IMG/VR virus record: IMGVR_UViG_3300021197_000355
Location: 1-48,630 of that record
Length of the DNA: 48,630 nucleotides
From: a virus
Reading direction: 5' to 3' (one strand)
Under the pieces are notes generated by a model, which had not been told where the DNA came from, did no database searches, and worked only from the letters and a program-made list of their open reading frames with translations. This document shows positions 1-48,630 of the stretch, piece by piece. Position numbers and translations under genes: made by a program. Every line of letters begins with the position of its first letter. Position 1 is the stretch's first letter.

Positions 1-239
1 CTAAAGAAAAAGCTGAGTCCATGCGTAAGGAACTAAAAGATTACATATCAGTTATGTATGGCCCATCTAAGTGGCAAGAGATACTTGAGATAGAAGCCAA
101 GTTAAGAAAACAAAAGAAAGAACACGAGCACAGACAAATAGAAATTAAACAGTCAATAATAGAATGGTCAGCAGGTATAGCTGTATTTATTATTTGCACT
201 GGATGTTTGGTTGGCTTTGTATATTTAGGGACTAGATAA
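1..239 (+). CDS. 3' part of the small membrane protein begun at 48543
   Basis: The frame is open from base 3 (AAA GAA AAA GCT) to a TAA at 237-239. It contains a Lys/Glu-rich helical stretch and a C-terminal hydrophobic segment (AGIAVFIICTGCLVGFVY), so a single-pass membrane protein is likely. An internal ATG at 21 could start a 72-residue protein, but no Shine-Dalgarno stands in front of it. I favour reading it as the tail of the gene at 48543. Its position between tail genes and the repeat-rich virion protein suggests a structural or lysis-accessory (for example spanin-like) role, which is a guess. The stop overlaps the next start (TAATG). Confidence 0.6.
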   Translation, partial: KEKAESMRKELKDYISVMYGPSKWQEILEIEAKLRKQKKEHEHRQIEIKQSIIEWSAGIAVFIICTGCLVGFVYLGTR

Positions 240-3200
240 TGATGAATTTAGATGCAGAACATAACTTAGCTAATAAGTTTCTTGGTTACACTGGTGAAAA
301 ATCTAGACCAGCTCTTGATGGTTTTTATAAGTCAAATCCAGGCGCTGCTGCACGTATGGGAGAGTATAGTAAAGCTATTACTGGTATGGCTTATGGTGGA
401 TACACAGGTGTTTCTGGTGTTGAAAGGGGTAGAGATGCGGCTCCTAAACAAGAGAAACCGCAAGTGCGTCCTAAAGCTAGACCAACCCCTGCTCCTACAC
501 CTAAACCTGTAAGTAAACCTAATGTTCCTACTATTAGACCCAAGGCAAGACCTACAGAAGCACCAAATATTTCTTTTACCTCTTCATACTCTGAACCTAC
601 AAGCATAACTACCTTTACAGATAACGAAGGCAAAACTGTTGCGGAGTCTACTGATAGTAAAACTACAAACATTAATCGTTCTAGTCAATCTGGTGACAAT
701 CTAATTCGTCAAGCTATAGAACTCAATGTCCCAATTAAGTTTTCTGATAATGGTCAGACCGCATCTGTATCTAACTCGTCTATGGAGAAGCTTGCTACAT
801 CTAAGTTTGGTATTAAGAGTGGAATGCTTATGGCTGAACACAAACGAAAAAATCCTGCAGGAGGCTATAGTTCTTTTTATCTAGGTATTGGACCAGAGGG
901 TAATCTTAACATCCTTGACCCTAAAAACATGAATGTTAGTGGTGGTAAAATGAAGGTAGGCTACAAGAGTACCTTTAATGAGGGTGGTGATGTTGAGGAA
1001 GATGAAGAGGACAACATAAGCTATACAAAAGATATTATACCTATGTTTGGTGAAGCCGTAGAACAAACTATGTCTCCAACTCAATCTACTGTTAGTTCTA
1101 TTGTTCCTGATGCAACCACTCAGGATATATCTACAGGTACTGGTCAGACTACAGGTAACATAACTGCTCCTACCTACGGAGTTGGAAGTACCTACACTGC
1201 TACTGCTCCTCAAGCCCCTTATCAAGAAAATGAGCTAGAAAGGCACTTTAGAGAGAAGGGGCCACGGTATGAGACAATGGGTGCGAGAGAAGTGGGACTT
1301 CCAGGTTTTGGTCGTCGTGGTGCATATACTGCTGATACAGAAACAGTTTCTGAGGATGTAAAAACTGAAACTGGTAAACTAGAAGCAGCTACAACTGATA
1401 TACCAACAGAACAACAGGTAGCTGCACAGCAAGGAACTCTTGGTCCTGGGGCTACTCCATCTGCTGCAAAGTTTAATGAAGAGTATTTAGAAAAAGTAAC
1501 TGAAAACAAAACTCGTGAAGTTTCTCCAGAAGAAATGACACAATTTGCTAAAGTAGGTATTATGCCCCAGTCTGATGCAGCTCAGTTTGATGGACTGCCT
1601 CAAGATGCTATAGCTGCTAAGTTTGCTACACAAACTCCTCAAGCTGCGGTAGTAGATCAATATAACCTAACACCTAGTCAGTTTGCACAACAGGCACAAA
1701 CTTCAGTACAGGATGCGGCTAGATTAAGTCAGATCCCTACTGCACAGGCTGCAGCTTCTTCGTTTCAGTCTACTGTACAAGGTGCTCAAGGTCAGGTAGG
1801 TTCACAAGAACTTGCTAACGCTAATAATATTATTGGTGCAGAACAAGCTGTAACATCTATAGCTGCAACTATGGACACTCTTAATCAACAGGCTATTGCT
1901 CAAGCTGCTCAAGGTACATTCTCTCAGTCTATGCTTGCAACTGCTGCACAGGGTACTGTAGATCCAGCACAGACAGTACAAGGGCAAATGAACTCCTTAA
2001 TGGAGCAATTTAAAAATGGCACTCCTGTATGGGCTGCAGGAGCTATGAGGGCTGCTAATGCTGCAATGGCTTCACGAGGTTTAGCTGGTAGCTCTATGGC
2101 AGGTGCAGCTATTGTACAAGCTACGATGGAAGCTGCTATACCTATTGCTGCACAAGATGCACAGTTTTATCAAAACGTAGGTATGGCAAATCTAAATAAT
2201 AGACAACAAGTATCTATTGCAAATGCTGCTGCTCAACAAAACATAACTCTGCAAAACCTAAACAACAATCAGCAAGTAGCTCTTCAAAACTCTACTAATG
2301 CTTTTGCCCTACAATCGGCAAGTCTAAGCAACCAACAATCTACTGTTCTAGCCAATGCTCAGATGAAGGCTGCACTACAAAATTCAACTTTGGATATTAA
2401 GACACAGACCGCACTTACTAATGCAGCTAAGTACAGTGAGATGAATAAGATCAACTTGTCTAATACTCAGCAAGCCAACCTACAAACATCTTCTGAAAAT
2501 TTACAAGTTAATATGCAAAACCTTAGCAACTCTCAACAGACTGCTTTAAGTAATCTGCAAGTACGTGCATCTCTTACAGGTCAGGAACTGTCTAATGAAC
2601 AACAGGTAGCTATGCTACAGTCTACACAAGACTTTGAGAGGGCTGGCTTTGATGCCACTGCTAAACAACAAGCTTTCTTACAGGATGCTCAAGCTCAAGC
2701 TGCTCTTGAAGGTAGAGCAATGGACATTAGGCAGCAGACACAACTGTTTAATGTCTCTAAGATTACTGAAGAGCGTGGGATAGAGCTTACCAACGAACAG
2801 CAGACAAGGCTTTTTAATACTACAAACAGACTGCAAAGAGATGTTACAGAGGTTTCTAATCGTCAGCAAACAGCACTCGCTAATGTACAGATTGAAGCTA
2901 CTCTTCGTGGGCAGGAGTTGAACAACGAACAACAGGCTGCTGTACTTGATTCTGAAAAGTTTGCTGAGGCTAATAACCTAACCTTTACTACTAATCAACA
3001 AACACAACTTGCAAACTCTCAACTTATGCAGTCTATCGGTCTAGCTAATTTAAACTCTGGACAAGCCACAACTCTACAGAACGCTGCACAGTTAGCAAGT
3101 ATGGATACCCAAAATTTAAACAACAGGCAACAGGCTGCAGTACAAAATGCACAAAACTTTTTGTCGGTAAATCTAGCTAACTTGACAAATGGACAGCAAA

Positions 3201-3790
3201 CTGCTATGTTTAAGTCTCAACAAAATCTACAAGGAATTTTTACAGATCAGGCTGCTGAGAATGCTACCTCACAGTTTAATGCGTCCAGTGAAAATCAAGT
3301 ATCTCAATACTTTGCAGGTCTTGCTTCCCAAACTTCCCAGTTTAATGCAGCTCAACAAAATGCAATGTCCCAATTTAACACCGATGCTAAAAACTCTATC
3401 GGTCAATTTAATGCAAACTTGCAGAACCAGAGAGATCAGTTTAACGCTAACAATGGTTTGGTTGTAGCTCAAGCTAATGCTCAGTGGAGACAAAACATTG
3501 CAACACTAAATACTTCTGCACAGAACGAGAGTAATATGAACTTTGCAAAGACCATTAACTCTTTGACCTCAAGTAACTTGGATCAGATCTGGCAACGTGA
3601 GAGAGACTTGATGCAGTATAACTTCACTACTGCAGAGTCTGCTAAGGATCGTGCACTAAGTATTCTTATGGGTGACAAAGAGTTAGAAGCTCTTAAGAAT
3701 GAGTTGGGCTACAAAGAAGATACAGCTAAGACACAACTTTTGTTTAGGTTCTTGTTTGGAAGTGGTGGAACTGGACTCTTAGGATCTTAG
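239..3790 (+). CDS. Large repeat-rich virion protein (internal or tail-associated), 1183 aa
   Basis: ATG at 239 overlaps the previous stop and is preceded by AGGGA. The N-terminus is Pro/Lys-rich with two RPKARP motifs (residues 77-82 and 100-105). A FNEGGDV motif sits at 246-252. Residues about 500-650 are Ala/Gln-rich. From residue 651 there are sixteen tandem 22-residue repeats built around N-x-QQ, then seven 11-residue repeats starting with (S/D/G)QFNA. Such 11 and 22 periodicities fit long alpha-helical rods. I know similar proteins from marine phage structural modules, but no biochemical role is established to my knowledge. The neighbours are tail genes, a tail lysozyme and an ejection-like protein, so a virion component is likely. 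Confidence 0.75.
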   Translation: MMNLDAEHNLANKFLGYTGEKSRPALDGFYKSNPGAAARMGEYSKAITGMAYGGYTGVSGVERGRDAAPKQEKPQVRPKARPTPAPTPKPVSKPNVPTIRPKARPTEAPNISFTSSYSEPTSITTFTDNEGKTVAESTDSKTTNINRSSQSGDNLIRQAIELNVPIKFSDNGQTASVSNSSMEKLATSKFGIKSGMLMAEHKRKNPAGGYSSFYLGIGPEGNLNILDPKNMNVSGGKMKVGYKSTFNEGGDVEEDEEDNISYTKDIIPMFGEAVEQTMSPTQSTVSSIVPDATTQDISTGTGQTTGNITAPTYGVGSTYTATAPQAPYQENELERHFREKGPRYETMGAREVGLPGFGRRGAYTADTETVSEDVKTETGKLEAATTDIPTEQQVAAQQGTLGPGATPSAAKFNEEYLEKVTENKTREVSPEEMTQFAKVGIMPQSDAAQFDGLPQDAIAAKFATQTPQAAVVDQYNLTPSQFAQQAQTSVQDAARLSQIPTAQAAASSFQSTVQGAQGQVGSQELANANNIIGAEQAVTSIAATMDTLNQQAIAQAAQGTFSQSMLATAAQGTVDPAQTVQGQMNSLMEQFKNGTPVWAAGAMRAANAAMASRGLAGSSMAGAAIVQATMEAAIPIAAQDAQFYQNVGMANLNNRQQVSIANAAAQQNITLQNLNNNQQVALQNSTNAFALQSASLSNQQSTVLANAQMKAALQNSTLDIKTQTALTNAAKYSEMNKINLSNTQQANLQTSSENLQVNMQNLSNSQQTALSNLQVRASLTGQELSNEQQVAMLQSTQDFERAGFDATAKQQAFLQDAQAQAALEGRAMDIRQQTQLFNVSKITEERGIELTNEQQTRLFNTTNRLQRDVTEVSNRQQTALANVQIEATLRGQELNNEQQAAVLDSEKFAEANNLTFTTNQQTQLANSQLMQSIGLANLNSGQATTLQNAAQLASMDTQNLNNRQQAAVQNAQNFLSVNLANLTNGQQTAMFKSQQNLQGIFTDQAAENATSQFNASSENQVSQYFAGLASQTSQFNAAQQNAMSQFNTDAKNSIGQFNANLQNQRDQFNANNGLVVAQANAQWRQNIATLNTSAQNESNMNFAKTINSLTSSNLDQIWQRERDLMQYNFTTAESAKDRALSILMGDKELEALKNELGYKEDTAKTQLLFRFLFGSGGTGLLGS
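2189..3244 (+). repeat. Sixteen in-frame 66-bp units encoding 22-residue repeats
   Basis: Sixteen consecutive units of exactly 22 codons run from NLNNRQQV (2189) to NLTNGQQT...GIFT (ending 3244) with no insertion or deletion. The consensus begins (N/E)L(S/N)NxQQxxL. Protein similarity is clear while the DNA has diverged, so the duplication is old and length has been kept by selection. Confidence 0.9.
3269..3499 (+). repeat. Seven in-frame 33-bp units encoding 11-residue repeats
   Basis: Immediately after the 22-residue array the protein changes to seven units of 11 residues, for example SQFNAAQQNAM, SQFNTDAKNSI and GQFNANLQNQR. Eleven is half of 22, so both arrays fit the same hendecad-type helical geometry. 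Confidence 0.85.
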
Positions 3791-3805
3791 GATAGGAAAA
3801 ATAAA

Positions 3806-4561
3806 ATGAGTTTGAAATATGCTGACACTTACAAAGGTATGAGAGAGGCTTTAGAAGCTGGTGTAGTTAGTCAACACAGAAAATCTGCTATGGCAAAGAC
3901 GGTGGGCTTAGGTTCATCCTCTCGTCAAGGTATAAAAGGGATAAGAGGTAGAGTTAGAGCAGAGGGAGAAGCTGCTGAAAAGAAAATGATGGATAGCCTT
4001 TTTCAGAGATTTGAAACTGCAAGTAACGATTCTAAAGATTCTCTCTTACAAATTGATAGGTTAAAAGAAGCTCCAAAAACTACAAAAGGTAGTGGTATAG
4101 ATAATACTATGGAGACTGATGTTAAAGAAGAACCTATTGGAACAAGGTTAATGTCTGATTTACAAGAAACTTTAGGTATAACTAAGGCTCAAGCTGCAGG
4201 TATTGTTGGAAATTTTGATCACGAAACAGGGGGTTTTAAATACTTACAAGAACTAGAACCAACAGTTCCAGGATCTAAAGGTGGGCGTGGGTTTGCTATG
4301 TGGACTGGCCCAAGGCGTAAAGCTTTTGAGTCATGGTCTGCAGAGAACAACCTTGACCCTGATTCTTATGATGCATCTTTCGGTTTCTTTATACATGAAG
4401 TGCAGAATACTAGTGAGGGTAGATTTATGAAAGCCTTAGAAAAAACTACTACTGCAGAACAAGCAGCAAAAGTATTCTCTCGTAATTACTTGAGGCCAGG
4501 AAAACCTATGATGAACAAAAGAGTTTCTGCATCTACTAACTACTACAACACGGGTATATAA
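3806..4561 (+). CDS. Tail-associated lysozyme (phage tail lysozyme family)
   Basis: This 251-residue protein has a basic, helical N-terminus (1-110) and a C-terminal lysozyme-like domain (about 113-250). The sequence GIVGNFDHETGG with Glu140, followed by GRGFAMWTGPR, matches the phage tail lysozyme family, in which the Glu in the (E/D)(S/T)G(F/G) region is catalytic and a Gly-x-x-x-W-T-G-x-R motif follows. The expected role is local peptidoglycan cleavage during DNA injection. It is a second cell-wall enzyme, distinct from the endolysin at 29843. The start has AGGA upstream (GATAGGAAAAATAAA). It lies between the repeat protein and further virion genes. Confidence 0.8.
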   Translation: MSLKYADTYKGMREALEAGVVSQHRKSAMAKTVGLGSSSRQGIKGIRGRVRAEGEAAEKKMMDSLFQRFETASNDSKDSLLQIDRLKEAPKTTKGSGIDNTMETDVKEEPIGTRLMSDLQETLGITKAQAAGIVGNFDHETGGFKYLQELEPTVPGSKGGRGFAMWTGPRRKAFESWSAENNLDPDSYDASFGFFIHEVQNTSEGRFMKALEKTTTAEQAAKVFSRNYLRPGKPMMNKRVSASTNYYNTGI

Positions 4562-4563
4562 CA

Positions 4564-5079
4564 ATGAGTTTTGTATTTAACGGTCCAATCCCAGGTCAAT
4601 CACTGACATCAGAACCTAAGGGACTTCCTTTTGAAAGACCCCCAGAAATTGTAGATCCTATCGAAGCTCTGGATATGCACATAGAAAATATGTCTAGCCC
4701 AGAAGCCATAGAAGACGCATTGTTTTTTCTTGAGATGGGTACTGATCTAGTAACTCTAGTGGAGGGTATACTTCGTAGTGCAGTTATGGAAGGTCTACAC
4801 AGTCTGGATGTCAGCCTTATCATTGCACCAGTTTTACATGAGCATATTAAAGCACAGGCTGTTAAAGTTGATTTAGATTTCGAGGAAGGTTTTGATGACC
4901 CTGATCGTGATAAAGCATTGACCTACGAAAGAGATACGATGAGGGCTAAGAAACTTTTACGTGAGCTTGGAGAAGGTGATACACCCGAACCTCAGGTAGA
5001 AGAAATAGAAGAGCCTGTAATGGAGCAACCTGAAGAAGAGACACCTGCTCCACAAGGATTAATGGCGAGGGTTATGTAA
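4564..5079 (+). CDS. Hypothetical structural protein, 171 aa
   Basis: The gene starts 2 bases after the lysozyme stop. The N-terminus (FNGPIPGQSLTSEPKGLPFERPP) resembles a small protein I recall from marine phage structural clusters. The middle (45-100) is a predicted helical bundle containing MEGLHSLDVSLIIAPVLHEHI, and the C-terminus is acidic (runs of Glu and Pro). No enzymatic motif is visible. Position within the virion gene block suggests a virion or assembly protein. The stop overlaps the next start by one base (TAATG), so translation is probably coupled. Confidence 0.6.
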   Translation: MSFVFNGPIPGQSLTSEPKGLPFERPPEIVDPIEALDMHIENMSSPEAIEDALFFLEMGTDLVTLVEGILRSAVMEGLHSLDVSLIIAPVLHEHIKAQAVKVDLDFEEGFDDPDRDKALTYERDTMRAKKLLRELGEGDTPEPQVEEIEEPVMEQPEEETPAPQGLMARVM

Positions 5080-6062
5080 TGGGGTTGAGTTTTCAAGGAG
5101 CTTTAAATTATGTTATTGAAGAAGATCAAAAGAAATTACTGGAGCAAAAGCGTCAGGATGCTAAAGAACAAACCATAATGTCTTTGTACAGTGGTGGTAA
5201 ACTAGGTGGTTTTAGTACTAGAAGTGGTGGAGCCAAAAAATCTACCAGTTCTATTGGGGGTAATAGAGCTTATCTTAAAAAGAATTATGGATTGTCTGAT
5301 GAAGTTCTTGCCCCTTTTATTGCCAGTGGTGATGCTCAAGGTTTAGAAGATTTAAAAACTATTCTGAGTAATCAAAAAGAAAAATATAAAGCTGCTGGGT
5401 TAGATCTTCCTGAGTCTGTTGTACAAGAGGTTATAGAGGGTTCAGTAATTGAACAGCCTAAAGATGAACCTTTAGACTTTAAAAGACTTGAAGATTATAT
5501 CGGAAGAGAAATGGACATTATGTATAAAGAAGCTCTTCAAGCTGGTAGAACTACCACTGGAGAAATTATACCTCATGATCCTGGATTTACAGAGATACCT
5601 AAGCTAACTGAAATACCTGTAGTTATGCAAGCTGCAGTAAATGATGTCTCAGGAGGAGCAAGGAGAGAAAGATCTATAATTTTAAAAAGGAAAGCAGAGT
5701 TACAAGAACTTATGAGGACAGATAACTCTGGTATCTATCAAAACGAGTTTAAAGTTTTGACAGATCGCTACAACAGTATTGAGTCTGCTTTAAAAAATGT
5801 TAAAGATGACCCCTCTCAAATTATATACCTTTATGGTAACTCCTATGCTAAGAAACTGTTTAGCTCTGATGCAGGTCAGCTAATAAAGAACTTACCATTA
5901 CCATCTATACTTACGGATGCAATGGCCAATAAACCGATGGTTGATAGTATAGAGATGGGAATGATACTACTTGATCTTAAGGTATTTGAAAATAACACTA
6001 TCGTAAGACTTCCAACAGGTCAAGAAGTAGAGTTAATTCGTGGCCCCTCTCCGACTCAATAA
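5079..6062 (+). CDS. Hypothetical structural protein, 327 aa
   Basis: ATG at 5079 shares a base with the preceding stop. The protein is mostly helical and charged, with a Gly/Ser/Lys-rich patch at about 35-65 (LYSGGKLGGFSTRSGGAKK). No family motif is recognised. It lies directly before the large ejection-like protein, in the region where internal virion proteins of T7-like phages are encoded, so an internal core or ejection role is possible but unproven. Confidence 0.6.
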   Translation: MGLSFQGALNYVIEEDQKKLLEQKRQDAKEQTIMSLYSGGKLGGFSTRSGGAKKSTSSIGGNRAYLKKNYGLSDEVLAPFIASGDAQGLEDLKTILSNQKEKYKAAGLDLPESVVQEVIEGSVIEQPKDEPLDFKRLEDYIGREMDIMYKEALQAGRTTTGEIIPHDPGFTEIPKLTEIPVVMQAAVNDVSGGARRERSIILKRKAELQELMRTDNSGIYQNEFKVLTDRYNSIESALKNVKDDPSQIIYLYGNSYAKKLFSSDAGQLIKNLPLPSILTDAMANKPMVDSIEMGMILLDLKVFENNTIVRLPTGQEVELIRGPSPTQ

Positions 6063-6073
6063 AGGTATTTAAT

Positions 6074-9000
6074 ATGGCAGAACCTATAAAGGTATATTCA
6101 GATGACTACAAAAGTTCTCTGGAAACTTCTGAACCTATAAAGGTATATTCAGATGACTATACTTCACAAACCATATTACCTCAAGAGGACGGTAGTCTTG
6201 TTGATCTAAGCCCCTTGCTTAAACAGTATGGAGACAGCCTTACTAAAGAAGATATACTTGCTGATGACAAACTTATGGATGTTGTATACTCAAGTTTAGA
6301 AGCAAGGTACACTCCTAAAGGTATACTTACTGGAACGAGAAGAGCTATCTCAGGCCTTGCTGGAGCGGCTATTGGAGGAGGGGTTACAAGCCAAGACTAT
6401 AGAGCTATGGGTAAAGAGAAAGCTTTTGAAACTTGGCAGAACTATCAACGTTCTTTTGCTGGAGGTCAGACAGTAACAACTGCAAATGAGTTAGCATACG
6501 GACTGGGGGCTGATGATTCAGTAAAAGCTAGGCTTGGTGCTGGTTATATGTTGTTTGACCAAATGGATAATGCTTTTACTGGTGAAGGTTCTTGGCGTGA
6601 AATGGGAGATGCTATTTGGGACTACGGAAAGTCTGCTGTATACGATCCATCAACTATTCTTTCGTTAGGTGTAGCTAAGGCACTAGGTTTTGCTGGTACT
6701 AAAACAAGCAGTATAGCTGGAAAAACTTTACTGAAAAAAGCTTATCAAGACCAGCTTAAAAAAGGTGTAGTTAAACAGACTGCACTAGCTAACGTAAGAT
6801 CTGCTGCTGTTAAAGCAGTACCTGCAGCTACCGCAGATGCAATGATAGGTGTTGGTGTAGATGTTATGTACCAGTCCCAGTTAATTAGGAGTAATGCACA
6901 GTTAGATTACTCAGTTACTCAAACAGCGTTAGCTGCACTAGGTTCATTTTTTGTAATACCTACACTTGCTGCAACGGGTGCGTCACTTAAAGAGCTACGC
7001 AAAGGGCCACTTCAAAATACTTTTTTACGTTATAAAGAACTTGATGAAAACATTTTAAAAATTGGTATAGATGCAGCAGAAAAAGACCTTAAAGAAAACG
7101 TAGCTAAAGATATAGACATAAGTATTTTAGATGAAACGTTTGGTTTAGTTGAAGGTACTACTAAAGATTTTTTCGTCTGGGAAGATCTTGTTGATGAATC
7201 TTTGGAGGTAGTAAGGGGTGCTAAAGAATTAGGGGTTCCCTCTCAAAAGTACACAGATACAGAAGCGACCAATGCATTTTTTAGCTACTTGTTTTTAGGA
7301 GACTCTACTAAAAATATTGGTGGGTATGCAGAGGTTTTAGGAAGAGCTGGTTTCACAAGCCACAAAGCCCTTGTAGAAAAATACGGAAACAGATCTGCTG
7401 TTCTTGCTCAAACAATTGGCTTTATTCCTGACGACAAGATGTCACAGTTTATAAACAAGTTTGAAAAAGATACGGGTTACAAATTAAGTTTTACAGATGC
7501 TGAAGGTAGTGTCGTTAGAGGTAGTAAAGCTACATCAGCAGACTTAGTTGCCCATTTTACAAGACGGTCTAGAGAATCTGCTCAAGCTTTGCGTTCAGTT
7601 AGAACTATCGGGGATGCTGTTAGGTTGGGCATGTCTCCTAAGGATGCTTTCAATAGTATTAAAGGGGGAAGAACTGCTCAAGATCCTAAGCGTATGCAGT
7701 TTAGTTTATCTTTATATAAGAGGTTGTTGACCTCCCACTTATCTACTACTGGTGCTAACATTAAAGGTTTTGCACAGTTAGTTTCTATAAACTCTGCAGC
7801 AGATATGTTTACAGCCGCCTTAGAACTTAGTCAGGGTGGGTTCTATAAACTACTTGGTAATGAAGAAGCCGCAACAAAATATTTTAATAGGGCTTATGGT
7901 TCTAGTGGTGGGGCTATCAGACGTGGGTTAGACGTACTTTCCCCAGATATACCCATAGAGTATGCAGATAAAATCTTAGATTTAAATCCTAAAATAGCTG
8001 AAAAACTTTTTAAAGATGTTGCTGGTGACGGCGGAGTAAGGGATGCATTTGCAGATTTTAATCTGGATAAAACTGGAAAGTTAGAGTCCTTTGCATGGAA
8101 AGGTGCTGATGCTGTAACTAAAGGTACTCAAACTGTTGCTTTAGTTAGAGCACAAGATGACCTAACAAAACGTTGGGCCTTTGGTACAAACTTAAATCAA
8201 CAAATTATGAGGGCATATGGTATAACCTCTGAAGAATTTTTTTCTAAGGGTAAGGATAATTGGTCAGCTATAGAAATGACTAAACCAAAATTCAGAGAGC
8301 TTTTAGAAATAGCTGCGTATCGTACTATGAGGGAAACTGCTTCTGTAAACTGGTCAACTCTCCCTGGAAACAGTGTTCTAAGATCTGTTGCTAGGGGGTT
8401 TGAAACAGTTACTAATAGAACTCCTGTAGGTTTTGTAGTACCTTTTGGTAGTTTCTTTAACACTACCATCGCAACAGTGGGAGACCTGACGGGTTTTAAT
8501 GGTATAGTACACACCTACAGAAGGGCTACAGGTAAAAATTTAGATTACACTACTCCTTCTGGCGCTGAAGATTTTGGTAAGGTAGCTACTGGTATTAGCC
8601 TAATAACTTTGGGAGTTGTTCTTAACGGGGGTGCAAGAGATAGAATAGAAAACGGTCTTGCGCACAATCAAGATCTTCAGAGTGATGGTAGTGTTCAAGA
8701 CAAGACATATGATTGGCCAGTATCTCAAGTAAGATTAATGTCTCAAATTATAGCACACGGTTTGGGTGACAGTAATAATCCACTAGATTATAAACGTTCT
8801 GAAGTACCCTCGGAACTATGGAGAGAGTTGGGACTTCAACTTGGGGGACAGATAGTCAGGGATCTAGATGATGCAGAAAAAACTATTTATACTATGGGTG
8901 AAGAACTTTTAGAGGCAGAAACAATTCCAGAGTATCTAATTGCAGGTTTAGTTCCAGTTTTGTCTAGGCCAGTACAAGGTTTAACACGCCCTCTTGATCC

Positions 9001-9664
9001 TGTAAATCAAGTCTGGGGCATGGTATCTGATAGTAACATGAACCCCGATCTAAGGCAAGGCCCAACAAAACTGAATGCGATGTTAAAGTATATAAACAAC
9101 ATCACAGGCAGTTCAAATATGTTACCTGAAAGAGCTAGACCAACTAGAGGTACAGATAAAAAAATAGATATAGGTAAGCAGATTTTAGGTGTACGGGAGC
9201 TAAGTAATCCAAACTTAATTGAAAAGATGATGAATGCTGCTGGACAAGAATACTGGGAAGCTATAAGATTTAGTGGCCCTCCAGAAATAAAAAATCAAAT
9301 GGATGCTCTAGCTGCACCTTACTTTGAAGTTGCTGCACTAAGGGAACTAAGGAGACTTCACGATAAAAAACTTGACTACTTTGACTTGCCCCTAGAAAGT
9401 AAAGTAGAAGTTCTTGATAGAATTAGAAAGGAAGTTAAGAGTAAAGTAACCTCTGCAGTAGAGCAAGGATTACCAAGTGAAATAAACCTAGTAAGAGTTT
9501 TATCTACTAAAGATAAAGACAAGGTGAAAAAGATTATGGATACTCTTGGTATAGAAGGTGATCTAGAGGACTTGTTAAAAGCAGAAGACGGCCTCTTACA
9601 ATTAAATAGGATTAAGGTTATCCTTAAAAACTACGACAAGATATTTTTCTCTGACCTAGAGTAA
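6074..9664 (+). CDS. Large internal virion / DNA-ejection-like protein, 1196 aa
   Basis: This is the last gene of the rightward arm, directly before the terminator. The protein opens with a duplicated EPIKVYSDDY segment (residues 3-12 and 20-29). A Gly/Ala-rich hydrophobic stretch follows at about 95-110 (ISGLAGAAIGGGV). The rest is long and helical with scattered hydrophobic segments (for example near 800-870). Size, position and composition resemble internal core proteins of podoviruses that are ejected with the DNA (the gp15/gp16 role in T7). No transglycosylase motif was found here; that activity seems to sit in the separate tail lysozyme at 3806. Confidence 0.6.
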   Translation: MAEPIKVYSDDYKSSLETSEPIKVYSDDYTSQTILPQEDGSLVDLSPLLKQYGDSLTKEDILADDKLMDVVYSSLEARYTPKGILTGTRRAISGLAGAAIGGGVTSQDYRAMGKEKAFETWQNYQRSFAGGQTVTTANELAYGLGADDSVKARLGAGYMLFDQMDNAFTGEGSWREMGDAIWDYGKSAVYDPSTILSLGVAKALGFAGTKTSSIAGKTLLKKAYQDQLKKGVVKQTALANVRSAAVKAVPAATADAMIGVGVDVMYQSQLIRSNAQLDYSVTQTALAALGSFFVIPTLAATGASLKELRKGPLQNTFLRYKELDENILKIGIDAAEKDLKENVAKDIDISILDETFGLVEGTTKDFFVWEDLVDESLEVVRGAKELGVPSQKYTDTEATNAFFSYLFLGDSTKNIGGYAEVLGRAGFTSHKALVEKYGNRSAVLAQTIGFIPDDKMSQFINKFEKDTGYKLSFTDAEGSVVRGSKATSADLVAHFTRRSRESAQALRSVRTIGDAVRLGMSPKDAFNSIKGGRTAQDPKRMQFSLSLYKRLLTSHLSTTGANIKGFAQLVSINSAADMFTAALELSQGGFYKLLGNEEAATKYFNRAYGSSGGAIRRGLDVLSPDIPIEYADKILDLNPKIAEKLFKDVAGDGGVRDAFADFNLDKTGKLESFAWKGADAVTKGTQTVALVRAQDDLTKRWAFGTNLNQQIMRAYGITSEEFFSKGKDNWSAIEMTKPKFRELLEIAAYRTMRETASVNWSTLPGNSVLRSVARGFETVTNRTPVGFVVPFGSFFNTTIATVGDLTGFNGIVHTYRRATGKNLDYTTPSGAEDFGKVATGISLITLGVVLNGGARDRIENGLAHNQDLQSDGSVQDKTYDWPVSQVRLMSQIIAHGLGDSNNPLDYKRSEVPSELWRELGLQLGGQIVRDLDDAEKTIYTMGEELLEAETIPEYLIAGLVPVLSRPVQGLTRPLDPVNQVWGMVSDSNMNPDLRQGPTKLNAMLKYINNITGSSNMLPERARPTRGTDKKIDIGKQILGVRELSNPNLIEKMMNAAGQEYWEAIRFSGPPEIKNQMDALAAPYFEVAALRELRRLHDKKLDYFDLPLESKVEVLDRIRKEVKSKVTSAVEQGLPSEINLVRVLSTKDKDKVKKIMDTLGIEGDLEDLLKAEDGLLQLNRIKVILKNYDKIFFSDLE
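6080..6159 (+). repeat. Exact 29-bp in-frame direct repeat at the start of the ejection-like gene
   Basis: The same 29 bases, beginning GAACCTATAAAGG, occur at 6080-6108 and 6131-6159, 51 bp (17 codons) apart. They encode EPIKVYSDDY twice. Confidence 0.9.
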
Positions 9665-9669
9665 ACTTA

Positions 9670-9695
9670 AGGGGGCTTCAAGTGGCCCCCTTTTT
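9670..9695 (+). terminator. Rho-independent terminator at the convergence of the two arms
   Basis: AGGGGGC (9670-9676) pairs with GCCCCCT (9685-9691) around an 8-base loop and is followed by a run of five T. It lies 5 bases after the stop of the rightward gene and just before the 3' end of the leftward operon. The T-run favours the rightward transcript. The leftward transcript can form the same stem but has only two T after it. Confidence 0.9.
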
Positions 9696-9698
9696 GTA

Positions 9699-9917
9699 TC
9701 AATCCTCTAGCATTTTATCAGCCCACTCAAAGGCCTCATGCTTTATTTCTTCAACCCTAGCTCGCCCCTGATGAGCCGCCAAAAGCCCTGCAAGAGCTTG
9801 TCCTGCAAGGTAAAGGCGTGCCGTCAGGGGTTTATTTTTATTTTTAGCTGGTCTCCCTAGCTTCTTCTGTCGATACTGTTCCGCCTCTTCTTCAAGGCTT
9901 GTTGTTTTTTTGTTCAC
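9699..9917 (-). CDS. Hypothetical small protein, 72 aa
   Basis: This is the last gene of the leftward operon. It begins with GTG at 9917 and overlaps the upstream gene by 26 bases. The protein has a charged N-terminus with KKLGRPAKNKNKP, an AT-hook-like GRP core flanked by basic residues, and a helical C-terminus with LAGQALAGLLAAH. The GRP core may hint at DNA contact, but this is weak. No family recognised. Confidence 0.55.
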   Translation of the reverse strand: MNKKTTSLEEEAEQYRQKKLGRPAKNKNKPLTARLYLAGQALAGLLAAHQGRARVEEIKHEAFEWADKMLED

Positions 9918-10065
9918 GTTCTTTTACCCATCCTAAGTTGCGGAAGTAGGCTTGATCAAAACCTAACTGCCAGTTCCTGTGTTCTCTAAACTTATACTGT
10001 TGGTTGTAGGGATTTGAAAGTTGACCTTGGATAAAAGCCAACCTCCCTTGTTCATATGGATTCAC
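9892..10065 (-). CDS. Small RMF/CrpP-like protein, 57 aa
   Basis: The start chosen is GTG at 10065, because it forms a GTGA overlap with the upstream stop and has AAGGA 9 bases before it. The product begins MNPYEQGRLAFIQGQLSNPY and continues with FREHRNWQLGFDQAY. The pattern of a Gly-x-x-A helix, an NPY turn and W-x-x-G-(F/W)-x-x-A resembles ribosome modulation factor and the CrpP family, which are short proteins of similar size and common in phages. If the resemblance holds it may act on ribosomes; this is inference from a short sequence. A longer reading from 10110 would overlap the upstream gene by 49 bases and is less likely. Confidence 0.55.
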   Translation of the reverse strand: MNPYEQGRLAFIQGQLSNPYNQQYKFREHRNWQLGFDQAYFRNLGWVKEREQKNNKP

Positions 10066-10295
10066 TTGCTTTTTTCCTTCATTGTTTCTAGCATTTTTTC
10101 CAGATACCATTGTGCTTTCTCCATATCTTGTACAGGGTTTTGTTTATACCTGTGTCTGTGTTGATACTTAATCATGTTGCCTTGACAGTAAGCAATAAAA
10201 CCTTCAGTGCCTAGTACCTGTTTGATATAGTCAATGCATTCTATACCACTCAGGTTATAGTGGGCAGGTTTATTTACTGGATCGTAGTCTGACAT
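10062..10295 (-). CDS. DUF3310 protein (nucleotide kinase-associated family)
   Basis: The 77-residue protein has the DUF3310 pattern: V-N-K-P-A-H-Y-N near the start, GIECIDYIKQVLG, then GFIAYCQGNMIKYQHRHRYKQNP and a final DMEKAQWYLEKM helix. The same domain occurs at one end of T7 gp1.7, a nucleotide kinase. Here it stands alone next to the ribonucleotide reductase, consistent with nucleotide metabolism. Its start follows the RNR stop directly. A catalytic role for the stand-alone domain is not established. Confidence 0.75.
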   Translation of the reverse strand: MSDYDPVNKPAHYNLSGIECIDYIKQVLGTEGFIAYCQGNMIKYQHRHRYKQNPVQDMEKAQWYLEKMLETMKEKSK

Positions 10296-12200
10296 CTAAG
10301 CTCCTATATCTACAATTTCACACACGTCACCAGTGCAAGCTAAAGTTTGACTACCTGCAGTAGTGTCCTCTTTCTCATACTCCGAAAGCTTGCTCCAGTC
10401 AATAGTCTTTGGCATTAAATCTAAAAGATTTTTGTAGTCTGATTTGCCAACCTCTTGATACGGTGCTTGCTGATAAGTATGTTCGTTATAGGGTAAGAAG
10501 GATACACCTGACATCTCATCAAAGTGCTCATAGACAAATGCACCTACACTGAACCACTCATCCTTACGGACATTTACAGTAATGCTAGGCTTATGCTCAC
10601 ACCAATGACGTTGATACATTAACCAAGTCTCTAACTGTTCAATCGCAGTTAAGTCAGCAGTAAGGATCGCATTCTGTGGAGCCTTGACAGGAAAGCTAAA
10701 CACAGTGGTAGCATCTGGCTTCATTACATCTGGCTCACTAGGGATACCCTGATCCTGCATGAAAGCAGTTAGAGGGTCTTTGTTATCACCACGTACAGTA
10801 CGGATATAATATGCAGAGTGACGAGGGTGTATGCCACTGGCAGAGTCAACCAATTGTGATACCGTTCCAGATGGTTTAACACAGCTAATTGCAGTAGAGG
10901 GCGGTATGTCAAAACGACTAGCAAATTCAGCATTAGTAGTAACAGAGACATTTCGTAAGTGCTCCAGTGTTTTAGGTAGACCTTTATTTTTACTTGTGAG
11001 AATCCTGTTGTCCATTATCCCTGTGAGAGACACACCAAGCAGTCGTTCTTCTTCTGTATTACGCTGCCACACTTTTCGCAGGTATGGGAACTTGGTGTAG
11101 GTTGACTGAATTGTTCCAAGTATAGTTGCAATGCGGACTTTTCGTTCAAGATCCTCAACAGTATCCGTAGCACGGACAACAACTTCCGTAAGATTACAGA
11201 ACTGATAAGGACGAAGAATGATTTCACTGCAAGGATTAGTCCCAAAGTCCCAGTCAGGATCACGCCTACCATACTTAGCAGCTTGCTTCTTACTTGCTTC
11301 ACGATTGAATATACCACGCTCTCCGCTCCCTGATTCTACCAGAGACATCCACTCACGCATAAAGGAAATGGCATCTGGTTTCTCTGTGTAACTGACTGAG
11401 TTGTTAGCTAGTGCACGTTGAGGATCATTCTCCCACCAAGCACCTGACTTAGCATGACGCATACGATCATCACTCAGGTTGGATAGAGAAATCATAGCTG
11501 ATCTACGTACACCACCTACAACTACTACCTCACCAATCTTACACATGATATCATGACACTCAATAGAAGATAGTTTACGACCCTGAGCATCTTTAAACAC
11601 TTTAATTACAAAGTTGAACAAGTCTATCAAAGGTGATGGTCCTGAAGCTCTGCCTCCAAAGGTTTTTAATCGAGCACCTGCAGGACGTACACGAGAAGTA
11701 TCCCACTTGGGAATCTCACCACTATAGAGGAGTGCTATTAATTGTCTGAGAGCCTTTGCCCAACCTTCTTTACTATCCCTGACGGCGACGGTGGTTTCAC
11801 TGTCGTAGAGGTCTGGAACTTCAGGAAGTCTGCTTATGAACTGGCGTTCTACGGAGAACCCTACCCCAGTTCCACAGAGGAGGATGAACATAGCTTCATC
11901 GAAGGACTTAGGATCATCTACGGGTAGATAACTACAGTTATAACCTGCGGTGTTATCTCTATCTAGGGCAGGACCACTGGTCATCATTGCCCTCATGGAA
12001 GGCATTACCTCTAGTCCAAGGATAGCATCTCGTATCTTGTTCACAAAAGAATCATTGCCTAGCTTAGGTCGTACTACATTATCCATGTAGCGTTCAACAG
12101 TCTCTTGCCAAGACTCCCTACGGTTTTCCTTATCCAACCACCTAGCATAACGAGAGGTATGGATGAAGGCTTGATAGTCTGTTGGTAAATAATTACTCAT
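10296..12200 (-). CDS. nrdJ: Monomeric class II (adenosylcobalamin-dependent) ribonucleotide reductase
   Basis: The 634-residue protein reduces ribonucleotides to deoxyribonucleotides using a cobalamin-generated thiyl radical. Residues matching the Lactobacillus leichmannii enzyme are visible: the redox pair Cys89 (AGYNCSY) and Cys335 (QFCNL), the thiyl Cys324 with Glu326 in NPCSEI, and the C-terminal shuttle pair C622-x4-C627. It is about 100 residues shorter than the L. leichmannii protein. No small subunit or activase gene is needed for this class, and none is present. It overlaps the MazG gene (ATGA) and sits with the other dNTP genes. It depends on host cobalamin. Confidence 0.93.
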   Translation of the reverse strand: MSNYLPTDYQAFIHTSRYARWLDKENRRESWQETVERYMDNVVRPKLGNDSFVNKIRDAILGLEVMPSMRAMMTSGPALDRDNTAGYNCSYLPVDDPKSFDEAMFILLCGTGVGFSVERQFISRLPEVPDLYDSETTVAVRDSKEGWAKALRQLIALLYSGEIPKWDTSRVRPAGARLKTFGGRASGPSPLIDLFNFVIKVFKDAQGRKLSSIECHDIMCKIGEVVVVGGVRRSAMISLSNLSDDRMRHAKSGAWWENDPQRALANNSVSYTEKPDAISFMREWMSLVESGSGERGIFNREASKKQAAKYGRRDPDWDFGTNPCSEIILRPYQFCNLTEVVVRATDTVEDLERKVRIATILGTIQSTYTKFPYLRKVWQRNTEEERLLGVSLTGIMDNRILTSKNKGLPKTLEHLRNVSVTTNAEFASRFDIPPSTAISCVKPSGTVSQLVDSASGIHPRHSAYYIRTVRGDNKDPLTAFMQDQGIPSEPDVMKPDATTVFSFPVKAPQNAILTADLTAIEQLETWLMYQRHWCEHKPSITVNVRKDEWFSVGAFVYEHFDEMSGVSFLPYNEHTYQQAPYQEVGKSDYKNLLDLMPKTIDWSKLSEYEKEDTTAGSQTLACTGDVCEIVDIGA

Positions 12201-12550
12201 CGTTTGTCCCCATTCCCTTTGAGTGTACCACGTTTCTTTCGATCTTGAAGTTTGTCCAAGTTATTCTTTGCAACCTCTCCCATGTTTACGTTAAGATCTC
12301 TACACAGTGCAGCAATGTACCACAGGCAGTCACCTACCTCATCTGCAATGGCATCTCTGTCAAAGTTACCATCACGTAAGATCTTCTTTACCTTATTGGC
12401 TACCTCACCTGCCTCTGCAGCAAGGCCTAGTGCAGGGTAGATAACCTGATGTTCTACCCTATAGATTGCAGTATCAGAAGCAGCCTCTTGGTAGAAGTCA
12501 AAGCCCATATCAGTAACATTCCAGTAATCTATTTCTTCTTTAGTCAGCAT
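12197..12550 (-). CDS. MazG-like nucleotide pyrophosphohydrolase
   Basis: The 117-residue protein has ALGLAAEAGEVANKVKK (an ExxE metal site) and, about 30 residues later, ADEVGDCLWYIAALC (ExxD), the arrangement of the all-alpha NTP pyrophosphatase (MazG/dUTPase-like) superfamily. Expected activity is hydrolysis of (d)NTPs to NMP and pyrophosphate, either to clean the pool or to alter alarmone signalling. ATG at 12550 is chosen because GAGG lies 9 bases upstream; a GTG at 12565 has no better site. It overlaps both neighbours (ATGA with RNR), so it belongs to the same transcript. Confidence 0.8.
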   Translation of the reverse strand: MLTKEEIDYWNVTDMGFDFYQEAASDTAIYRVEHQVIYPALGLAAEAGEVANKVKKILRDGNFDRDAIADEVGDCLWYIAALCRDLNVNMGEVAKNNLDKLQDRKKRGTLKGNGDKR

Positions 12551-12731
12551 GTTGAATGACCTCACATCCAGTTATTGTTACATCGTCTAAGTCGTAAAGG
12601 GCATCCTCAATTAAACCCTTTACCACATTGCAGTTATCCCCAGACAACTCTAGGAAATTTGCATCTCTATCCACTAGTAGGTTTATAGTTACCTCGTAGG
12701 GGAAACTTAAGTTATACTGTTTTTTTCGCAT
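12540..12731 (-). CDS. Hypothetical small protein, 63 aa
   Basis: ATG at 12731 starts MRKKQYNLSFPYEVTINLLVDRD, a beta-rich N-terminus followed by a helix (NCNVVKGLIEDALYDLDDV) and a short C-terminal strand. No family recognised. A promoter-like sequence and an ACTTAAGT palindrome lie across its first codons, so some transcripts may start inside this gene and serve only MazG, RNR and the genes after them. Confidence 0.55.
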   Translation of the reverse strand: MRKKQYNLSFPYEVTINLLVDRDANFLELSGDNCNVVKGLIEDALYDLDDVTITGCEVIQHAD

Positions 12732-12738
12732 TAGTCAA
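12704..12738 (-). promoter_or_regulatory. Promoter with overlapping ACTTAAGT operator inside the replication operon
   Basis: Read on the minus strand: TTGACT (plus 12733-12738), a 16-base spacer, TATAAC (plus 12711-12716), with the palindrome AACTTAAGTT (12704-12713) overlapping the -10. The same promoter form and palindrome core recur upstream of int and at the head of the rightward arm. The promoter would boost MazG, RNR, DUF3310 and the last two genes. Confidence 0.5.
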
Positions 12739-12776
12739 GCTTTCCCTCTCCTACTCTGAGATTATTTAAAAGTTCT

Positions 12777-13553
12777 TCACTTGCCATAGACATCTCGTAA
12801 TCTTTCCAACGAGACAAACTCTGGTTCGTAATACCCACCTTGGATATTTCTTTTAATAATGACTCCCTTCCACCATTCATTGTTAGCTTGCCCTGCCCAA
12901 CCTTCCTTGCCCCCCTTGAAGCAACCTGCGACCAAGCCGATAGTTGGACTAGGGTGAGCATCATCCTTAAAAAACATACTACGCTTATGACTGTGGCCAA
13001 CAGTAGTAGAACTGTGGCGTTTCTGGATAAGCCCATAAGCGTGATGTAGACCAGACATAGCTGTACCATAGTTACCGCTAGAAATGTAATGAGCATATGA
13101 TACACCGTCATAATCAACGATGGAGGGGGCTGAATTACTGTACTCGTGATACTCATCAAACCATACATCCGTCTGTAAGTGAGAGAAGCTTATACCATAA
13201 GTAGCTCCCTCAAGTCTAGGATCATTTGCAATAGCTTTCTTGATCCTGTTTTCATGATTACCTTCAAACCCAAAGAAAGCAGGACGTTTCTTTTTCATCA
13301 ATCTAAATTTACGTCTCAGTCTTTCTTGAGCATCGTTGTAGTGATTGATATCAGCCTCGTAGTTCTGAGCTACAATAGCTTGTGGATACCGAGTGTCGTA
13401 ACTATTGAGGGACTTAAGGTCTGCACCATCCCCCAAGTCTACGACATAATCAGGCCTGATGTCATACAAAAAGTCTGCTAACCAGTCAAACCTTTCATTT
13501 GAAATCGAGGGTTCTGAGTGTGCGCAAGTGAATACGACTGCTGTTTTACTCAT
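12777..13553 (-). CDS. Calcineurin-like metallophosphoesterase, 258 aa
   Basis: The order of motifs is that of the metallophosphoesterase superfamily: CAH at 10-12 (usually DxH), GDGAD at 41-45 (GDxxD), GNHEN at 98-102 (GNH(E/D)) and GHSH at 186-189. The first metal ligand Asp is replaced by Cys10, but the remaining ligands are kept. Similar proteins occur in marine phages. The substrate is unknown and could be DNA ends, RNA ends or nucleotides. The gene lies between a resolvase-like nuclease and MazG and overlaps the upstream gene by ATGA. Confidence 0.8.
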   Translation of the reverse strand: MSKTAVVFTCAHSEPSISNERFDWLADFLYDIRPDYVVDLGDGADLKSLNSYDTRYPQAIVAQNYEADINHYNDAQERLRRKFRLMKKKRPAFFGFEGNHENRIKKAIANDPRLEGATYGISFSHLQTDVWFDEYHEYSNSAPSIVDYDGVSYAHYISSGNYGTAMSGLHHAYGLIQKRHSSTTVGHSHKRSMFFKDDAHPSPTIGLVAGCFKGGKEGWAGQANNEWWKGVIIKRNIQGGYYEPEFVSLERLRDVYGK

Positions 13554-13792
13554 GTCATGTGCTCCTTATACATCTCTCCAACCTCTAAGGGTTCGATGCT
13601 TCTATCAAAGTGTTTCTTCCATTCGTAGGCATCTTCAAAGTCGTCAAACCAGAAGTTAGCCTCTTCTATTTCTCCATCAATCTCGGTCTTGCAAACAAGA
13701 AAGTAACCAGAATCTTCTGGAGATAACTCACCTTCAGGTAAATCTTCAACTGCTATCGGGCCTTGAGTTACTGCCCACACTTTTATTCCCAA
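13550..13792 (-). CDS. Hypothetical acidic protein, 80 aa
   Basis: This small acidic protein begins MGIKVWAVTQGP and contains GYFLVCKTEIDGEIEEANFWFDDFEDAYEWKKHF, a strand-strand-helix layout seen in many small phage proteins. No family recognised. It overlaps the upstream nuclease gene by 47 bases and the downstream phosphoesterase by 4 (ATGA), so it is clearly part of the operon. Confidence 0.55.
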   Translation of the reverse strand: MGIKVWAVTQGPIAVEDLPEGELSPEDSGYFLVCKTEIDGEIEEANFWFDDFEDAYEWKKHFDRSIEPLEVGEMYKEHMT

Positions 13793-14132
13793 TCTTCCAA
13801 CTCCTTAATAGTTCCATATAGTGGTCTATTCCAACCATAACCACCCAAGGTTTTCTGTCTGATCTAAAGAACACTACAGGTTCATGTGGTGTATGTCTAG
13901 ATGCTTGTTCGATAAAACCGTATACAGTTTTTAGTTCTGCCTTCCGTCTCTTTACCTCAATGGAGAGCGGTATCTTTTTTCTAGCTGCAGGTGATAGTTG
14001 AATGTCTTCTCCACTGTCACCCATGATAGTAGACTTGATGTCATCAGGTTCAAACTCAGGAAAGGTCTCCAACAGTCTGTCTCTAATCTCTTGCTGACCA
14101 AGCCTACCTTTTTGTTTAGCTTGCTTTGTCAT
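13746..14132 (-). CDS. Putative PD-(D/E)XK nuclease, Holliday-junction-resolvase-like
   Basis: The 128-residue protein has KGRLGQQEIRDRL (Glu15), GED (Asp43) and IEVKRRK (Glu59-x-Lys61). This spacing fits the E...D...ExK core of restriction-endonuclease-like resolvases. In a T7-type replication module the resolving nuclease is endonuclease I; this protein is not obviously related to it in sequence and may take its place. The C-terminus after SWKIGN is low complexity. It overlaps the exonuclease gene by 17 bases. Confidence 0.6.
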   Translation of the reverse strand: MTKQAKQKGRLGQQEIRDRLLETFPEFEPDDIKSTIMGDSGEDIQLSPAARKKIPLSIEVKRRKAELKTVYGFIEQASRHTPHEPVVFFRSDRKPWVVMVGIDHYMELLRSWKIGNKSVGSNSRPDSS

Positions 14133-14979
14133 GTTTAACCTCTGGTACTTTGGGTTCTACCTCAACATGCACAAGAAACTCTGGACCTTTTGAATACAAG
14201 AAGGTACGTAAGTTAGGCCAACACAACTTTTTGTATTCGCAGTACCCACATTGCATTGACAACTTCATGTTAGGGCTTGTCTTAGATTGAGGTACAGGAG
14301 AGATACGTGTAGTAGGTATATCACCAACTACCATAGCCTTGGTTTCCTGCATCTCCCTCTCTTTGTGCTTTAGTTCCTCAGTGAAGTCATACACATCTAA
14401 ACATACATGACCATTCTGTTTATCAATTGCAAGGAAAGCCCCATGTGTTTTGTTTGTAACCAGTGGGTCATCCTTACCTGCGTACACATAGGAACTTAGC
14501 TGAGATATGTAACCAAAAGGGTCATCCTCTCTGAGTGCACCACTGCTAAACTTCTTAAATGCATAAGAGCTACAGGACTTTACATCCACAGTCATACCGT
14601 CAATCACTGCATCTCTATGACCTTTGATACCATGTACATCTAGTCTATCTTGCTGACCCTGTACATCGTGACCTGCTGCCTCTGCCATACTTAGTATAAG
14701 TTCTTCAATCATGTCACCATAAAAGAACTTGAGCAGCGTATGAGGTTGTAATGGTTCTCCTTTACCAGACGAATTAATTTTATACCACAGCTTTCTTTTG
14801 CAGGGTGTACCAATAGAAGATAGCGACAGATATCCCCTAGCTTTTTGGGGCTTAGAAAAGCGGTTGTTTGCAGAACTAGCTACAGCCATAGCCATACCAG
14901 TACTAATGGTTTTATTCCAACCACCTTCTCCCTGTATTACTTTGTAGATATCCTCTACAAGTGTTTCTATTTTAGTCAT
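14116..14979 (-). CDS. Cas4/RecB-like exonuclease with Fe-S cluster motif
   Basis: This 287-residue PD-(D/E)XK nuclease shows Asp123 (GHRDAVIDG), the DVK core (Asp132, Lys134) and QLSSY (Q160xxxY164), as in RecB/Cas4 nucleases. Four cysteines are placed as in Cas4 and AddB: Cys60 (GTPCKRKLW) and the C-terminal C244xxC247x5C253, which in those families bind a 4Fe-4S cluster. It probably performs 5' end resection for recombination or host DNA degradation, the job of gp6 exonuclease in T7. GGAG lies just upstream of the ATG. A stem-loop separates it from the SSB gene. Confidence 0.8.
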   Translation of the reverse strand: MTKIETLVEDIYKVIQGEGGWNKTISTGMAMAVASSANNRFSKPQKARGYLSLSSIGTPCKRKLWYKINSSGKGEPLQPHTLLKFFYGDMIEELILSMAEAAGHDVQGQQDRLDVHGIKGHRDAVIDGMTVDVKSCSSYAFKKFSSGALREDDPFGYISQLSSYVYAGKDDPLVTNKTHGAFLAIDKQNGHVCLDVYDFTEELKHKEREMQETKAMVVGDIPTTRISPVPQSKTSPNMKLSMQCGYCEYKKLCWPNLRTFLYSKGPEFLVHVEVEPKVPEVKHDKAS

Positions 14980-14997
14980 CTCGACTCCTAGTTAAAT

Positions 14998-15034
14998 TAG
15001 GGGTGAGGAGAAAGGACAAAACCCCCACCCCCTA
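14998..15034 (-). terminator. GC-rich hairpin between SSB-like and exonuclease genes
   Basis: On the minus strand TAGGGGGTG pairs with CACCCCTA, with one bulged G, enclosing about 20 bases, and the 3' arm is followed by ATTT. It may act as an attenuator or mRNA 3' stabiliser after the abundant SSB transcript, since the operon continues beyond it. Confidence 0.45.
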
Positions 15035-15042
15035 GTTGCACC

Positions 15043-15573
15043 TTAGAACAATACTGCTTCTTCTGTAGGTGCTGACTCAGGCTTCTTTGTAGAAGGGGGG
15101 GAGCCTTCATCGTCCTGAGGTTGAATATACTGAACATGATCTAGAACTTTAAGTGACTCTAGTCGTGAGCCTACGTTACCATACTTAGGTATATCGTAGA
15201 TAGCTACTGTTGCTTCTACAGTAGACCCATTACCAATGGAGCCATCGCTATCGTAATCCCAAGTACTACCATCAGACTTTGTAACACTAGGCGCACCGCC
15301 ACTCCAATCATATCCAGTACTAAACTTACGGTCAAACTTGACAATCATACCACGGCCTTCTGGATCAGGCTTAGGTTGTCGAGGTGACTTAGCTGCTGCC
15401 AGTTTAGCTACCTCAACATCGTCAAGAATTATATTAATTGTACAAGCTCCGTTGTACTTTTCGTAGTTACCCTCCGCTTCTTCTGTGGGTTTCCATCCAG
15501 TGAGGTCACGGTTCTGTTCAAAAACTTTCGCCCACTCTGCAATACCAGTTACTTTTACTATTCGTGTAGCCAT
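15043..15573 (-). CDS. Single-stranded DNA-binding protein, T7 gp2.5-like
   Basis: The 176-residue protein is beta-rich (KYNGACTINIILDD, MIVKFDRKF, VEATVAIYDI) and ends in a flexible acidic tail with a C-terminal Phe (ESAPTEEAVLF), the hallmark of T7 gp2.5-type SSBs that contact polymerase and helicase. It lies directly upstream of the exonuclease and downstream of the polymerase, in the usual position. Sequence identity to known SSBs was not measured; the call rests on architecture and context. Confidence 0.7.
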   Translation of the reverse strand: MATRIVKVTGIAEWAKVFEQNRDLTGWKPTEEAEGNYEKYNGACTINIILDDVEVAKLAAAKSPRQPKPDPEGRGMIVKFDRKFSTGYDWSGGAPSVTKSDGSTWDYDSDGSIGNGSTVEATVAIYDIPKYGNVGSRLESLKVLDHVQYIQPQDDEGSPPSTKKPESAPTEEAVLF

Positions 15574-15588
15574 TGCTACCTCCTTTGT

Positions 15589-17421
15589 TTAGTGCACATC
15601 TGCATAGGTTTGACCATACTGTACGTCAATACCTAAGTCAACATTTAATTTCAACTGTTCGTTAAGTTTTTCTATGGCCCATTGTAGAACCGATGTGTGA
15701 ACACTCTCTTCCCCTTTTCTGATTACGTTAATACTCTCGTCGTGAAACTGGCCAACTATATTAGACCTCTTTGATCTATATAGTGCAACCCACCTGTCAA
15801 AGCAATAGGCTCCAGTACTTTGATTGATAGTAGAGAAAGCATCCTTCTCAAACCTCAAGCTATGCCAGAACTTACTGACAGGATTCTGTACCCACATCTC
15901 ATCATTGATACGGCGTACAGTCTGGTCACTGACAAACTGCTGAACAGACCAGTTACGTTTCCAATAGGCATCAATAAGCTTCTGTGCATTCTGTATTGTC
16001 ATACCAGTTGTCCTTGATAACTTAGCTGCACCAACACCGTAGGTTGCTGAGTAGTTTACCACCTTGTAGTTCTTTCGTAACTCTTTCAACTCAGGTAACT
16101 CTCCGTTGTTATACCTATCAATTTGATTTTGAGTAACAGACCCTGCATGTTTTGCCAAGTCTAAATGTGGATCAAACCCATCCTGTGACATCTCTGCAAC
16201 ATAGTCTGGATCATACGGATACATATAGTGACGCTTAGTAGTATCTTCAAGTGATGTCATGTCAGCACCACATAAAAGATGTCCGTCAGGTGCAATCAAA
16301 CAGCCACGTATTTCTTTACCCCAAGGCTTATCTATCCCAGGAAGATTAACCAGTGGTCTCTTGTGTCTGAAGCGAAGAGTATTTGTAAGTCCAGAGATTT
16401 CTGCCCTAACGTACCCATCACGTTCAGATGAAAGAAAACGTTTAACGATACCTCTCCTATGCTGAAGTACAGTCATACCATCAAGTACACCTACTTGTGG
16501 ATTGTTAGGTATAAGAAGTTTTACAGATGGGGTAAGTTCACGATTGCTGTTACGCACCTGTGGTACAGGCCCATTAGTACCATCATCAAAGGTACAGGGT
16601 TGCCAACCAAGAGACTTCAGCCAATCCTTAACTTGGTCAGGAGACTTGGGGTTAGACTCTTCGACACCCTTGACTACAGGTATTTCTCCATCATAAGTTA
16701 GTGGGTAGTCATTGTCCTCACAAAGTTTATGCCAACGATTACCATGTGCAGATAGTGATCCATCTTTTTTGAGCATGTTCTTTGGTTTAGTCTTGATAGA
16801 CATCAGCTTACGCATGGGCATCACAGCCACTAACTCTGCAACCTTCTTGTTCTCTAGCTCAGTAAGGTGAACTAGCAACTGCTCTGCCTTAGGTACATCA
16901 AGCTTCCAACATTGCAACTCTGCTTCTTTAGCACAGTCCATCTTAAACTCAAGGTAACGAAAGAACTTGTTCAACTGACCCTTGTCTTTATAGATAAACA
17001 TAAATCGAGCAAGCAAGTTTTTCCACAGCTTCCAGCTAATCTTGACATCTTCTACACAACGATGAGCATACACCTCTGGTGCAAGATTTACCCAATCATC
17101 AATCTTAGGTTTAGGAATACCAAAGTCCTCACCAAAAGAGTCTAGGTCGTGACGAGACCTGCTAAAGTTTAGCACCCAAGACATGGGTAGGGTATCGAAC
17201 AACTGAGCTTTCACCTTGATACCAAGGATCTTCTCAAGCAATGGCACATCATACCTCACAATGTTATGGCCAACCAAACCCTTTTGATTTAGGATCAGAT
17301 CACGCATGTCGCTATAGTCATACAGAGTGTCGTAATTAGTACCATCAGATGTGTAAGACAGACAGTGTATTTTAGTAGCATCATCCAACAGGTTGTCAGC
17401 TTCTACATCAAATACAATCAT
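15589..17421 (-). CDS. polA: Family A DNA polymerase with 3'-5' exonuclease, T7-like
   Basis: The 610-residue protein has exonuclease motifs FDVEAD (Asp5, Glu7), GHNIVRYD (Asp58) and RCVEDV. Polymerase motif A is CGADMTSLED, motif B is RKNYKVVNYSATYG and motif C is QFHDES (HDE at 560-562). In motif B the residue equivalent to E. coli Phe762 is Tyr457, as in T7. Length is somewhat below the 704 residues of T7. It replicates the phage genome with the primase-helicase whose stop overlaps its start (ATGA). Position 762 as Tyr favours dideoxynucleotide acceptance and is typical of lytic phages. Confidence 0.95.
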   Translation of the reverse strand: MIVFDVEADNLLDDATKIHCLSYTSDGTNYDTLYDYSDMRDLILNQKGLVGHNIVRYDVPLLEKILGIKVKAQLFDTLPMSWVLNFSRSRHDLDSFGEDFGIPKPKIDDWVNLAPEVYAHRCVEDVKISWKLWKNLLARFMFIYKDKGQLNKFFRYLEFKMDCAKEAELQCWKLDVPKAEQLLVHLTELENKKVAELVAVMPMRKLMSIKTKPKNMLKKDGSLSAHGNRWHKLCEDNDYPLTYDGEIPVVKGVEESNPKSPDQVKDWLKSLGWQPCTFDDGTNGPVPQVRNSNRELTPSVKLLIPNNPQVGVLDGMTVLQHRRGIVKRFLSSERDGYVRAEISGLTNTLRFRHKRPLVNLPGIDKPWGKEIRGCLIAPDGHLLCGADMTSLEDTTKRHYMYPYDPDYVAEMSQDGFDPHLDLAKHAGSVTQNQIDRYNNGELPELKELRKNYKVVNYSATYGVGAAKLSRTTGMTIQNAQKLIDAYWKRNWSVQQFVSDQTVRRINDEMWVQNPVSKFWHSLRFEKDAFSTINQSTGAYCFDRWVALYRSKRSNIVGQFHDESINVIRKGEESVHTSVLQWAIEKLNEQLKLNVDLGIDVQYGQTYADVH

Positions 17422-19025
17422 GCAGCCATATCTCCTTGTACATACGGAACATCTTCCGTTAAGATAGTTGTATCAGGATCGTAATATACTGACCCTGCGT
17501 GACCCAACTTAGCAAATGGACGGTTCTTGTCCACAATAAAGTTGGTAGTGTTTTGAAGAATCTCATCTTCTGATTCAACATCGCGTTCAATCTTTACACA
17601 TATTATCGCTTCCTCTTCAAGTGATGCAGCATACTTTGTTCTACCATCATCGTTGACCTGTGATATAAAGATCACACCAATGTTCAACTCCTTTGATAAC
17701 TGAGCCATTCGTGAACCCAAAGTAGTCAGGGTACTGGTAGCGCCATCAACACCAGAGTTAGACAGGTAAGCCAATCGTTGTACGTGATCGACAAACACAT
17801 AGTCTGCACCGAATACTGTGGCAGCAGTACGTGTGTGGTCTAGCAGCTTGAGAGGGTCATCATGTGAACGCATCTCAAACACAATGGTACGATTGTTCTC
17901 TGTGTCTGCTGCTATCTGACCTGCCCTGATAACCTCTTCGATAGAGACATTGTTGGCACGAGCGTCATCATCTGTACGAACATTACAGCCAAGGTGGTAG
18001 GTTGCCATAGCCCTATAGGTAGTAGACTTCATCTCTTCCATGTGAAGCAATGCAATCTTTGTCTCAGGATCACGAAGCAAACCAGTCTCAAAGTATCTGA
18101 TCACCTCAGTCTTACCTGTACCCCTTGGGGCTTTGATGAATGTCACTCCACCCTTAACCATGCCCCTGATCTTATCATCAAGACCTGAGTGACCTGTTTG
18201 GGTATACTCATAGGGGTTTTCATTACGGATAGCTGCTTCCACATCCTGATCTGATATAAAGAAGTTGTCAGGGGAATACTTCTGCGGCTTCATAGCTGCC
18301 CACATCAAGTCCTTACCATCACCTGCAGTCAGGAAGTCATTGGCATCCTTATGCTTAGACATAGGTACATAGAAGAACTTGTCAGGTATGGTAGAGTAGA
18401 TCTTATCTGCCGCAGCTTTACCTGCTGTATCTAACTCCCCTGCATAGATAACGTTCTCGAAAGAGTTCAGATACTCGTAGTTCTTTTGAAGGAACTTCTC
18501 ACCAATAGATGCACTAGGCAAAGACTTGACAGGAAACTTCTCACCAAGGATTTCATACAGACTTGCTGCATCAAACTCACCCTCGGTAAGGTATAATCGT
18601 TTACTTGTACCCGCATTGAACTCAGGCCCAAACAGGTGGGTCATCCCTAGTCCAGTGTCCTTGACCCAAGTTTTAGATTTATCATTGAAAGCCCTGTACT
18701 TGGTTGTGTGTGGGTACTTGTAGGCGTATCGTATAGGTTCACCATTCTCACCAAGCTGTATCTGTATACCATACAACTGGCATACGTCAGGCTTGATACC
18801 CCTGATACCTTCGTAAGTACCAGACTTAACAGGTATGTCCATTATGTTTATCCTTTCCTTTACTGGATATTGATCTTTAGCCCAATCAAATGTAGGCTCA
18901 GAACTAGGGTAGGAGTTGCCGCAACTGTGACAATACCCATACCCCTCATCATTCCAATTAAACGCATCACTTGAACCACAGTCCTCAAAGGGACATGCCA
19001 AGTGGGGTGTATCTCCTTCAGCCAT
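17418..19025 (-). CDS. Primase-helicase, T7 gp4-like
   Basis: The 535-residue protein carries an N-terminal zinc-binding domain (C11-x4-C16...C32-x2-C35), a TOPRIM primase core (TEGEFD near residue 145, then AGELDTAG near 198) and a RecA-like DnaB-family helicase with Walker A APRGTGKT (about 299-306), Walker B YVFVDHVQR and IFISQVND. It unwinds DNA and makes primers at the fork. It overlaps polymerase downstream (ATGA) and a small gene upstream, so stoichiometry is probably set by translational coupling. Confidence 0.93.
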   Translation of the reverse strand: MAEGDTPHLACPFEDCGSSDAFNWNDEGYGYCHSCGNSYPSSEPTFDWAKDQYPVKERINIMDIPVKSGTYEGIRGIKPDVCQLYGIQIQLGENGEPIRYAYKYPHTTKYRAFNDKSKTWVKDTGLGMTHLFGPEFNAGTSKRLYLTEGEFDAASLYEILGEKFPVKSLPSASIGEKFLQKNYEYLNSFENVIYAGELDTAGKAAADKIYSTIPDKFFYVPMSKHKDANDFLTAGDGKDLMWAAMKPQKYSPDNFFISDQDVEAAIRNENPYEYTQTGHSGLDDKIRGMVKGGVTFIKAPRGTGKTEVIRYFETGLLRDPETKIALLHMEEMKSTTYRAMATYHLGCNVRTDDDARANNVSIEEVIRAGQIAADTENNRTIVFEMRSHDDPLKLLDHTRTAATVFGADYVFVDHVQRLAYLSNSGVDGATSTLTTLGSRMAQLSKELNIGVIFISQVNDDGRTKYAASLEEEAIICVKIERDVESEDEILQNTTNFIVDKNRPFAKLGHAGSVYYDPDTTILTEDVPYVQGDMAA

Positions 19026-19230
19026 TCTTATCCTTTCCTCGTTGCCTCTCCTCTTTTGACATTGGCCTTATGTAAGGTACTACCCTACCTGTAGCCCAAC
19101 GTATAGCTTCTTCCTCTGCTTCATGCAGGTTACTAAACACCCACACCTTATGATCTTCTGTCCAAGGGTTCTCCTTACGGACAAAGGTGAACTCACCCAG
19201 TTCAATCTCAATCTCTACAGCATATGGCAT
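19018..19230 (-). CDS. Hypothetical small protein, 70 aa
   Basis: Begins MPYAVEIEIELGEFTFVRK and continues with a strand-helix segment (VWVFSNLHEAEEEAIRWATG) and a basic C-terminus. No family recognised. TGATG overlap with ThyX and an 8-base overlap with primase-helicase place it firmly in the operon. Confidence 0.55.
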   Translation of the reverse strand: MPYAVEIEIELGEFTFVRKENPWTEDHKVWVFSNLHEAEEEAIRWATGRVVPYIRPMSKEERQRGKDKNG

Positions 19231-19922
19231 CAGTGTCTCCCTTTAGCTAGTGCCATCCATGACACAGGGAATAACTCATGCATCTTGTGACTGATTTGAT
19301 TAGCCACCTCTTGTGTCTCTACCTGTGTATCACTAGCACAACGCAGTAGGCACATATCAGAGAAGGCATCCAGTGATCCTGACCAGTACCACTCAGTCAT
19401 AGTAGACTGTGGCAGTACCATACGTGCTTGCTCTGGGCAGACACCTTGTACCAAAAGGTCATGATAAGATTCTAAACACATATCATAAGGATCTATGGTG
19501 TTCATAGTGTTGTATACTTCATCCAGTTCAACTAGTGTGTGGGTTGCATGTTTTACTACACCTTCACTGCCTTGCTTCTTGTCTTCACTACGTCCACGCC
19601 ATACGTCAGGTACATATAACTCAGGTTCATCATCCACATACCTACGACTAATCTCATTCCAACGCAGGAACTTATGCTTGACCAACTGCCTAGCTACAAA
19701 CATTGGAGCTTTGACATGAAAGGTAGCAAAGGCATGACCGAATGGTGACATATGTTTGTGCTTGGCTAAGTAGTACACTAGCTTGGTGTCACGATCAGAC
19801 AGGCCAGACTCCTGACCAATAGAGGGGTGTTTCCAATCAGCCTTCTTACCAAAGCTAACCCTAGCTGCATTAACTACGGACAGATCACTACCCATGTGGT
19901 CTACATAGGTTGCTTTAATCAT
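19230..19922 (-). CDS. thyX: Flavin-dependent thymidylate synthase
   Basis: ThyX methylates dUMP using methylenetetrahydrofolate, FAD and NADPH. The family's RHRx7S motif appears here as KHKx7S (Lys82-His83-Lys84...Ser92) inside FVARQLVKHKFLRWNEISRRY, and the flanking NEIS-x-RY is intact. The C-terminal LPQSTMTEWYWSGSL matches the usual LP...T...W..N/S..SL region. ATG at 19922 is chosen over a GTG at 19940 because GAGGAG lies 8 bases upstream. It belongs with RNR and MazG to the dNTP supply set. Confidence 0.9.
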   Translation of the reverse strand: MIKATYVDHMGSDLSVVNAARVSFGKKADWKHPSIGQESGLSDRDTKLVYYLAKHKHMSPFGHAFATFHVKAPMFVARQLVKHKFLRWNEISRRYVDDEPELYVPDVWRGRSEDKKQGSEGVVKHATHTLVELDEVYNTMNTIDPYDMCLESYHDLLVQGVCPEQARMVLPQSTMTEWYWSGSLDAFSDMCLLRCASDTQVETQEVANQISHKMHELFPVSWMALAKGRH

Positions 19923-20127
19923 TTGAATACTCCTCGTCACCCATTAACTCACTCCACTCTTCACCAGTGACACCTGTCTTTATAAACTCCCTTTCATCTG
20001 GTGTCAAGTTTGGCATTGCATCTTGGATCATTGCACCTTTTTCCCAATCAGTAATCTGTTCTCTAGTTACGTCAATGTCTAGGGTGTTCTTCTTACCTGA
20101 CAGAGGGCTTGTCCTAGTTAGCTTCAT
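19915..20127 (-). CDS. Hypothetical small protein, 70 aa
   Basis: The protein is acidic and helical (DVTREQITDWEKGAMIQDAMPNLTPDEREFIKTGVTGEEWSELM). The pattern resembles small phage proteins that overlap with metabolic genes, but no family is recognised. AAGGAG lies upstream of the ATG, and the end overlaps the thyX start. Confidence 0.6.
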   Translation of the reverse strand: MKLTRTSPLSGKKNTLDIDVTREQITDWEKGAMIQDAMPNLTPDEREFIKTGVTGEEWSELMGDEEYSND

Positions 20128-20251
20128 CTTTATCTCCTTTATGCTTTTTCTTACGGGTTGTCAACGGTTTCTTTTTATTCGGTATAGCTTGAGGTTTATA
20201 CTTAGGTTGCCTCAAGTCTTTTGCCATAGGGTTCTTAATGTAACCTTTCAT
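20114..20251 (-). CDS. Very small basic protein, 45 aa
   Basis: An open frame MKGYIKNPMAKDLRQPKYKPQ... ends with KKKHKGDKDEAN. The NPMAK-LR-PKY segment resembles a tiny basic protein I recall from other phages. GGAG occurs upstream, and the gene overlaps both neighbours by about 14-17 bases, as is typical in this operon. It could bind nucleic acid by charge alone. Confidence 0.55.
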   Translation of the reverse strand: MKGYIKNPMAKDLRQPKYKPQAIPNKKKPLTTRKKKHKGDKDEAN

Positions 20252-20414
20252 TTGTCCACTTACTCCTTGCTTCTTCAAGAGCTAGATTAAACTCTGCGTT
20301 GTCTGCTAGAAAATCCAAGAGGTCTGCTAACTCCTCGGCATAGTCATCGTGTAAGCCACCCTCTCTAAAGATACTAGCCCACGTCCTGAATGTCTCAGGT
20401 GGTATCATTCTCAT
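20235..20414 (-). CDS. Small acidic protein, 59 aa
   Basis: Starts MRMIPPETFRTWASIFREGG and is followed by an acidic helix (DDYAEELADLLDFLADNAEF). ATGA overlap with the integrase stop and overlap with the next small gene support it as a real gene. No family recognised. Confidence 0.55.
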   Translation of the reverse strand: MRMIPPETFRTWASIFREGGLHDDYAEELADLLDFLADNAEFNLALEEARSKWTNERLH

Positions 20415-21295
20415 TCTCTTTCTCTCCTTTCTAGTGCAGACTTAGCTGCTTTCAAACTGAACTTGTTGTATGGGTTAAGGCTACTGACATTCTTATGTCC
20501 TGTCACAGATTGAATTGCAAGGTGGTCTACCTCACTCTCAATCATCTGGACAATAGCAGTCTTACGTAAGTCACCCACTTGTAGTTCATCAGGTAGCCCT
20601 GCAACAGCCTTAACTTCCCTGAGTGCATGAGTCATCTGAATAACTGTCATCGGTCTGTAGACTGTACCCTGTGGTCTGTGGTGGGGTACTACAAATGGTT
20701 GGAAACTCCAGTCCTGTTCCTGCTGTACTAACATTTCATATAGGTTGTCAGGGATAGGTAGTTCCACTGTAGCACCACGCTTGGTTTGAGTTATTGTTAC
20801 CTGCTTGTTCTCAAGGTCAACATCTTCCCATAACAAATTACGTATGTCAATAGGACGTTGACCCCACTCGTAACACATCAACACAATCAGCCCAATGTTT
20901 CTCCACTCAAACTTTGTGAAGGCTACGTCCAAGAACGATACGACTTGACTGTGTGTCCAAACGACAGACCGAGGGATGCTAACACGTTTCTTTACTCGTG
21001 CCATTGGGTTGTACGGTATGTAGTCCAACGACACTAGGTAGTTCATGAGTACGGAAAAGATACGAGCGCAGTGGTTGGCGTTAGAGGTTGAAGTTTCTAG
21101 CTCCCAGATATCATACATCTCAGTACACATAACGACATTGATATTCTTAATGCTGATGTTACCAAGTATCCTACCCATGACAGGCATTGAGCAGAACGAA
21201 TGCATCTTATTTTCGTAGCCCTTTTGGGAAGAAGCTGCGAGTGATGCAAACTGTCTGCTGTTTAAGTATCTTTCTGTTGCTGTTCTAAGTCTCAT
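20411..21295 (-). CDS. int: Tyrosine recombinase / integrase
   Basis: The 294-residue protein has an N-terminal SAM-like DNA-binding region (1-105) and a catalytic domain with Arg147 (GQRPIDI), Lys172 (TKRGA beta-hairpin), Arg244 (GDLRKTA), His267 (TGHKNV) and Tyr276 (NPYNKF). The His of the usual HxLR motif is Gly241 here. The enzyme would insert the phage into, or excise it from, the host chromosome. It follows a promoter with palindromic operators at 21315-21398 and is followed by two tiny genes. No attachment site could be identified from this sequence alone. Confidence 0.88.
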   Translation of the reverse strand: MRLRTATERYLNSRQFASLAASSQKGYENKMHSFCSMPVMGRILGNISIKNINVVMCTEMYDIWELETSTSNANHCARIFSVLMNYLVSLDYIPYNPMARVKKRVSIPRSVVWTHSQVVSFLDVAFTKFEWRNIGLIVLMCYEWGQRPIDIRNLLWEDVDLENKQVTITQTKRGATVELPIPDNLYEMLVQQEQDWSFQPFVVPHHRPQGTVYRPMTVIQMTHALREVKAVAGLPDELQVGDLRKTAIVQMIESEVDHLAIQSVTGHKNVSSLNPYNKFSLKAAKSALERRERE

Positions 21296-21314
21296 AAAGC
21301 CTCCTACTTATGTA

Positions 21315-21368
21315 TACTTAAGTAGTTTATTATCTTAGAAATAATAATTACTTTAGTATACTTAAGTA
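21315..21368. promoter_or_regulatory. ACTTAAGT operators upstream of int
   Basis: Two copies of the palindrome TACTTAAGTA occur at 21315-21324 and 21359-21368; the second extends to a 12-bp palindrome. A one-mismatch copy (TACTTTAGTA, 21349-21358) abuts the second. Centres of the two perfect copies are 44 bp apart, about four helical turns. The right-hand copy lies just downstream of the int -10. Confidence 0.6.
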
Positions 21369-21371
21369 TTA

Positions 21372-21398
21372 GTTATACTATATGCACACAAATGTCAA
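21372..21398 (-). promoter_or_regulatory. Promoter for int
   Basis: On the minus strand TTGACA (plus 21393-21398), a 15-base spacer and TATAAC (plus 21372-21377) followed by TA. The spacer is short, but the -35 is perfect and the -10 is the same as at other phage promoters here. Transcription would start within the adjacent operator. Confidence 0.6.
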
Positions 21399-21415
21399 GC
21401 TACTGTGCTCTTTTG

Positions 21416-22381
21416 TCACATGAACCTTCTATTTGCATAGTTATCAAGGTAGCTGCTGTACTGACTGGCATCCTCAATCTGGCACTCTTCCATCAAGCTG
21501 TACGATGTGAACCCATAAGCCTTAAGCAACTCTGCTACTTCCTCTGGATAGTTACAGATAATATCGAGAAGATCATCCTTGTCTTTATTATCATAACTCC
21601 AAGATCCAGAAGTAACCTTCGTCTTATACGGGTATGCCCAAGAGCTATCAATGACTGATGGATCACGGGTAAACACTAGCTTAGACCAGTCAGCAGCAAG
21701 CAGTGCAGTCACTAAAAGGTCAAGGTATTCAAGGTCTTGCGTCTCGTTCTTAGTGTGCTGACCATAGTAACCCACACTGATATTGGTACACTCAGAGATT
21801 GTATAAGAGTACTCATTGCTGTCAGTGTATGAACCACCATCGTCTCCCTTAAGTTGTGGAAGTCCAAGGGCATCCGAGAAAGATTTAGCAAAGGTATCGG
21901 AGCAAGTACGCAGTCCCATCTGGTGTGTAACAATAGACTTGTCACCGTACCTATCGAAGGATATCACTGAGTCAATCTGTTGCAACCAATCAGGATCATC
22001 GAAGACAAGAGCAGCACTACCCCTGCAACCAATCTCTTCTGCTGCATGGACAACATAGACACCCTCAATACCGTGTTCAATCATACACAACAGGATGTAC
22101 ACACCAGTTGTACAGTCTGCACCAAGACAGTTGGAAGTCTTAGGGTCTGCTACAGACACAACCTCATTCATCACAATCAATTGTTGCATACCCTCAGAGT
22201 TATGTACTGTGTCATGGTGTGCAGCAAAGCACAGGTTAGGTTTGTCACCTACCTTGAGGATATAGTTACCGTGAATGTCTGGCATACCAAAGGTAGGTTC
22301 CAGAAACCGTTCACAAAATTCTCGCTGCGTCTGTGTACCCTCAGGTCTTTTGTAACGCAGCATTTCTATTAGGCTATACAT
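21416..22381 (-). CDS. M20/M28/M42-type metallopeptidase homologue, 321 aa
   Basis: The protein has the ligand layout of di-zinc aminopeptidase/deacylase enzymes: H55-x-D57 (AAHHDTVH), Asp89 in GADCTTG, Glu115-Glu116 in HAAEEIGCRGS, Asp143 in SFDRYG and His209 near GQHTKNE. The GADxxxG and EExGxxGS motifs are characteristic. Likely reactions are removal of an N-terminal amino acid or hydrolysis of an amide; the substrate is unknown. A 321-residue length fits a single catalytic domain with a short insertion. ATG at 22381 overlaps the upstream stop (TAATG) and has AAGGA before it; a TTG at 22402 is less likely. An enzyme of this type is unusual in a phage early operon. Confidence 0.75.
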   Translation of the reverse strand: MYSLIEMLRYKRPEGTQTQREFCERFLEPTFGMPDIHGNYILKVGDKPNLCFAAHHDTVHNSEGMQQLIVMNEVVSVADPKTSNCLGADCTTGVYILLCMIEHGIEGVYVVHAAEEIGCRGSAALVFDDPDWLQQIDSVISFDRYGDKSIVTHQMGLRTCSDTFAKSFSDALGLPQLKGDDGGSYTDSNEYSYTISECTNISVGYYGQHTKNETQDLEYLDLLVTALLAADWSKLVFTRDPSVIDSSWAYPYKTKVTSGSWSYDNKDKDDLLDIICNYPEEVAELLKAYGFTSYSLMEECQIEDASQYSSYLDNYANRRFM

Positions 22382-23931
22382 TATTCGTTTTCCTTTCTGC
22401 AATAAATATCTTTGTCATTCTTGTACCACTCATCATCATCAATCTCTTCTGTAGAGACTGCCTCACCATCCTCAGTGATACACATAAGGTCATTGGGATA
22501 TATCTCACAATCCCACTCTGACCGAAAGTAGTGTTTGTCATAAGTCTTGGGATCAATGTGCTCTCCCTCATACTCACACCAGAATGTATCCTCTTCTTTC
22601 CAGTACTCATCATCAGAGGGGCAGAACACAAACTCATCTCTGTATTCAACAGCAACTCTGGAGACTCTTTCGACTCTGGTTCTACCATTGTACAAGTAGT
22701 ACACATCCATAGCTTCACTTTCATGGTACGTATGATTCTCATACTCACAGTAGAAGTGGGTATCATTGTGACAACTCTCGCAGTAGTGACTGTCAGTACA
22801 CTCGGAGTAGTAGTAATCTTCCTCATTCATACCTTCACCACACTCGCAACAACGGTATTCAAAATCATTAAGAACACCCCTGTATATACTGGCATCTATC
22901 TCACCATCAGTAGAGATTACTAGATGAGTACCATTATCATCTAGTCTCTGTGGTAGAGGGTCAAGGTAGGGTGCAATGAAACCATCACCATCTCCGTGGG
23001 GGATACGCTTGAGCCTAGCACCTACCCAATTTGCACCGAGTACGTACCCCTTACCTATCATATGATTGTGGATGAAGTCAAGTGCTTGCTCTGATACACC
23101 ATAGATTGGGCCTGCACTGGGAGTTTTACCTTTGAGATAAACCACACAACGTGCAGCGATGGCTCCATCTTGATCAGTTGCATAGATAACTTCAAAGTCA
23201 CCACTTGCATACGCTGTAACTGGATGAACTGGTAGGTCATCGAAGTCATACCTCATACAACTGTGTGCACTGAGCTTTCTATTAAAAGTAGTATTGATAT
23301 TCTCTGTAGGTGATTGCACTCCTGAGTAAGCAAGTGTAAATGCATCTGCTTCCTGTGATACATGAAGGTTAAAGTCACGCTCTGCAAACTCCCTCAAGAA
23401 CTTATCAACAAAAGTTATAATGGTCTTGTGTGGAATCTCAGGGAACATGGCAGAGAACGCACGTCCAGGACGCATGGCAACCTGCCTGTCATCATCACGC
23501 TGTTGCTGAGTCAGGTATATAGATATCTTACCTGATGCAATCTTTGAACGCATGGGTTGAAAAGCACGAAGTCTATACGCCCACTTGAACGCATCGGTAA
23601 AATTAATACCGTCCAACTCGTAACGGATCTGATGGTCAAGCCAGTTGAAGAGGCGTTCATCCTCACGAAACCAATGGTCGTACTCGCTGTACTTACCCCA
23701 CCCACGCAAGACTAGATCTTCCTCATTCTCGTCAGTCTCGTACACTCGCTTGGCAATGAAGCCATTGGTACGCACATCAGGTTGAATGAAGTACTCACAA
23801 CCGTTGTCTAGTTTGATAGTACCTGCATTGATGTTACCATTCATGGGACGATAAGGTTTGTGCATAGTGATCGCACTCTTTATCTCCCAAGGTATATGCT
23901 GTTCATTCACTGGCATAAAATCATAAGCCAT
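22381..23931 (-). CDS. Cys-rich putative zinc-binding protein, 516 aa
   Basis: The N-terminal 350 residues are of unknown fold (segments RPGRAFSAMFPEIPHKTI and HGDGDGFIAPYLD are notable). From about residue 357 the protein becomes rich in Cys, His and aromatic residues: CCECG, then YCESCHNDTHFYCEYENHTYH, then FCPSDDEYW, FWCEYEGEH and IYCRKENE. Repeated CxxC and CxxH pairs suggest two or three zinc-ribbon or RING/LIM-like modules. The function is unknown. It follows the HTH gene after a short hairpin gap and precedes the peptidase with a TAATG overlap. Confidence 0.65.
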   Translation of the reverse strand: MAYDFMPVNEQHIPWEIKSAITMHKPYRPMNGNINAGTIKLDNGCEYFIQPDVRTNGFIAKRVYETDENEEDLVLRGWGKYSEYDHWFREDERLFNWLDHQIRYELDGINFTDAFKWAYRLRAFQPMRSKIASGKISIYLTQQQRDDDRQVAMRPGRAFSAMFPEIPHKTIITFVDKFLREFAERDFNLHVSQEADAFTLAYSGVQSPTENINTTFNRKLSAHSCMRYDFDDLPVHPVTAYASGDFEVIYATDQDGAIAARCVVYLKGKTPSAGPIYGVSEQALDFIHNHMIGKGYVLGANWVGARLKRIPHGDGDGFIAPYLDPLPQRLDDNGTHLVISTDGEIDASIYRGVLNDFEYRCCECGEGMNEEDYYYSECTDSHYCESCHNDTHFYCEYENHTYHESEAMDVYYLYNGRTRVERVSRVAVEYRDEFVFCPSDDEYWKEEDTFWCEYEGEHIDPKTYDKHYFRSEWDCEIYPNDLMCITEDGEAVSTEEIDDDEWYKNDKDIYCRKENE

Positions 23932-23956
23932 GTGTTACTCCTTTCGTTAAGGTTGC

Positions 23957-23981
23957 TCACCCCAATACTAGATCAGGGTGA
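23957..23981 (-). other. Short hairpin between HTH gene and Cys-rich gene
   Basis: TCACCC and GGGTGA form a 6-bp stem around 13 bases in the 57-base gap. There is no T-run, so it is more likely an attenuator or RNA-processing site than a full terminator. Confidence 0.35.
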
Positions 23982-23988
23982 AGTTATG

Positions 23989-24480
23989 TTACTGCAACAG
24001 CCTTCCCACCGATTGTACAAAAGTATCAATGCGCTGAGACTGCTCACGTTTCTGCTCTTTGAGATCCTCAACCTGACCACGTAAGTCCATGATCATTGCC
24101 TTCAAGTCACCGTTCTCATTCTTGACCATGCGATAGTTCTTACGCACTGCCTTGGGTGTAACCTGATCCGTGTACAGATTGTACCCACGGTGCTTGTTAC
24201 GATAGCCCAAGTCTTTGCGCCACCCACACACAACAGGTATACGCACACCATACTTTTCAGTAACCTCATTACCTGTGTGGTGATCGTAATACTGGCACAC
24301 CTCATGCTTGAAAGCTAGGCTGTAACCCAGTGGCTTTGGTTTTGCACCACCCTTTTTAGCCACATTATTTACTGACCCTTTGGGGATACCAAAGTTTTTA
24401 GAGGTCTCTGCCATAGTGTGAGACTCAACATACTTAGCAACCGCAAGACACAGTGCGTCTGAATATTTCTTAGTAGCCAT
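23989..24480 (-). CDS. Double helix-turn-helix DNA-binding protein, 163 aa
   Basis: Two HTH-like segments are visible: about 12-42 (AVAKYVESHTMAETSKNFGIPKGSVNNV) and about 57-92 (FKHEVCQYYDHHTGNEVTEKYGVRIPVVCGWRK), of the homeodomain-like/transposase type. Residues 120-160 look like a coiled coil (MIMDLRGQVEDLKEQKREQSQ), which would allow dimerisation. It is the only clear sequence-specific DNA-binding candidate in the leftward arm apart from the integrase, so it may recognise one of the repeated sites in this genome. Its own leader contains two inverted repeats. Confidence 0.7.
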   Translation of the reverse strand: MATKKYSDALCLAVAKYVESHTMAETSKNFGIPKGSVNNVAKKGGAKPKPLGYSLAFKHEVCQYYDHHTGNEVTEKYGVRIPVVCGWRKDLGYRNKHRGYNLYTDQVTPKAVRKNYRMVKNENGDLKAMIMDLRGQVEDLKEQKREQSQRIDTFVQSVGRLLQ

Positions 24481-24508
24481 GATTTTGTCCTTTCGTTCAT
24501 GGATTACA

Positions 24509-24555
24509 GTAGTGAAACACTACCCCACAGTACACCCCACCGCAAGATGTACTGT
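24509..24555 (-). promoter_or_regulatory. Two inverted repeats in the leader of the HTH gene
   Basis: GTAGTG/CACTAC with a 3-base loop (24509-24523), and ACAGTACA (24527-24534) / TGTACTGT (24548-24555) with a 13-base spacer. Either could be an RNA hairpin or a dimer-binding operator. Their placement 29-75 bases upstream of the ATG suits autoregulation. Confidence 0.5.
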
Positions 24556-24565
24556 CAGGTAAAGT

Positions 24566-24985
24566 TTAGTCCATCCTTGTCACGAAGTACCCATCTTCAG
24601 TTGCCAAAGCTACGATAGCATAGGGATAGACGTAAGAGTACTCAATCTTTGAAGGATCCTTACTTGTATCTACTTTAGCTATCCAGTGTAGGTCAGGATC
24701 TTCTGGGTACTTGTACACCCCACTGTCAGATACACTGCCACCTTTCATCTCGAACAGACCCCATCCATACTTGTCACGCATGAAGTCCACAAGACTTTCT
24801 TCTTCTTCAAATTCCTCAGCGATAAAACCTAGCAGCTCTGCAAATTCTCTTTCCTCATCGCTAAGTATCACCTCTAGCGTGTCACCCTTGCTGTATTCCT
24901 CTAGCCATATACCCACTAGACCCACCATAGCGCTGAACATCTCAGGCGTAAAGTTTGGATATGCTTCTTTATTGTACTGTATCAT
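24566..24985 (-). CDS. Hypothetical acidic protein, 139 aa
   Basis: The protein has a helical N-terminus (YPNFTPEMFSAMVGLVGIWLEEY), an acidic helix (SDEEREFAELLGFIAEEFEEEE) and a C-terminal beta region (YSYVYPYAIVALATEDGYFVTRMD). No family recognised. It overlaps the upstream gene by ATGA. Confidence 0.55.
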   Translation of the reverse strand: MIQYNKEAYPNFTPEMFSAMVGLVGIWLEEYSKGDTLEVILSDEEREFAELLGFIAEEFEEEESLVDFMRDKYGWGLFEMKGGSVSDSGVYKYPEDPDLHWIAKVDTSKDPSKIEYSYVYPYAIVALATEDGYFVTRMD

Positions 24986-25278
24986 TCGATTATCTCCACC
25001 CTAACAATTTGATAGCGAACAGTATCCAACCAATCAGGTTTAAAGTCTGGATCATTCACCAGTTCAAGCTCATGTTCTTGTGCATCTTCCTCATCCACAT
25101 AAACATAAACAGTTTTCCCATCGTCCACTGACCATGAACTGAGGGTCGAATAAAAGCTATACTTTGCAGAGTGATCTAGCATACCTATCTCAGCACTGTC
25201 TAGGGTACTGTAGATACCTACTACCCCATAGCCTTCATACCAATCGCCAGTTGAACACTTTAACATAAAGACTTTCAT
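24982..25278 (-). CDS. Hypothetical protein, 98 aa
   Basis: An alternating strand pattern (MKVFMLKCSTGDWYEGYGVVGIYSTLDSAE and VYVYVDEEDAQEHEL) resembles small phage proteins of the type VWVV...YE...IVGVF.S...A, often found in early regions. No function is assigned. It is coupled to both neighbours by TAATG and ATGA overlaps. Confidence 0.55.
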   Translation of the reverse strand: MKVFMLKCSTGDWYEGYGVVGIYSTLDSAEIGMLDHSAKYSFYSTLSSWSVDDGKTVYVYVDEEDAQEHELELVNDPDFKPDWLDTVRYQIVRVEIIE

Positions 25279-25418
25279 TAGTCCTCCTTTACAGTCACAT
25301 TTGTGATGCCTTTACCACGAAGGTAATTCAACATCGGTTCCACTCTATGTTCTGGTATAGTACACAAGAACACATCATTCACGAAGACTTTTACAGAAAT
25401 ATAGTCCTCAAGATTCAT
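25278..25418 (-). CDS. Very small protein, 46 aa
   Basis: The frame MNLEDYISVKVFVNDVFLC... ends NVTVKED. It starts within an ATGA overlap and stops within a TAATG overlap, exactly filling the gap between two genes, which supports it strongly. No family recognised. Confidence 0.6.
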   Translation of the reverse strand: MNLEDYISVKVFVNDVFLCTIPEHRVEPMLNYLRGKGITNVTVKED

Positions 25419-25711
25419 TGCACGTTCCACTTACAGCCGAGATATTGAAAGGAATCCCAACGAGCTTCTACATCAAAGGAATAGTCCTCACTTTCTCTCA
25501 GCTCTTGCCTTTTCTCCAATGAATAGCCCAACCATTCGGCATGTTCCTTGGCAACATTCCCACACTTGTGACCCCACCAAGTATCGTTGTCATCTTCGAC
25601 CCAAAACAGATGATCATTTTCTTTGACAAAAGTTGAGGGATTTTTATAGACCCCAAGTATATCTGACCCTTCATCCCAATTTGTGGAAGTTTCTAGTATC
25701 CAAATGCCCAT
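25415..25711 (-). CDS. Hypothetical protein, 98 aa
   Basis: ATG at 25711 is chosen because AGGAGG lies upstream and the previous stop is 2 bases before the start; a longer reading to 25753 has no such site. The protein begins MGIWILETSTNWDEGSDILGVYKNPSTF, again with the strand-turn-strand pattern of the neighbouring 98-residue protein, and contains several Trp. The function is unknown. Confidence 0.55.
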   Translation of the reverse strand: MGIWILETSTNWDEGSDILGVYKNPSTFVKENDHLFWVEDDNDTWWGHKCGNVAKEHAEWLGYSLEKRQELRESEDYSFDVEARWDSFQYLGCKWNVQ

Positions 25712-25713
25712 CT

Positions 25714-25983
25714 TCAATACTCCTCCTGTTTCACCCATTGCGCCATCTGACATGCAGCTTGGGACACATCATAATCCGCAGCTAGATACCCACCATCCAC
25801 ACCTAGATCGGTATCTCCAAATTCGGGATGCTCACGCAAGATTTTACGAACGCAATCTTCCAATGATCCGCCTATAGTATGTATATGTTCCTCGCCATAC
25901 TCGCTTTCATACCACCCACTCAATAGGTAATATGGCTTCTTCATATGGCTACGCTTGACCATATTATATTTGGGATCGCTCAT
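25714..25983 (-). CDS. Hypothetical protein, 89 aa
   Basis: Begins MSDPKYNMVKRSHMKKPYYLLSGWYESEYGEEHIHTIGG, then a helix (SLEDCVRKILREH) and an acidic C-terminus. No family recognised. It overlaps the upstream 55-residue gene by ATGA. Confidence 0.55.
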   Translation of the reverse strand: MSDPKYNMVKRSHMKKPYYLLSGWYESEYGEEHIHTIGGSLEDCVRKILREHPEFGDTDLGVDGGYLAADYDVSQAACQMAQWVKQEEY

Positions 25984-26147
25984 GTCATTTCCTCCACATA
26001 TTTTACAAAATAATCCCTAAGATGCGTGAGTTCTTCCCTGCCCATATAGTCAAGCGAACACACCTCACGCTCATGATTGTACGCCCGTTGTTTAGGGTTC
26101 AAATCTAGGTCATCCAATATCCTTTGGATCAAGTTGATAATATCCAC
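25980..26147 (-). CDS. Very small protein, 55 aa, GTG start
   Basis: A GTG at 26147 with AAGG 8 bases upstream starts MDIINLIQRILDDLDLN..., a helical protein ending YFVKYVEEMT. The stop overlaps the next ATG. It is too short for automatic calling, but start site, frame and overlap all agree. Confidence 0.6.
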   Translation of the reverse strand: MDIINLIQRILDDLDLNPKQRAYNHEREVCSLDYMGREELTHLRDYFVKYVEEMT

Positions 26148-26237
26148 AGCTTTACCTTTCTGTTAAATGGACATAGGAAAACACCCCATGCGTCAACATA
26201 GGGTGCTTATCCAATCTTCATTTGTCATTCGCTTTGA

Positions 26238-26705
26238 TTATGCAGCTTGCTTGGCAGCTTCCTGCAATGCGGCAATCAATGTAAGCGGATTGTACCCACG
26301 CTTGATAAGGCTATTAGCTTGCTTGATATAGTCCAAATCGTTTGCATCGTCACTATCTGATTTGAAAGCCTTAGCCCAATTTGTGCCACGCATAGAAACT
26401 GCATCTGCTACCAGTTGCTTTAGAGTTGCAACCGCACTATTGGAAAGCGTAGCATCTTTGATCTTGATTGATATTCCGCTTTTAGTTTTGTTCACTTTTG
26501 CACCGTCGAAAATTGCCGCAAACGTAGTTTTTATTGCACGCTCTGCATGGCTATCTTTTTTCTTTTGTGCGGTATTGATTAGCTTGACAATTACCGTAGT
26601 GTCACGCTCTGCAATTACATGGTCAATAGCATCTGCAAAAGCCTTGCCCATGTTTGCACCATTACCGAGCGAACGATTAAAATTTGTTACTATTTCATTT
26701 GTCAT
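26238..26705 (-). CDS. Hypothetical protein, 155 aa, first gene of the leftward arm
   Basis: ATG at 26705 (MTNEIVTNFNRSLGNG) has AGGA about 11 bases upstream and is preferred to the longer frame from 26762. The protein is Ala/Lys-rich and helical (FADAIDHVIAERDTTVIVKLINTAQKKKDSHAERAIKTTF), with a short beta section in the middle. No family recognised. As the promoter-proximal gene of the leftward arm it is probably made early and in quantity. It is followed by a 90-base gap without a gene. Confidence 0.6.
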   Translation of the reverse strand: MTNEIVTNFNRSLGNGANMGKAFADAIDHVIAERDTTVIVKLINTAQKKKDSHAERAIKTTFAAIFDGAKVNKTKSGISIKIKDATLSNSAVATLKQLVADAVSMRGTNWAKAFKSDSDDANDLDYIKQANSLIKRGYNPLTLIAALQEAAKQAA

Positions 26706-26753
26706 TGTCCCATATCCTTTTGTTTGGGGTTTCTGGTTACAAGATAACCACCA

Positions 26754-26781
26754 ATAGACCAAAGCGTCACCAATGGTCTAT
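26754..26781. repeat. 8-bp inverted repeat upstream of the first leftward gene
   Basis: ATAGACCA (26754-26761) and TGGTCTAT (26774-26781) are perfectly complementary across 12 bases. A smaller hairpin, TGGTTA/TAACCA, lies at 26734-26750. Both fall in the leader of the leftward transcript. Confidence 0.5.
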
Positions 26782-27241
26782 AAATTGTTATCTTTAAGCG
26801 TTTATGCGTACCGTCTAAACCGTATCAATAGGAATAGACGAAAAGGCCACTTGATATAAAACCGTGATTTTATACCGCATTACCTTTTGGCATCATTACT
26901 TTTTGTCGGGCTTTGCATTTGCCACCCGCTACCCTTCCCCCTTACTTTTTAAATTTACCGTTTCAGTTGGCATCTCAATTCCGATTGCTCTTGATTTGGG
27001 CTGATCCTATATGGAACCACGCAAACATATCCCTTCTGTTAGGAGTGAATGAGCTATACCGTCAACAAATAAACTAGGCTCTTGGTAGTATTGGCTTGCT
27101 AGACCAATAGTCGCTTTACCGTATGGATCAGAATTGCCACCTATTAGGCCAGCGACTAGGCTTATGGGTTAAGGGTAATGATCGACTAGGCCGACCCCCT
27201 TTGGCAATTCCGAAAATGTCAAATAGCGTTTCTTGGCCTAT

Positions 27242-27271
27242 ATAATGTTCACATATCCAAATGAGTGTCAA
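27242..27271 (-). promoter_or_regulatory. Candidate leftward early promoter
   Basis: On the minus strand TTGACA (plus 27266-27271), an 18-base spacer and CATTAT (plus 27242-27247). The -35 is perfect and the -10 matches 4 of 6. Two copies of the 16-bp array motif lie directly upstream of the -35, which would suit activator sites. The distance to the first gene (about 530 bases) is long. Confidence 0.3.
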
Positions 27272-27275
27272 TGAC

Positions 27276-27310
27276 CTATAACGGATAGGTTTCCTATACT
27301 AAAAGATAGG
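27276..27310 (+). repeat. Two outlying copies of the 16-bp array motif
   Basis: CTATAACGGATAGG (27276-27289) and CTATACTAAAAGATAGG (27294-27310) match the consensus TATACKAADGGATAGG with small gaps. They stand about 440 bp from the main array. Confidence 0.5.
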
Positions 27311-27751
27311 TGCTTATTTTTTTAATAATAGCTCACGTGAGAAAATCCGACAATCAAAACCAAAACAATTTTTGACCATCTGGTAAAATATAAAAAAGAG
27401 TATATCCCAAAGTATAGTCAAGTGCTATTTAGTATCTAGTTGGAACCCAGTTTTCCAAACGGATATAAATGTTCTCAGTCAAGAGGAATAAAGTATAGAA
27501 TGTTCCAAGAATGTTCTCAATTGTCCAGTGTTTGTTTACTGTTTGTTCTTTGCTGTTTTTTTAGGTCAGTAGTGCTTACCCAGATAAGTCATTGATTTTA
27601 TTAGAAAAGATTTGGACAAGACGGAACAAATAGGGGGAAAGGTTTTTAAGGTAGGGTAATGGCCTAAAAGAGGTTTCGGCGCTGTAGACCACCCTAGAAC
27701 GGCTGTAGTATAGGTGAGGGATAGGTCTGCTATACTTACTTCCTCTAAGCA

Positions 27752-28104
27752 TATACGAATGGACAGGGGTGGTTATACTAAAGGATAGAACTATACGAAT
27801 GGGTAGGTGATGTATATACTTTAGGATCTACAGCTACCCAAAAGGATAGAAAGCATATTCAAAAGATTAGGTGGGTGGCGTCTATATATAATGTATTGTC
27901 CAAAGGTGTGCTTCACTAGTACGAACGGATATGTGATCACAAATTGGTATAGCTTTGGTATATACTAATGGATAGGGGCAATGTCTTATTGTATATATAC
28001 ACTAGTAATAACAGGTAGTTAGCTAGTAATAAAGAGTATGTCGGCTATACGAAGGGATAGGAAGGCTATACTTAGGGGGGGCATGAGCCATACGGGGGTA
28101 TAGG
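27752..28104 (+). repeat. Phased iteron-like array, 16-bp motif at about 21-bp spacing
   Basis: Recognisable copies of TATACKAADGGATAGG start at 27752, 27774, 27792, 27815, 27835, 27856, 27918, 27961, 28046, 28067 and 28089; a weak copy is at 27708. The gaps are 22, 18, 23, 20, 21, 62, 43, 85, 21 and 22, nearly all multiples of 21. Degenerate matches fill some missing slots (about 27896 and 27937), and a repeated CTAGTAATAA at 28002 and 28023 is also 21 bp apart. First to last is 337 bp over 16 steps, 21.06 bp each, two turns of B-DNA. All copies point the same way. Confidence 0.75.
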
Positions 28105-28238
28105 GTTACGTATACACCCATTATGACAGAGATGAGGAAATTCAAGTCGTTAACCACAACAGTAATTACCCATGTTTTCCCATATAATCCCTACTATTAT
28201 CAAATAAAATAGAATAATAGGCTACTTCTGTTAAAGAA

Positions 28239-28274
28239 ACTGTAGGAGGGGCTACAGTAACTTAACTTCTGTAG
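28239..28274 (+). other. Stem-loop with a possible alternative partner
   Basis: ACTGTAG (28239-28245) pairs with CTACAGT (28252-28258) around loop GAGGGG. A second CTGTAG at 28269-28274 can pair with the same CTACAG. The two pairings exclude each other, as in attenuators. Confidence 0.35.
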
Positions 28275-28417
28275 GCTACCGGGTGTCATAAAAGTTCTTT
28301 TACCCTATTCCTGGAGCTTCTTAGGGAGTCTCAGGAGTATTTCTACCTGTTATCCTAAATTTAAGGGGCGCCTTTTGTATATCTTCTATAAAAATTACAA
28401 ATAATAAAAATAAATAC

Positions 28418-28445
28418 TTGACAGAAGGGGGTACTTTAGTATAAC
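28418..28445 (+). promoter_or_regulatory. Rightward promoter 1
   Basis: TTGACA (28418-28423), a 16-base spacer and TATAAC (28440-28445). A one-mismatch operator (TACTTTAGTA, 28432-28441) lies in the spacer, and a perfect one starts 9 bases after the -10, so a bound regulator would block this promoter. Confidence 0.65.
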
Positions 28446-28453
28446 ATAAGTAT

Positions 28454-28536
28454 ATACTTAAGTATCCTTAAGGATTTTATTATTCTTTTATATTATTATT
28501 AATACTTAAGAGTACTTGAGTAGTACTTAAGTACTA
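28454..28536. promoter_or_regulatory. ACTTAAGT operator cluster of the rightward arm
   Basis: ATACTTAAGTAT (28454-28465) is a perfect 12-bp palindrome, and TAGTACTTAAGTACTA (28521-28536) is a perfect 16-bp palindrome. Imperfect copies lie at 28503-28512 and 28513-28522, about 10-11 bp apart, next to the 16-bp copy. The sites lie between the two rightward promoters. Confidence 0.6.
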
Positions 28537-28593
28537 TAGCACTTTGTCACTTTAAAGATGTACAAATTTTTTTGTCGTCCCCTTTGAAAAGGG

Positions 28594-28622
28594 TTGACTT
28601 TATGATTACTATGGAGTATAAC
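28594..28622 (+). promoter_or_regulatory. Rightward promoter 2, adjacent to a start codon
   Basis: TTGACT (28594-28599), a 17-base spacer and TATAAC (28617-28622) followed by TAGC and the ATG at 28627. The start point would fall at or next to the ATG, giving a leaderless message. A short hairpin (CCCTT/AAGGG, 28580-28593) precedes the -35. Confidence 0.5.
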
Positions 28623-28626
28623 TAGC

Positions 28627-28890
28627 ATGTCTAAACCAAAAATGTATTCTTCAGACAGAGTTCTGGAAGAATTTTACAGTGCACTAGCAAGTGAAGACGA
28701 AGGAAGACTTCGTAGAGTGCACATACCAAGATCAGATGTATTTTACGTAAGAGAAAAAATATATCAGGACACAGGCATCAAGTATACTTTAGATCGTGTA
28801 GAGAGAGCTATGTATCTGGAAGGAATGCTTGAGGCCCGTGATGTATTTGAACCTCATAGAAAGAGAAATTATGGCTCACACGATAATTGA
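28627..28890 (+). CDS. Hypothetical protein, 87 aa, first gene of the rightward arm
   Basis: Begins MSKPKMYSSDRVLEEFYSALASEDEGRLRRVHIPRSDVFYVREKI. The segment HIPRSDVFYVREKIYQDTGIKYTLDRVERAMYLEGML looks helical and may be a small winged or HTH-like fold, but this is weak. GGAG lies upstream for messages from promoter 1, while promoter 2 would make it leaderless. It overlaps the next gene. Confidence 0.6.
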   Translation: MSKPKMYSSDRVLEEFYSALASEDEGRLRRVHIPRSDVFYVREKIYQDTGIKYTLDRVERAMYLEGMLEARDVFEPHRKRNYGSHDN

Positions 28891-29089
28891 TGACTATAAG
28901 ATATTCCCAAGACTGATGATGTTAGTAGTAACTGTTCTAACTTATCAGTCAGTACATTGGTATATGTCTTTACCTGATCCTACTACTGGACAGGCTGGAC
29001 TTGTATCAGTGTGTATGGGTGCACTAACAGGTTGCTTCGGGATTTGGATGAACAAAGAAGCTAAAACAGACAGAGGTACTAAACAATGA
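28871..29089 (+). CDS. Small membrane protein (holin-like), 72 aa
   Basis: ATG at 28871 (MAHTIIDDYKIFPRLMMLVVTVLTYQSVHWYM) is preferred to the earlier in-frame start at 28829, which would overlap the upstream gene more. Two membrane helices are likely: about 13-28 and 44-60 (LVSVCMGALTGCFGIWM). A similar protein occurs in many marine phages just before lysis genes. With the holin at 29455 and the endolysin at 29843 nearby, a role in membrane permeabilisation or lysis timing is plausible. Confidence 0.65.
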   Translation: MAHTIIDDYKIFPRLMMLVVTVLTYQSVHWYMSLPDPTTGQAGLVSVCMGALTGCFGIWMNKEAKTDRGTKQ

Positions 29090-29442
29090 AAACTTTAACA
29101 CTAGCAGCAGCACTAACATTAGCTGCAACTACAGCCACTTCAGCAGATCTTTTTGGAGGACTGTCTGTAGATACAGAGACTCATGTCAGTTACACAACTG
29201 GTACTGAAACATGGGCAGCAAACTTTACTCCTTCTGTAGGTTGGGGTATGTATGGTCTTGATATGAGTGTAGCTACTACTGTAGACCTCATGGGACTGGA
29301 CGAAGATGAGATCTTTAACGGATTAGATTTTAAAGCGGAGTATGAACTCCTAAGTACAGGCATTATGACCTACGGCAAAGTATCTTCAGATGCAGACTTT
29401 AACTTTGGTAATGTAACTGTTGGTGCTAAACTTTCTTTTTAA
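29086..29442 (+). CDS. Exported outer-membrane beta-barrel-like protein, 118 aa
   Basis: The protein has a clear signal peptide (MKTLTLAAALTLAATTATSA, cleavage after Ala20). It continues with alternating polar/hydrophobic strands (THVSYTTGTETWAANFTPSVGWGMYGLDMSVATTV) and ends in an aromatic residue (VTVGAKLSF), the usual outer-membrane protein signature. At about 98 residues mature it could form only a small barrel or an oligomer. Placed among lysis genes and coupled by ATGA to the membrane protein upstream, it might alter the envelope late in infection or block superinfection. Both roles are inference. Confidence 0.6.
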   Translation: MKTLTLAAALTLAATTATSADLFGGLSVDTETHVSYTTGTETWAANFTPSVGWGMYGLDMSVATTVDLMGLDEDEIFNGLDFKAEYELLSTGIMTYGKVSSDADFNFGNVTVGAKLSF

Positions 29443-29454
29443 GGAGTAAAGCAA

Positions 29455-29841
29455 ATGATACAGGCATTAGTAGGACCGATAACTAGTTTAGTAGGAACTT
29501 GGCTCAATGGTAAAGTTGAAACAAAGGCTGCAGAAACTAAAGCAAAGGTTGCCAAAGCTGAAGCTGAAGCACAGATTATGCTCAGTCGTGCTACAAGTGA
29601 AGCTGACTGGGAAAAGATTATGGCACAAGGTAGCCAGAACTCTTGGAAAGACGAGTGGCTAACCATTCTGTTTTCTATTCCGTTGATCCTAGTCTTCGTT
29701 GGAGATTGGGGTAGAGATATTGTAGCCAGTGGTTTTGTAGCGTTGGAGACAATGCCTGACTGGTATCAGTATACCTTGGGTGTAATTGTAGCTGCCTCCT
29801 TTGGAGTACGTTCAGCTACCAAGTTTTTTGGAAAGAAATAA
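29455..29841 (+). CDS. Holin, GTA-type 3TM family
   Basis: The 128-residue protein has an N-terminal amphipathic/hydrophobic segment (IQALVGPITSLVGTWLNGKV), a charged Ala/Lys/Glu helix (about 20-60), then WKDEWLTILFSIPLILVFVGDWG and YTLGVIVAASFGVRSATKFF as membrane helices. This layout, including NSWKDEW, matches the holin family named after gene transfer agents of Rhodobacterales. It would form membrane lesions that release the endolysin, encoded 2 bases downstream. AAGGAG precedes the start. Confidence 0.8.
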   Translation: MIQALVGPITSLVGTWLNGKVETKAAETKAKVAKAEAEAQIMLSRATSEADWEKIMAQGSQNSWKDEWLTILFSIPLILVFVGDWGRDIVASGFVALETMPDWYQYTLGVIVAASFGVRSATKFFGKK

Positions 29842-29842
29842 G

Positions 29843-30295
29843 ATGTCGTTTAAACTAAGTGCAAGAAGTATTCGTAAACTTGAAGGTGTAGAGAAAGACC
29901 TAGTAGCAGTTGTTATGGATGCTATTACATTGACTAAGGTAGACTTTGGAGTTACCTTTGGCCTACGTACTTTAGAAGAACAGAAGAAGTTGTATGAGTC
30001 TGGTAGATCACAGACTATGAAAAGTAAACACCTAGATGGTCGTGCTGTAGACCTAGTTGCATACTTTGGTTCAGACATTTCGTGGGAACTAAATGTATAT
30101 GATGATATCTGTGATGCAATGGCTGAAGCAGCTAGACGTAACAGTGTAGCAATCAAGTGGGGTGCAGCTTGGTCTGAGGGAGACATTCGTATGTATCAGG
30201 GTACAGCAGAAGATGCCATGAATGCATATGTAGATCTTCGTCGTTCCCAAGGTCGTAGACCCTTTATTGATGCTCCACACTTTGAAATGATTTGA
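29843..30295 (+). CDS. Endolysin, M15-family L-Ala-D-Glu peptidase
   Basis: The 150-residue protein has zinc-ligand motifs of the VanY/M15 family: SKHLDGRAVDL (His63, Asp70) and the C-terminal PHFE (His146). The layout is that of phage T5-type L-alanoyl-D-glutamate peptidases, which cut the peptide stem of peptidoglycan. There is no signal peptide, so export depends on the holin just upstream. The ATG at 29843 is preferred to an earlier in-frame start at 29801 inside the holin gene. Confidence 0.88.
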   Translation: MSFKLSARSIRKLEGVEKDLVAVVMDAITLTKVDFGVTFGLRTLEEQKKLYESGRSQTMKSKHLDGRAVDLVAYFGSDISWELNVYDDICDAMAEAARRNSVAIKWGAAWSEGDIRMYQGTAEDAMNAYVDLRRSQGRRPFIDAPHFEMI

Positions 30296-30333
30296 CGGGA
30301 TAAACTTTTCTATAGTAGTTTATAATAGAAGGT

Positions 30334-30365
30334 GGGGGTAAACAGAGAACCGTCCTTGTTCCCCC
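30334..30365 (+). other. Stem-loop after the endolysin gene
   Basis: GGGGG (30334-30338) and AACA (30341-30344) pair with TGTT (30357-30360) and CCCCC (30361-30365), with a 2-base bulge and a 12-base loop. A TATAAT at 30321-30326 stands just upstream, but no good -35 is present. No T-run follows, so it is more likely a 5' stabiliser or partial terminator. Confidence 0.4.
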
Positions 30366-30382
30366 TACAGATTGGACCTGAC

Positions 30383-30688
30383 ATGGCAATGACTCAAGCA
30401 GAGAAACGTAAGGCAGCAGTAAAGCGTGCTCGTGTTTCTGGAATAAACAAACCTAAGCGTACTCCTGACCACCCTAAGAAATCTCATATTGTTGTTACAA
30501 CAAAACCAAATGGAGACCCTCTTACTATACGGTTTGGTGAAAAGGGTGCATCTACTGCAGGTAAACCTAAAACTGGTGAGTCTGATAAAATGAAAAAGAA
30601 GCGTGCAAGTTTTAAAGCTCGTCATAGCAAAAATATTAAGAAGGGTAAAACCTCTGCAGCTTATTGGGCGAATAAAGTAAAATGGTAA
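30383..30688 (+). CDS. Basic protein, DUF6321-like, 101 aa
   Basis: ATG at 30383 starts MAMTQAEKRKAAVKRARVSG; a GTG at 30332 is rejected because it lies at the base of a hairpin. The sequence INKPKRTPDHPKKSHIVV, IRFGEKGAST and SFKARHSKNIKKGKTSAAYWANKVKW is a conserved pattern in marine phages and algal viruses that I believe is annotated DUF6321. It is strongly basic and probably binds nucleic acid. Its function is not known. Confidence 0.65.
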   Translation: MAMTQAEKRKAAVKRARVSGINKPKRTPDHPKKSHIVVTTKPNGDPLTIRFGEKGASTAGKPKTGESDKMKKKRASFKARHSKNIKKGKTSAAYWANKVKW

Positions 30689-30900
30689 GTCTGATATCCC
30701 ACTTTCCTTTACCTGCTATGCCTTTTGATACGCATACAAATATAGTTTTTGAATCTGGTAAGAGTGAACTAGTAAAAGAAACGGCAGCAGCCGTAGACAG
30801 AAAGGCAGATAAGTACAGATATGAAAGTGCTTATGCCTATCATCCTTATAATAAACAACAACCAAGACAAGGTGAAACTGTAGACTTTGTTGTAGCATAG
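30682..30900 (+). CDS. Hypothetical protein, 72 aa
   Basis: ATG at 30682 overlaps the upstream stop. The sequence ISHFPLPAMPFDTHTNIVFESGKSELVKETAAAVDRKADKYRYES contains a helical middle and a Pro/Gln-rich end. A related small protein is familiar from marine phage genomes; no function is known. Confidence 0.55.
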   Translation: MVSLISHFPLPAMPFDTHTNIVFESGKSELVKETAAAVDRKADKYRYESAYAYHPYNKQQPRQGETVDFVVA

Positions 30901-30909
30901 GAAAAATCA

Positions 30910-30975
30910 ATGAAAAAGAAAATGGGATATAACAAAAGCGGCATGGCTAAATGCGGTGCTTCATATAAAGGGTAA
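30910..30975 (+). CDS. Possible microprotein, 21 aa
   Basis: The frame encodes a Lys/Gly-rich peptide, MKKKMGYNKSGMAKCGASYK followed by a final G. AGGA lies 8 bases upstream. The GYNKxGMxKCGAS motif recurs in tiny ORFs of marine phages as I remember them, which is why I list it. Short length makes this tentative. Confidence 0.4.
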   Translation: MKKKMGYNKSGMAKCGASYKG

Positions 30976-30980
30976 AACAA

Positions 30981-31517
30981 ATGGCTATGTCACTACGTTC
31001 ATATTTAAATAAGAAACTAAAAGAAAAGGGCATGACTGTTGCCCAAGCTAAAAAGAATGCAGGTAAATACAAAAGTATTGCTGCAGCTAAAAAAGCAGGA
31101 GCACTTTACTACACAGATAAGAACGGTAAAGTAATGGCTGCTGTATATGCAGAAGATCTTAAGACTTCTTCTCTTCGTCCAAAGGCACGACCAGAACCTA
31201 AAGTAGCAAAAACTGCTGCCCAACCTAAAGTAACAACTAGCACACTTAGTGATACTAAAGGTGGTCGAGGTGATGGTACAGTAGAGATGATTAAACGTAG
31301 GCTAGATCCAAAGTCTCCACAAAACAAAGCTAAAACTAAAACAAGTAGTAAGTCAAAAGCTACCAGTTTGCCTAAACCTCGTGCTACAGAGATAAGACTA
31401 AGTACTAAAAATTTAGCTAAGTTTAATAAAGATCCTGATTCTTTAACTGCTAAAGAAAAGTCTCGCCTAAAGAAAACACTAAGACGTGCAGGAATTAAAA
31501 TACCTAAAGGTTTATAA
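30981..31517 (+). CDS. Basic Lys/Ala-rich protein with RPKARP motif, 178 aa
   Basis: The N-terminal 60 residues (LRSYLNKKLKEKGMTVAQAKKNAGKYKSIAAAKKAG) form a compact helical region resembling a small DNA- or virion-binding domain. After the RPKARP motif at 66-71 the protein is low complexity (Ser/Thr/Lys/Pro), ending in another basic helix (TAKEKSRLKKTLRRAGIKIPKGL). No family recognised. RPKARP also occurs in the 1183- and 1840-residue proteins. Confidence 0.55.
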   Translation: MAMSLRSYLNKKLKEKGMTVAQAKKNAGKYKSIAAAKKAGALYYTDKNGKVMAAVYAEDLKTSSLRPKARPEPKVAKTAAQPKVTTSTLSDTKGGRGDGTVEMIKRRLDPKSPQNKAKTKTSSKSKATSLPKPRATEIRLSTKNLAKFNKDPDSLTAKEKSRLKKTLRRAGIKIPKGL

Positions 31518-31530
31518 TTGCATAACGGGG

Positions 31531-31559
31531 TTGCAATATTATCTGTAGTATGTTATAAC
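31531..31559 (+). promoter_or_regulatory. Promoter for the DUF1127 gene
   Basis: TTGCAA (31531-31536), a 17-base spacer and TATAAC (31554-31559) followed by TA. Predicted start about 31566, giving a leader of about 53 bases that contains the SD-sequestering hairpin. A small stem (ATTGCA/TGCAAT) overlaps the -35. Confidence 0.6.
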
Positions 31560-31572
31560 TAAATATGTAAAA

Positions 31573-31615
31573 CTATCTCCATAAAGGCAGGAATGCCTAA
31601 ACATAAAGGAGATAG
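31573..31615 (+). promoter_or_regulatory. RNA hairpin enclosing the ribosome binding site of the DUF1127 gene
   Basis: CTATCTCC (31573-31580) pairs perfectly with GGAGATAG (31608-31615), which contains the Shine-Dalgarno GGAG 7 bases before the ATG at 31619. Inside, AGGCA (31585-31589) and TGCCT (31594-31598) close a GGAA loop, a GNRA tetraloop. Translation would need the stem to open, as in RNA thermometers or protein-controlled leaders. Confidence 0.6.
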
Positions 31616-31618
31616 AAA

Positions 31619-31759
31619 ATGTTTAAACGATTTGTAAAAGCAATCCAAAAAAGCCAAGAACGTAAAGTAGCCCTCTGGCAACTGCAGAATATGTCAGATA
31701 GACAACTACGTGATATAGGAGTATCTCGTGCCGAAATCGAAAACAAAGTCTACAGTTAA
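31619..31759 (+). CDS. DUF1127 microprotein, 46 aa
   Basis: The protein begins MFKRFVKAIQKSQERKVALW and continues QLQNMSDRQLRDIGVSRAEIENKVYS. The pattern W-x-L-x-x-(L/M)-S-D-R-(E/Q)-L-x-D-I-G-(L/V)-S-R-x-E-I is the DUF1127 signature, abundant in alphaproteobacteria; members such as CcaF1 of Rhodobacter sphaeroides bind RNA and affect sRNA maturation. In a phage it could redirect host RNA metabolism or stress signalling, which is inference. It has its own promoter and a structured leader. It overlaps the next gene by 32 bases. Confidence 0.8.
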   Translation: MFKRFVKAIQKSQERKVALWQLQNMSDRQLRDIGVSRAEIENKVYS

Positions 31760-31913
31760 TGCGGCAGGAAATTATACTAAGTCTGCTATGCGTAAGCGTC
31801 TTGTCTCATCCATTAAAGCTGGCGGCAAAGGTGGAAAACCTGGACAGTGGTCGGCTCGTAAAGCACAAATGGTCGCAAAGCAGTATAAAGCAAAAGGTGG
31901 AGGGTATAAATAA
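31728..31913 (+). CDS. Small basic protein with PGQWSARKAQ motif, 61 aa
   Basis: GTG start at 31728 inside the DUF1127 gene gives MPKSKTKSTVNAAGNYTK, then MRKRLVSSIKAGGKGGKPGQWSARKAQMVAKQYKAKGGGYK. The GGKPGQWSARKAQ...YKxxGGGY block is well conserved in marine phages and large DNA viruses (I believe annotated DUF5872). No function is proven; the charge suggests nucleic-acid contact. The GTG start is supported because the conserved VNAAGNYTK segment lies before the first ATG. Confidence 0.7.
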   Translation: MPKSKTKSTVNAAGNYTKSAMRKRLVSSIKAGGKGGKPGQWSARKAQMVAKQYKAKGGGYK

Positions 31914-32087
31914 ATGAAGGTTGATGCCCCAAAAGGATATCACTGGATGAAACAACCTAAGGGTGGATTCAAACTTATGAAACATAAAGGTAAGTTTGTT
32001 CCACACAAAGGTGCAAGTTTAAAAGTAGATTTTCCAATACAAAAGGTACACAGTGATGGCCCTAGCAAAAAGTCAAAAAAGTCTTAA
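31914..32087 (+). CDS. Small basic protein, 57 aa
   Basis: ATG follows the previous stop directly, with GGAGGG 9 bases upstream. The sequence MKVDAPKGYHWMKQPKGGFKLMKHKGKFVPHKGA is a Lys/Gly-rich beta-like segment, and the protein ends KKSKKS. Below the size limit of most gene callers, but start, spacing and the overlap with the next gene fit the local pattern. Confidence 0.55.
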   Translation: MKVDAPKGYHWMKQPKGGFKLMKHKGKFVPHKGASLKVDFPIQKVHSDGPSKKSKKS

Positions 32088-32331
32088 GTCTTGGACTAAA
32101 CAAAAATGGCGAACTAAAAGTGGAAAGCCTAGTGCTAAAACTGGTGAACGCTATTTACCTGATAAGGCTATTAAGTCTCTTAGCAGCAGTGAGTATGCCT
32201 CTACAACCAGAGCTAAACGAAAAGGCACGAAGGCAGGTAAGCAGCATGTGGCTCAGCCTAAAAACATTGCAAAGAAAACCAAACCCTTTAGAGCCGCTAA
32301 GGGTGGAGTGGTAAAAAGGAAAAAGAAATAA
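32056..32331 (+). CDS. Small basic protein, 91 aa, conserved in marine phages
   Basis: The start is ATG at 32056 (a GTG lies one codon before). The protein MALAKSQKSLKSWTKQKWRT, then TGERYLPDKAIKSLSSSEYASTTRAKRKGTKAGKQHVAQPKNIAKKTK, is a conserved marine phage pattern, probably DNA-binding on account of its charge. It ends AAKGGVVKRKKK. Function unknown. Confidence 0.65.
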   Translation: MALAKSQKSLKSWTKQKWRTKSGKPSAKTGERYLPDKAIKSLSSSEYASTTRAKRKGTKAGKQHVAQPKNIAKKTKPFRAAKGGVVKRKKK

Positions 32332-32591
32332 TGTTCACTGACTATAAAGAAGTTTTAGAAAAATCTCACTACTCAGTAACTGAAAATACAGTTTATAGTC
32401 CACAAGGTCAGCCTATTGCAGGTGTAGACGCTTATGGTCAAGTGTGGTACAAAGACCTTTTTGTAGAAGAGGTTTGTAAACAAAAGGTAGAAGTAGTTCG
32501 TGCCAGAGATTCTAAAGGTCACTATATAGCAGATGATCCTAACACACCTGAAAACGAAGCTTGGACTACAAAAAAGAAGAAAAAGAAATGA
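32331..32591 (+). CDS. Hypothetical protein, 86 aa
   Basis: Starts MFTDYKEVLEKSHYSVTENTVYSPQGQPIAGVDAYGQVWYKD, a beta-rich region. The end, VVRARDSKGHYIADDPNTPENEAWTTKKKKKK, contains the (R/K)DxxGx(Y/F)xADDP(N/S)TPxxNEAW motif seen in small phage proteins next to terminase genes. It is coupled to the terminase small subunit by ATGA. Confidence 0.6.
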   Translation: MFTDYKEVLEKSHYSVTENTVYSPQGQPIAGVDAYGQVWYKDLFVEEVCKQKVEVVRARDSKGHYIADDPNTPENEAWTTKKKKKK

Positions 32592-32956
32592 GTCGTAATC
32601 TTACAGGAAAACAACAAAAGTTTTTAGATGTGCTCTTTGAGGAAGCTCAGGGCAACCCAGTTAAAGCAATTAAGCTTGCTGGATATGCTGAGGGTACATC
32701 TTCTACCACAGTTATGAATACTCTAATTGATGAAGTTGCAGATCTGACTAAACGTTTTATTGCAACTCGTGGACCACAAGCAGCTTGGTCTATGATGGAG
32801 ATTATGAGTAATCCTACTAACCTTGGTAATAAAGAAAAGATGGCTGCTGCAAAAGATTTTCTTGATCGAGCTGGTTTTGCTAAGACTGAAAAGGTTGAAG
32901 TTAAATCAGAAAGTCCTTTGTTCATTTTGCCACCAAAGACGAATGAAGACGAGTAA
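32588..32956 (+). CDS. terS: Terminase small subunit
   Basis: The 122-residue protein has an N-terminal HTH (LTGKQQKFLDVLFEEAQGNPVKAIKLAGYAEGTSSTTVMNTL), then helices for oligomerisation (KEKMAAAKDFLDRAGF) and a C-terminal tail (ESPLFILPPK). TerS rings recognise phage DNA for packaging and stimulate the large subunit encoded shortly after. ATG at 32588 overlaps the preceding stop; an earlier in-frame ATG at 32561 lies inside the poly-Lys codons of the neighbour and is less likely. Confidence 0.78.
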   Translation: MSRNLTGKQQKFLDVLFEEAQGNPVKAIKLAGYAEGTSSTTVMNTLIDEVADLTKRFIATRGPQAAWSMMEIMSNPTNLGNKEKMAAAKDFLDRAGFAKTEKVEVKSESPLFILPPKTNEDE

Positions 32957-33356
32957 AGTCTGGAAGCTCCCTGCCCCTGAAGTAGTTGGGGGAGAAAAGG
33001 TTTGGCATCCTGTAGTTAGGGTAGGCAGAACAATTCCATTTGGGTACGAAGAAGACCCTAACGATCCTGATATACTTTTACCTGTAGAGGAAGAGCTTGA
33101 GCTTTATGAACAAGCTAAAAAGTTTCTTAAACAGTATAGTTACCGTGATGTAGCTAACTGGTTAAGTAATGAATCTGGTAGGTACTTATCCCACGTAGGA
33201 TTATATAAGAGAGTTAAACTTGAGCACAAACGTAAGAAAGAAGCTTCAAACCAGCGCTACCTTGCCCAGCGATACAAAGAGGCGCTCGAAAAAGCGGAAA
33301 AGCTTGAAGCCCAAATCAGAAGTGGTATCGGCGCAACCGAAGCCTCCCCCAATTGA
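32943..33356 (+). CDS. HTH-containing protein between terminase subunits, 137 aa
   Basis: ATG at 32943 overlaps the end of terS. The sequence WKLPAPEVVGGEKVWHPVVRVGRTIPFGYEEDPNDPDILLPV is followed by an HTH-like unit (KKFLKQYSYRDVANWLSNESGRYLSHVGLYKRVK) and a Lys/Glu coiled coil. The HTH resembles resolvase-type units. Its constant neighbourhood with terminase in marine phages, as I recall, suggests a packaging or DNA-recognition role. It overlaps the terL frame by 137 bases if the TTG start is used. Confidence 0.65.
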   Translation: MKTSKVWKLPAPEVVGGEKVWHPVVRVGRTIPFGYEEDPNDPDILLPVEEELELYEQAKKFLKQYSYRDVANWLSNESGRYLSHVGLYKRVKLEHKRKKEASNQRYLAQRYKEALEKAEKLEAQIRSGIGATEASPN

Positions 33357-34764
33357 TGTAGAGCAGGCTCAAAGAGAAATAATCTTTCAGCCTAACTCTG
33401 GTCCACAGACAGATTTTTTATCTGCTACAGAACAGGAAGTGTTGTATGGAGGATCTGCTGGTGGTGGTAAATCATATGCAATGGTTGCTGACCCAGTACG
33501 ATACCTGAATAACCCACAAGCAAGAATGCTGCTTGTACGGAGAAGCACAGAAGAATTACGTGAACTTATTTCAGTTTCAAAAGAGTTGTACCCAAAAGCA
33601 ATTCCTGGAATTAAGTTTATGGAACGAGACAAAACTTGGGTAGCTCCCTCAGGTGCAACACTGTGGATGTCTTACCTTGACCGTGATGATGATGTTATGC
33701 GTTACCAAGGTCAGGCCTTTAACTGGATTGGATTTGACGAACTTACTCAGTGGCCTACTCCCTATCCGTGGAACTATATGCGTTCACGTTTGAGAAGTAC
33801 TTCAGCTAGTGGACTACCTTTGTATATGAGGGCTACAAGCAACCCAGGAGGACCAGGACACGCTTGGGTTAAGAAGACCTTTATTGATCCTGGATCGCAT
33901 AATAAACCTTTTTGGGCTACGGATATAGAAAGTGGAAACGTTATTGCTTGGCCGAAAGGTCATAGTAGAGAGGGTGAGCCTCTGTTCAAAAGAAAATTTA
34001 TACCAGCCACCCTCTTTGATAATCCCTACTTGGCAGAAGATGGCATGTATGAAGCCAACCTTTTGTCGTTACCTGAACACCAACGTAGGCAATTGCTTGA
34101 AGGTGATTGGGATATAAATGAAGGAGCTGCATTTCCTGAGTTTAACCGTAACATACATGTTATAGAACCCTACGACATACCAAACAGTTGGGTAAAATTT
34201 AGAGCTTGCGATTATGGTTATGGTTCTCATACAGGGGTAATGTGGTTTACCGTAACTCCCTCTGAACAAGTTGTTGTGTACAGAGAGTTATATGTATCTA
34301 AGGTCACTGCTGATAACTTAGCAGATATGATTTTAGAAATAGAAGATGGGGAGAAAATGCGGTATGGAGTTTTGGACTCTTCTCTTTGGCATAATCGTGG
34401 TGATACTGGCCCTAGCCTTGCTGAACAAATGATTATGAAAGGTTGTAGATGGAGACCCTCAGACCGTTCAAGAGGATCTAGAATTGCAGGTAAGAATGAA
34501 ATTCATAGAAGACTACAAGTGGATGAGTTTACAGAAGAACCAAGACTGGTATTTTTTAATAATTGCCACAATACCATATCTCAGCTACCTGCCATACCTT
34601 TGGATAAAAATAACCCAGAAGATGTAGACACAAATGCAGAAGACCACTTGTATGATGCATTACGTTATGGTATAATGACTAGACCACGCAGTAGTTTATT
34701 TGACTTTGACCCCAATGTAACTCGTACAGGATTTCAAGTTTCAGACTCAACGTTTGGCTATTAA
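33220..34764 (+). CDS. terL: Terminase large subunit
   Basis: The packaging motor ATPase and nuclease. Walker A is YGGSAGGGKSYA (Lys84, counted from the TTG) and Walker B is FNWIGFDELTQ (Asp173, Glu174), followed by the coupling motif ATSNPGGPG. The nuclease half contains RACDYGYG and EDHLYDALRYG. The first in-frame start is a TTG at 33220; a GTG at 33322 (MVSAQPKPPPIDVEQA) is an alternative and would reduce the overlap with the upstream gene from 137 to 35 bases. There is no in-frame ATG before the ATPase core, so a non-ATG start is certain. Confidence 0.9.
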   Translation: MSTNVRKKLQTSATLPSDTKRRSKKRKSLKPKSEVVSAQPKPPPIDVEQAQREIIFQPNSGPQTDFLSATEQEVLYGGSAGGGKSYAMVADPVRYLNNPQARMLLVRRSTEELRELISVSKELYPKAIPGIKFMERDKTWVAPSGATLWMSYLDRDDDVMRYQGQAFNWIGFDELTQWPTPYPWNYMRSRLRSTSASGLPLYMRATSNPGGPGHAWVKKTFIDPGSHNKPFWATDIESGNVIAWPKGHSREGEPLFKRKFIPATLFDNPYLAEDGMYEANLLSLPEHQRRQLLEGDWDINEGAAFPEFNRNIHVIEPYDIPNSWVKFRACDYGYGSHTGVMWFTVTPSEQVVVYRELYVSKVTADNLADMILEIEDGEKMRYGVLDSSLWHNRGDTGPSLAEQMIMKGCRWRPSDRSRGSRIAGKNEIHRRLQVDEFTEEPRLVFFNNCHNTISQLPAIPLDKNNPEDVDTNAEDHLYDALRYGIMTRPRSSLFDFDPNVTRTGFQVSDSTFGY

Positions 34765-34773
34765 GGATAAAAT

Positions 34774-36870
34774 ATGGAAGAAGAATTTGAAGATATGATT
34801 ATGGATATGGAGGATTCAACCTCTATTGAAGATATGAAAGCAGAAGAACTTTCTGATCCAAAAGCTGGACAAATTGTTAGTTTTGTACAAGAAAAATACT
34901 CTAGGGCTGAAACTGCTAGAGAAACAGAAGAACAGCGTTGGATTCAAGCTTATAGAAATTACCGTGGTATATATGGCCCTGATGTACAGTTTACATCTAC
35001 CGAAAAATCTCAAGTCTTTGTAAAAGTAACTAAAACAAAAGTACTTGCTGCGTATGGACAAATTGCAGAAGTTTTATTTGGTGGCAACAAGTTCCCTATC
35101 AGTATTGATCCAACTGTACTTCCAGATGGGGTTGAAGAGACAGTAAACTTTGAAACCAATCCAGATCAAGTTAAAGCTGAACAAGGATTACCTGATCTAC
35201 TTCCTGGAGAAACTTACCAAGATTTTCAAGAACGTTTAGCAGGAATACAAAAAGATCTTCAACCTGTAATAGACAAAGTAGAATCTGGACCTGCTAAGAC
35301 TCCTACCTCTCCACAGTTTTTTCCTGCAGAAGTTGCAGCTAAAAAGATGGAGAAGAAAATCCATGACCAGTTAGAAGAGTCTCACGCAAAGAAACACCTA
35401 CGAGCAGCAGCTTTTGAATCAGCTTTGTTTGGTACTGGTATTATGAAAGGTCCATTTGCTGTAGACAAAGAGTATGCAAACTGGGATGAAGAAGGAAACT
35501 ATTCTCCTACTTTTAAAACTATTCCCCAAACTACAAGTGTTTCTATCTGGAACTTCTACCCTGATCCAGATGCAGCAACAATGGAAGAAGCTGAGTATGT
35601 TGTAGAGCGCCACAAGATGTCACGTTCTCAACTACGAGCACTTAAGAACCGTCCATACTTCCGTAAGAATGCCCTAGACAATGCACTAAGTCTTGGAGAG
35701 TCCTACACAAAAGAGTGGTGGGAACAGGCTATGGAAGATGATGCAAATGAATCTAAGTCAGAACGTTTTGAGGTTCTTGAGTTCTGGGGTTTTGTAGATA
35801 CAGATATCCTAGAGGAACAGGATATTGATATTCCTAAAGAGCTTAAGGGTGCGGAACAACTAAGTGTTAATGTCTGGGTATGTAATGGTCAAGTACTACG
35901 TTTGGTAATGAATCCTTTCACTCCTGCTTACATTCCGTATTTTGCCGCCCCTTATGAGATGAATCCTTACAGTGTGTTTGGTGTAGGTATTGCAGAGAAT
36001 ATGGATGATACCCAAACTCTTATGAATGGGTTTATGCGTATGGCAGTAGATAACGCAGCACTATCAGGAAACTTACTTATTGAAGTAGATGAAACTAATC
36101 TAGTTCCTGGCCAAGACTTGTCCGTGTACCCTGGAAAAGTGTTTCGCAGACAGGGGGGAGCACCTGGACAGGCAATCTTCGGCACAAAGTTTCCTAATGT
36201 AAGTTCAGAAAACATGATGATGTTTGATAAATCAAGGGTATTAGCAGATGAGAGTACAGGATTTCCTTCGTTCGCACATGGGCAAACTGGAGTATCAGGA
36301 GTGGGAAGGACTGCTTCTGGCATCAGTATGCTTATGTCTGCAGCTAACGGCAGTATACGAAATGTTGTCAAGAACATAGATGACTACTTGCTTGCACCAC
36401 TAGGTAAAGCTTTCTTTAACTTTAATATGCAGTTTGACTTTGACCAAGAGATTAAAGGTGATCTAGAAATTAAAGCTCGTGGTACTGAAAGCTTGATGGC
36501 TAATGAAGTACGTAGCCAACGACTAATGCAATTCCTGCAAGTTGTACAAAATCCAGCACTAGCACCATTTGCTCGTATGGATTACATTGTACGTGAGATT
36601 GCTAAGTCTATGGATCTTGATCCTGATAAAGTTGGAAACAATATGGCACAAGCAGCAGTACAAGCTGAGATCCTAAAAGAGTTCCAAGCACAGAACCCAC
36701 CACAACCAGAACCAGGAGTTCCACCACAGGCTGGTCCTCAGGGCGCTCCTGCTGGTGCACAGGTGCAGGATACCTCTGGAGCAGGGGGTGGGACTATAGG
36801 AACTGGTACAGCGCCTCAGCCAGGAGAACAGGGCTTCTCAGGTAATACTGGCCCACAACAGGTACAATGA
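34774..36870 (+). CDS. Portal protein
   Basis: The 698-residue protein has the podovirus portal layout: an acidic N-terminus, RWIQAYRNYRGIYGP and a conserved KVTKTKVLAAYGQIAEVLFGG region, a wing with SIWNFYPDPDA, and a C-terminal Pro/Gln/Gly-rich tail (PQPEPGVPPQAGPQGAPAGA). It follows terL at the expected place, with AGGA before the ATG. The portal forms the dodecameric DNA channel of the head. Confidence 0.85.
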   Translation: MEEEFEDMIMDMEDSTSIEDMKAEELSDPKAGQIVSFVQEKYSRAETARETEEQRWIQAYRNYRGIYGPDVQFTSTEKSQVFVKVTKTKVLAAYGQIAEVLFGGNKFPISIDPTVLPDGVEETVNFETNPDQVKAEQGLPDLLPGETYQDFQERLAGIQKDLQPVIDKVESGPAKTPTSPQFFPAEVAAKKMEKKIHDQLEESHAKKHLRAAAFESALFGTGIMKGPFAVDKEYANWDEEGNYSPTFKTIPQTTSVSIWNFYPDPDAATMEEAEYVVERHKMSRSQLRALKNRPYFRKNALDNALSLGESYTKEWWEQAMEDDANESKSERFEVLEFWGFVDTDILEEQDIDIPKELKGAEQLSVNVWVCNGQVLRLVMNPFTPAYIPYFAAPYEMNPYSVFGVGIAENMDDTQTLMNGFMRMAVDNAALSGNLLIEVDETNLVPGQDLSVYPGKVFRRQGGAPGQAIFGTKFPNVSSENMMMFDKSRVLADESTGFPSFAHGQTGVSGVGRTASGISMLMSAANGSIRNVVKNIDDYLLAPLGKAFFNFNMQFDFDQEIKGDLEIKARGTESLMANEVRSQRLMQFLQVVQNPALAPFARMDYIVREIAKSMDLDPDKVGNNMAQAAVQAEILKEFQAQNPPQPEPGVPPQAGPQGAPAGAQVQDTSGAGGGTIGTGTAPQPGEQGFSGNTGPQQVQ

Positions 36871-37079
36871 AACTGGTCGTGAATAATACTTTAAAACCTT
36901 TTGTAAATAACCCTGAGCTATATAACCCTTTTCTAGAAGAAGTTGATGAAAGGATTATGTTTGCTCAGATAGCTCTTGAACAGTCTAGAGAACCAGATGA
37001 GTTGTTTAGATTACAGGGTGAGATACGTGCACTCAGGTCACTATTAAGATTGAGAGATAAAATTAATGGCAGCTCCTGA
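36867..37079 (+). CDS. Small helical protein, 70 aa
   Basis: ATGA overlap with the portal gene and a 14-base overlap with the next gene. The sequence FLEEVDERIMFAQIALEQSREPDELFRLQGEIRALRSLLRLRDKI forms a long helical hairpin. Similar short proteins lie downstream of portal genes in other marine podoviruses, but their job is not known to me. Confidence 0.65.
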   Translation: MKLVVNNTLKPFVNNPELYNPFLEEVDERIMFAQIALEQSREPDELFRLQGEIRALRSLLRLRDKINGSS

Positions 37080-40000
37080 TACATCCCTAAGACCTAAAGC
37101 TAGGCCTGAGTCTCAGACAGAGCGTATGCTCAAACCTAAGACTATAACTCAAGTTAAGAAAGACTTGCAGCAAAAACAACTTGTAGCAGATTTTGGAGAT
37201 GTTGAATTTAGAGCCGATTTAGAGCCACAATTTTCTTGGAATCCTCTAGCTAGGCTAGGGTACGATCCGAAGAAAGCTAAAGTCTTACCCTCTAACCTTC
37301 TCGAACCTAACAATGCGTATGCAATTCCTGATAGTTCAACTGCAGAACGTATTACAAATGCATCAGAATTTAAAAGAAGTGACCCTTTAGAGGTTGAAAG
37401 AATTAATCCAGGAGATGTAGTTACTAAAGGTCCAACTGCAGTTTCTCCTGTCTGGTCTCACGAATTTACTCATAAAGGTATTGAAAGGTTAAAAGAATAC
37501 TTAGATGAAGATCCAGAATTTTTTAAAGGGAAGTATGGAGAAAAAACTTTTAATTTAATTAATAAAATTTCTAAAGGGGGTAAAGAAGCAAAGGATGGTA
37601 ATGAACGGGTCACTGAATTTTTTGATTACTTAGAAGACACTATTAATGTTCCTGGATATACTGTTTCAAAAAAACAAATAGACAAAAGTTTAGAAATTCC
37701 TGATATTAAACCAGAAACACAAAGGCTTTTAAGAGAGAAAGATTTTAATAAGGATGGTCAGATTTCTGCTATGGAATTTGGACAGGATACTTTTTTTGCT
37801 AATTCTAATCAAAGTACGAATAGAAAAGATTTTCAAAACTACCTTAAGTTCCCTGATAATAAGTCCTACAAAAGATACATAAAAAGTTTATATCCAGGTC
37901 TTGTGGGAGCTGTACAGGCAGCACAAGATTTACTTGAAGCTCAAGGAGAAGTGCCAAAGGTTAAGAAAAAAACTTTAAGTTTTTGGGAAAAGGTAGCAAA
38001 ACATTTTGGATATAGTAGATTAGGTTTTAACGAAGGTGGAGATGTAATAGGCCCAAAGTCTGAGCTAGAGAGACAGCGAGAAGTAAATATAGCTGAACAG
38101 ATGGCTACTCTTCCTAAGAAAAAAGATGAGTACAAACCATCTGTAGATCCTCAGAAAGAAGAGATTATAAAAAAGTATAATCTAGACGGTGCTAGGTCTG
38201 GTTGGCAAGTTGGTCCTACCGCATTTCATACTATTTATAAAAACCTCCCAACTAACTTTAGACTTCTTACAGAGTTTATCCTTGGTAAAGATACACCTAT
38301 CACTATGGCAGATTTTACTAAAGATGAACTAGTTTCAATGATAGCTCTTTCAGAGAATCAAGAAAAAAATAAACTTAACCTTAAAAACAGAAAGTTAAAA
38401 AATCAACCTGAAAATGTAACAACAGTTACTACTTATAAACTTAAACCTACTGATAGGTATCCTGATTGGGTTGAAAGTAATCCATACTTTAGAGCTATGG
38501 CACACAGTCTTTTTAGCCCTGAATACCAAGTACGTACAACTTTAGGTAAGTATGATACAGAAGATACTCCTTCAAGTCTCATAGTAAAAGATGCATACGA
38601 TATGAATATTGGACAAAGGAGCTTACCTAAACTTGGTAATCGTAAAGATTTAACAGAAGTGTTAGACTACATGCGAATTGATCCTGAAATGGCAGGAGAG
38701 TTTATAGCAAATGTTTTTAGACCTAACCCACAAGATTCAAGAAAGATTGACTTAGTAATACCAAAAAGAAAAAAGGTTGAAAATTTTAACGAAGGTGGTG
38801 ATGTATCAGCTCAAATGCAATCTATGATGATACCTTCTGCAGATGAGGACACTCGTTCTACGGAAGAATACTTACAGCACCCTTTAGAGACTGTTCCTTT
38901 CTTTCAAAGACCTATAGGATCTAGCACAAAAGATTTAAAAATTGGTGAAGATGATGCAGGTAATCCAGTTTTCCAAACTTCTATGGGAAATGAGTATACA
39001 GTAAAACTAAATCCTGATCAAAGAACTTTAAGAAAAAAAGTATCTGATGCAATACCTGCAGTCAAAGAAGCTGTAACAGATTACATAGAAGATCCTAAAC
39101 TTCCTACCAAAGAACAGCTATCAGAGTTTGCTAAACAGGCAGGGCAATCTGCAGTAGAATCTGTAGAAGATCTTGGGGATCTTATGTTTAAGGGAGAGGG
39201 TACTACTGGAGATGTTTTCGGTGCAGCTTTAAGTGTTGGTGCTGCATCTGTACCCTTTGATGTACCTAAAGGTGCATTAAGAATATTTGGTGGGGTTAAT
39301 GCAGAAGGTACTGCAAAAGATAAAAATCTTAAAAAAGCAATAAAACTTTTAAAAAAGTCTGGTGTAGATCCTACGTCTGGTCCGTCAAATGCACGACCAG
39401 TTTATAAAGAATTGGATATTTACGAGGTAAATAAAGATATTTGGGAGAAAACTGGTTGGTACGTAGATCCAACGGACGGACAGTGGCGTTTTGAAATAGA
39501 CGATAGTAAATCTAACTTAAAAGATTTTAAATCTGTTTTTAAAACTAATAAAAATCCTGATGATCCTGCTGATGATCCTAACTTATCGTCCAGTTTTTTT
39601 GAAGAGTTGGGTAAAGTTGCCCGTAGTAGAGAGGATGGAGTATACAATAAACTCGGTAATGTTTTAGAACACGAGGAGTTTTTTAAAAGATATCCAGATC
39701 TAAAAGATGTTGATGTTATTTTTTATAGTGACCCCAGTCAAAGAAATCTTTTAGGGTCTGCTAGTGAAGACGAAATTTTTGTAAATGTTTCTGCATATAG
39801 AGACTATGAAAATATTAAAAGCACTCTTCTTCACGAAATACAGCATATAATTCAGGCCGAAGAAGATTTTGTTCCTGGTGCAAGTTCAAAATATATTCCA
39901 AATTTTTTAACTGAAAACAAATCAAGAGAAATTAAAACTAAAATAGACCCTTTAAAAGTACAAGAAAGAAAACTGCAAGCAGAGTTAGATCTTTTAATTC

Positions 40001-42588
40001 CACACAGAAAAAATACACGTGAGAAATATGCTAACAACCCTTTAAAAAATTTATCCGAATCTGATCAAATTGCAATTTATAAATTAAAACCTATTAATAG
40101 AGAAACAGGTATTCATGAAGGACCGTCTTGGGCTTCTATTGCAAGAGACTACGATGTTACAGTCCAAGAGGTAAAAACTGCGTATGGAAGAGAACAGCTC
40201 TTAGAAAAGATTGATAAAGACATTATTAAATATAATGCAAATCTTAATAAAATTATAAACGATTTGTATGAATTAGAGCTAGAAGATTTTAGGATTGATA
40301 CAAATTTTTATCGTGGTGCAGGGGGAGAAATAGAAGCTAGGCTTGTCCAATATAGGAAAAATCTTCCTCCAGAAGAAAGAGGAAAAAGTTTTCCCATTGA
40401 CGACCGTCTTACTATGCTTCAAGGAGAAGGTGGTAAGTTTGAGTATACAGGTAAGCACGGTGTAGATCCTCATCAATATACACCCAAACCTAGAAATGAA
40501 CCTGAAAAAGAAAAAAGTTTTTTAAGTAAAGTAGGAAAGAAATTAGGTCTTTCTGAGTCAAGAGAAAACCTTAAAGACTATGGATATCGAACAGACAATC
40601 CAGCGACTAAGGGCTATGATGATGGAGAAGAGTGGCTAAAAAACAAACAAAAAACTGCAGAAGACAGAGCTAAAAAATCTTCTGGAGAAAATGCTACCAG
40701 TAAACTTTTAAGCGGGGCTATAACTGGGTATATGGGCCAAGATTTTAAAAGGCCTTTATTTTTAAATACAGAAATGTTATCTAAACTTAAAGGTGCTAAC
40801 AATGAAAAAAGATATGTGGGTGAAGGTAGGTATGACCTATTAAGAAAAAGAGTTGATGAAAAGGGATTTGATCCAGAACAAAAATATGATTCCAAAGATG
40901 ATTATGGAAATGCCATAATAGTTGGTGTAAATCATAAGGGTGAGGCTTTTATTGTAGAAGGTAATACTAGGGTAGCTGTAGCTAAAGATTTAAATGTACC
41001 TAGTATAAGAGCTGAAGTAAAATACTATAACGGTGCTGAAGAAGTAGATGGACCTTATTCTCCACAAAACATTATACAATACATAGAAAAACCTAAAGAC
41101 TTTAACAAAGGTGGAACAGTTATGAATAAACAAATGGAAATGGCTTTTATGCAACAAGGTGGATTGCAAGATGACGGGATGAACCAAGACCCTGTATCTG
41201 GTAATGAAGTACCCTCTGGGTCGATGGCTTCAGAAGTACGAGATGATATCTCTGCTCAGTTGTCTGAAGGTGAGTATGTTGTACCTGCTGATGTTGTTCG
41301 TTACTTTGGGGTAAAACACTTTGAAGATCTTAGGAATAAAGCCAAAGGTGGTCTAAATAAAATGGAAGCTGATGGTCGTATTGGTGGAGAACCCGTACCT
41401 GTTGGTGGACCTAAAGCAGGTCTACGACCAGACGAGATGCAAGAAATACAAAATATGTTTGAGGGTGGTATGGTAGCTGGAGCTGCAGAAGGGGCAGACT
41501 TTAGTTTCTATAATCCTACAGGGTCAACTGTAGAAGAAGCTGTAACTACTCCTGGACCTGCAGGTAGACCTATGTACAGTGGAGAGTTTAGCTTTGAACA
41601 ACCTGGAGCTGGTTTAGCTACACCACCACCAGTTTCTGGAACTCCAGCACCAGAACAACAAGCTGTAACTTTGTATGGACCAAATGGTGAAATTATAAAC
41701 CTAATGCTTCCTAAAGATCAAGTTATGTATGATCAACTTATTGCTCAGGGTTACGGAGTCACAGCACCTCAAACGGTTAAAAGTGAAAGCGGCTCTAAAA
41801 AAGATGATGATGAAGTGCAAGCTGATCCAAATGCTTGGATGGATAAGTATGACTACACTAACTCAGGTGTACTAATGCAACAAAGTCTTAATGCTCTTGA
41901 TCCTAAAGAAGGGATTGAAGGTATGGTAGGTAAGGTCTTTGGAGGAGGTGTTTTTGGACAATTAAGTAGTGCTTCTAATGCTGCTCAGATTGCTGCAAAC
42001 ATAAGACTACTAAACTCTCAGGGCGTAGATACAAAAGAGCTACAGGAAAAACTTGATACCTACATAAAGACTAATAATATTGGTTGGATGCCTAAGTCTT
42101 GGATTGATGGAGATCAACTTGAAGGTGATGTAAAAGATCAAATAGGTGGTGATTTATTTAAACATGGTGATAAAGCTTATACAGCACCTGAAACTAAAAC
42201 AATTATGCAAGAAGCAGCAAAAGATACTGTAAAAGAACGCACTAAAACAAAAGAAGTTGTTGATCCTGATACAGGAGAAACCAAGACTGTAATTACAAGT
42301 GGAACTGTGTATAAACCAGAAGGTATAGATGTAGCTCTTGTACCTCCACCAAACAAGGAAAAGAAAAAGAGTGAGCCTAGTTTTCATGACCAATATACGG
42401 CAGCAGTAAAAAAATCCAGAGAAAAATCTGAAGCGTCTAGACAAGCAATGCAACGTGCTCAAGACAAAGGTGGGTCTTCTAAAAATGTTGCAGATTTAAA
42501 AAAGAAGTATGAAGATGAAGGCGGCACTTGGGCTTCAGGAGGTAGAGCTAGAGGCGGCTTGATGAAAAAGAAAAAGGGTAAAAAATAA
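37066..42588 (+). CDS. Polyvalent multidomain protein with two HExxH sites, EF-hand and ParB-like motif, 1840 aa
   Basis: The largest gene. Seen along the chain: RPKARP (9-14); HEFTH zinc-peptidase-like site (132-136); a canonical EF-hand loop DFNKDGQISAME (226-237); FNEGGDV (321-327 and 574-580); a second HExxH, LLHEIQHIIQ (923-927), in a region like peptidase domains of large polyvalent proteins; EGNTRVAVA (from 1298), the core of ParB/sulfiredoxin-type domains; FNKGGTV (1346-1352); the conserved marine-phage segment SEGEYVVPADVVRYFG; and a Lys-rich end. Polyvalent proteins of phages are thought to be injected with DNA to counter host defences. Position between portal and scaffold supports a head-packaged protein. 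Confidence 0.65.
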   Translation: MAAPDTSLRPKARPESQTERMLKPKTITQVKKDLQQKQLVADFGDVEFRADLEPQFSWNPLARLGYDPKKAKVLPSNLLEPNNAYAIPDSSTAERITNASEFKRSDPLEVERINPGDVVTKGPTAVSPVWSHEFTHKGIERLKEYLDEDPEFFKGKYGEKTFNLINKISKGGKEAKDGNERVTEFFDYLEDTINVPGYTVSKKQIDKSLEIPDIKPETQRLLREKDFNKDGQISAMEFGQDTFFANSNQSTNRKDFQNYLKFPDNKSYKRYIKSLYPGLVGAVQAAQDLLEAQGEVPKVKKKTLSFWEKVAKHFGYSRLGFNEGGDVIGPKSELERQREVNIAEQMATLPKKKDEYKPSVDPQKEEIIKKYNLDGARSGWQVGPTAFHTIYKNLPTNFRLLTEFILGKDTPITMADFTKDELVSMIALSENQEKNKLNLKNRKLKNQPENVTTVTTYKLKPTDRYPDWVESNPYFRAMAHSLFSPEYQVRTTLGKYDTEDTPSSLIVKDAYDMNIGQRSLPKLGNRKDLTEVLDYMRIDPEMAGEFIANVFRPNPQDSRKIDLVIPKRKKVENFNEGGDVSAQMQSMMIPSADEDTRSTEEYLQHPLETVPFFQRPIGSSTKDLKIGEDDAGNPVFQTSMGNEYTVKLNPDQRTLRKKVSDAIPAVKEAVTDYIEDPKLPTKEQLSEFAKQAGQSAVESVEDLGDLMFKGEGTTGDVFGAALSVGAASVPFDVPKGALRIFGGVNAEGTAKDKNLKKAIKLLKKSGVDPTSGPSNARPVYKELDIYEVNKDIWEKTGWYVDPTDGQWRFEIDDSKSNLKDFKSVFKTNKNPDDPADDPNLSSSFFEELGKVARSREDGVYNKLGNVLEHEEFFKRYPDLKDVDVIFYSDPSQRNLLGSASEDEIFVNVSAYRDYENIKSTLLHEIQHIIQAEEDFVPGASSKYIPNFLTENKSREIKTKIDPLKVQERKLQAELDLLIPHRKNTREKYANNPLKNLSESDQIAIYKLKPINRETGIHEGPSWASIARDYDVTVQEVKTAYGREQLLEKIDKDIIKYNANLNKIINDLYELELEDFRIDTNFYRGAGGEIEARLVQYRKNLPPEERGKSFPIDDRLTMLQGEGGKFEYTGKHGVDPHQYTPKPRNEPEKEKSFLSKVGKKLGLSESRENLKDYGYRTDNPATKGYDDGEEWLKNKQKTAEDRAKKSSGENATSKLLSGAITGYMGQDFKRPLFLNTEMLSKLKGANNEKRYVGEGRYDLLRKRVDEKGFDPEQKYDSKDDYGNAIIVGVNHKGEAFIVEGNTRVAVAKDLNVPSIRAEVKYYNGAEEVDGPYSPQNIIQYIEKPKDFNKGGTVMNKQMEMAFMQQGGLQDDGMNQDPVSGNEVPSGSMASEVRDDISAQLSEGEYVVPADVVRYFGVKHFEDLRNKAKGGLNKMEADGRIGGEPVPVGGPKAGLRPDEMQEIQNMFEGGMVAGAAEGADFSFYNPTGSTVEEAVTTPGPAGRPMYSGEFSFEQPGAGLATPPPVSGTPAPEQQAVTLYGPNGEIINLMLPKDQVMYDQLIAQGYGVTAPQTVKSESGSKKDDDEVQADPNAWMDKYDYTNSGVLMQQSLNALDPKEGIEGMVGKVFGGGVFGQLSSASNAAQIAANIRLLNSQGVDTKELQEKLDTYIKTNNIGWMPKSWIDGDQLEGDVKDQIGGDLFKHGDKAYTAPETKTIMQEAAKDTVKERTKTKEVVDPDTGETKTVITSGTVYKPEGIDVALVPPPNKEKKKSEPSFHDQYTAAVKKSREKSEASRQAMQRAQDKGGSSKNVADLKKKYEDEGGTWASGGRARGGLMKKKKGKK

Positions 42589-42664
42589 AACTGGGTTAAT
42601 ACCCTATACTAGGAACGATAAGGCTACTCGGCTACGGCTGACCCCAACATAAAGGAGATAGGAT

Positions 42665-43567
42665 ATGCCTGAACTAACAGAAATGGAAACACCAAAGACT
42701 GCAGGATTTGTTGAACGTGGATCAAACTACATGAAGCGTAAACAAGAAATGAAAGATGAAGAAGAGGAGATCAAACGTCTTGAAGCTGAACAGCGAGGAG
42801 AGTCTGAATCAGAAGAAGAAACAACTGAAGAAGAAACTACCGAAGCGAAAGAGGCCGATACAAAAGATAAAGAAGAGACGTTATCTCCAGAAGAAAAGTC
42901 TTTTAAAAAACGCTATGGTGATCTAAGACGACACATGCAGCAGAAGGAAAAAGAGTGGGATGTTAAATTAACAAACCTACAAAAGGCTTCTGAAAAAGCA
43001 GGTATTATACCACCTAAGTCTGACGAGGACATAGAAGAGTGGGCTAAGGAGTATCCTGATGTAGCTGGTATTGTAGAAACAATTGCAGCTAAGAAAGCCC
43101 AAGAAATGTTTGAAAGAGCCAACACTCGTATTAAAGAACTTGATGAGGCTCAATCAGAAGCTAATCGAGTAAAGGCAGAAAATGAAATACGTAAAACTCA
43201 TTCAGACTTTGACGAGCTACGAGATTCCGATGGATTCCATGATTGGGCTGATGAACAACCTAAGTGGGTACGTGACGCTCTATATGAAAATTCTGATGAT
43301 CCAGCCTCAGTGGTACGTATAATTGACCTATATAAAGCAGACAAAGGTCTTACCACTAAGGATAAGAAAGCTAAAACAAAAGAAGCAGCTAAGACAGTTA
43401 CTAAACGTAGTAGGACGGAAGTAGATGTAGCTGATGCTAACGACATGATTCGGGAATCAGATGTTGCAAAAATGTCTGACAAAGAGTTTGAAGAACGTTC
43501 AGATGATATTAATACAGCAATGCGCAGTGGAAAATTCATCTATGACGTGTCTGGTTCTGCCAGATAA
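42665..43567 (+). CDS. Capsid scaffolding protein
   Basis: The 300-residue acidic, coiled-coil protein has long Glu/Lys runs (EEEIKRLEAEQRGESESEEETTEE) and a basic C-terminal region (KTVTKRSRTEVDVADANDMIRESDVAKM). Position just before the major capsid gene, composition and size fit the scaffold of T7-like heads. The leader ACATAAAGGAGATAG before the start is identical over 15 bases to that of the DUF1127 gene, but without the pairing arm. Confidence 0.78.
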   Translation: MPELTEMETPKTAGFVERGSNYMKRKQEMKDEEEEIKRLEAEQRGESESEEETTEEETTEAKEADTKDKEETLSPEEKSFKKRYGDLRRHMQQKEKEWDVKLTNLQKASEKAGIIPPKSDEDIEEWAKEYPDVAGIVETIAAKKAQEMFERANTRIKELDEAQSEANRVKAENEIRKTHSDFDELRDSDGFHDWADEQPKWVRDALYENSDDPASVVRIIDLYKADKGLTTKDKKAKTKEAAKTVTKRSRTEVDVADANDMIRESDVAKMSDKEFEERSDDINTAMRSGKFIYDVSGSAR

Positions 43568-43570
43568 CTG

Positions 43571-43598
43571 TTGACAAACAAAATTTCAACAGTATAAC
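43571..43598 (+). promoter_or_regulatory. Strong promoter for the major capsid gene
   Basis: TTGACA (43571-43576), a 16-base spacer and TATAAC (43593-43598) followed by TA. The -35 is perfect and the -10 matches the other phage promoters. It gives the capsid gene a separate transcript with a leader of about 200 bases. Confidence 0.65.
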
Positions 43599-43606
43599 TA
43601 GGGACA

Positions 43607-43643
43607 TAAAACAAAAGCCTCATTCTGACTACCTTTTGTTTTA
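43607..43643 (+). other. 11-bp stem-loop at the 5' end of the capsid transcript
   Basis: TAAAACAAAAG (43607-43617) and CTTTTGTTTTA (43633-43643) are perfectly complementary around a 15-base loop. The predicted transcript start is only a few bases upstream, so the hairpin would cap the message. The T-rich 3' arm could also weakly terminate upstream transcription. Confidence 0.55.
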
Positions 43644-43697
43644 ACCCAAATTCCAATAAAGTCTAAACTAGAAGAACTACCTGTTTAAGTATAGGCC

Positions 43698-43732
43698 CAT
43701 GTATGCATAGGTTGGCCAACCTTAAGTACATG
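43698..43732. repeat. Nested palindrome in the capsid leader
   Basis: CATGTA (43698-43703) and TACATG (43727-43732) flank the perfect 12-bp palindrome GGTTGGCCAACC (43710-43721). It could be a protein-binding site or a leader RNA hairpin. Confidence 0.5.
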
Positions 43733-43802
43733 CACCCTAGAAAAACAACAGCCTCTTATTGGTATTAGCTTTTAACAAAGCCAACTATCAGGAGGATTTA
43801 TC

Positions 43803-44876
43803 ATGGCTTTTACAACAGCAAGTGGACACGGTAACTTACCTAACGGTAATTTTAGTTCCGTAATCTACTCCAAAAAAGTACAGCTTGCATTCCGCAAGAG
43901 CACTGTATGTGGTGACATCACCAACTCAGATTATTTTGGCGAGATCTCTGCTCAAGGCGATACCGTTAAAATCATCAAAGAACCTGAAATTTCCGTAAGC
44001 TCATATGCCCGTGGTACTCAGGTTTCAGCACAAGATCTTGATGACGAAGATTTTTCATTGGTCGTAGACAAAGCTAACTACTTTGCCTTTAAGATTGATG
44101 ATATCGAAGAAGCTCACTCACATGTGAACTTTATGGATCTTGCAACTAATCGTGCAGCTTATCGTTTGGCTGATCAGCATGACCAAGAAGTTCTTGGCTA
44201 TCTATCAGGTTTCAAACAATCAGCTTTGCACTCACAGGCAGATACAGCTAATGATGTTGTAAACGGTTCTAAAGCTGTTTCAACTGCTGGTTCAAATGAA
44301 TTGCTTTCAAGCATGCAATTGAAAAAGTCTGACTTTGGCAACATTACAACTAGCTCTGCTGGAGATCACTCGATCCCACTAGCAGCTCGTTTGCCAGGTG
44401 CTACTGCACTTCCAACTGCTACAGCTTCACCAGCAATGGTTGTTGCTCGTATGGCTCGTTTGCTTGACCAACAACAAGTAGACAAAGCTGGACGGTGGAT
44501 TGTAGTTGACCCAGTATTCATGGAACTCCTTGCAGATGAAGATTCACGTTTCTTCAATGCAGACTTCGGTGAATCCGGTGGACTACGTAATGGTCTTGCA
44601 GTGAATAATTTCCACGGCTTCCGTGTTTATTCTTCAAGCAATTTGCCGGCAATTGGTACAGGTCCAGGTACAACTGGTTCTGCAAACCAAAATGCTAACT
44701 ATGGCATGATTGTTGCTGGACATGATTCTGCTGTTGCAACTGCAGAGCAAATCAACAAGACTGAAACTTATCGTGACCCTGACAGCTTTGCTGACATTGT
44801 TCGTGGTATGCATCTATATGGCCGCAAGATTCTTCGCCCAGAAGCTCTTGTTAACGCCAAATATAACGCAGCGTAA
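43803..44876 (+). CDS. Major capsid protein
   Basis: The 357-residue protein begins MAFTTASGHGNLPNGNFSSVIYSKKVQLAFRKSTVCGDITNSDYFGEI, the usual start of marine podovirus coat proteins. It continues with an HK97-like succession (VSSYARGTQVSAQDLDDEDFSLVVDKANYFAFKIDD) and the C-terminal SGLRNGLAVNNFHGFRVYSSSNLP. It is preceded by AGGAGG at ideal spacing and a strong promoter, as expected for the most abundant virion protein. Codon usage looks more biased than in the neighbours (many GCT, GTT and CGT). Confidence 0.9.
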   Translation: MAFTTASGHGNLPNGNFSSVIYSKKVQLAFRKSTVCGDITNSDYFGEISAQGDTVKIIKEPEISVSSYARGTQVSAQDLDDEDFSLVVDKANYFAFKIDDIEEAHSHVNFMDLATNRAAYRLADQHDQEVLGYLSGFKQSALHSQADTANDVVNGSKAVSTAGSNELLSSMQLKKSDFGNITTSSAGDHSIPLAARLPGATALPTATASPAMVVARMARLLDQQQVDKAGRWIVVDPVFMELLADEDSRFFNADFGESGGLRNGLAVNNFHGFRVYSSSNLPAIGTGPGTTGSANQNANYGMIVAGHDSAVATAEQINKTETYRDPDSFADIVRGMHLYGRKILRPEALVNAKYNAA

Positions 44877-44890
44877 GGAGGGTATATATT

Positions 44891-45376
44891 ATGGCACTAG
44901 GTGATAACACACTCCAAGCGGCACGGGGAAATCAAAACCCTGGTCGTAACCCGTACATGGTCCAAACTGTATTGAATTGGGCTACAGCTTTGTCAGACAA
45001 AGGTTCTGCTCTTGCAGCTTCCGATGTTGTTCCTGTCATTGCTGTACCTAAAGGTACTATGGTCATGAACGCAGGTATCGAAGTTGACACTGCATCTGAT
45101 GGTTCTACTTTTACAGTAGACTTGGGTATGGTTGATGCTGATGCCTTTGTTGATGGTTTTGATGCTACATCTGCAGCAGCAGTAGTCGCACAGAATCCTG
45201 CAGCATATCAGCCCGTAATGGCTGTTGCTAATGACAACATTGATGTAACAATTGCTACCCTTTCAGGTGGTGCTGTTACTTCAGGTAAGTTCCGTGTATG
45301 GGCTGTTCTTATGGACTGCTCTGACATGGGTAATGACGGTGTTGCTAATGAAGTAGATCGTGATCTGCTTGCATAA
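44891..45376 (+). CDS. Head-associated (decoration-like) protein, 161 aa
   Basis: Follows the capsid gene by 14 bases with AAGGAGG. The sequence is beta-rich and Ala/Val-rich (VIAVPKGTMVMNAGIEVDTASDGSTFTVDLG), of a type found next to coat genes in marine phages. A capsid decoration or minor head role is likely from position. A terminator-like hairpin follows, which would keep the capsid pair highly expressed. Confidence 0.65.
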   Translation: MALGDNTLQAARGNQNPGRNPYMVQTVLNWATALSDKGSALAASDVVPVIAVPKGTMVMNAGIEVDTASDGSTFTVDLGMVDADAFVDGFDATSAAAVVAQNPAAYQPVMAVANDNIDVTIATLSGGAVTSGKFRVWAVLMDCSDMGNDGVANEVDRDLLA

Positions 45377-45383
45377 CTAACTT

Positions 45384-45410
45384 TGGGGGCTGCTTTCGGG
45401 TGGCCCCTTA
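45384..45410 (+). terminator. Terminator-like hairpin after the capsid genes
   Basis: GGGGCT and GGCCCC pair around CTTTC, close in form to the terminator at 9670-9695. Only two T follow, so termination may be partial, lowering expression of the tail genes after it. Confidence 0.5.
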
Positions 45411-45428
45411 TAACTATGAGGGTTTAAA

Positions 45429-45641
45429 ATGTATAAGACTAAAAAATATGCTTTGGGTGGTATGGTTACACCAGAACAAGAACAAAGTAAATATCGTCCA
45501 TCAGCCAGTCGTGCACCTCAAGGTATGATGTCCTCTAGAGGAACTACTTCAGCTATGGGACTATACGATGGTGGAGTTGTAACAAAAAAGAATTACGCTA
45601 ACCCTGTAAAAATTGTAGATAATCTAAAAAAGAAAAAGTAA
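45429..45641 (+). CDS. Small GG-motif protein, 70 aa
   Basis: Begins MYKTKKYALGGMVTPEQEQSKYRPSA and contains GLYDGGVVTKK near the end, finishing NLKKKK. The two GG(M/V)V motifs recall the FNxGGxV motifs of the 1183- and 1840-residue proteins. No function is known; the next gene starts directly after. Confidence 0.55.
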   Translation: MYKTKKYALGGMVTPEQEQSKYRPSASRAPQGMMSSRGTTSAMGLYDGGVVTKKNYANPVKIVDNLKKKK

Positions 45642-46028
45642 ATGGCTGGTATTAATTTTAGGACAGATAGTAAATTTGCTGCTGTAACTGGTAATTCTGC
45701 TAGTACAGGTGGAAGTCCTAATAATGCTACACTTTTGTTTACTTGTCCTTCTAGCCATGAAGCTGAGATTGTATTTCTTCAAATATCTAATGACCAGACA
45801 TCTAACTCAAACATAGGCATTCAAGTATACCATGCAGACACCGATACGTACCATACGTTTGTTTTGTCTGAAGCTGTAACAGGGAGTTCTCACACTCAGT
45901 TTATTGGGGGTGGACCTCTTTTTTTACATGAAGGTGACAAAGTTTTAGTGTATAGACATACCTCAAGCCACAACTTTAGTGCTACCTTATCGGCACGGCT
46001 TTACTTTACTCCTGCTAAAAGGTTGTAA
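45642..46028 (+). CDS. Beta-rich virion protein, 128 aa
   Basis: The sequence TLLFTCPSSHEAEIVFLQISNDQTSNSNIGIQVYHADTDTYHTFV, then FLHEGDKVLVYRHTSSHNFSATLSARLYF, is an all-beta pattern like small adsorption-associated or head-tail joining proteins. No specific family recognised. It lies between head and tail genes. Confidence 0.6.
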   Translation: MAGINFRTDSKFAAVTGNSASTGGSPNNATLLFTCPSSHEAEIVFLQISNDQTSNSNIGIQVYHADTDTYHTFVLSEAVTGSSHTQFIGGGPLFLHEGDKVLVYRHTSSHNFSATLSARLYFTPAKRL

Positions 46029-46030
46029 CA

Positions 46031-46750
46031 ATGACCACGTTTTTAAATTTAACTAACGAACTCTTGCGTAGAATGAATGAGGTTCAGATTACTGAGTCTG
46101 AATTTACTACAGTTAAAAATGTACAAGCCCTTGCTAAGGATGCTATTAATTCTGCTACTAGACAAATGTTGCAAGAGGTCCAAGAGTGGCCTTTTTTATT
46201 GACAACAACAACACAAACATTAACTGCAGGTACAGGTACGTATGATTTTCCTGCAGATTATTCTAAAGCGGATTGGGACACCTTTTATATTAGGCAATTA
46301 ACCTCTGAAAATAATACACCTAAGAAACTAAAACTAATTACCTTTGATCAATATATAACTTATTATAAGTCTTTAGAAGATTTAGGTGGAACATCCTCAC
46401 GTACTGATCCTAATTGTGTATATATGACACAAGAGGAAAAGTTTGGTGTTCACCCCATTCCAGATGCAGCATATGTAATTGAATACAGATACTTTAAATT
46501 CCCTGCTGATTTAACTGCAGCTAGTGACACATCAATTATACCTGAAAGGTTTAAACACATTCTTATTGACGGTGCTATGATGTACATGATGTTGTTTAGA
46601 TCAAATGAACAAAGTGCATCTATGCATAGTCAAAAGTTTGAGCAGGGAATTAATATGATGCGTAGACTTATTTTAGATCTTCCTGTTAATGTTATATCTA
46701 CAGTAATTACACGACCTATAAAAAGTGGCCAATTAAACACAGATGTCTGA
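46031..46750 (+). CDS. Tail tubular protein A-like adaptor, 239 aa
   Basis: The protein begins TTFLNLTNELLRRMNEVQITESEFTTVKNVQALAKDAINSATRQML, helical, then TYDFPADYSKADWDTFYIRQL and a beta region (VIEYRYFKFPADL). This matches the adaptor (gp11-like) proteins of podoviruses that sit between portal and nozzle. It overlaps the next gene by 8 bases. Confidence 0.75.
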   Translation: MTTFLNLTNELLRRMNEVQITESEFTTVKNVQALAKDAINSATRQMLQEVQEWPFLLTTTTQTLTAGTGTYDFPADYSKADWDTFYIRQLTSENNTPKKLKLITFDQYITYYKSLEDLGGTSSRTDPNCVYMTQEEKFGVHPIPDAAYVIEYRYFKFPADLTAASDTSIIPERFKHILIDGAMMYMMLFRSNEQSASMHSQKFEQGINMMRRLILDLPVNVISTVITRPIKSGQLNTDV

Positions 46751-48539
46751 CGCATTACAAACATACGTATCTGTTATGGCAGGTGGTCTTGTAACTAACG
46801 TTGACCCTCTCACACAGTCTAACAACTTCTCAGGGAGCGCTATACGTCTTGTGAACATGGAACCAAGTCTTGAGGGTGGTTACAGAAGAATAAGTGGATA
46901 TGAAAACTCTTATGGCACATTAACAGGTACAGGTAAAGTATTAGGACTTGTAGTAAACGGTGACATAAATCAAGGCGTACTAGGTTGTAGAGCACCATCA
47001 TCAGGAAATAACTACTTACATTGGTATAATCACTACTACACTGTTGTAGTCACGGACAATCAATCTGCATCTTTTACTGTAGGTGAAACGGTTACTGCTG
47101 TAGTTAGTTCAAGTGATGATTCTGCAGTGTCAGCCTCAGGTTCAGTCATATCTAAGACAGCCAATGGTAGTGGCAACTCTATTGTTATAAATTTTGGAAG
47201 ATTACCTGACAGTGTTTTTTCTGCTAACAATGTAATAACAGGTGGTACATCTTCACATTCTAGTACAGTTGTAGGTACTCCTTCTGTTATAGGTTGGACT
47301 GCAGTTACTACAGCAGGTAGCCCCACAATGACAGGGGTTGACTCAGTAAGGTTTGAACGTTATAATTGGACTGAAGAAGTCCTACTACTTACGGACGGTG
47401 TAAATCCAGCAGCTAAGTACAATGGTACAACGTATACACAGATTACACATGCTAATGCTCCTACCGACCCTAAGTTTGCTAGTGCTTTTTCTAATCATCT
47501 TTGGTTAGCTGGTGATCCTGCAGAACCTTTTAATATTTATTTTTCATCGCCTAATGCAGATACAGACTTTGATCCAGCAAATGGTGCAGGTGTTATTAAC
47601 ATAGGTTTTACTGTAACGCAGTTAAAATCCTTTCGTAATCAACTTTATGTATTTGGACAAAATCAAATTAAACGTATCGTTGGGGATAACTACTCTAACT
47701 TTAGTGTAGAAAATGTTACTAATGACTTAGGTTGTGTTGCACCTGATACTGTGGTAGAATTTGGTGGTGACATTATTTTCCTTGGGCCTGATGGTATTAG
47801 ACCAATATCTGGTACATCACGTATTGGTGACGTTGAACTTGAAACAATCTCTCGTGAAATTCAAAAGACCTTTGAGAACTACACAGCCAATGAGGATGTA
47901 ACTAAACTAAAGGCACTAGTTCTAAGGAGAAAGTCTCAGTTTAGATTATTCTTTGAGGCTAATACTTCATTATCATTACTAGCAGCTATTCGTAAAAGCC
48001 CTACAGCACAGTCTACATTTGAGTATAGTCAGCTTGTAGGTATAGAAGCAACAGCAGTAGCTAGTGGATATATAGGGCAGTTTGAGTTTGTTCTTCATGG
48101 AGACACTTCTGGTAAAGTGTACAAACAAGAAGAAGGCAGTTCTTTTGATACAGATAAAATATTTAGTGTGTATCAAACTCCGTATTACTTTATGGGTGAT
48201 CCAGAAGTCCGAAAAATCTTTTATAAAGTTAAAACTTTTCTTAGGACAGAGGGTGAAGCAGTAATTAATGTAGGTATAGATTTTAACTTTGGTGATTCAG
48301 AAATAACCACACCAGAAAACTTTTCACTAACTACAGCAGGTGCAGCTTCCTTTTTTGATAGTGCATCTACAATATATAACACAACAGACATATATGATGG
48401 CAACCCATCACCAACACGATCAACTAATATAAGTGGATCAGGAGATGCTATATCAGTGTCTTATGTTACCGACAGCACAAGTCCTAGCCATACAATACAA
48501 GCAGTATCTGTTCTGTATGGCACAGGCGACAGGAGATAA
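46743..48539 (+). CDS. Tail tubular protein B-like nozzle, 598 aa
   Basis: The sequence MAGGLVTNVDPLTQSNNFSGSAIRLVNMEPSLEGGYRRISGYENSY is a common start of podovirus nozzle or stabilisation proteins. The body is beta-rich (WTAVTTAGSPTMTGVDSVRFERYNWTEEVLLLTDGVNPAAKYNGTTYTQ), with repeated propeller-like segments. It should form the tail tube tip. It is followed by the gene that runs across the window edge. Confidence 0.75.
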   Translation: MSDALQTYVSVMAGGLVTNVDPLTQSNNFSGSAIRLVNMEPSLEGGYRRISGYENSYGTLTGTGKVLGLVVNGDINQGVLGCRAPSSGNNYLHWYNHYYTVVVTDNQSASFTVGETVTAVVSSSDDSAVSASGSVISKTANGSGNSIVINFGRLPDSVFSANNVITGGTSSHSSTVVGTPSVIGWTAVTTAGSPTMTGVDSVRFERYNWTEEVLLLTDGVNPAAKYNGTTYTQITHANAPTDPKFASAFSNHLWLAGDPAEPFNIYFSSPNADTDFDPANGAGVINIGFTVTQLKSFRNQLYVFGQNQIKRIVGDNYSNFSVENVTNDLGCVAPDTVVEFGGDIIFLGPDGIRPISGTSRIGDVELETISREIQKTFENYTANEDVTKLKALVLRRKSQFRLFFEANTSLSLLAAIRKSPTAQSTFEYSQLVGIEATAVASGYIGQFEFVLHGDTSGKVYKQEEGSSFDTDKIFSVYQTPYYFMGDPEVRKIFYKVKTFLRTEGEAVINVGIDFNFGDSEITTPENFSLTTAGAASFFDSASTIYNTTDIYDGNPSPTRSTNISGSGDAISVSYVTDSTSPSHTIQAVSVLYGTGDRR

Positions 48540-48542
48540 AAA

Positions 48543-48630
48543 GTGGCAGGATATACAAGACAGTCTTCAGCAGACATTGTGGCAACAGCCGTTGTACGAG
48601 CTAACCCGTTAAACCTAGAGTTTGACCAAG
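48543..48630 (+). CDS. 5' part of a small virion-associated membrane protein (continues at 1-239 if circular)
   Basis: A GTG at 48543 lies three bases after the upstream stop and has a good Shine-Dalgarno (AGGAGA) about 8 bases before it. The frame stays open to the right edge and begins MAGYTRQSSADIV, an N-terminal motif I recognise from proteins after the tail tube genes of marine podoviruses. The last base of the window joins in frame to the first two bases, giving codon GCT and no stop. The joined product would be 108 residues: a short N-terminal motif, a charged helix and one C-terminal membrane segment. Truncation at the edge is certain; the circular join is inferred. Confidence 0.7.
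   Translation, partial: MAGYTRQSSADIVATAVVRANPLNLEFDQ

Follow-up and report, generated by a model that had tools for sequence, protein, structure and literature searches.

Gene organization of the locus

The window, that is, the whole stretch of 48,630 bases analysed here (a record that may be incomplete), represents an HMO-2011-type podovirus, with terminase and portal genes ~75% identical to those of Roseobacter phage CRP-9. It also encodes a DNA polymerase, a primase/helicase, a ribonucleotide reductase, an integrase and head genes. Given the tyrosine integrase gene, which is located at 20411-21295 on the minus strand, the phage may be temperate.

The gene of interest (29086-29442) is predicted to encode an exported protein of the outer-membrane type. 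It is part of a plus-strand block running from genes for an 87-amino-acid protein and a small membrane protein, through the gene itself, to those for a PHROG 2524 membrane protein, an M15-type endolysin, small basic proteins and the terminase. The block is preceded by a sigma-70-like promoter match (28418-28447, plus strand, 10/12), of a kind expected by chance in this region. Its first gene, encoding the 87-amino-acid protein (28627-28890), is conserved in HMO-2011-type phages including CRP-9, and the next encodes the small membrane protein (28871-29089; 72 amino acids; PHROG 10198, no assigned function). Downstream of the gene lie the PHROG 2524 membrane protein (29455-29841; 128 amino acids), the endolysin, identified by a family match as peptidase M15-like (29843-30295; PHROG 465), and a small basic protein (30383-30688; PHROG 7595); CRP-9 has a u-spanin-like gene between the latter two, which the window lacks. 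A sequence-only reading of this DNA had placed the gene between a small membrane protein and the holin; the order agrees with ours, with the qualification that PHROG 2524 has no assigned function and its member here is a holin candidate by position only.

The stop codon of the small membrane protein gene overlaps the start codon of the gene of interest (ATGA). In related loci such as L049 and L098 the same overlap joins the small membrane protein gene to the PHROG 2524 gene. Since the same junction is occupied by the additional gene in the window, the gene is, judging from this comparison, a precise single-gene, moron-like insertion at the ATGA that otherwise links the two membrane-protein genes.

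The encoded polypeptide

The gene has an ATG start and encodes a polypeptide of 118 amino acids. Inspection of the sequence and the family alignment indicated a signal peptide at residues 1-20 (MKTLTLAAALTLAATTATSA, followed by D; 29086-29145) with a predicted cleavage site after ATSA (A20), which points to export via the Sec system. The mature part (residues 21-118; 29146-29439) comprises 98 residues with six predicted strands and ends in VTVGAKLSF. The terminal F118 corresponds to a C-terminal aromatic beta signal, and its column is invariant in an alignment of 84 sequences. More than 110 distinct family sequences retain both the signal peptide and the C-terminal Phe, so that the signal peptide, alternating beta strands and final Phe noted in the sequence-only reading are all present, the first and last of them across the family. 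Close relatives gave dN/dS values of 0.10-0.29 over the whole gene, and the gene is therefore real and under purifying selection.

The mature protein is acidic, with a pI of ~4 (family median net charge -6), and contains neither a lipobox nor a membrane helix. A LAAC lipobox is found in the signal peptide of two relatives (L055:1387-1764 and L070:8001-8375), which suggests a lipid-anchored version of the family protein.

Predicted structure

The beta-periodic hydrophobic moment of the window protein was raised relative to shuffles of the same composition (z 3.4; matched by 0.24% of 5,000 composition shuffles; family median z 3.8), and helical periodicity was not (z -1.0 at 100 degrees). In the six predicted strands, charged residues account for 0 of 34 positions on the hydrophobic face and 10 of 34 on the polar face; across the family, the number on the hydrophobic face has a median of 0 and a maximum of 2. 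AlphaFold2 modelling based on the 84-sequence alignment, which includes a distant subfamily described below, resulted in six antiparallel strands (mature residues 6-17, 22-35, 38-47, 57-68, 73-81 and 87-96) with a pLDDT of 85.3 and a pTM of 0.69; an earlier model with 55 sequences was poor, all-beta and had a pLDDT of 52, the rise from 52 to 85 being reached only after more sequences and the distant subfamily had been added. A structure with strands had been anticipated from the sequence, and the model bears this out as a predicted amphipathic sheet with an uncharged hydrophobic face.

Longer loops alternate with short turns in the window protein, as in outer-membrane proteins, and the outward-facing end of the model was assigned from the terminal Phe and the turn lengths. 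Conserved family positions include Y16, T18, E21, W23, D47, F57, G59, Y66, Y76, D82, D84, F87 and F98, many of them at or beside the presumed outer loops. Two of these loops, 1 and 3, belong to the best-conserved parts of the protein.

Foldseek searches with the model gave weak best E-values (0.027 in PDB, 0.008 in BFVD). The top-ranked VIA-align matches were mainly outer-membrane porins and mitochondrial barrels, with Omp33 at Z 8.5, although according to the tool's own warning values of Z 7 to 8.5 may reflect merely a shared arrangement. The model superimposed on VhGalP with 2.3 A over 90 residues and on the last strands of the Rhodobacter blastica porin with 2.6 A over 87 residues. This close fit to parts of much larger barrels indicates a gently curved sheet, open at both edges, and suggests an open half-barrel and hence an oligomer. 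The smallest monomeric outer-membrane barrels have eight strands; with six strands in 98 residues, a single chain is probably a half-barrel that would need partners for barrel closure, and the model makes it plausible that several chains assemble into a larger barrel.

Based on the signal peptide, the amphipathic six-strand pattern, the terminal Phe and the porin half-barrel matches of the model, the window protein is probably an amphipathic sheet of six strands located in the outer membrane of the host. The same features favour the small outer-membrane protein proposed in the sequence-only reading, except that a single chain would probably not close a barrel.

Distribution of the family and its gene neighbours

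Homologs were identified in IMG/VR by one protein query followed by three alignment queries, giving 111 distinct relatives with identities down to ~40%; there is some redundancy among their loci, many of which are fragmentary. Family members occur in two phage types, HMO-2011-like podoviruses and contigs that we term T4-like from their gene content and size. One further member was found in a metagenome bin assigned to Rhodobacteraceae, on a contig (L089) whose cell-wall hydrolase and exported genes are those also present in the T4-like viral contigs. A host origin of the gene was considered and rejected: only the L089 contig itself matched among 295 genomes of the taxonomic family to which the L089 genome belongs.

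The same bin contained a second, weak match, which led to a distant phage subfamily (L262-L277) of 112-113 amino acids, with a signal peptide, a C-terminal half and a terminal F as in the window family. Its members share 24-28% identity with the window protein, and profile comparison between the two groups gave a probability of 95.6-97.2%. The neighbour of the L262 gene encodes a PHROG 8198 protein (no assigned function).

No model in Pfam, PHROG, NCBIfam or PADLOC covers the family. Neither the window protein nor any of 54 relatives matched a Pfam-A model at E 1, and the PADLOC-DB defence and exclusion models did not match the family at E 1. Matches of the window protein to PHROG 5474 (E 0.17) and to OMP_b-brl, PF13505 (E 0.31), were insignificant and were discarded. 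Searches of 50,697 named phage records with four family members and the L262 protein revealed no match, and no family match was found in plasmids. Based on these searches, the family is widespread and has no counterpart in the libraries of protein families or the named phage records that we examined.

A small exported protein family with four conserved Cys residues, unmatched in Pfam and PHROGs (L020:7803-7991, L201:2603-2794, L216:8873-9112 and, on the minus strand, L011:8880-9065), adjoins the outer-membrane gene upstream or downstream in 104 of 191 loci (a redundant set) in both phage types. An obligate partnership was rejected, with the four-Cys protein absent beside the window gene and present without the outer-membrane gene in CRP-9 and HMO-2011; judged by its distribution, it often lies beside the outer-membrane gene without being an obligate partner.

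Further observations concern the T4-like contigs. Runs of exported proteins with no assigned function lie downstream of the gene (L055:2617-4988, L078:9629-11009, L089:7722-9146 and L212:9730-10635), which we take to resemble pelagiphage curli-like genes. Directly upstream of the gene, ~10 loci encode a protein of 76-78 amino acids with two membrane helices (for example, L074:7734-7970 and L216:7670-7900), possibly a holin. Three kinds of T4-like contigs (L070/L071/L225, L082/L083 and L211) have, within 0.5 kb of the gene, a gene assigned as pstS-like by sequence motif and inspection (L070:6708-7679, L082:8430-9413 on the minus strand and L211:83-751).

Proposed function

The reading that we tentatively favour is that of an exported late protein of the outer membrane, which would self-assemble into a small barrel and alter the outer-membrane permeability of the infected cell. 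The accessory protein would probably be expressed late, as its gene position suggests, exported via Sec by means of its signal peptide and inserted into the host outer membrane as the amphipathic six-stranded sheet predicted from sequence and model. There it would most likely self-assemble into a small barrel, and as a channel it might change the permeability of the outer membrane, for example for solute uptake during virion production.

This role gains support from the pstS-like neighbours in T4-like contigs, which echo the pstS genes adjoining the gene for the cyanophage protein Phage_OMP (PF24653, also DUF680; compared below) in P-SSM5 and S-TIM5. A role of DUF680 in phosphate limitation has been suggested (PMC6224464). 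In S-TIM4 populations evolved on Synechococcus WH8102, the DUF680 gene was mutated in essentially all phages, many of the mutations being disruptive; the protein was repeatedly lost during evolution under nutrient-replete conditions (PMC6224464). Against it, no pstS or other uptake gene was found near the podovirus copies, including that in the window; a function in lysis or late at the cell surface would account at least equally well for the position by endolysin genes, which is shared by two phage types; the Foldseek E-values given above are weak; and the link to Phage_OMP consists of a fold and a weak profile match. The acidic polar face argues against an anion (phosphate) pore and, if the window protein is a pore, favours a cation pore.

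A more specific version, which we regard as rather doubtful, is that the family represents virus-only six-stranded half-barrels of which two or three identical chains would form a transmembrane outer-membrane barrel, spread as a single-gene cassette across unrelated marine phage types and changing the envelope late in infection. HMO-2011-type phages are a dominant and broadly distributed group of marine viruses (PMC9038755). A previously undescribed outer-membrane protein family shared by these phages and the T4-like contigs would imply a phage-altered outer membrane in many infected marine bacteria; the small size of the protein makes its location, assembly and channel activity directly testable.

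An unlikely alternative to altered permeability is receptor shielding or superinfection exclusion, in which the outer-membrane protein would block the adsorption of further phages or shield released virions from debris. The outer-membrane signature, the accessory single-gene insertion, the lipobox variants L055 and L070 and the integrase in the window, by which lysogeny is possible, are consistent with this, and exclusion factors of the outer membrane are known in phi80/N15 Cor, which is linked to FhuA (PMC11436027), and in T5 Llp (PMC9586334). However, conservation is high in the two loops 1 and 3, which presumably face outwards, whereas a blocker matched to receptors would be expected to vary, and the gene lies in a late block and not in an early or prophage-expressed position. 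Moreover, Llp and Cor are small lipoproteins and not six-strand sheets.

Relation to lysis genes and spanins

The association of the gene with endolysin genes recurs, by gene order, in two phage types. In HMO-2011-type phages several gene orders place it no more than ~2.5 kb from the endolysin gene, including after the endolysin or ~1.5 kb ahead of the lysis genes in some of them, and in 28 T4-like loci it is found ~0.9 kb (median) downstream of a different, unrelated cell-wall hydrolase, Hydrolase_2 (PF07486). These positions speak for a lysis helper that would act late with holin and endolysin, weaken the outer membrane for complete lysis and replace spanins where there are none, a role that we consider quite unlikely.

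No spanin was recognised in the window, in agreement with the sequence-only reading, which had reported no classical pair. In CRP-9 (gp70, annotated 'hypothetical') and many relatives, a u-spanin-like lipoprotein with a C-terminal membrane helix is encoded, located beside the endolysin in HMO-2011-type phages (L011:9420-9794 on the minus strand, L201:1605-1991, L208, L250 and others). It scored 42 bits against spanin2_3, which is below the cut-off, and the L201 copy matched the PHROG Rz-like spanin with E 1.7e-4; based on these matches the gp70 family is likely a u-spanin.

Among 61 non-redundant lysis loci, both genes were present in 13, the outer-membrane gene alone in 28 (the window and 27 further loci, which would suit a lysis helper) and neither in 20. 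The coexistence of the two genes (13 of the 41 loci with the outer-membrane gene) rules out a general replacement of spanins by the window protein. In addition, the u-spanin-like gene was missing from all 20 HMO-2011-type loci that lack the outer-membrane gene, so that the gene cannot be predicted from a missing spanin, and CRP-9 has the u-spanin-like gene without the outer-membrane gene. The cyanophage counterpart, moreover, is found with psbA, hli or pstS and not with lysis genes. Spanin features (a lipobox and/or membrane helix, and a periplasm-spanning part) were not found in the window protein, and a cationic disruptin-like peptide is ruled out by the mature pI of ~4. We conclude that the gene is an accessory one, which the lysis cassette does not require, and that it encodes no spanin. 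The earlier proposal of a lysis-cassette member in place of spanins is thus not upheld, with the gene moving around near endolysin genes in unrelated phages as well.

Finally, it is improbable that the window protein is a soluble periplasmic beta protein, with a binding fold like that of lipocalins or avidin, or that it is associated with the virion. In favour of this, small soluble barrels show the same alternation of hydrophobic with polar residues, the model also matches the folds of avidin, nitrobindin and VtrC (Z 6.5-6.7) and a DUF680 peptide was detected in a cyanophage virion preparation (PMC9146016). Against it, outer-membrane and mitochondrial barrels dominate the matches and rank first, the family retains the terminal Phe, turns and loops alternate as in outer-membrane proteins, a role in the virion is unlikely for a protein with a signal peptide and DUF680 was classed as non-structural in the S-TIM4 work (PMC6224464).

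Comparison with other small envelope proteins

Proteins of the Ail/Lom group (lambda Lom, Ail and OmpX type) are likewise small, phage- or host-encoded and located in the outer membrane. They have eight strands and ~150 residues, and the Ail/Lom model of Pfam-A did not match the window protein at E 1. T5 Llp and phi80 Cor resemble the window protein as small phage-encoded outer-membrane proteins that act on the surface of the infected cell, in their case on FhuA, with no sequence link to it. The CRP-9 gp70 family shares with the window protein that it is a phage envelope protein encoded near the same endolysin gene; it differs in its lipobox and C-terminal membrane helix, is absent from the window and coexists with the outer-membrane gene in other phages.

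The nearest named family is Phage_OMP (PF24653; DUF680, T4-GC 241, PhCOG173, syn9 gp222), the cyanophage outer membrane protein like beta barrel, which was reached through the BFVD matches of the model (member Q6SL64, whose predicted fold is similar; TM 0.54/0.48, prob 1.00). Its members are of ~120 amino acids, acidic and encoded by accessory genes of marine phages, and the window protein shares their architecture of signal peptide, ~98 mature residues, beta strands and terminal aromatic residue (F in both families). The PF24653 model (cut-off 27 bits) matched neither the window protein nor the 54 relatives at E 1, and a search of 10 complete records at E 10 was likewise negative; the true member P-SSM4 188, used as a positive control, scored 136 bits. 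Comparison of the family profile with that of PF24653 resulted in a probability of 61% and an E-value of 8e-5 (for a single comparison) over 41 columns covering the last three strands, with a score of 29.4, where the highest score among 120 column shuffles was 17.1 and reversed controls stayed below 1%. This is suggestive of remote homology over the last three strands only, and we regard the window protein as a small phage outer-membrane protein of the Phage_OMP kind, not as a member of PF24653.

Phage_OMP is common in cyanophages: the protein of one member matched 462 phage records, and DUF680 is present in 15 of 16 T4-like cyanophages (PMC3037559). Its gene neighbours are psbA, hli, pstS or nrdC, in contrast to the endolysin genes near members of the window family. 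With such a family in cyanophages, the window protein is less unusual than the sequence-only reading had supposed, and the two families together would represent a recurring, little-studied viral strategy.

Follow-up and report, generated by a model that had tools for sequence, protein, structure and literature searches.

A Shine-Dalgarno hairpin and an embedded promoter may together lock the DUF1127 gene of HMO-2011-type marine phages

In HMO-2011-type podoviruses, a very abundant marine group that is unrelated to phage T4, a small DUF1127 gene lies under an RNA hairpin that sequesters its Shine-Dalgarno (SD) sequence and shows every sign of being kept by selection. The hairpin probably acts as a lock in which the gene's own promoter is embedded: it would shut the RNA that reads through from upstream, the RNA made from the gene's own promoter would be free, and the DUF1127 protein would be made only in the latter case. 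The stretch of DNA analysed (hereafter the window), a virus record of 48.6 kb, belongs to an HMO-2011-type podovirus, with a portal protein 66-76% identical to those of the Roseobacter phages CRP-13, CRP-9 and CRP-2 and of HMO-2011, a homologous large terminase subunit (TerL), the gene order of the group, and DUF1127 directly upstream of the terminase small subunit gene (TerS). The window also encodes a tyrosine integrase at 20411-21295 on the - strand (PF00589, E = 1.6e-20), so the phage may have the capacity for lysogeny. The elements of the DUF1127 region, in order along the window, are:

31521..31535 (+): box A, CATAACGGGGTTGCA, an upstream promoter element and putative activator-binding site; sole exact copy in the genome
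31531..31559 (+): P1, a second promoter-like site seen in the sequence, TTGCAA-17-TATAAC with a preceding TGt
31566..31575 (+): box C, TGTAAAACTA, with a putative -10 hexamer TAAAAC (31568-31573) overlapping the 5' arm; predicted start at about 31580
31573..31580 (+): 5' arm of the hairpin, CTATCTCC, anti-Shine-Dalgarno, pairing with 31608-31615 in the fold and backed by swap tests
31585..31598 (+): inner helix AGGCA-GGAA-TGCCT with a GNRA loop, a trait of the window's clade and not general
31608..31615 (+): 3' arm of the hairpin, GGAGATAG, with the Shine-Dalgarno GGAG (31608-31611), backed by the fold and by core pairs in relatives
31619..31759 (+): DUF1127 gene, 46 aa, Pfam PF06568 (E = 4.5e-10), kept in relatives
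31728..31913 (+): downstream gene, PHROG 17747 (E = 5.8e-31), 61 aa, GTG start, overlapping the 3' end of the DUF1127 gene

The hairpin in the window and in related phages

Folding of positions 31560-31640 yields the structure described in the initial annotation, in which the SD is held in an 8-bp stem above a GNRA-capped helix: the minimum free energy is -17.7 kcal/mol, against -7.1 +/- 2.2 kcal/mol for shuffled sequences (z = -4.9; 0 of 200 shuffles), and the inner helix pairs 31585-31589 with 31594-31598 around a GGAA cap (31590-31593). Among the 50 genes of the window with a recognisable SD, the DUF1127 gene has the highest cost of opening the SD, 9.6 kcal/mol (mean 2.1, standard deviation 2.4). 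A search of the window against Rfam returned no match at the gathering threshold.

Lack of conservation of the 5' arm in relatives had been named as grounds for rejecting the hairpin. The letters CTATCTCC indeed vary (CTACTCC, CTATCCTA, GTCTCC, TATTCTTCATA and others), while their complementarity to the SD is kept; because complementarity is what stays conserved, conservation of these letters would be the wrong test of the hairpin. Alignment of the leaders with MAFFT misaligned two stem registers, and covariation was therefore assessed by swapping arms between leaders and by counting pairs on the folds. In 51 leaders less than 80% alike, arms pair with their own partners at -14.9 kcal/mol, compared with -10.3 kcal/mol for permuted partners (z = -12.1; 0 of 20,000 permutations), and 24 leaders less than 70% alike give z = -8.1. 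Core pairs with the SD arm are kept in 41-44 of 45 divergent leaders, and pairs of the U-A, A-U, C-G and G-C types are all seen at the positions beside the SD. The check for covariation in related phages thus comes out in favour of the hairpin, and the compensatory changes across the 51 divergent leaders support its maintenance by selection.

In RNA initiated upstream, 93% of 169 leaders require 4 kcal/mol or more to open the SD, and a few (L086, L070, L045 and L056) have weak helices. The lock is looser in the leaders of DUF1127 genes from hosts, where opening costs 4.4 kcal/mol on average, versus 8.1-9.1 kcal/mol in phages. Neither the inner GNRA helix nor the loop is conserved among the phage leaders: the loops are A-rich, differ in sequence and range in length from 6 to over 30 nt.

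Promoter elements and the proposed lock

The gene appears to have a promoter of its own, as the initial annotation held. P1 (TTGCAA-17-TGtTATAAC, 31531-31559) is present, but the more conserved candidate is the -10 on the 5' arm (31568-31573). P1 lies 14 nt upstream of box C and is a better sigma70-like site than the weaker TAAAAC, before which there is no -35; a generic sigma70 scan of the window, whose -10 rule requires a final T, missed both. Exact copies of box A returned from IMG/VR, all in HMO-2011-type contigs, are followed by a DUF1127 ORF in 115 of 118 cases. A -10-like hexamer, either TATAAY or, in TAAAACTA, TAAAAC, begins 38-41 nt beyond box A's CGGG in 169 of the 170 unique leaders (at 38 nt in 76 and at 39 nt in 86), and the distance from box A to the ATG ranges from 67 to 102 nt. 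Because the spacing from box A is rigid while the distance to the ATG varies, the hexamer appears to belong to a promoter and not merely to the hairpin, and box A and box C would form one promoter with an activator site. A P1-type -10, the RNA of which keeps the 5' arm (opening cost 8.5 kcal/mol), is present in 98 of 169 relatives. The other 71 lack it but retain both box C and the hairpin, which makes box C the better candidate for the common promoter.

In CRP-212, CRP-3 and CRP-207 (L005, L006 and L007), P1 is replaced by dyads such as CACCTAATTAGGTG just before the -10, which are possibly regulator sites, and a dyad resembling TAAGTTGTACTTA occupies the same place upstream of box C in L045, L056 and L079. 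Elsewhere in the window, TATAACTA, likely a phage promoter motif, occurs six times (including 28617-28624, 43593-43600 and 45409-45416 on the + strand and 21377 on the - strand); five of the six copies are apparently intergenic or shortly before genes, and several have TTGACA or TTGACT 15-17 nt upstream. The copy at 28617 places its -10 very near the ATG at 28627, and its RNA could be almost leaderless.

We propose that the box A/box C promoter, the SD-locking hairpin and the DUF1127 gene constitute a cassette, a deletable unit of HMO-2011-type phages, for which we infer start sites, timing and read-through as follows. RNA reading through from the co-directional upstream genes would include the 5' arm, so that the SD would be paired and translation off; RNA from the cassette's own promoter would start at or after the 5' arm and leave the SD unpaired, because the -10 overlaps, abuts or sits downstream of the arm. 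DUF1127 would then be made only upon firing of its own promoter, probably a timed or activator-dependent phage promoter. The genes upstream of the cassette are indeed co-directional, and read-through is to be expected since no convincing + strand terminator was found close upstream. With a start placed 12 nt downstream of the -10's first base, the calculated mean cost of opening the SD falls from 8.1 kcal/mol in read-through RNA to 0.8 kcal/mol; as the 5' end of the RNA is moved, the lock is lost between offsets +4 and +12. The spacing between box A and the -10 predicts an own-start RNA free of the 5' strand in 161 of 169 leaders. Three arrangements of -10 and arm occur: the two overlap in 143 leaders, the -10 is situated in the loop, behind the arm, in 14 (CRP-235 and CRP-738 among them), and the arm comes immediately after the -10 in 4. 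Seven others fall outside the lock topology, with the centre of the arm beyond the predicted start. That differing topologies all satisfy the same logic is the strongest argument for the lock.

This mechanism differs from that of the initial annotation: the translational switch suggested there would be best explained by the choice of transcription start, as in T4, and less well by some ligand or protein that works on a single RNA. An elaboration in which P1, as a host-type promoter, gives locked RNA early, a phage-activated box A/box C promoter gives unlocked RNA later and the product then targets a kinase or RNAs of the host is doubtful; if true, one short intergenic region would convert promoter choice into translation on or off. 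It is unlikely that the locked P1 RNA is instead opened conditionally, whether by a factor acting in trans (feedback by DUF1127, a host RNA-binding protein or an sRNA) or by cleavage of the A-rich loop: P1 is near the sigma70 consensus and common among the leaders, its RNA is locked, the loops are A-rich and the DUF1127 protein CcaF1 is cited as RNA-binding (in PMC12501420), but 71 leaders dispense with P1, the loop sequence, loop length and inner helix that a protein or sRNA site would need are unconserved, and the -10 is within the loop in 14 leaders.

Readings that do without a lock fare worse against the same variation. Were the inverted repeat an operator, bound as DNA by a repressor or activator, and were the hairpin in the RNA incidental, the repeat's place at the promoter and the further dyads upstream of the -10 in several relatives (CRP-3, CRP-212) would be accounted for; this is nevertheless very unlikely, given that the sequence and spacing of the repeat vary freely with SD complementarity kept, which a DNA-binding protein would not tolerate. 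SD-pairing hairpins of the ROSE and FourU elements act as RNA thermometers. A thermometer here, or a ribosome-sensing attenuator as in other alphaproteobacterial leaders, such as that of a Sinorhizobium DUF1127 gene under leader attenuation (PMC12218461), is highly improbable: the window has no Rfam match, the hairpin is followed by no U-run or terminator, the short leader has no SD-preceded uORF, and the stems are mostly perfect, without the imperfect pairs expected of thermometers. Weak pairing in a few relatives would be in keeping with a chance structure of an AT-rich leader, which is ruled out by the covariation test (swap z of -12), beside the fold z of -4.9 and the first rank among 50 genes.

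If the promoter-embedded lock is correct, natural variation alone reveals T4-type silencing of read-through messages in a separate marine group, and selection keeps the logic (an arm that is complementary to the SD and lies upstream of the start) through changes of sequence, loop and topology. The cassette would also supply a specific promoter motif for these phages, for which the HMO-2011 genome paper describes no promoters, and would single out DUF1127 as a phage gene with tightly guarded timing, making a poorly understood family testable in infection.

Distribution of the gene and its protein

The 46-residue protein is a genuine member of the DUF1127 family, as had been recognised from its signature: it matches PF06568 over residues 7-41 with 39.5 bits (curated cut-off 23.3; E = 4.5e-10) and PHROG 26566 with E = 3e-5, and it contains the core L..(M/L)(S/T)D..L.DIG(I/V).R..I, of which L22, D27, L30, D32, G34, R37 and I40 are invariant in 12 phage proteins. 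The SD of the downstream gene (GGAG, about 31717-31720) lies inside the codons of the conserved motif D-I-G-V-S-R; this placement of the next gene's SD within DUF1127 motif codons (31717-31728) suggests that DUF1127 and the downstream gene (31728..31913) are translationally coupled.

All 11 HMO-2011-type CRP roseophages found carry DUF1127 upstream of the terminase small subunit gene. The expectation that gene callers would miss so small a gene was mistaken, for it is called in 10 of these 11 genomes and unannotated only in CRP-13. Of 80 IMG/VR contigs fetched by their terminase, 39 extend 2.4 kb or more upstream, and DUF1127 precedes the terminase genes in 38 of these. The exception (L018) has a TerL 93% identical and lacks the DUF1127 cassette, while retaining the overlapping downstream gene (PHROG 17747), for which reason the cassette is dispensable and deletable. 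Neighbouring genes are in changed order in L018 (1800-5050), as if small-gene modules had been shuffled in the stretch that precedes TerS.

DUF1127 also occurs just before ribonucleotide reductase in the cobaviruses SIO1 (L013), CRP-6 (L014) and CRP-5 (L015), unannotated in SIO1, and in Sinorhizobium phages. The cassette is absent beside DUF1127 of SIO1, CRP-5, CRP-6 and Sinorhizobium phage phiM19; from such cassette-free genes in cobaviruses and Sinorhizobium phages, it would seem that phages acquired DUF1127 repeatedly. DUF1127 was not found in the stretches read of HMO-2011, pelagiphage HTVC033P, phiM6, RHph_N3_19 and ctYwJ313. Phage-encoded DUF1127 proteins are real, and some are already annotated (CRP-603 gp69, Rhizobium phage RHph_I1_18, PHROG 26566). 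A search of the literature on phage DUF1127 found nothing relevant, and the HMO-2011 genome paper mentions neither promoters, hairpins nor DUF1127; the gene is catalogued already, but unstudied.

Comparison with known systems

Characterized DUF1127 proteins differ in what they bind. Rhodobacter sphaeroides CcaF1 is RNA-binding, as cited in PMC12501420; small DUF1127 proteins of Agrobacterium bind the kinase PhoR and act through it, a class defined by PhoR binding and repression of phosphate uptake genes (PMC12501420); and RNA binding was not seen for Salmonella YjiS, which associates with inner-membrane proteins (PMC11707872). The window protein resembles CcaF1 and other alphaproteobacterial members in Pfam family, shortness and arginine content, and the Agrobacterium PhoR binders in family and size (<50 aa). 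It differs from them in being phage-encoded and from the CcaF1 group in consisting only of the 37-residue domain and short ends, and the host DUF1127 leaders are on average less locked than the phage ones; RNA binding and PhoR binding are both putative for the phage protein. The proposed role as a regulator of host RNA would extend to it the activity of one protein, Rhodobacter CcaF1; most likely, the phage protein would modulate some regulator of the host by contacting protein or RNA.

Leader-based control of a DUF1127 gene is known from Sinorhizobium duf1127_1, where attenuation occurs by premature termination dependent on a uORF (PMC12218461), whereas no uORF was found in the phage leader. 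The closest likeness is to the T4 genes e, soc, 49 and I-TevI, in which the 5' strand of an SD-sequestering hairpin contains or adjoins a late promoter (PMC3014915, PMC2988022). In both systems, the SD lies in a helix of the longer, upstream-initiated RNA and a -10-like TATAA box adjoins the arm; the RNA of the gene's own promoter lacks the 5' strand in T4 and is predicted to do so here. Unlike T4, the phages considered here are an unrelated podovirus group that infects alphaproteobacteria; their cassette adds box A at a fixed 38-41 nt, has no identified T4-type late sigma, occurs in three arm/promoter topologies, and governs a DUF1127 gene, whereas the T4 genes serve lysis, capsid or homing. 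The trick itself is known from T4; here it would recur, in about 170 different versions, among phages unrelated to T4.
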